A stretch of 23,968 nt of DNA from a virus. Both the position numbers and the translations under genes were made by a program. A model generated the notes under the pieces. The model was not told the origin of the DNA. It saw nothing but the letters and a program-made list of their open reading frames with translations, and ran no database searches. Below, piece after piece: positions 1-23,968 of the stretch. Every line of letters begins with the position of its first letter. Position 1 is the stretch's first letter. Where the stretch lies: the IMG/VR virus record IMGVR_UViG_3300046011_000606, positions 1 to 23,968 of that record. One strand, given 5' to 3'.

Positions 1-1
1 C

Positions 2-196
2 GAGACCTCCAACAAGGCCATGAAGGCTGCGATTGAGGTCATGGAAGCAACCAACGGCACCACGGACAATCGTCTGAAGGCGGCCAAACTTATTCTGGAC
101 TTCACCCAGACGAAGCCTGTGGTCAAGAACGAGACCACCTTGAAGACCGCTGAGGAGTTCCTCGCGGGCATCATGGAAGACGATTCAAAAGAATAA
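2..196 (+). CDS. Probable terminase small subunit, C-terminal part
   Basis: An open frame runs from the left edge to a TAA at 194-196 and gives the last 64 residues of a protein whose start lies outside the window. It is charged and mostly helical, with a stretch (DNRLKAAKLILDFTQTKPV) of the kind found near the C-terminus of phage small terminase subunits, and ends in an acidic tail (EDDSKE). The call rests mainly on position: the large terminase gene follows, separated only by an HNH endonuclease gene. The small subunit recognises the packaging site and loads the motor. I recognise no decisive motif, so another small packaging-region protein is possible. Confidence 0.5.
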   Translation, partial: ETSNKAMKAAIEVMEATNGTTDNRLKAAKLILDFTQTKPVVKNETTLKTAEEFLAGIMEDDSKE

Positions 197-228
197 CCTA
201 TCGGGGGTGCCATCGACGGATGGCTTTA

Positions 229-263
229 GGTGGTAAGGCACCACCCCGTCCTCCTTACAGGAC
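229..263 (+). promoter_or_regulatory. Tandem hairpins, the second covering the HNH gene's ribosome binding site
   Basis: Two perfect short inverted repeats sit back to back in the 72-nt gap before the HNH gene. The first is GGTGGT/ACCACC (229-234 with 240-245, loop of 5). The second is GTCCT/AGGAC (248-252 with 259-263, loop of 6). The only Shine-Dalgarno candidate for the ATG at 269 is AGGA at 259-262, which forms the 3' arm of the second hairpin. In a long transcript the site would be partly hidden. Hairpins over the ribosome site are known for phage T4 homing endonuclease genes; the function here is inference. Confidence 0.5.
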
Positions 264-268
264 ATTAA

Positions 269-865
269 ATGAAGATTATCACAAGAGCCGAGGCGCAAGC
301 CTTGGGGCTAAAATACTTCTATACAGGGAAGCCGTGTCGAAACGGACACACTGACAAGCGTTCCGTTACAGGCGGACGTTGCATGGAATGCAATCGCGCA
401 GCAGCCAATCTCCACAACAAGCGCTACCCACTACAGGCTTCGTGGCGGCAGATGATAAATCGTTGTTACAATGAGTTTTCAGCCTCCTATGAAGACTACG
501 GCGCGCGTGGAATCACCGTGTGTGATCGGTGGAGAGACCCAGTGAATGGGTACGCTAGATTCTTAGCCGACATGGGGCCTCGCCCTGAAGGATTTTCACT
601 TGATCGTATAAACAATGATGGGAATTACACACCTCGAAACTGTCGCTGGGCCGACTTAGCGACACAGAGCCGTAACAAGCGGTGGACGAAGTTGAAGGGT
701 GAAGATGTCATTGAAGCATTCAGGATGCTGGATGCTGGCGCAACTCAGCGCGCTGTCGCCCGTCACTATAAGTGTGACCAAGCCAACATCTGGCGCATGA
801 ATAAAAGACGAGAGATTTACATTGAACAGGGACTTGATTGCCGTCCGCAAAAAGCTGCGGGATAG
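269..865 (+). CDS. HNH homing-type endonuclease with HTH tail
   Basis: The 198-residue protein has three visible parts. Residues about 20-45 hold a Cys/His cluster (CRNGH ... CMECN) that could bind zinc. Residues about 57-137 match the common phage HNH pattern (MINRCYN, YGARGI, CDRW, DRINNDGNYTPRNCRW). Residues about 145-180 look like a helix-turn-helix (TQRAVARHYKCDQANIW) that would add DNA specificity. It probably cuts DNA at one long site and spreads its own gene. It lies between the terminase genes and its last 44 nt overlap the large terminase frame. G+C in sampled lines is about 47-48%, below the head genes. Some HNH proteins beside terminases help packaging, but this domain set fits a free-standing homing endonuclease better. 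Confidence 0.85.
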   Translation: MKIITRAEAQALGLKYFYTGKPCRNGHTDKRSVTGGRCMECNRAAANLHNKRYPLQASWRQMINRCYNEFSASYEDYGARGITVCDRWRDPVNGYARFLADMGPRPEGFSLDRINNDGNYTPRNCRWADLATQSRNKRWTKLKGEDVIEAFRMLDAGATQRAVARHYKCDQANIWRMNKRREIYIEQGLDCRPQKAAG

Positions 866-2396
866 CTTCCCGTTTTATGCCAAGCATGCCCTTAAGATAA
901 GAACGAAGGCTGGTGAGATTGCCCCCCTTATTCAGAACGCGGGGCAGAAGCTGCTACAAGACGCCATCGACAAAGACATGGCTACGCGGGGATACGCCCG
1001 CATCGTGGTTCTCAAGGGAAGGCAAATGGGTATGTCCACCTACATTGGTGGATACCTGTACTTCTCAGTGTCGCAACGCAAAGCCGCTAAGGCAATGGTT
1101 GTTGCCCACGTTGCTGACAGCACCCGCGCTCTATTTGACATGACGAAAAGATATCATGACAACTGTCCAGATGCGTTGAAGCCTTCGACACGCTACGCTT
1201 CACGCCGCGAATTGTTCTTCGACAAGCTGGACAGCGCCTACATCGTAAGTACGGCAGGCGGTGAGTCTATTGGTCGCGGTGAAACGCTGACACACCTCCA
1301 CGCCTCTGAGCTTGCATTCTGGCCAAAGTCTAATGCAGCAGAGACGTGGAACGGACTTTTACAGAGTGTGCCTAATACACCAGGCACAGTAGTGGTGGTG
1401 GAGAGCACTGCCAATGGCGTGTCAGGCTTGTTTCACGATCTGTGGCTTGGTGCGGTTAATGGCACTAACGGCTTCACGCCTGTGTTTGCACCGTGGTTCA
1501 TTGCGCCTGAGTACAGGCTGCCCGTTTCCGACCAGCTTGATTACACGCCTGAAGAAGAGCGCCTAATCGACAAGCACGGCTTGGATGATGCCCAGCTTCA
1601 GTTCAGGCGGCACCGCATAGCACAGACTTCACTTGAATTGTTTCAGCAAGAGTTCCCCGCTGAACCTGAAGAAGCCTTCCTGACTACTGGTAGGCCTGTA
1701 TTCTCCCCGGCCATTCTGACAGCGCGTATGCAGGAAACTCCTGACATCGTTGCCCGCTTGGCGCTTGAGGGTGAAGAATGGTCTAACCACCCCCGTGGAG
1801 AGCTTGTCCAATACTATCACCATGACCCTGCCGAGACGTACTACATCGGCGCTGACATTGCGCTAGGCAACGGTAAGGGTGACTACAGCGTAGCCCAAGT
1901 GTTGGACTCAAAGAAGCGACAGGTGGCTGTGTGGAGATCGAACTTCTACGACAGCTACTACCTTGCAGATGTCCTCTACCAGTTGGGTAAGTTTTACAAC
2001 ATGGCATTCATCGTGCCTGAGAACAACTCACACGGCATTTTGGCATGTAGCCGACTTGGACGCGACTTAGCGTACCCCAACGTCTACATGACTACTGAAG
2101 TGAACAAACTCACTGACCGTGAAAGTGTGCAGATCGGCTTCACTACAACCGTGAAGACTAAGCCACTTATTATCGATGAGCTTCGCGCCGCTGTGCGCGA
2201 TGGAGAGCTAGAGATCAACGACAAGATCACCCTCCAAGAAATGCTGACGTACATAGTGACTGAAAGCGGGGCGATGGAAGCCGAGCAGGGGTGTTTTGAT
2301 GATTGCGTCATGTCCCTCGCGCTCGCCAATCACGTACACGCAGGACGCTTCACGCCAGTAGAAGTCACTGACGATTTCTACATAGAATCCATATAA
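822..2396 (+). CDS. terL: Terminase large subunit (packaging ATPase-nuclease)
   Basis: This 524-aa motor protein pumps DNA into the prohead and cuts it. The ATPase half shows a Walker A (LKGRQMGMST, 64-73), a Walker B-type segment with Glu163 (ASELAFW) and a coupling motif ESTANG (194-199). The RNase H-like nuclease half shows Asp345 and Asp354 (GADIALGNGKGD), Glu400 (PENNSHG) and Asp493/494 (FDDCVMSLAL). Length is normal. The start is TTG at 822, with GAGAG at 810-814 and an in-frame stop at 798; the N-terminus then matches the usual family opening (YAKHALKIRTKAGEI). This start lies inside the HNH gene, so the HNH gene may have reshaped it. Third positions are more A/T-rich than in the portal gene. 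Confidence 0.95.
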   Translation: MNRDLIAVRKKLRDSFPFYAKHALKIRTKAGEIAPLIQNAGQKLLQDAIDKDMATRGYARIVVLKGRQMGMSTYIGGYLYFSVSQRKAAKAMVVAHVADSTRALFDMTKRYHDNCPDALKPSTRYASRRELFFDKLDSAYIVSTAGGESIGRGETLTHLHASELAFWPKSNAAETWNGLLQSVPNTPGTVVVVESTANGVSGLFHDLWLGAVNGTNGFTPVFAPWFIAPEYRLPVSDQLDYTPEEERLIDKHGLDDAQLQFRRHRIAQTSLELFQQEFPAEPEEAFLTTGRPVFSPAILTARMQETPDIVARLALEGEEWSNHPRGELVQYYHHDPAETYYIGADIALGNGKGDYSVAQVLDSKKRQVAVWRSNFYDSYYLADVLYQLGKFYNMAFIVPENNSHGILACSRLGRDLAYPNVYMTTEVNKLTDRESVQIGFTTTVKTKPLIIDELRAAVRDGELEINDKITLQEMLTYIVTESGAMEAEQGCFDDCVMSLALANHVHAGRFTPVEVTDDFYIESI

Positions 2397-2412
2397 CATT
2401 AGGGCCTCATTG

Positions 2413-4446
2413 ATGGCGAAGAAATTCAAGAAGCTCTCTGATGAGGACCTGATTGTCAAACTCGATCAGAACCTCAAGGGCAGCGTCTCCAACCACGACA
2501 CTATCCTCTCCAAGGAGAGACAAGAGGTGTTGGACTATTATCATGGCAAGTCTCCCAAGCCTCAGCACTCCGGTAACTCCAAGTACATAAGCATGGACGT
2601 GTGGGACGCTGTGGAGTCCTGTAAAGCTACGATTCTGGAGACCTTTGCGTCCGGAAATGAGATTGCTGAGTTCGTGCCCCAGAACGCAGATGACGTGGAG
2701 ATGGCGAAGATTGCCACCCTCTACACAGACTATGTCATCTTCCGTCAAAACGATGGTTACGACATCTTCTCCCAGGTCATCCATGACGCCCTGATCAGCC
2801 GTGTAGGCGTGGCCAAGGTGTACTGGGACAAGTGCTATGAAGATCAGGAGGAGACTTTCTCTGACGTTCCCATTGAGGAACTGGAGATGGTCCTTGAGGC
2901 CAATGACCTTGAGCTACGTGGAGTGCCCACAGCCGACCCGGAGGCCGGAACGGTCTCTGGCACGGTAGCCCGCCGCATCAACAAGTCTCAGGTTCGCGTT
3001 GATCCTATTCCGCCTGAGGAGTTTCTCATCTCGACCACGGCCAAGAGCCTCAAGGACACCCACTTCTGCGCCCACCGCGTGAAGGCTACGGTATCCGAGG
3101 TCATGGCGATGGGTCTGAGCAAGGAGGAAGCCCTCAAGCTCCCAGTAGACGGATTGTCTGACGTATCCGACCCAGACATGATTGCCCGCTTCCAAGAGTT
3201 GAATACTGGCTTCGACAAGGTCTCCGAGTATCAGGAGCAGATGCGCGAAGTCACTGTCCACGAATGCTACATTCGGATTGACCTAGACGGCGATGGGTAC
3301 ACCAAGCTCTGGAAGATTACCAAAGCTGGCAAGCACATCCTCGACAAGGAGCCGATTGACCGCCTTCCCTTCGTGCCGTTCATCCCCATGCCTATCCCGC
3401 ATGCATTCTACGGCTCCAACTACGCCTCCAAGGTCATCCCTATCCAGAACGCCCGCACGGTACTCATGCGTGGCATCTTGGATCATACGGTCATCACCAA
3501 TAACCCCCGCTATCAGGTGGTCAAAGGTGCTCTGGTCAACCCCAGGGAGATGCTTGAGAACCGTGTAGGTGGCTTGGTGAACGTGACGCGGCCTGACGGT
3601 ATCATGCCGCTCCAGCAGTCCTCGCTGAACCCCTTCGTCTTCCAGACCATTCAGTTGCTGGATGAGGACAAGGAAGATACCACTGGTGTCTCCAAGCTGT
3701 CTCAGGGTCTCAACAAGGACGCTGTGTCCAAGCAGAACAGCCAAGCGATGGTTGAACAGCTTGTGGGTCTCTCCCAGCAGCGCCAGAAGATCATCGCCCG
3801 CAACTTCGCCAACCAGTTCATGGTCCCTCTGTACCTTGAGGTCTACCGTCTGGTCATTGAGAACGAAGATCAGGCGAAGGTCATTGAGGTTGCTGGTAAC
3901 TACGTTGAGGTCGAACCCTCCAAGTGGGACCAGCGCACTGACGTTACCGTTGCCCTGAAGCTTGGGTATGGCGAGAAGGAACAGGAAGCAGCCCAGCTTA
4001 TGGGTCTCCACCAGTTCCTGTCCCAGGACCCCGGTGCCCAGCCGTTCTACGACATGCCCCAGAAGTATGCAGTCATTAGTGACTACATGAAACTGGTGGG
4101 CATGAAGGACAGCAAGTACCTCAAGCCTATTCAGGAGGTCCAGCCTCCGCAGCCGCCGCCTGACTTCGTGGCAGAGCTTGAGAAGCTCAAGGCCGAGACG
4201 GAAGCCATCAAGGCCAACACGCAGATGGAAGTCATGAAGACCCAGTTCGACCAGAAGATGGAAGAGATGCGTCTCCAGCTTGAGAAGTCCAACGAGATGA
4301 TCAAGCTCATGACCCAGCAGCGTGACGCCGAGCGCAAGGAGTTCGAGGCCAAGTCGCGCCACGAAATCGGCATGCGTGAACTCGCAATGATGGAAAGGCA
4401 ACCCGCTGAGGTCAAGCAGACCCAGATCGTCAGCCCGAATGGATAA
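2413..4446 (+). CDS. Portal protein, P22 type
   Basis: This 677-aa protein should form the dodecameric ring at the head vertex through which DNA passes. Its opening pattern (EVLDYYHGKSPKPQ, then SMDVWDAVESCKATILETF) and the following YVIFRQNDGYDIF and GVAKVYWD segments are those of P22-like portals rather than of the T7 gp8 group. The C-terminal third, from about residue 570 to 660, is a Lys/Glu-rich predicted coiled coil and ends in a short polar tail. ATG 2413 follows AGGG about 9 nt upstream; a TTG directly before it is less likely. It follows the terminase by 16 nt. Confidence 0.85.
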   Translation: MAKKFKKLSDEDLIVKLDQNLKGSVSNHDTILSKERQEVLDYYHGKSPKPQHSGNSKYISMDVWDAVESCKATILETFASGNEIAEFVPQNADDVEMAKIATLYTDYVIFRQNDGYDIFSQVIHDALISRVGVAKVYWDKCYEDQEETFSDVPIEELEMVLEANDLELRGVPTADPEAGTVSGTVARRINKSQVRVDPIPPEEFLISTTAKSLKDTHFCAHRVKATVSEVMAMGLSKEEALKLPVDGLSDVSDPDMIARFQELNTGFDKVSEYQEQMREVTVHECYIRIDLDGDGYTKLWKITKAGKHILDKEPIDRLPFVPFIPMPIPHAFYGSNYASKVIPIQNARTVLMRGILDHTVITNNPRYQVVKGALVNPREMLENRVGGLVNVTRPDGIMPLQQSSLNPFVFQTIQLLDEDKEDTTGVSKLSQGLNKDAVSKQNSQAMVEQLVGLSQQRQKIIARNFANQFMVPLYLEVYRLVIENEDQAKVIEVAGNYVEVEPSKWDQRTDVTVALKLGYGEKEQEAAQLMGLHQFLSQDPGAQPFYDMPQKYAVISDYMKLVGMKDSKYLKPIQEVQPPQPPPDFVAELEKLKAETEAIKANTQMEVMKTQFDQKMEEMRLQLEKSNEMIKLMTQQRDAERKEFEAKSRHEIGMRELAMMERQPAEVKQTQIVSPNG

Positions 4447-4451
4447 TCTAA

Positions 4452-4898
4452 ATGGATAAGAGTGTATTTCAGCGAGCGCTGAGTCAGTACGCCAAGAATC
4501 ACCCTGCTGGTTCTGGCCCCTCCGCATTTGTGCCTTGGGGTCTGATCTTCCAGCAGTGGATGGGGAAAGACGCAAAGGGCAAAGACGGCAAAGATGCCAA
4601 GAAGCCTGTAACCCAGACCCCTCTACCGCCCGTAACTACGCCTAACCCCCTTGATCAGCCCCCTCCGGGGCAGGGTGGCATGCAGGCGCAGGGGGCAAAC
4701 CCTTGGCTCTACAATCCCGCCACTGCCCCTTGGATGGCTAACCCATCCGGTATGGGCATGCAGAACTACTTCAACTTCCCGCCCTTCGCCCACGGGCAGG
4801 GCATGCCTCAAGGCAACAACTATCAAAGCTGGCAACCGCCTGGTGTCCCCACCACTGGTGGCCCGCTTCCTCCGTTCAATCCGAACGGTAGGTACTAA
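4452..4898 (+). CDS. Low-complexity Pro/Gly/Asn-rich protein, unknown
   Basis: I do not recognise this 148-aa protein. The first 45 residues look like an ordinary folded or helical segment with a Lys/Asp/Gly run (KDAKGKDGKDAKK). The rest is rich in Pro, Gly, Asn, Gln and aromatic residues (for example PPFAHGQGMPQGNNYQSWQPP) and is probably disordered. It lies 5 nt after the portal gene and before the scaffold, so it is most likely a minor head-assembly or virion protein. The start codon has no strong Shine-Dalgarno, so translation may be coupled to the portal gene. Codon use is like its neighbours. Confidence 0.65.
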   Translation: MDKSVFQRALSQYAKNHPAGSGPSAFVPWGLIFQQWMGKDAKGKDGKDAKKPVTQTPLPPVTTPNPLDQPPPGQGGMQAQGANPWLYNPATAPWMANPSGMGMQNYFNFPPFAHGQGMPQGNNYQSWQPPGVPTTGGPLPPFNPNGRY

Positions 4899-4918
4899 GA
4901 ATACAACGGAGAGCACAT

Positions 4919-5191
4919 TTGAAACAACTTACTGAGCAGGAGCAGAAAATCCTGATTGCGGGTGAAGCCGCACAGACGCTCCTGAACAACCCAGACATTG
5001 CGAGTGCTATCAATGAACTCAGCGAAAGCCTCGCAAACTCAATCCTGAATACGCCCCCTGAGGACTCCAAGAAACGAGAGGTACTCTACAACGTACATTT
5101 CGGTCTTAGGGAACTTGTGGGCATTCTCAGCCACCGTGTCCAACTCAAGCAGAACATTGAGTCACAGATGGTTGAAGAGGAGAACGAATAA
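4919..5191 (+). CDS. Small helical head-region protein, unknown
   Basis: A 90-aa protein, mostly alpha-helical and acidic at its end (EEENE). It begins with TTG at 4919, supported by GGAGA about 7 nt upstream; no ATG lies near. Its TAA shares one base with the ATG of the scaffold gene, so the two are probably translated together. Small proteins of this size commonly precede the scaffold in podovirus head operons. I recognise no motif and give no function. Confidence 0.7.
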   Translation: MKQLTEQEQKILIAGEAAQTLLNNPDIASAINELSESLANSILNTPPEDSKKREVLYNVHFGLRELVGILSHRVQLKQNIESQMVEEENE

Positions 5192-6201
5192 TGTCAGCCA
5201 TCCAGCAGGACGCTGAGTCTACCCCGACTAACACCACCCTCACTGCGGAAACCGCCAGTGAACTCTTCCTGAAGCAGTGGAAGGTCGCTCCTGACGAGCC
5301 AGCCAAACCTGTAGAAGGGGATAAGAAGCCCCCGGCACCTGTGGACGCCGAGAATGCTTCTGATGACGAGGAACTCCTCCTAGAGGATGACGAAGGTTCA
5401 GAGGACCCGAAAGACTCCGACAAGAAGGCCCTAGAGCGACAGTTCATCGATAACGATGATGCTGTTGTCAAGGTGGCTGTGAATGGTCAGGAGCTTGAGG
5501 TATCCGTAAAGGACTTGAAGCGTCTCTATGGGCAGGAACAAAGCCTCACCCATAAGTCCATGGAACTTGCCAACCGCCGTAAGGAAGCTGAAGAAGTCGG
5601 CTCCTATTACGCGAGTGGCCTTTCACGACTCGTCCAGATGGCTGAGGAGGAATACGCTCCCTACGCCAACATCGACTTCCTGAGTGCAGCTAAGGACCCG
5701 AACATCTCCGGTGAGGAGCTTCGGGCGCTGCGTGAGGAAGCACAGACGAAGTATCAGAAGTACCAGTTCCTGACACAGGAGCTTGGCAACTACACGAAGC
5801 AGCAGAACGAGCAACGTGCCCAGCTTATGCACCAGCAGGCCTCTGCCACCATTCAGGAGCTTACGCATCCTGAGACTGGCATCCCGAACTGGGGTCCTCA
5901 GCTTTATGAGGAAGTAGGCAACTACGCTGTGTCCAAGGGCATGAAGCCTGAAGCCTTTGCTGCTATCCTGGATGCCGCGTCACTGCGGGTCATCCATGAG
6001 GCCTATCGCTACGATAAGGCCAAGAAGGTTGCCACCCAGAAGAAGGCTTCGGCACCTAAGAGTGTCCTGAAGTCCACGGCTACTCCTGATACTGCCCGCT
6101 TCGATACTGACAAGTCCAAGGCCTCGCTGTCCAAACTGCGACAGTCGGGACGCAGGGAAGATGCAGTCAGCGCTCTCCTCGCCAAATGGGGCGTGGAGTA
6201 A
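5191..6201 (+). CDS. Scaffolding protein
   Basis: This 336-aa protein fits a phage scaffold, which guides assembly of the major capsid protein and then leaves the prohead. Residues 1-90 are acidic and low in complexity, with many Asp/Glu runs (DDEELLLEDDEGSED). Next comes a small beta segment (VVKVAVNGQELEVSVKDL) typical of this group, then a long Gln/Glu/Lys-rich helical middle. The C-terminus is basic (KSKASLSKLRQSGRRED), as expected for capsid binding. It lies directly upstream of the capsid gene, the usual place. No sequence motif is catalytic. Confidence 0.8.
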   Translation: MSAIQQDAESTPTNTTLTAETASELFLKQWKVAPDEPAKPVEGDKKPPAPVDAENASDDEELLLEDDEGSEDPKDSDKKALERQFIDNDDAVVKVAVNGQELEVSVKDLKRLYGQEQSLTHKSMELANRRKEAEEVGSYYASGLSRLVQMAEEEYAPYANIDFLSAAKDPNISGEELRALREEAQTKYQKYQFLTQELGNYTKQQNEQRAQLMHQQASATIQELTHPETGIPNWGPQLYEEVGNYAVSKGMKPEAFAAILDAASLRVIHEAYRYDKAKKVATQKKASAPKSVLKSTATPDTARFDTDKSKASLSKLRQSGRREDAVSALLAKWGVE

Positions 6202-6238
6202 CACTATCATCAATCCTCCTTCTAAGGACTAATCTACC

Positions 6239-7123
6239 ATGACGATGTATTCTACCTACGACCAGATCGGCATTGCCGAAGACATCTCGGACGTTATTAC
6301 CAATATCTCTCCGACCAAGACGCCGTTCCAGACCTCCATTGGCTCTGAGAAGATCGACAACCGTCTCTTCCAGTGGCAGGAGGATTCCCTCCGTGCCCAG
6401 GCCGACAACAAGGCCCTGGAAGGCTTCACGGCGACTGACGTTGCCCGTACGCCGACTGTGATGCGCCAGAACTACACTCAGATTCTCTCTGACACGTTCC
6501 GCATTACGGCCACCAGCGATGTGGTCCGCACCTATGGCCGCGCCAAGGAAACTGCTTACCAGCTTGCCAAGACTGGCGAGGAACTGAAGCGTGACCTTGA
6601 GTTCTCCTTTGTCGGCATCAACAATGCCGCTGTGGCGGGTGCCGAGACCGTCACCGCCCGTGAGATGGCTTCGGCCCTCAACATGATCGACGCTGGTAAC
6701 GTCATCGCGGGTGGTACTGCCGCCCTGACGGAAACCATGATCCTGAACTGCCACCGTGCGACTTATGACGCTGGTGGTGAGCCGGAAATCCTCATGATCA
6801 AGCCCGCAGACGCTCTCATCGTCGCTGGCTTCGCAGCGGCTTCAGGTCGCCAGCGTGACTTCAAGGACTCGCGCACCATCACCAACGTAGTGGACCTGTA
6901 CATTTCTCCATGGGGTGAGCTTAAAGTGGTAATCAATAGATTCCTGCTCTCCACCGTGGCCTTCATGTACCAGCCCGACATGTACAAGAAGTGCGTCCTC
7001 CGTCCGTGGACGAAGGAAAGCCTGGCCAAGGACGGTGACTCCAACCGCACCATGGTTGTCGGTGAGTTCTCGCTCAAGCACAAGAACTTCAAGGCTGGTG
7101 GCTACGTCAACGCCATTACGTAA
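6239..7123 (+). CDS. Major capsid protein, DUF5309 family
   Basis: This 294-aa protein would form the icosahedral shell. The N-terminus (YDQIGIAEDISDVITNISPTKTPF) and the later KPADALIVAGF, VVDLYISPWGELKVVINR and Met/Tyr-rich segments match the DUF5309 group, which I know as HK97-fold capsids in SU10-like and other non-T7 podoviruses. It does not look like T7 gp10. ATG 6239 has AAGGA 10 nt upstream. A second ATG two codons on is possible. The gene has a strongly C/G-biased third position, as expected for a highly expressed protein. A hairpin-rich gap follows. Confidence 0.85.
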   Translation: MTMYSTYDQIGIAEDISDVITNISPTKTPFQTSIGSEKIDNRLFQWQEDSLRAQADNKALEGFTATDVARTPTVMRQNYTQILSDTFRITATSDVVRTYGRAKETAYQLAKTGEELKRDLEFSFVGINNAAVAGAETVTAREMASALNMIDAGNVIAGGTAALTETMILNCHRATYDAGGEPEILMIKPADALIVAGFAAASGRQRDFKDSRTITNVVDLYISPWGELKVVINRFLLSTVAFMYQPDMYKKCVLRPWTKESLAKDGDSNRTMVVGEFSLKHKNFKAGGYVNAIT

Positions 7124-7147
7124 TAACCGTGGGCCGCAAAGTAGCAT

Positions 7148-7213
7148 CGTAGTCTTAGAGCTACGTTAGCCACGTATGGGACGCGGCGGGGGGTTTGCTC
7201 TCCACCTCCCGCC
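7148..7213 (+). other. Two hairpins after the capsid gene
   Basis: The 118-nt gap between capsid and next gene holds two inverted repeats. The first is CGTAG/CTACG (7148-7152 with 7161-7165). The second is GGCGGG/CCCGCC (7185-7190 with 7208-7213), extendable inward by two G-C pairs and a wobble. T7 has a terminator just after its capsid gene, so a partial terminator or mRNA stabiliser is plausible. There is no U-run after either stem, so a simple intrinsic terminator is not supported. Confidence 0.4.
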
Positions 7214-7241
7214 CGTTCTCCACTTATGAGAGCTTATGCAT

Positions 7242-7559
7242 ATGAACACCAAGACTAACCTGAAGAATGGCACTGTCCTCCACGATGTGGAATGGGACAT
7301 CGGCCAGAACGTAGACGGTCTCTTCGTCAAGAAGGACCAGATCATTTCCGACGAGTTCCTCACGGCCAACCGTGATGCCCGCTTCGAGTCCAAGGCTCCC
7401 TCCAAGGAGTACCACCGCTTCGCCTCCATCCCTGTGGTGGTCGTGGAGCAATGGCTGAAGCAGGGCTTTGACGTTTACAAGGAGTCTCCCAAGGCCATCG
7501 TAAAGCGCCTTCGTCAGGAGAACCTTGAAGCATTCCTCACCTCTAACAAGAGCCTGTAA
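7242..7559 (+). CDS. Small post-capsid protein, unknown
   Basis: A 105-aa soluble protein with mixed charge that I do not recognise by motif. It lies between the capsid gene and the head-tail adaptor gene, a place often taken by neck or head-completion proteins. ATG 7242 has GAGAG 9 nt upstream; the ATG at 7236 is too close to that site. The C-terminal half (VEQWLKQGFDVYKESPKAIVKRLRQ) looks helical and basic. It ends 5 nt before the next gene. Confidence 0.7.
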   Translation: MNTKTNLKNGTVLHDVEWDIGQNVDGLFVKKDQIISDEFLTANRDARFESKAPSKEYHRFASIPVVVVEQWLKQGFDVYKESPKAIVKRLRQENLEAFLTSNKSL

Positions 7560-7564
7560 CACAC

Positions 7565-8179
7565 ATGAACTATGGCGAGATTCGCACCCAGTTCAAAGCT
7601 ATCCTCAATCGCCGGGACTGCTCTAACGCCCTCGCTGATACGTTCCTGAATCAGTCTCTTCTCCGTTGCACCAGAGAGCTTAGAACACCCTCCCAGGAAG
7701 CCGAAGTCAGCCAGACGGTTGTCTCCCCCTTCACAGGCTTCCCGGTCCCCTCAGACATCATCCAGACCATCGCCTTCATGGTGGACACAGTGTCCGGCCA
7801 GAAGCGCAAGGTTACCTATGAGTCCCTTGCCCGCTTCCTGGAACGCGATGTCTACGTGGGGTCCCCCGCCTACTACACGCGCATTGGCAACGCCTTCCAG
7901 TTTCGTCCAGTCCCTGCCGAAGACACTGTGCTGACCCTCTACTACTATGGAGAGTTCGAACAGTTCGCAGATGACAACGACGAGACTGTCCTGTCCCTCA
8001 TTGCGCCTGACCTCCTGATCTATGGCGCACTGGCCTATGCTGCTGACTACTTCATGGATGACCGCGGGCAAGCCTTTGAAGGACGCTACGTCCAAATTGC
8101 CCAAGCACTCCAAGATCAGGCCTACGACCTCGATGCACATGATGCCTCGGTCGCCCCCGCTTACAACACAGAATACTGA
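7565..8179 (+). CDS. Head-tail adaptor protein (gp6/SU10-like)
   Basis: This 204-aa protein resembles the helical adaptors that sit under the portal and join it to the tail. The pattern is typical: an N-terminal helix with a Cys/Leu-rich segment (DTFLNQSLLRCTRELR), a central beta part (PSDIIQTIAFMVD ... YESLARFLE ... GNAFQFRPVPAED), then LTLYYYGEF, and a C-terminal helix bundle (LIYGALAYAADYFMDD). This is the counterpart in role of T7 tail tubular protein A, but it looks closer to the adaptors that accompany DUF5309 capsids. Its place after the capsid supports the call. Confidence 0.7.
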   Translation: MNYGEIRTQFKAILNRRDCSNALADTFLNQSLLRCTRELRTPSQEAEVSQTVVSPFTGFPVPSDIIQTIAFMVDTVSGQKRKVTYESLARFLERDVYVGSPAYYTRIGNAFQFRPVPAEDTVLTLYYYGEFEQFADDNDETVLSLIAPDLLIYGALAYAADYFMDDRGQAFEGRYVQIAQALQDQAYDLDAHDASVAPAYNTEY

Positions 8180-8193
8180 AAAGGACATCTTTG

Positions 8194-8469
8194 ATGGACC
8201 CGCTTAAGATTATCACGAACCAGACGGTTTCCGTATCTGGCACCTCCGCTGCTGTGACCAATGCCTTTGGCAATGGCACGACCATCATTCGTTTGGTCTC
8301 GACCACTGATTGTTACCTCAAGTTTGGCGCTACGCCGACCGCAGCTGCCACTGACATGCTGCTCCCCGCCAACGTGGTGGAGTACTTCGGGGCAACCCCG
8401 GGTGTGAAGGTTGCTGCTATTCAGAGGGCTGCTGCGGGTACACTTTTTGTCACCGAGATGTCCAAGTAA
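8194..8469 (+). CDS. Small beta-rich virion protein, unknown
   Basis: A 91-aa protein made of short polar beta-like stretches with many Thr, Ala and Val and one Cys (STTDCYLKFG). Proteins of this size and composition often lie between adaptor and fibre genes of podoviruses and may decorate the head or tail. ATG 8194 has AAGGA about 9 nt upstream; the TTG just before it is less likely. I assign no function. Confidence 0.65.
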   Translation: MDPLKIITNQTVSVSGTSAAVTNAFGNGTTIIRLVSTTDCYLKFGATPTAAATDMLLPANVVEYFGATPGVKVAAIQRAAAGTLFVTEMSK

Positions 8470-8484
8470 CAGGAGGACTGTATA

Positions 8485-10815
8485 ATGGTCTTCCCGTTTC
8501 CTCGACCCTTTCCGGGTCCATCTATGGTTTCCTTCAATGTCCTCTCGCTGTTCTCCAGCGGCGAGCAGGGCGCGTGGTACGACCCGTCTGACTTCATCCC
8601 GAACTGGCGGCGCAATCTGCTGACGCGGTCAGAAGAGTTCGACAATGCGGCTTGGACAAAGAACTTTATTCTTCCATTCGGAAGCGGTTCGATTGCAAAC
8701 GCAACAGCTTCCCCGAGCGGAGCAGTTTCTGCTGACAAGATTGTCGTTGACACGAACAACGGCCTGCATGTTCTGTACAACACAACTGCCATCCCCGTTG
8801 TGGTGAGTACGAATTACACGGGGTCTGTCTATGTAAAAGCAGCAGAGTACGGTTTTGCTTTTGTTGCCCTGAACATCCGTGCGTCCAGTTCAAATTGTGG
8901 TGTGTGTGTAAATCTTTCTGATGGCGCTCAAACCAATGGAGGAGCCAACGGAACATACACAGTCACATCTGCTGGTAATGGATGGTGGCTGGTCAGCGTC
9001 AGTGCAATTGCTAGTTCCACAAACGGCTATCTTGAGGTAACGCCCCGATCGACTGCTGGCGGCCCTGTTGTGTACACAGGAGACGGCGTAAGTGGCATCT
9101 ATGTCTGGGGCGCGCAGCTTCAGGTCGGCTCCAGTGTCACTGCCTACCAGAAGATAACGGACGGTGTCGCGGATTACTTCACCGTACAGCCGCAGCCCGT
9201 CATGTTCCAAGACAGCGCAGGGACCACGCCTGTCACGGCGGTTGAGCAGCCTGTTGGCCTGATCTTCGACAAGAGCAAGGGGCTGGCGCTTGGGGCTGAG
9301 TTGATCGCTGACCCGTCATTCAATACCCCGGCAAGTTGGACGGCTTCTGCCGGAAGCGTGGTTGTCACTGGTGGGGCGGCTGTCTGGACTTCGGCTGCGG
9401 CTGCCGTGAACGTACAGCCATCTGCTGGTTTGGCCCCTGTTAGCGGTAGATGGTACTACGCAGAAGTGACGATTACAGCCATTTCGGCGGGCGCGTTGCG
9501 GGTGGGTAATGAGGCGGGCGTTGCCTTGTCGCCTGACTTTACCACAACTGGAAAAAAGACGTTTTACTTTTCAGCCCCGTCTGCAAGCCCGCTTGTACTG
9601 AGAGCAGTTGGCACGACAACGGCAACTGTCTCTGATTATTCCGTCCGTGAACTCCCCGGCAACCACGCCTCTCAGGCCACCTCCACCTCCCGCCCCGTGC
9701 TGAGTGCTAGGGTGAACCTGCTGACTTATAGTGAAGACCTGAGTAATGTTGCGTGGAGCAAGGATAATACGACTGTTTCGGCTAACTCTACGACTGCGCC
9801 AGACGGACAAACAACAGCAGATACGTTAACGGCCTCTGCACTCCTTTCAATTCACCGTGTGATCAGCGCAGCAGTTACAGTTGCATCTGGTGTCGGGTGT
9901 ACCCACTCTGTCTGCCTAAAGGCTGGCACACACAGTTTTGCCCAGATACATGACGGTGCAAGCGCAAGCTACTTTGCCAACTTCAATCTTTCTGCGGGTA
10001 CGGTTGGCACTGTCACTGGTTGTACAGCCACAATGGTCCCGCTAGGCAATGGGTGGTATCGTTGTTCAATTGCAATGACGCTGAATGCGGCGAATCCTAT
10101 TCTTTGTGTGGGTATCATTTCTTCAGCTACTGCTGCCCGTAACGAAAGTTGGACCACAGCAGGGACGGAAACAATCTTTCTCTGGGGCGCAGACGTTCGC
10201 GTCACCAACGATGGCGTAGGCATCCCCGCCTACCAGCGCATTAACGCTGCAACCGACTACGACACCTCTGGCTTCCCTCTGTACCTCGCGTTTGACGGTG
10301 TGGATGACAGCCTCGCCACGGCGAGCGTGGACTTTAGTGCTACGGACAAGATGAGCGTGTTTGCGGGCGTAAGGAAGCTGAGTGATGCGGCAGACGGAAT
10401 GGTTTACCAGATGGGTGACGCCAGTGCGCTGCAATCTGGTGCATTTGAACTGACAGCGCCCGGATCAAGCACTGTAACCAAGTTCCAGTTTTTGTCTCGC
10501 GGCACTGTCAATGCCATACCGTTTACGACGTCAACTACCTACAACGCTCCATACACTGGCGTCATTGCAGGACTTGGCGACATAAGCGGCGATGCGGCAA
10601 CGCTCCGCATCAACGGCGCGCAAATCGCACAAATACTCACCGACCAGGGAACCGGAAACTACGGCAATTACCCGCTCTACATTGGTCGCCGCGCTGGTAC
10701 ATCGCTCCCCTACAATGGACGCCTCTATTCCCTCATCGTCCGTGGCGCATCAACCAACGCCGACCAACTCGCCCGCACGGAAACGTGGGTAAACAACATC
10801 ACGAAGGCATACTGA
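8485..10815 (+). CDS. Tail fibre with duplicated carbohydrate-binding-like domains and LamG-like end
   Basis: This 776-aa protein probably binds the host surface. After a Pro-rich start (FPFPRPFPGP) there is a domain at 44-223 opening NLLTRSEEFDNAAW and closing with GIYVWGAQLQVGSSVTAYQ. A second copy at 411-585 opens NLLTYSEDLSNVAW and closes with FLWGADVRV ... AYQR. Between them lies a different beta domain (about 275-395) ending in LPGNHASQATSTSRPVL, a linker I know from alphaproteobacterial phage fibres. Residues about 600-776 look like a concanavalin/LamG-type fold (FDGVDDSLATA, GVIAGLGDISGDAATLRING, YIGRRAG). GGAGGA lies about 9 nt before ATG 8485. No enzyme motif is seen, so a depolymerase is not supported. 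Confidence 0.8.
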   Translation: MVFPFPRPFPGPSMVSFNVLSLFSSGEQGAWYDPSDFIPNWRRNLLTRSEEFDNAAWTKNFILPFGSGSIANATASPSGAVSADKIVVDTNNGLHVLYNTTAIPVVVSTNYTGSVYVKAAEYGFAFVALNIRASSSNCGVCVNLSDGAQTNGGANGTYTVTSAGNGWWLVSVSAIASSTNGYLEVTPRSTAGGPVVYTGDGVSGIYVWGAQLQVGSSVTAYQKITDGVADYFTVQPQPVMFQDSAGTTPVTAVEQPVGLIFDKSKGLALGAELIADPSFNTPASWTASAGSVVVTGGAAVWTSAAAAVNVQPSAGLAPVSGRWYYAEVTITAISAGALRVGNEAGVALSPDFTTTGKKTFYFSAPSASPLVLRAVGTTTATVSDYSVRELPGNHASQATSTSRPVLSARVNLLTYSEDLSNVAWSKDNTTVSANSTTAPDGQTTADTLTASALLSIHRVISAAVTVASGVGCTHSVCLKAGTHSFAQIHDGASASYFANFNLSAGTVGTVTGCTATMVPLGNGWYRCSIAMTLNAANPILCVGIISSATAARNESWTTAGTETIFLWGADVRVTNDGVGIPAYQRINAATDYDTSGFPLYLAFDGVDDSLATASVDFSATDKMSVFAGVRKLSDAADGMVYQMGDASALQSGAFELTAPGSSTVTKFQFLSRGTVNAIPFTTSTTYNAPYTGVIAGLGDISGDAATLRINGAQIAQILTDQGTGNYGNYPLYIGRRAGTSLPYNGRLYSLIVRGASTNADQLARTETWVNNITKAY

Positions 10816-10816
10816 C

Positions 10817-11230
10817 ATGGCTGATACCTTTCGCACGGCCATTTTGCCTACCGCAAATGCTCCGTTCGCCCGCAACCTTGTTGCTGCCCTTTCCTCCGGT
10901 GGGGCTGGCATGTTCACGACCCCGCTCAACGCAACGGGCGTAGGCACGGCCACGCATTACATCTCCAGCGGCTACATTGCAGAAGAGGTCGCCGCTCTCA
11001 TGCCATTGCAGACTTGGGAACTGGACGAACAGGGTGACTGGACGATGACTGATAGCACCCCCGGCGATGCTGCCACGGTTCGCGCTGCTGCCATTGCCCA
11101 AGGCTTCAACTGCACCCTTGCAGAGGTCCAGGCGCTGTTCACTGCCGCTGATGGTACGGCGCAGGAACCCTTTACCGCTATGGGCCGACTTGGCCTTAAG
11201 ATTATCACGCCACCGGAGGAGGGGCCATGA
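10817..11230 (+). CDS. Small fibre-region protein, unknown
   Basis: A 137-aa protein placed between the main fibre gene and the collagen-like gene. The first half is Ala/Gly/Thr-rich and small-residue rich. The middle holds [16 protein letters not shown] and then a helical part ([25 protein letters not shown]). I do not recognise a family. Its start has AAGG 9 nt upstream, and its stop overlaps the next start by 4 nt (ATGA). It is likely a virion or fibre-assembly partner because of this tight coupling. Confidence 0.65.
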
Positions 11231-11823
11231 GTGGCTCCTTCTTCATTGAGGACGGATACAGCCCAGAGACAGCAGCAGGCTTTGTAGGACCTCAGGGTCC
11301 CGCAGGGCCTACTGGCGCTACAGGTCCCTCAGGGCCTCAAGGTCTCACAGGACCTCCGGGTACTAACGGTACTAACGGAACCAATGGCACTGACGGTGCT
11401 ACTGGTGCTGTAGGTGCCACTGGTCCTGCTGGTCCTACGGGCGCTACTGGTGCTGTAGGTGCCACAGGCGCTGTAGGTCCTACAGGCGCTACAGGTGCTG
11501 GCGCTACTGGTGCCACTGGCGCTACAGGTGCCACAGGTCCTGCTGGTGCTGGTGCTACCCCGTGGGCCTCCACGACCATCACGGTCCCTGGGACTCTGGG
11601 TGGGCGTAATGAACACCGCCAGACCATCACGGCTGCTGGTGTCACCCCTTCCAGCGTAATCAACCTCATGCTCGCCCCTGCATTGGATACAGACGAAAAC
11701 GATCCTGAGATGCTCGACTTTGTAACTCTGGTGGCAATCCCCGGAACGGGAACATTCGACGTTGTGGCCTCCTTCTCTCAGAAGCAGAGTGGCATAATCA
11801 AACTCCAATATCAGGTGAACTAA
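11227..11823 (+). CDS. Collagen-like tail stalk protein
   Basis: This 198-aa protein has about 28 Gly-X-Y triplets between residues 21 and 106, mostly GAT, GPT and GAV, with breaks at about residues 90 and 107. Such repeats form a stiff collagen triple helix and are common in phage tail stalks. A short N-terminal segment would anchor it and a C-terminal beta domain (about 112-198, with [10 protein letters not shown] and [20 protein letters not shown]) would be the trimer head. There is a very strong ribosome site (GGAGGAGG) before ATG 11227. Threonine at Y positions, in place of hydroxyproline, is typical of bacterial collagens. Confidence 0.85.
11287..11544 (+). repeat. Collagen-type coding repeat
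   Basis: The DNA encoding the Gly-X-Y tract is itself repetitive. One 20-nt stretch is identical at 11401-11420 and 11446-11465, a shift of five triplets. Such tracts change length by slippage or recombination, which could alter stalk length between relatives. Confidence 0.85.
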
Positions 11824-12575
11824 TGGCTAAACTCTCTAGAGAACTGGCGTCTACTACTCTACATCCGCGAGAAGATATCTACTCCACAGCGGCTCTTGCT
11901 TCAGTCAACGCTGAGACCATCATCAATACGGATGGTTGCTCTACGGTGACCCTCGACCTCCGTGGCACCTTCTCGTTGACCATTGAAGTCGCAGGGACTG
12001 TGGACGGCACCAACTGGCAGCTAATCCCAATGCGTACCATCAACGCTGCAAGCAAGCTCTACGTGGCTGCTGTGGTGGGTACGGCGGCTGGTACTTGGAT
12101 TGGTCCTGTGACTGGCTACAGGCAAGTCCGTGCCCGTGTCACTGCTTACACCTCTGGCTCTTGCACGACCACGCTTCTGGCCAGTGTCTCTCCCTTCAAT
12201 GACACCAACGTCGATCTCGTCACGCCTGTCCTTGGTACGGCTGTGGGTGCCTCAGGTGCGGCTGTTACTCTGACCCTTGCGGCTCCGGGTGCTGGCCTGC
12301 GTCATTACATCACCTACCTGTCCATCAACAGGTTTGCTGCTGCTGTCCTAACAGCGGCTGCTGCTCCTGTAACTGTCACCACCACGAACCTCCCCGGTTC
12401 TCTTGCCTTCTCGTTCCCGGCTGAGGCTGCCACTCTTGGTACTATCGACAGGTGGCGTGAAGACTTCTCGTACCCTCTGGCATCCTCTGCCCAGAACACT
12501 GCCACCACAATCGTGTGTCCTGTGGCCACTGGTGTCATCTGGCGTGTGACTGCGGGTTACTACGTGGCACCTTAA
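11823..12575 (+). CDS. Beta-rich virion or fibre-associated protein, unknown
   Basis: A 250-aa protein rich in Thr, Ala, Val and Gly. The N-terminal half (about 30-125) looks like a beta-sandwich (TLDLRGTFSLTIEVAGTVDGTNW ... then GYRQVRARVTAYTSG), similar in feel to other phage surface proteins. The second half (about 135-250) repeats the beta pattern. It overlaps the collagen-like gene by one base (TAATG), so both are probably made together, and it may be its partner or a decoration protein. No signal peptide or enzyme motif is visible. Confidence 0.65.
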   Translation: MAKLSRELASTTLHPREDIYSTAALASVNAETIINTDGCSTVTLDLRGTFSLTIEVAGTVDGTNWQLIPMRTINAASKLYVAAVVGTAAGTWIGPVTGYRQVRARVTAYTSGSCTTTLLASVSPFNDTNVDLVTPVLGTAVGASGAAVTLTLAAPGAGLRHYITYLSINRFAAAVLTAAAAPVTVTTTNLPGSLAFSFPAEAATLGTIDRWREDFSYPLASSAQNTATTIVCPVATGVIWRVTAGYYVAP

Positions 12576-12585
12576 GGAACTAACC

Positions 12586-13224
12586 ATGGGCGAACTATAC
12601 CGCAGGGCTTTCAGTAACCCTGGAATGACTACCCGTGAGACCAATGCCCACTGGAAGCGCGAACAGGACAACTACCTGAACCAGATCGGAGCCATGGACC
12701 TTATTAAGAAGGACCCCATGGCTTCCTTGGGCTACAAGATACGTTCAGCCAACCCCAACATGACGCTGGAGATGGGTAGTAACTTGGAAGGGGGCTACAA
12801 CGGCCTCTACCAGTTCCTCACGCCCAAGGGCTCTGAAGATTACAAGGGTCCCCGGTTCAACGGCACAATGGACGTGGCTGTGGGTCTCTCCCCGCGCCAG
12901 TACGGTGCCACCATCGCCCATGAGCTAGGCCACGTAGGCTCAAGGAACTCTCAGTCTGACAGAGGCATCAAGTCTGATGTCAACGAGGAGGAGCGCCGCC
13001 AGCGCATGATGGACTACGTGAACAACCCCGCTGGCTCTGAGGCGCATGAGGATGCCTTGTGGTTCCTCAGCCAGCACTTCGGGATGTCCTTCGATGACAT
13101 CGATGCTGAGGCGGAAGTCCTCGCAGCCCGCATCGGGCGCAAGAGCAAGAAGAAGCTGGCACCCACGAAGACCACTGAATGGGATGCAGCCGACTGGGAG
13201 CCTGAGGAGGGCGAGAACCAATGA
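12586..13224 (+). CDS. Putative zinc metallopeptidase (HELGH)
   Basis: This 212-aa protein has one clear HExxH motif, HELGH at residues 112-116, preceded by GATIA and followed by VGSR. Two His would bind zinc and Glu113 would be the catalytic base. A downstream acidic cluster near residues 152-156 (EAHED) could supply the third ligand, but this is uncertain. There is no signal peptide. It overlaps the endolysin gene by 4 nt, so it may act in lysis or in the virion, or cut a host or phage protein. No family beyond the motif is recognised. The C-terminus is first basic (RKSKKK), then acidic. ATG 12586 has AAGGA 7 nt upstream. Confidence 0.65.
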   Translation: MGELYRRAFSNPGMTTRETNAHWKREQDNYLNQIGAMDLIKKDPMASLGYKIRSANPNMTLEMGSNLEGGYNGLYQFLTPKGSEDYKGPRFNGTMDVAVGLSPRQYGATIAHELGHVGSRNSQSDRGIKSDVNEEERRQRMMDYVNNPAGSEAHEDALWFLSQHFGMSFDDIDAEAEVLAARIGRKSKKKLAPTKTTEWDAADWEPEEGENQ

Positions 13225-13622
13225 AGCTATCTCCATCAAGCGAAGCCAAACTCAAGGGTGTCCATCCGTCCCTCGTCAAGGTAGTGCGCCGCGCTGCTGC
13301 TGACTGGACCGACAAGGAGCTAACTTGGATCATCACCTGTGGTCCCCGCACAGTGGCCGAACAGAAGCTGCTGGTGGCCAAGGGTGCCTCCAAGACGATG
13401 AACTCGCGTCATATCCCCGGCAAGGACGGCTACTCCAAGGCTGTGGACGTTGCCATGGTCCTCAAGGGCAAGCTCAGTTGGTCATGGCCGCTGTACGCCA
13501 AGATGGCTGTGGCTCTTAAGGCTGCTGCCTCCAAGGAAATGGTCCCTCTCGAATGGGGAGGTGACTGGCGCACCTTCAAGGACGGCCCGCACTTCCAGTT
13601 ACCCAAGAACCTGTATCCCTAA
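13221..13622 (+). CDS. Endolysin, M15 peptidase family
   Basis: This 133-aa protein matches phage M15 (VanY-like) peptidases, which cut the peptide stems of peptidoglycan. Visible marks are SRHIPG with His64, AVDVAM with Asp76, EWGGDW with Glu111 and Asp115, and PHFQL with His124, the usual zinc ligands and catalytic acidic residue. The loop between His64 and Asp76 is longer than the usual spacing. There is no signal peptide, so release would need the holin encoded next. It starts in ATGA overlap with the metallopeptidase gene. The size is normal for these small single-domain lysins. Confidence 0.85.
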   Translation: MKLSPSSEAKLKGVHPSLVKVVRRAAADWTDKELTWIITCGPRTVAEQKLLVAKGASKTMNSRHIPGKDGYSKAVDVAMVLKGKLSWSWPLYAKMAVALKAAASKEMVPLEWGGDWRTFKDGPHFQLPKNLYP

Positions 13623-13632
13623 AGGAGTCCCT

Positions 13633-13806
13633 ATGGACGTGAACCTGATCAATGGCGTACTTCGCGCAGTAGTCCCTGCCGTGGTCGCTTACCTTGTTGG
13701 CAAGGGCACCATCCCCGCTGCCGACTACGGCCCGCTGCTGGCTGGCATCACCGCTACGGTTGCTGCTGCATGGTCTATCTTCTCTAACAAGAAGCCCGCC
13801 GCGTGA
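13633..13806 (+). CDS. Holin-like membrane protein
   Basis: A 57-aa protein with two hydrophobic segments, about residues 8-22 (VLRAVVPAVVAYLVG) and 32-49 (YGPLLAGITATVAAAWSI), joined by a short turn, and a basic tail (SNKKPAA). This fits the small two-span phage holins that open the inner membrane at lysis. AAAGGAG lies 5 nt before ATG 13633. It sits 10 nt after the endolysin gene and before another small membrane protein, as in a lysis cassette. Confidence 0.75.
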   Translation: MDVNLINGVLRAVVPAVVAYLVGKGTIPAADYGPLLAGITATVAAAWSIFSNKKPAA

Positions 13807-14060
13807 CTTGGACAGACATCCTGCTGCTGGTGGCCTTCATGGGCGGCCTGATAGCGGGAGGTCTGCTTGTCGCCCGTGCGCCTGCCTTCTGGCTGGGGCT
13901 GCTGGAACTAATCATCAGACGCCTCTGGCCATACCTCACGAAGCTTTGGGTACGCCTTAAGCTGCCCCTAGACCCTACAGACCAAGAGAAGCTCGACAAG
14001 AGCCGCAGACGGGCTGAGGAGTGGGACTTTGCCCGCAAAAAGGGTAGAGAACCTAAGTGA
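13803..14060 (+). CDS. Small membrane protein of the lysis cassette, possible spanin-like
   Basis: An 85-aa protein starting with GTG inside a GTGA overlap with the holin gene. Residues about 5-27 form one strong membrane span (ILLLVAFMGGLIAGGLLVA), and a second amphipathic or shallow hydrophobic helix follows (FWLGLLELIIRRLW). The C-terminal 40 residues are highly charged (DQEKLDKSRRRAEEWDFARKKGREPK). The order endolysin-holin-this gene would allow an inner spanin or holin partner, but no lipoprotein partner is visible and I would not name it. It ends 5 nt before a strong terminator. Confidence 0.6.
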   Translation: MTWTDILLLVAFMGGLIAGGLLVARAPAFWLGLLELIIRRLWPYLTKLWVRLKLPLDPTDQEKLDKSRRRAEEWDFARKKGREPK

Positions 14061-14065
14061 CTAAA

Positions 14066-14102
14066 GCACCGAATCCAGACAAAGTGCTGGATCGGTGTTT
14101 TT
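14066..14102 (+). terminator. Rho-independent terminator closing the late operon
   Basis: CACCG-A-ATCCAG (14067-14078) pairs with CTGGATCGGTG (14087-14097), one bulged A, loop of 8, followed by a run of T residues (14098-14102). It ends the structural and lysis genes and separates them from the lysogeny cassette. Confidence 0.85.
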
Positions 14103-14111
14103 CCCTATGAG

Positions 14112-14239
14112 ATGATGTCCTGTCATGTGCAAATTTAATTCCCTTGAGTTAATGACCCCCATGTAATACATCTCCACTCAGCGACAGTCACAAAAGGTTA
14201 ACCACTGTGGACCAAGGTTTAGCCATGACATCATATGAT
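14112..14239 (+). promoter_or_regulatory. Promoter/operator region of the MarR-like gene
   Basis: This AT-rich stretch lies between the terminator and the regulator gene. ATGATGTC at 14112-14119 recurs inverted as GACATCAT at 14227-14234, and TGTCATG at 14121-14127 recurs inverted as CATGACA at 14224-14230. A perfect palindrome ATCATATGAT lies at 14230-14239, in the first codons of the regulator. A possible -10 (TAATAC, 14164-14169) has TTGAGT upstream, but only 14 nt away, which is too short for a standard promoter. The symmetric sites suggest self-regulation; this is inference. Confidence 0.4.
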
Positions 14240-14575
14240 ATGAGTGACAGGCGACACTTGGATAAGGTCTCAAGCCTTTTTCAGGCCTTTCGCCAATTAG
14301 ACATCACCATCCCGCTCCAGTTGGCCTACACCTTCATACTCTGTGCCACCTATGAAGGTGAGTCAGTAGGTGACATTGCCAAACGGGCAGGGTTCGCTAC
14401 TTCCACCACCTCCCGCCATATCCTCGACCTTGGGGCTTTTGACCGCAAGAAGAACCCTGGATACGGCCTAGTGGAGACCCGCATCGACCCCATGGAACTG
14501 AGAAGGAAGACCGTCCACTTGACACCCAAGGGACGCAACCTACTTAATCAGATAATCAACACCATGAGGCTCTAG
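14225..14575 (+). CDS. MarR-like winged-helix regulator
   Basis: A 116-aa DNA-binding protein. Residues about 42-72 form a helix-turn-helix (ATYEGESVGDIAKRAG, then TSTTSRHILDLG). The following wing ends with RKTVHLTPKGRNLL, the classic MarR-type closing pattern. ATG 14225 has AAGG 8 nt upstream; a GTG at 14207 with its own AAGG would add six residues. It directly precedes the integrase, whose ATG follows its TAG with no gap, so the two are one operon. No CI- or Cro-like protein is seen, so this is the best candidate for the gene that controls integration or lysogeny. Its target is unknown; excisionase or recombination directionality roles are also possible. Confidence 0.8.
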   Translation: MTSYDMSDRRHLDKVSSLFQAFRQLDITIPLQLAYTFILCATYEGESVGDIAKRAGFATSTTSRHILDLGAFDRKKNPGYGLVETRIDPMELRRKTVHLTPKGRNLLNQIINTMRL

Positions 14576-15769
14576 ATGGCTATCTTCGCAGACAAGAGGG
14601 ACGGTAAGCTGACGGGACGCTACCGTGTGGAACTCCAGCTTGGCGGTCAGCGCCTCAGGAAGCGCTTCGACAGCCTCCAAGAGGCGAAGGATTACGAAGC
14701 AGCCGCCCGTGTCGAAATGGCAAGCGGCAGGATGCCCTCAGAAGCCCGTACACGGCTGGAGAAGGGTCCGGTGGTGTCTACCCTTCAGGAACTGTGCAGG
14801 GCCTGTGAGGGCCATCTGTGGGCTGGGGATGCCTCAGAGCGTCAGGCCCATCAGCGCTTGGAGGGAGCCTGCAAAATCCTTGGTCCCTTAATGTTGATCG
14901 AATCTGTTACAATTGCCGATACTGACCGTTTGGTGAGAGTCCTCAGGGACAAGGGGACGGCCCATGGCACCATAAACCGCTACCTCTCCGCGCTTAATCA
15001 GGCCCTCAAGTGGGCCATCAAGCACAAGCACAGAGCGTCCCCACTCCCCGAGCTTTCGTGGCAGGATGAGGACGAGGGGCGCATCAGGTGGATCACCCCC
15101 GCTGAGGAGGCACGTTTAATCGAACTCCTAGCTCCCTCAGAGGCCCTCGCTGTCTTCGTGTGTATCCGTACTGGCATGAGGCGCGGAGAGCTTCTGGGGC
15201 TTCGTGAGAGGGACGTAGAGCCTACCTGGGTCCACCTGTGGGGCACCCGGACCAAGTCAGGGAAGTCCCGGTCAATCCCCCTGACACCTGAGGTCTTCCT
15301 TGCTCTACAGGAACTCTTCAGGTTGGGCATGCCCACCGTGGAGTCCCTCCGCTACCACTGGAACGCCACCAAGAAGCTCATGGGGCTTGAGGAGGACGAG
15401 GACTTCGTGTTCCATGCCACCCGCCACACGTTCGCTACCCGTGCCGTGCAGGCTGGTGTCCACCCCAGGGTCCTCCAGCGCCTCATGGGCCATAAGCACC
15501 TCTCGACCACCATGAGGTACATGCAGGTCAGCGACCACATGCTCTCAGCCGCAATCCAACAGGTCTCAGACCACATAGGATCGATAGCCAACACATTGAT
15601 CGTGGCCGCTCCCCTTGGGGGTTTACAGGCAGGGGGAAACCCGCTAAATCCCCCAATTCACATTACGCCGGAACGCGACAAAACGCTGGGTAAACAAGGG
15701 CTTAGATCGGATTTAGGTTCCTGTGGGGAAACCCGTGGGGGTTCAAGTCCCTCCGCCCGCACCAAGTAA
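14576..15769 (+). CDS. int: Tyrosine site-specific integrase
   Basis: This 397-aa protein carries all catalytic residues of a tyrosine recombinase: Arg202 (TGMRRGELL), Lys227 (TKSGKS), His280 and Arg283 (HATRHTFATR), His306 (LMGHKHLS) and nucleophile Tyr315 (TMRYMQ). The N-terminal half holds an arm-binding type segment (about 1-50) and a core-binding, SAM-like part (about 68-152). It would join attP to a host tRNA-Leu gene. The last 70 residues go beyond the usual end, and the final 20 or so codons are read from the tRNA-like attP sequence (GSCGETRGGSSPSARTK), with the stop just after the tRNA CCA end. It is coupled to the upstream regulator. Confidence 0.95.
   Translation: MAIFADKRDGKLTGRYRVELQLGGQRLRKRFDSLQEAKDYEAAARVEMASGRMPSEARTRLEKGPVVSTLQELCRACEGHLWAGDASERQAHQRLEGACKILGPLMLIESVTIADTDRLVRVLRDKGTAHGTINRYLSALNQALKWAIKHKHRASPLPELSWQDEDEGRIRWITPAEEARLIELLAPSEALAVFVCIRTGMRRGELLGLRERDVEPTWVHLWGTRTKSGKSRSIPLTPEVFLALQELFRLGMPTVESLRYHWNATKKLMGLEEDEDFVFHATRHTFATRAVQAGVHPRVLQRLMGHKHLSTTMRYMQVSDHMLSAAIQQVSDHIGSIANTLIVAAPLGGLQAGGNPLNPPIHITPERDKTLGKQGLRSDLGSCGETRGGSSPSARTK
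15709..15764 (+). other. attP core: 3' half of a tRNA-Leu(UAG)-type gene
   Basis: These 56 nt can be folded as the 3' part of a tRNA. They include the anticodon loop TTTAGGT (UAG) with its 3' stem TCCTG, a long variable arm with GGG/CCC stem, a T arm with loop TTCAAGT, the 3' acceptor strand CGCCCGC, and ACCA. The 5' half of the anticodon stem is mismatched (expected CAGGA, seen TCGGA) and no D arm lies upstream, so this is not a working tRNA gene. Its place beside an integrase gene marks it as attP. Both sides are phage sequence, so the genome is not integrated here. Confidence 0.9.
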
Positions 15770-15890
15770 ATGAGCGTTTAACTACAAGCACTTAGAGTGT
15801 TCTATTGGGGATGGTTGCCTGGCGGTGACTGTCCCCAAGCTGCTCTCTGGACCCCCTGTGGCGCAGGGTGACGTAAAGAGTCCGAATAAA

Positions 15891-15906
15891 AAATACCTAC
15901 GTATTT
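15891..15906. promoter_or_regulatory. Palindrome, operator candidate
   Basis: AAATACCTACGTATTT is a symmetric site with 6-nt arms AAATAC/GTATTT. It lies 4 nt before a promoter candidate that would drive the RNA polymerase gene. A dimeric repressor site is plausible but untested. Confidence 0.45.
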
Positions 15907-15909
15907 CAC

Positions 15910-15938
15910 TTGCAAATCTGGGGGACTTTCCCTAAATG
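15910..15938 (+). promoter_or_regulatory. Possible host-type promoter for RNA polymerase gene
   Basis: TTGCAA (15910-15915) and TAAATG (15933-15938) are separated by 17 nt, the normal sigma-70 spacing, in the only AT-rich part of the control region. The -10 match is weak. A T7-type polymerase gene needs a host promoter, so one is expected near here. Confidence 0.35.
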
Positions 15939-16098
15939 AAAATGGTTGCCGCAAGGTGATGACGTAAAGGCAAGACAGCCAAATTCCTTATTGGCCTCTA
16001 AGACCCAGAAAGGAAACGATAAAGTGCTTCAGACACCCCCCTTTTGGGGAGACTTCGCAGAGACCAGCCTCAAGTCGCAACAGTTTACCGAGGAGCCG

Positions 16099-18579
16099 AT
16101 GCCGACAGAACTCGAAGAATCGTTAGAACTCAAAGCACTGGAAGACGGCTCTAAGCGTTACCTTAAGTCGCTGGAAGCTTCCTCAAGCAGAAAAGTTCCG
16201 CTTGAAAGAGCTGACTTAAGGCGTGTATTGAAGGAGACCCTCCCTAAGGTATCCCTCCACGTCAGGATGAAATTTGAGGAGGAGCGTAAGGGAAGACACA
16301 GTTTGGCCTATCAGTTGATCAACAAGTTGGACCCAGACCTGATAGCTCTTGCTGGCCTCTCCTGTGCCTTCAGGGTCATCTCCCAACTGAAGACAATGTC
16401 CTCCATGTGTCACATCATAGGGGCCGCTATCGATGACGAACTGTGGGCCGCAAAGCTCTACAAGACAGACCCGAAGCTGGCCAAGCGTATCGTCCAGAAG
16501 GCTACCCGTAACCACGGGAACCTCCAGTATCGCCGGAAGGCTGTGAAGGCCACTGCGAAGACTGAGGGTCACATTTCGTCTATTCTGAGCGACGAGGAGA
16601 AGGTCAAGGTTGGCGGCTTTGTCATGGACTGCATCCTGAACGCTGTTCCTGAGGTGTTCCAGTGCACCCTGCACAAGACCAAGACCACGGCTCACAACTA
16701 CCTGACCCTCACCCCTGAGGTGTCTCAGGAACTGCTGGAACTCCGTGAGGTCCAGTCTTGGATGCACCCTGCCTACAAGCCCATGACCCTTCCTCCCAAG
16801 CCTTGGGTGGGCTTCTGGAATGGCTGCTACCATAACCCGAAGGTGGCCCGCACGGTCACCCTCGTCCGTACCCGCAAGAAGAAGCACATTGCCATCGTTG
16901 AGAAGGCCATCAAGGACGGGACCATGTCTCACTGCCTTGAGGCGCTCAATGCCATCCAGAACACTCGCTGGATGATCAACACCCCCATCCACGACATCGT
17001 TGAGTGGGCCTACGAACAGAACCTGTCCCTCGACAGCTTCCCTCCCCGCCACCACATCCCGAAGGTCCAGTTCCCGGCTGACTACGCCACACTGGACGAG
17101 AAGGCGAAGAAGGGCTGGAGGATCAAGGCGGGCCAGGTCCACCAGCGCAACCGTGGGATCGACTCTGAGCGCATCGTGATGCTTCAGGACATGACCACGG
17201 CCAAGGCACTCTTGGGTGTCCCGTTCTACATTCCCCACAACATGGACTTCCGGGGGCGGGTCTATCCCCTGCCGCACTTCAACCAGCAGAGGGCCGACTA
17301 CGTGAAGGCGCAGCTTCAGTTCGCTGAGGGCCGCGTCCTGACGGAGGCGGGCGTCTACTGGCTGGCAGTCCACCTTGCCAACTGTGGTGACTTCCAGAAG
17401 GTCTCCAAGCAGCCCTTCGACACCCGTGTCCAGTGGGTGGCCGACAACGAGGAGCTTATCTTCGATGTCGCCAGAGACCCCCAGGGCACCTTCAGCCGCT
17501 GGAAGCAGGCTGACAAGCCCTTCAGCTTCGTTGCAGCCTGCCTCGCGTGGTACGGCTACCGCATGGACCCCGAGAACTTCCTGTGTCACCTCCCAGTGGC
17601 CATGGATGGCTCCAACTCAGGCCTTCAGCACTATAGCTGCATGATGCGCTCTGAGAGGGAAGGGGCTCTGGTCAACCTCATGCCCACGGACAAGCCCGCA
17701 GACCTCTACCAGACCGTAGCCAACATGGTGAAGGAGACGGTGGAAGCGGATGTCCTCAAGGGTTCTGAGGTAGCTCAGATCGTCCTCAAGAATGGCGTCA
17801 CCCGGAGCCTCTGCAAGCGGGCCACCATGACCTTCGCGTATTCCAGCGAGGAGTTTGGGTTCCGTGAGCAACTCATGGATGACGTAATGAACCCCTTGGC
17901 CACTGAGATACTCATGGGTAAGCGCACCGCGCACCCCTATGAGATGCTCCGTGAGACCAAGGATGGCGAAGTGCGGATGGATGGGGGCTTCACCGCGGCC
18001 TCCTACATCGCCAAGGCCATCTGGAACGCTGTGAACACCATCGTGACAGATGCCTGCACTGGCATGGCGTTCTTCCGCCGCTGTGCCCAGCTTCTCGCCC
18101 ACGAAGGCAAGGGGCTTGTCTGGGTGACCCCTGTGGGTCTCCCGGTCCTCCACCTGTACCCAGAGTACAAGGCCAAGAGGGTCAAGCTCTTCCTCCACGA
18201 CAGGGAGGTCGAACTGATGACCCGCGAAGACACCGACTCCGTGAACAAGGCCAAGGCTGCTGACGCTGTGTCGCCAAATGTTGTGCATTCACTCGACAGT
18301 GCTGCTTTGATGCTCTGTGTTCTTGATTGCGCTGAAGCTGGGGTGAAGGACTTCTCCCTCATCCACGACAGCTTCGGTGCCCATCCTAACGATACCCAAA
18401 CCATGTATGTGGCGGTCAGACAGTCCCTGGCGAACATGTACGAAGCATATTGCCCATTTGAAGAGATCAGGAGACAGACGTATGCCGCCCTCGACGCGAA
18501 AGAGAAGCTCCCCGCCATCCCAAAAACGGGAAACCTCGACCTCGCCTGCATCCTCGACGCCGACTACGCCTTCGCCTAA
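16099..18579 (+). CDS. T7-type single-subunit RNA polymerase
   Basis: This 826-aa enzyme would transcribe the phage genome from its own promoters. Key parts match T7 RNA polymerase: DFRGRVYPLP, the palm motif with catalytic Asp503 (VAMDGSNSGLQHYS), Lys573 and Tyr581 (KRATMTFAYSS) and the second catalytic Asp757 (IHDSFGA). It ends in DADYAFA, like T7's FAFA-type foot. Asp-to-Lys spacing is 70 residues against 94 in T7, so a surface part is missing. ATG 16099 has GAGGAG just before it. A GTG at 16024 with AGGA 9 nt upstream would give 851 aa and is a real alternative; a TTG at 15946 is not supported. Confidence 0.95.
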   Translation: MPTELEESLELKALEDGSKRYLKSLEASSSRKVPLERADLRRVLKETLPKVSLHVRMKFEEERKGRHSLAYQLINKLDPDLIALAGLSCAFRVISQLKTMSSMCHIIGAAIDDELWAAKLYKTDPKLAKRIVQKATRNHGNLQYRRKAVKATAKTEGHISSILSDEEKVKVGGFVMDCILNAVPEVFQCTLHKTKTTAHNYLTLTPEVSQELLELREVQSWMHPAYKPMTLPPKPWVGFWNGCYHNPKVARTVTLVRTRKKKHIAIVEKAIKDGTMSHCLEALNAIQNTRWMINTPIHDIVEWAYEQNLSLDSFPPRHHIPKVQFPADYATLDEKAKKGWRIKAGQVHQRNRGIDSERIVMLQDMTTAKALLGVPFYIPHNMDFRGRVYPLPHFNQQRADYVKAQLQFAEGRVLTEAGVYWLAVHLANCGDFQKVSKQPFDTRVQWVADNEELIFDVARDPQGTFSRWKQADKPFSFVAACLAWYGYRMDPENFLCHLPVAMDGSNSGLQHYSCMMRSEREGALVNLMPTDKPADLYQTVANMVKETVEADVLKGSEVAQIVLKNGVTRSLCKRATMTFAYSSEEFGFREQLMDDVMNPLATEILMGKRTAHPYEMLRETKDGEVRMDGGFTAASYIAKAIWNAVNTIVTDACTGMAFFRRCAQLLAHEGKGLVWVTPVGLPVLHLYPEYKAKRVKLFLHDREVELMTREDTDSVNKAKAADAVSPNVVHSLDSAALMLCVLDCAEAGVKDFSLIHDSFGAHPNDTQTMYVAVRQSLANMYEAYCPFEEIRRQTYAALDAKEKLPAIPKTGNLDLACILDADYAFA

Positions 18580-18844
18580 CGGGACGCTTCTGCTCAATGA
18601 AGAGGGCGACCTTGAGTACAGCACTAGCTACCGCAACCAACATGGCACTGGGTACGACCTTATTGTCTCCAACCCAATCGAAGGCATGGTGGACATCCAG
18701 ATCACTCAGGTTGTCTGCCATGAACCAGATGAGGCTACCGTCAGCCTATCGATACCGCATGAAGCCGCCTTGGACATGATGAGAGCCATGGCCTATGGCG
18801 TCAACATTGCGGCTGCTGAGAAACGGCGGAATGCCATCAACTAA
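18482..18844 (+). CDS. Small protein overlapping RNA polymerase end, unknown
   Basis: A 120-aa frame whose first 98 nt overlap the polymerase gene. The overlapping N-terminal third is rich in Ser, Pro and Thr, as expected when one frame is imposed by another. The rest (GDLEYSTSYRN ... VDIQITQVVCHEPDEATVSLSIPHEAALDMM) looks like a normal acidic protein with C/G-biased third positions. ATG 18482 has GGAG 9 nt upstream. I do not recognise a family. Small proteins in this place in T7-like genomes often inhibit host enzymes, but nothing here shows that. A strong terminator follows its stop. Confidence 0.65.
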   Translation: MPPSTRKRSSPPSQKRETSTSPASSTPTTPSPNGTLLLNEEGDLEYSTSYRNQHGTGYDLIVSNPIEGMVDIQITQVVCHEPDEATVSLSIPHEAALDMMRAMAYGVNIAAAEKRRNAIN

Positions 18845-18847
18845 GAG

Positions 18848-18875
18848 AGGGGACCTTCGGGTCCCTTCCTTTTTT
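18848..18875 (+). terminator. Rho-independent terminator after the RNA polymerase operon
   Basis: GGGGACC and GGTCCCT form an 8-bp stem (with one G-T pair) on a TTCG tetraloop, followed within two bases by TTTTTT (18870-18875). It separates polymerase from the replication genes, matching the early terminator place in T7-like phages. Confidence 0.9.
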
Positions 18876-18914
18876 CCAAACCATCCACAAGCAGCAACAA
18901 ATTACAAGGCTACT

Positions 18915-19430
18915 ATGTCAAAGAAGATTCCGTTCAAGACCCCGAAGGGTATCGCCAAGTATCCGCACATCACCGAGAAGGACACTGGTCACCAGTATTC
19001 GTCGGGTAAGTACGACACGCAGATCATCCTCAGCAAGGAGGACGCAGCGCCCTTGGTGAAGCAGCTTCAGGACCTCATCAAAGAGGAGATGCCGAAGCTC
19101 AAGGACCCCAAGGTTCCCTACAAGATCGACGAAGAAGGCAACTATGTCTTCAAGGCCAAGTCAGAGTACCAGCCCGCCATCATCGATGCCCGTGGCAAGA
19201 AGATGGAACGCATCCCCGCAGGCCTCCGGGTTCGCGGTGGGTCCACCATCCGCATTGCTGGGGCTGTGAACGTCTACGACAAGGGTGTCTCGCTCTGGCT
19301 CAACCAGGTGCAGATCATCAACATCGTGGCTGACGAGGTTGCCTTCGACGCTGACGATGAAGGCGGCTTCTCTGCGGATGACTTCGCAGACGAGAGCAAC
19401 TTCGCAGACGCTGATGGTCCGGCACTTTAA
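18915..19430 (+). CDS. Single-stranded DNA-binding protein, gp2.5-like
   Basis: This 171-aa protein resembles T7 gp2.5, which coats single-stranded DNA and recruits polymerase and helicase. Shared features are the opening Lys-rich MSKKIPF, the central KYDTQIILSKED strand, the IDARGKKMERIP turn (T7 has a similar VDSKGKKMEDVP) and the late hydrophobic strand VSLWLNQVQIINIV. The C-terminal 27 residues are acidic (DADDEGGFSADDFADESNF). T7 gp2.5 ends in Phe, which helps polymerase contact; this one ends in GPAL. It is shorter than gp2.5 (232 aa). ATG 18915 has AAGG upstream. Its last 17 nt overlap the endonuclease gene. Confidence 0.8.
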   Translation: MSKKIPFKTPKGIAKYPHITEKDTGHQYSSGKYDTQIILSKEDAAPLVKQLQDLIKEEMPKLKDPKVPYKIDEEGNYVFKAKSEYQPAIIDARGKKMERIPAGLRVRGGSTIRIAGAVNVYDKGVSLWLNQVQIINIVADEVAFDADDEGGFSADDFADESNFADADGPAL

Positions 19431-19950
19431 GCCGCGAGTACTTGTCGGAAGGTATCGAAGCAAGTCCGAAGAACGTGTTGCGGGCCACCTCAATGAACTT
19501 GGGGTGGCCTATGACTATGAGCCGAAGGATAAGAAGCTGAAATACGCCATTGAGCGCACAGCTTACTATCTACCAGACTTCGTCCTTGAAGACAGCGGCA
19601 TCATCCTAGAGGTCAAAGGTGAGTTTACCTCCTCAGACCGCGCCAAGTACCTCCGCATTAGGGACAGCAATCCGAGCATGGACCTGAGGTTCGTGTTCGA
19701 CAGAGCAACCAGCAAGCTGAGTAAGAAATCCAAGACCACCTACGCACAGTGGGCCGACAAGAACGGCTTCCTATGGTGCGAGAAGATCATCCCTCCCGAA
19801 TGGCTTCAACAGAAGAGAGCAAAGAATGCGCGAACTACGTCTAAAGCCTCAGGCCCGCAAAATCCTCCTGCATCTCGAAAAGCAGTCCATCTCTCCCATG
19901 GAGGCACTGCTCGTTCACGGCATCTATCGGCTGTCTGCAAGCATCCATGA
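19414..19950 (+). CDS. Endonuclease I (Holliday junction resolvase), T7 gp3-like
   Basis: This 178-aa enzyme would cut branched DNA made in replication and recombination and help break down host DNA. The fold is PD-(D/E)xK: Glu19 (YRSKSEERV), Asp55 (YYLPDFVL), Glu66 and Lys68 (ILEVKGEF), the same set as T7 gp3, followed by RFVFDRATSKL and the closing IIPPEWL. ATG 19414 lies inside the ssDNA-binding gene. T7 gp3 ends about 20 residues after this point, but here the frame runs on 38 more, and its last 125 nt lie under the next gene. The tail is low in complexity and probably not part of the fold. Confidence 0.9.
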   Translation: MVRHFKPRVLVGRYRSKSEERVAGHLNELGVAYDYEPKDKKLKYAIERTAYYLPDFVLEDSGIILEVKGEFTSSDRAKYLRIRDSNPSMDLRFVFDRATSKLSKKSKTTYAQWADKNGFLWCEKIIPPEWLQQKRAKNARTTSKASGPQNPPASRKAVHLSHGGTARSRHLSAVCKHP

Positions 19951-20050
19951 GCTTCGTCGTGAAGGCTTCAAGGTAGCCACCACGATGCATCAGGACGCCG
20001 CTGGCAAGAAGTATGCCCGTTATCACCTCCAGTCACGGAAAGCTGCCTAA
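19826..20050 (+). CDS. Small helix-turn-helix DNA-binding protein
   Basis: A 74-aa protein of the short phage HTH group. The pattern LLHLEKQSISPMEALLVHGIY is followed by RLSASIHELRREGF and a C-terminal GKKYARYHLQSRK, typical of that family. It likely binds DNA, but its site and role are unknown. ATG 19826 has GAGAG about 5-7 nt upstream. Its first 125 nt overlap the endonuclease gene in another frame. Its TAA shares a base with the ATG of the exported-protein gene, so the two are coupled. Confidence 0.8.
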   Translation: MRELRLKPQARKILLHLEKQSISPMEALLVHGIYRLSASIHELRREGFKVATTMHQDAAGKKYARYHLQSRKAA

Positions 20051-20460
20051 TGAAGACCCTCATCAAATCCCTCATGCTTGCCACGGCCCTCACGTTCCTG
20101 GGTCCCGTGGTGGGCCATGCAGCGTCTGTCTGCACCACCGCCTCTGAGGATGCCTTCCTTGGTGACGCAGTGGCCAAGAACAATGCCAAGGTGTTCAAGG
20201 CCAACGAGAAGGCCATGACCGTCTTGGTGGGTGCCATCAACCATGCCCGCGCTGATGCGGGTCAGGAACCGTTCCTTGTAGATACGCTGATGATCGGCGT
20301 GTTCGAATATCAGGGTGCTGTGTACGTAGGCACCGTGATGTTCAAGGACCATTGCGTGGTGCGGGATACCGTCAAGGTGTTCACGCTGGCCCAGTGGGTG
20401 GAAGCCCTCACTCAGTACAACCTGTCCATCGAAGACTTTGTGCAACTGCGGGGTGCGTGA
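20050..20460 (+). CDS. Small exported (periplasmic) protein
   Basis: A 136-aa protein with a clear Sec signal peptide: basic start (MKTLIKS), hydrophobic core (LMLATALTFLGPVV) and a likely cut after GHA at residue 24. The mature part is about 112 residues and has two Cys (28 and 102), which could form a disulfide. The body has a helical part, then a beta part (LMIGVFEYQGAVYVGTVMF). No family is recognised. It lies among replication genes, which is unusual since phage early proteins are normally cytoplasmic. It might alter the envelope, for example to block superinfection. There is no lipobox. Confidence 0.75.
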   Translation: MKTLIKSLMLATALTFLGPVVGHAASVCTTASEDAFLGDAVAKNNAKVFKANEKAMTVLVGAINHARADAGQEPFLVDTLMIGVFEYQGAVYVGTVMFKDHCVVRDTVKVFTLAQWVEALTQYNLSIEDFVQLRGA

Positions 20461-20807
20461 TGAAACTCAACGAATATCAGATTGAAGCCCAGTCCTTCGC
20501 AGTCAACGATGACCTCATGCACTTCACCTTCGGCCTCCTTGAGGAAGCTGGTGAAGCTGCTGGTGTCCTGAAGCGCGTGTTCCGCGAGGACGATGGCTAC
20601 TGGGACGATTACACCAACTACGACTACGGGATGTCCTACATGGCCCGCGACAAGCTGATCATGGAGCTTGGGGACATCCTCTGGCACGTAGCCCTTGTCG
20701 CCAACAACCTTGGCTACTCGCTTGAGGCGGTGGCTGACCTGAATCTCCAGAAGCTTGAGTCACGCAAGCAGCGCGACATGATTAAGGGGTCTGGAGATGA
20801 TAGATAA
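20460..20807 (+). CDS. MazG-like nucleotide pyrophosphohydrolase
   Basis: This 115-aa protein fits the MazG/all-alpha NTP pyrophosphohydrolase group, which splits NTPs (or ppGpp-type alarmones) to the monophosphate. The metal-binding signature is present: Glu28/29 and Glu32 (LLEEAGEAAG) and Glu69 with Asp72 (MELGDILWHV). A short insertion rich in Asp and Tyr (DDGYWDDYTNYDYG) lies between the two halves. Phage MazG proteins are thought to adjust host nucleotide pools or stringent signals. ATG 20460 overlaps the stop of the exported-protein gene. Its substrate cannot be told from sequence. Confidence 0.85.
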   Translation: MKLNEYQIEAQSFAVNDDLMHFTFGLLEEAGEAAGVLKRVFREDDGYWDDYTNYDYGMSYMARDKLIMELGDILWHVALVANNLGYSLEAVADLNLQKLESRKQRDMIKGSGDDR

Positions 20808-20919
20808 CCTGTACTGGTTCTGGGATAGTGGTGTGTGGATTCTCGCCATCCCTGTGGTGTGTGGAATCGCCGCTCTAATCCTCAGTGCCAACGATCCAGC
20901 AATGGATAGTTACGACTAA
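20797..20919 (+). CDS. 40-aa single-span membrane protein
   Basis: A short frame reads MIDNLYWFWDSGVW, then a membrane span (ILAIPVVCGIAALILSA), then an acidic tail (NDPAMDSYD). ATG 20797 has AAGGGG about 8-10 nt upstream and overlaps the MazG end by 11 nt. The N-terminus is aromatic and acidic. Small membrane proteins among early genes are common in T7-like phages but I cannot give a role. Confidence 0.6.
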   Translation: MIDNLYWFWDSGVWILAIPVVCGIAALILSANDPAMDSYD

Positions 20920-20941
20920 ACCCTCCACAATCGGAAACAGT

Positions 20942-22573
20942 ATGCAGACTAACGACCACGAAGGCTCTGTCTTTCTGAGGCACGAGGCCTGCGACAACTG
21001 CGGATCAAGCGATGCAAACGGAGTTTACTCAGATGGACACACTCACTGCTTCTCCTGTGGAACTACTCGACCCGGAGACTCGCCGGGACATCACGATGAA
21101 GCTGACGTTGGCCTCAATGGGAGCGCAGCAGGGAAGGCTGGAGGACGCCCGCTACTGGACGGACAGGGCGGCAAAGTCTCTGGCCGAGTTCAAGCAATCC
21201 CAAACCGTAGACTAGACGAGTCTACCTGTGCCCACTGGGGTTACGAGATTGGTGAGTACAACGGCAAGCCCTGCCATATCGCCAACTACAAGGACTCCCA
21301 AGGGCGCACAGTCGCTCAGAAGATACGCCTCGCTAACAAGGAGTTCCTATTCACAGGCGACACCAAGGCTGCTGGTCTCTACGGCCAGTGGCTCTGGAAT
21401 AGGGGCAAGCGCATCATCATCACTGAAGGTGAACTTGATGCCCTCTCCTATTCACAGGTGATGAACAACAAGTGGCCCGTAGTCTCCGTCCCTAACGGGG
21501 CGCAGGCTGCGGCCAAGGCCATCAAGAAGGCCTACGATTACCTTGAGAACTTCGAGGAAATCGTAATCTGCTTTGACCAAGACGAACCGGGACAGAAGGC
21601 CGCCGTAGAGTGCGCGGAGCTTCTCCCGGTGGGCAAGGCCCGCATCGCCCGCCTGCCACTGAAGGACGCCAATGAGATGTTGGTGGCTGGACGGACAGAG
21701 GAGCTTATGCAGGCCTTCTGGAATGCCAAGCAGTATCGTCCTGACGGGCTGCTGGTCACCAGTGAACTGCGTGAGGCCATCATGGTGGCTGACGAGCGTG
21801 GTCTCGCCTACCCATTCTCTGGCCTCAACGACAAGTTGGGCGGCATCTTCCCGTCAACCCTGATCACCATTACGTCAGGTTCTGGACTAGGCAAGACCAC
21901 TTTCGCTAAGGAGATTGCTTATCACCTCCACACAGTCCACCGCAAAAAGGTCGGGCTAATAATGTTGGAGGAAACCACCAAGCGTACCGTCAGGTCCTTA
22001 GTGGGCCTGCACCTCAACAAGATGATCGAGTCTGACTTGTCCAACACCTCGCCTGAGGAGATGGGGAAGGCATTCGATGAACTCTTCGGGACGCGGGAAG
22101 TCGTACTCTACGACCACTTCGGTTCAACGGAGGTGGACAATATCCTGAACCGCATACGGTACATGGCCCGCGCCCTAGACTGCACCCATGTCGTGCTTGA
22201 TCACTTAGCCATTCTCATATCTGGCCTTCAGATGGATGATGAGAGGAAGATGATTGATCTCGCCATGACGAAACTCCGCACCCTCGTCCAAGAGACAGGC
22301 ATCACGCTGTTCCTTGTGTCCCACTTGAAGCGTCCTAGCGGCGATAAGGGGCATGAGGATGGACATGCTGTCTCCTTAGGCCACCTCAGAGGGTCCCACA
22401 GTATCGCCCAGCTATCTGATGCCGTCATTGGCCTACAGAAGCCCCCAGATGACCCTACAGGAGACGCTACGGAACTGGTGGTCCTGAAGAACAGGCTCAC
22501 CGGGGAGCGTGGGTCTGCGGGTGTGCTGCACTACTCAAGAGAAACCGGACGCCTCACTGAGAGCGTCTTCTAA
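20942..22573 (+). CDS. Primase-helicase, T7 gp4-like
   Basis: This 543-aa enzyme lays down RNA primers and unwinds DNA at the fork. The zinc-binding domain has Cys17, Cys20, Cys36 and Cys39 (CDNCGSS ... HCFSCG), the same positions as in T7 gp4. A TOPRIM primase core follows (ITEGELDALS with Glu162; ICFDQDEPGQKA). The helicase has Walker A with Lys318 (GSGLGKTT), a Walker B near HVVLDHLAI and SHLKRPSG. Between the zinc domain and TOPRIM, residues about 45-95 form a Gly/Ser/Asp-rich linker with no T7 match, and this DNA carries a second frame (separate entry). ATG 20942 fits the T7 N-terminus; a GTG 19 codons earlier is less likely. Confidence 0.95.
   Translation: MQTNDHEGSVFLRHEACDNCGSSDANGVYSDGHTHCFSCGTTRPGDSPGHHDEADVGLNGSAAGKAGGRPLLDGQGGKVSGRVQAIPNRRLDESTCAHWGYEIGEYNGKPCHIANYKDSQGRTVAQKIRLANKEFLFTGDTKAAGLYGQWLWNRGKRIIITEGELDALSYSQVMNNKWPVVSVPNGAQAAAKAIKKAYDYLENFEEIVICFDQDEPGQKAAVECAELLPVGKARIARLPLKDANEMLVAGRTEELMQAFWNAKQYRPDGLLVTSELREAIMVADERGLAYPFSGLNDKLGGIFPSTLITITSGSGLGKTTFAKEIAYHLHTVHRKKVGLIMLEETTKRTVRSLVGLHLNKMIESDLSNTSPEEMGKAFDELFGTREVVLYDHFGSTEVDNILNRIRYMARALDCTHVVLDHLAILISGLQMDDERKMIDLAMTKLRTLVQETGITLFLVSHLKRPSGDKGHEDGHAVSLGHLRGSHSIAQLSDAVIGLQKPPDDPTGDATELVVLKNRLTGERGSAGVLHYSRETGRLTESVF
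21033..21215 (+). CDS. Overprinted small protein inside primase-helicase gene
   Basis: A 60-aa frame, offset by one base from the primase-helicase frame, starts at ATG 21033 with GGAG (21020-21023) 9 nt upstream, a good ribosome site. It reads as a normal soluble helical protein (LLDPETRRDITMKL, then GRLEDARYWTDRAAKSLAEF). Third positions are rich in G/C as in other genes, while the primase frame over the same DNA is a low-complexity Gly/Ser linker with mixed third positions. This is the pattern expected for a real embedded gene. T7 gene 4 also holds small overlapping frames, though I know of no relation. Function unknown; an upstream ATG at 21012 is possible. Confidence 0.6.
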   Translation: MDTLTASPVELLDPETRRDITMKLTLASMGAQQGRLEDARYWTDRAAKSLAEFKQSQTVD

Positions 22574-22587
22574 TTACGGGATAAGCA

Positions 22588-22806
22588 ATGAAGACCCAAG
22601 ATACTGAAGATATGGTCATCGCTGACCTCAAGAAGGCAGCTACCACCATCCTGCATGTGCTGGACAAGGACACCGCCCGCGCACTCCAGGGCCACACAGA
22701 GGTCATTGGTGACATCAATGTCAACCTCAGGACACTCGCAGCCATCAATGAAGTGCTGATCTACTACGGTGACGCTGGTGTGTTCGCTGAGATGGATAAC
22801 CTGTGA
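22588..22806 (+). CDS. Small protein before DNA polymerase, unknown
   Basis: A 72-aa acidic, mostly helical protein (MVIADLKKAATTILHVLDKDTARAL, then NLRTLAAINEVLIYYG). It lies 14 nt after the primase-helicase stop and its stop (TGA at 22804-22806) shares a base with the ATG of the endonuclease VII-like gene. G+C in a sampled line is about 60%, like the phage core. I recognise no family. It may have adjoined the polymerase gene before the endonuclease gene entered. Confidence 0.7.
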   Translation: MKTQDTEDMVIADLKKAATTILHVLDKDTARALQGHTEVIGDINVNLRTLAAINEVLIYYGDAGVFAEMDNL

Positions 22807-23249
22807 TGCGGAAATGTACTGGATGTCAGGAGCATCTACCTGACAGCAGTTTTGCAGTGAAGAAATGGACGAATTTAGATGGTTCTATAACTACTAGTAA
22901 GCGCTCCAGATGTCGAACTTGTGTGAATAAGGACAACTTAGACAGATACCACACAAAGCCAAGCACAAAGCGCTCACACAGAGAAGCTGCTTATCGGTAC
23001 AACATCAAGAAGTATGGTCTTACGCTGGAGGAGTACACGAAGATGTATTCCATCCAAGAAGGGAAGTGTTACATCTGTCAGACAGTACCAAAGCGATTGG
23101 CGATAGATCACTGCCACAAGACGGGCGAAGTGCGGGGACTGCTCTGTGGTAACTGCAACACAGCACTTGGAATGATCAACGACAGTGCTGAAATTCTTAC
23201 CAGCATGCTTGAGTACATTAGGAGGCACCGCGATGCGCTTCCTGTTTGA
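22806..23249 (+). CDS. HNH endonuclease of the endonuclease VII type
   Basis: A 147-aa nuclease of the phage recombination endonuclease VII group. The N-terminal part has Cys pairs (CTGCQE, CRTCVN) and the C-terminal part the typical core: YNIKKYGLTLEEYTKMY, CYICQ, LAIDHCHKTGEVRGLLCGNCN, then LGMINDSAEIL. The four Cys would bind zinc and the DHCH is the active site. T4 endonuclease VII resolves branched DNA, but in T7-like phages copies such as this are often free-standing homing genes. It is much lower in G+C than its neighbours (37-45% in two sampled lines) and overlaps the polymerase start by 17 nt. A GTG one codon earlier is possible. Confidence 0.85.
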   Translation: MRKCTGCQEHLPDSSFAVKKWTNLDGSITTSKRSRCRTCVNKDNLDRYHTKPSTKRSHREAAYRYNIKKYGLTLEEYTKMYSIQEGKCYICQTVPKRLAIDHCHKTGEVRGLLCGNCNTALGMINDSAEILTSMLEYIRRHRDALPV

Positions 23250-23968
23250 CATTGAGTGTAATGGGTTCCTCGACACTGTTTCAAAGGTGCACTCGATTGT
23301 ACTTCTGAACATGGAATCAGGGGAAATGCTGTCATATTCGTTTCCAAGTGAAACACATGACACGGTTGATTTCAAAACTGCTCTGGAGACGCTGGCTGAC
23401 GCTGACGAGTTGGTAGCCCACAACGGGATAGCATTCGACATCCCAGTTCTCCAGAAGCTGGCTCCGTGGTTCAAGCCACGCGGAAAGGTCACCGACACTC
23501 TCGTCCTCTCTCGTCTACTCCACAGTGACCTCAAGGCCGAAGACGCTCCTCGCCTCCAAGCCAAGACCATCACGCCCAAGCTCTACGGCTCCCACAGCCT
23601 TGAAGCCTGGGGTGAACGTCTGGGTCTCCACAAGGGACAGTACGAAGGCGGGTTCGACTCTTGGAACCCTGAGATGCAGGCGTACTGCGAACAGGACGTG
23701 AGGGTGACCCTAGCCCTCTATCGTTACCTTAAGCCTGCCGAGTACTCCCAGCAAGCCATCGCCATCGAACATGACATGATGACACTCTGCGCCTCCATGG
23801 AGCGCGAGGGGTGGCCCTTCGATGTCAGGGGTGGCTTGGAGCTTTATAGTCATCTCTCAGCCCGCCGTGAGGCCATCAAGACCGAACTGCTCACCCTGTT
23901 CCCGCCGTGGGAAGTGGTGGACCGTGTGGTCACCTATAAGCGCCCTAACAAGAAGCTTGGGGTGGTCC
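23233..23968 (+). CDS. DNA polymerase, T7 gp5-like (family A), N-terminal part
   Basis: The gene runs off the right edge; 245 codons are visible. They cover the 3'-5' proofreading domain: Asp6 and Glu8 (FDIECNG), Asp69 (HNGIAFDIPVL) and Tyr151/Asp155 (YCEQDVRVTL), with DTLVLSRLLHSDLK and GSHSLEAWGERLG as in T7 gp5. In T7 this domain edits the primed strand. AGGAGG lies about 8 nt before ATG 23233, a strong site. The first 165 nt or so are unusually low in G+C (43-47%), while later lines reach 60% or more. The polymerase domain is outside the window. Confidence 0.95.
   Translation, partial: MRFLFDIECNGFLDTVSKVHSIVLLNMESGEMLSYSFPSETHDTVDFKTALETLADADELVAHNGIAFDIPVLQKLAPWFKPRGKVTDTLVLSRLLHSDLKAEDAPRLQAKTITPKLYGSHSLEAWGERLGLHKGQYEGGFDSWNPEMQAYCEQDVRVTLALYRYLKPAEYSQQAIAIEHDMMTLCASMEREGWPFDVRGGLELYSHLSARREAIKTELLTLFPPWEVVDRVVTYKRPNKKLGVV

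Follow-up and report, generated by a model that had tools for sequence, protein, structure and literature searches.

A T7-like phage integrase gene that runs through its probable tRNA-Leu attP core, with a predicted change of C-terminus on integration

Attachment sites that lie within a coding sequence have been described in several groups of mobile elements. In Myxococcus phage Mx8, the open reading frame (ORF) of a tyrosine integrase extends across attP, and integration yields a recombinant int whose 3′ end is replaced (PMC6070905, PMC4701971, PMC4383910), whereby 112 C-terminal residues of Int are exchanged for 13 and the enzyme becomes less active (PMC4701971; PMC6070905). Integrases extending across attP were also treated as an exception by the Islander authors (PMC4383910). 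Streptococcal ICEs in rumA (PMC4701971) likewise carry the att site within the integrase gene, with C-termini that differ between the integrated and excised forms, and archaeal SSV-type suicidal integrases (PMC8371274) have the recombination site inside a gene that integration splits and inactivates. In the integration-dependent immunity of mycobacteriophages (PMC8092301), attP lies in the coding sequence of a repressor, whose C-terminus changes on integration through removal of a degradation tag. Among T7-like temperate phages, HTVC019P, LUZ100, RHEph01 and CRP-118 share the order MarR-like gene, int, attP and RNA polymerase; cyanophages P-SSP7 and S-TIP37 are grouped with the cassette of HTVC019P, LUZ100 and RHEph01, with the same order where checked and a tRNA-Leu target in several. 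Integration has been demonstrated for T7-like cyanophages that carry int and a tRNA-Leu attP (PMC8776855).

Here we describe an integrase gene in IMGVR_UViG_3300046011_000606, a single uncultivated-virus record of IMG/VR, of which the entire stretch of 23,968 nt was analysed (hereafter, the window). Since attP-crossing integrases are documented and this int ORF contains the attP core, as in Mx8, the gene belongs to a known kind, and an integrase C-terminus that changes on integration has already been published for Mx8. The change predicted for this phage is milder: whereas Mx8 loses 112 residues, gains 13 and drops in activity, this integrase would keep 396 of its 397 residues and add a host-derived tail. 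Unlike the rumA elements, with their serine integrases and protein-gene target, the phage has a tyrosine integrase and a probable tRNA target. In contrast to SSV-type integrases, its catalytic part would stay whole, as the presumed crossover segment falls in codons 378–382, beyond the folded domain, whose end lies near residue 344; in contrast to integration-dependent immunity, attP lies in int, and the ORF ends in -ARTK, not -AA. The T7-like temperate cassettes differ in that, where checked, their integrases stop before the tRNA-like core, and the cyanophage cores correspond to the first half of tRNA-Leu, whereas the core of this phage corresponds to the 3′ part. P22 was considered as a further example of int running into its core, which proved wrong for the annotated core, int ending ~30 nt away.

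The int gene (14576–15769, plus strand) encodes a protein of 397 aa, in which PF00589 matches residues 172–320 (E = 5.9e-23; 81.9 bits against a curated cutoff of 27.1) and the residues R202, K227, H280, R283, H306 and Y315 are invariant among 36 aligned sequences. By domain score and the complete R-K-H-R-H-Y set it is a tyrosine recombinase, with the invariant tyrosine, Y315, just within the end of the Pfam domain at residue 320. Its ORF meets no stop until the TAA at 15767–15769, and it passes through a segment of 56 nt, 15709–15764 on the same strand, that reads GGATTTAGG...GCACCA, its last letters being exactly CCA, and equals the 3′ part of a host tRNA-Leu(UAG) from the anticodon stem to CCA. 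The preliminary description had proposed that the int frame runs through the attP core and that its stop lies outside it, 3 nt past the CCA end; the frame is indeed open across 15709–15764, and the TAA lies in phage DNA at exactly that distance. Its estimate of 20 or so core-encoded codons was also right (codons 379–396, 18 codons, lie wholly in the core). It had, however, placed the start of the core at 15650, ~59 nt too far left, 15650–15708 being non-tRNA sequence. A second IMG/VR contig, whose int gene is 100% identical, has the same int/core arrangement and is the only other complete copy of int; the related contig G001 lacks int.

When 52 nt of the segment were searched against bacterial and archaeal genomes, one for each species, exact matches were found in 22 genomes, and all 56 nt were confirmed in 7. 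Nineteen of these genomes are titled as Alphaproteobacteria or a subgroup, two as Pseudomonadota/Proteobacteria and one just as 'bacterium'; the isolate Aestuariivirga litoralis is among them. ARAGORN called tRNA-Leu(UAG) at 21 of the 22 loci, the remaining one being cut off by a contig end. Because the match is exact in 22 genomes, mostly titled Alphaproteobacteria, the segment is very probably the attP core. Phage and hosts diverge upstream of the anticodon stem and share at most 2 nt downstream of CCA. Judged by sequence, the arrangement is typical of an attP core by which the 3′ part of a tRNA would be restored. ARAGORN found no complete tRNA in the window, Rfam gave no meaningful match in the int/attP region, and no second copy of the core was found, pattern searches of the genomes returning single copies. 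Integrase arm sites of the form TTGGGGR/YCCCCAA were also considered, four of the six copies in the window flanking the core; this candidate was dropped because 46 six-letter words cluster as densely somewhere in the window.

The closest relative of this integrase, that of L065 (46%), reads through 42 nt of the 5′ half of tRNA-Leu(UAG), and the only stretch common to both attP sites is GGATTTAGGTTCC (15709–15721, plus strand; int codons 378–382), in the anticodon stem-loop. As the one part shared by a 3′ core and a 5′ core, it is likely to be the crossover segment. Recombination there, at the tRNA-Leu(UAG) site to which the sequence points, would join int to host tRNA sequence that does not differ from the core as far as CCA, beyond which the frame would enter the host flank; this would leave the catalytic domain of Int whole and make its tail host-dependent. 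In the resulting prophage, the whole tRNA-Leu would lie on the polymerase side, and the other side would carry int with the displaced 3′ part of the tRNA, which would run on into the native 3′ flank of the host gene.

The int frame was translated through 30 distinct host flanks, taken from exact cores and from cores with 1–3 mismatches. The phage stop was reproduced by none of these tRNA-Leu(UAG) 3′ flanks (0/30). A host flank with a stop at the same place, which the preliminary description had named as contrary to its proposal, was thus not found, and a different C-terminus is predicted for every candidate host checked. In these flanks the frame runs for 4 to 475 codons (median ~21), and the predicted addition in most hosts is +3 to about +45 residues, appended to an otherwise intact protein. 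In four hosts it would fuse Int in frame to trigger factor, whose gene lies downstream; it spans that whole gene in three and reaches the contig end in one. The proposed difference between the C-termini before and after integration is thus predicted in 30 of 30 flanks; the genome searches gave no integrated copy, which leaves the prophage form a prediction. The 466 genome searches by integrase covered 397 genomes of the candidate order (E 1e-40) and 69 of the family (E 1e-25), limits that would miss distant prophages, and an RNA polymerase search of the family genomes gave no close relative. One record, L028 (IMG/VR 3300043775_000601; 96% identical), begins immediately past the position of the int stop (equivalent to window position 15770), and seven other relatives end exactly on an int stop. 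The latter suggests trimming of proviruses at gene ends, by which L028 may represent a prophage whose host side was cut away.

In an AlphaFold model built with 36 sequences, confidence is high up to residue 344, and pLDDT is below 50 for nearly all of 349–391. The tail (codons 349–397 and stop, 15620–15769, plus strand) is predicted to be disordered and has no conserved sequence; GC3 falls from 0.83 (15326–15595) to 0.53 (15596–15709), coding-like bias being lost in the tail, which reaches past the end of most relatives (nine aligned phage integrases have 290–359 aa). Since the tail is predicted to be disordered and its frame is unconserved between relatives, nothing supports a functional role for it, and the overlap is probably of little consequence.

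The second case that had been named as contrary, related integrases ending before the core, holds in part, as most of them do so. Among the relatives examined, about 29 have a recognisable tRNA piece 6–321 nt past the int stop, against three integrases, those of this phage, L065 and L003, whose ORFs cross such a piece, a rough proportion because the count mixes related sequences and uses simple patterns. L065 reads its tRNA piece in a frame different from that of the phage int, and in L003 (27%) the ORF crosses the 3′ half of an apparent tRNA-Thr in antisense orientation and stops ~10 nt later. tRNA-derived attP cores are thus read as protein in several T7-like integrases, with frame and strand varying, and annotated integrase C-termini and proviruses trimmed at gene ends call for caution. 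This variation, which includes the tRNA half that is read, speaks against selection on the encoded peptide. The L065 core (L065:3624–3665), a tRNA-Leu(UAG) 5′ half, lies within the int ORF. On integration, a complete tRNA would thus be restored as part of the int transcript, and tRNA processing might cleave that message upstream of its stop. The next closest integrases, L066 (41%) and L067 (40%), have unrelated tails ending in -VVAA (L066:3638–3649) and -GIAA (L067:3638–3649). These ends resemble ssrA-like degradation tags, which have been reported for mycobacteriophage integrases.

Taken as a whole, the locus is probably the MarR-int-attP-RNA polymerase cassette of a temperate, T7-like alphaproteobacterial phage, and its core has most likely come to lie in the last int codons by compaction, with no selection on the tail and with its change tolerated. 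This is favoured by a catalytic domain that is complete and conserved before the tail, and by relatives that have no tail or an unrelated one; against it, the three tRNA-crossing integrases are all ~395 aa long, and the overlap is common to the phage and its closest relative L065, which could mean that it is kept. The tRNA-like segment could instead be a captured or degenerate tRNA fragment, the phage integrating elsewhere or nowhere, as the missing integrated copy in the sampled genomes of the candidate order and family would allow; but an identity that is exact from anticodon stem to CCA is far beyond chance, and the segment lies immediately between int and the polymerase gene, the place at which T7-like cyanophages tested by experiment have their tRNA-Leu attP, making this extremely unlikely. 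It is also unlikely that the overlap is a pure coincidence of a stop-free core, not favoured even by compaction, with a tail that is irrelevant or an int that is silent in the lysogen. Estimated from base composition, the chance of an open frame is ~0.5 across the core alone and ~0.13 over the 57 codons of the whole tail, from 15596 to the core end, so the open frame alone is unremarkable, and most relatives stop earlier; yet the overlap recurs in L065 and L003, and this explanation largely coincides with compaction.

The predicted change might also serve an integration-dependent switch like that of Mx8, in which the attP and prophage forms of Int differ in activity or stability through their tails, favouring integration over excision. 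A tail predicted to differ in every host, the precedent of a less active Mx8 enzyme and the recurrence of the overlap in three T7-like integrases speak for such a switch, which we nonetheless consider improbable: here everything up to residue 396 would be kept, with residues added and none removed, the tail is disordered by prediction and unconserved, frames differ among relatives, and an added tail that varies by host gives no defined second form of Int. Less credible still, and very doubtful, is that the host flank provides a host-specific extension of the prophage integrase, including the trigger factor fusion, that alters stability or excision, the stability of lysogeny then being set by the sequence downstream of tRNA-Leu. 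If the tails mattered, the integration-coupled integrase change of the Mx8 type would be extended to T7-like phages and made host-dependent.

The neighbours of int fit the T7-like temperate cassette. Directly upstream, a small ORF (14207–14575, plus strand) gave no Pfam match and probably encodes, by its position and size, a MarR-like regulator of the lysogeny cassette; ORFs annotated as MarR-like occur in the same place with similar size in HTVC019P, RHEph01/21, LUZ100 and CRP-118. The next gene downstream of attP (15946–18579, plus strand) encodes a T7-like single-subunit RNA polymerase (PF00940, E = 2.3e-93), so that int lies between the putative MarR-like gene and this polymerase, with the tRNA-like attP at its 3′ end. 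Besides these, the window encodes a T7-like helicase-primase and an SU10-type capsid protein. At the predicted attL (window 15765–15946), the promoter of the host tRNA-Leu would point at the phage RNA polymerase, ~180 nt past the core. The related contigs L052 and L053 each have, close to their right end, a single 37-nt match to window positions 16020–16055, a repeat that may serve the T7-like polymerase as a phage promoter.

A complete tRNA-Leu gene, on the opposite strand and just upstream of int, is found in many T7-like phages with this integrase family (L055, L056, L057, L068–L071, L073, L075, L091, L104, L129 and L133). Taken alone, match lengths between this tRNA-Leu and the int 3′ region are not above those of shuffles; in LUZ100, L068, L069, L075, L091 and L104 the longest match (7–11 nt) sits on the anticodon. 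The upstream tRNA-Leu with its anticodon match resembles the tRNA-dependent lysogeny of actinobacteriophages (PMC10865867).
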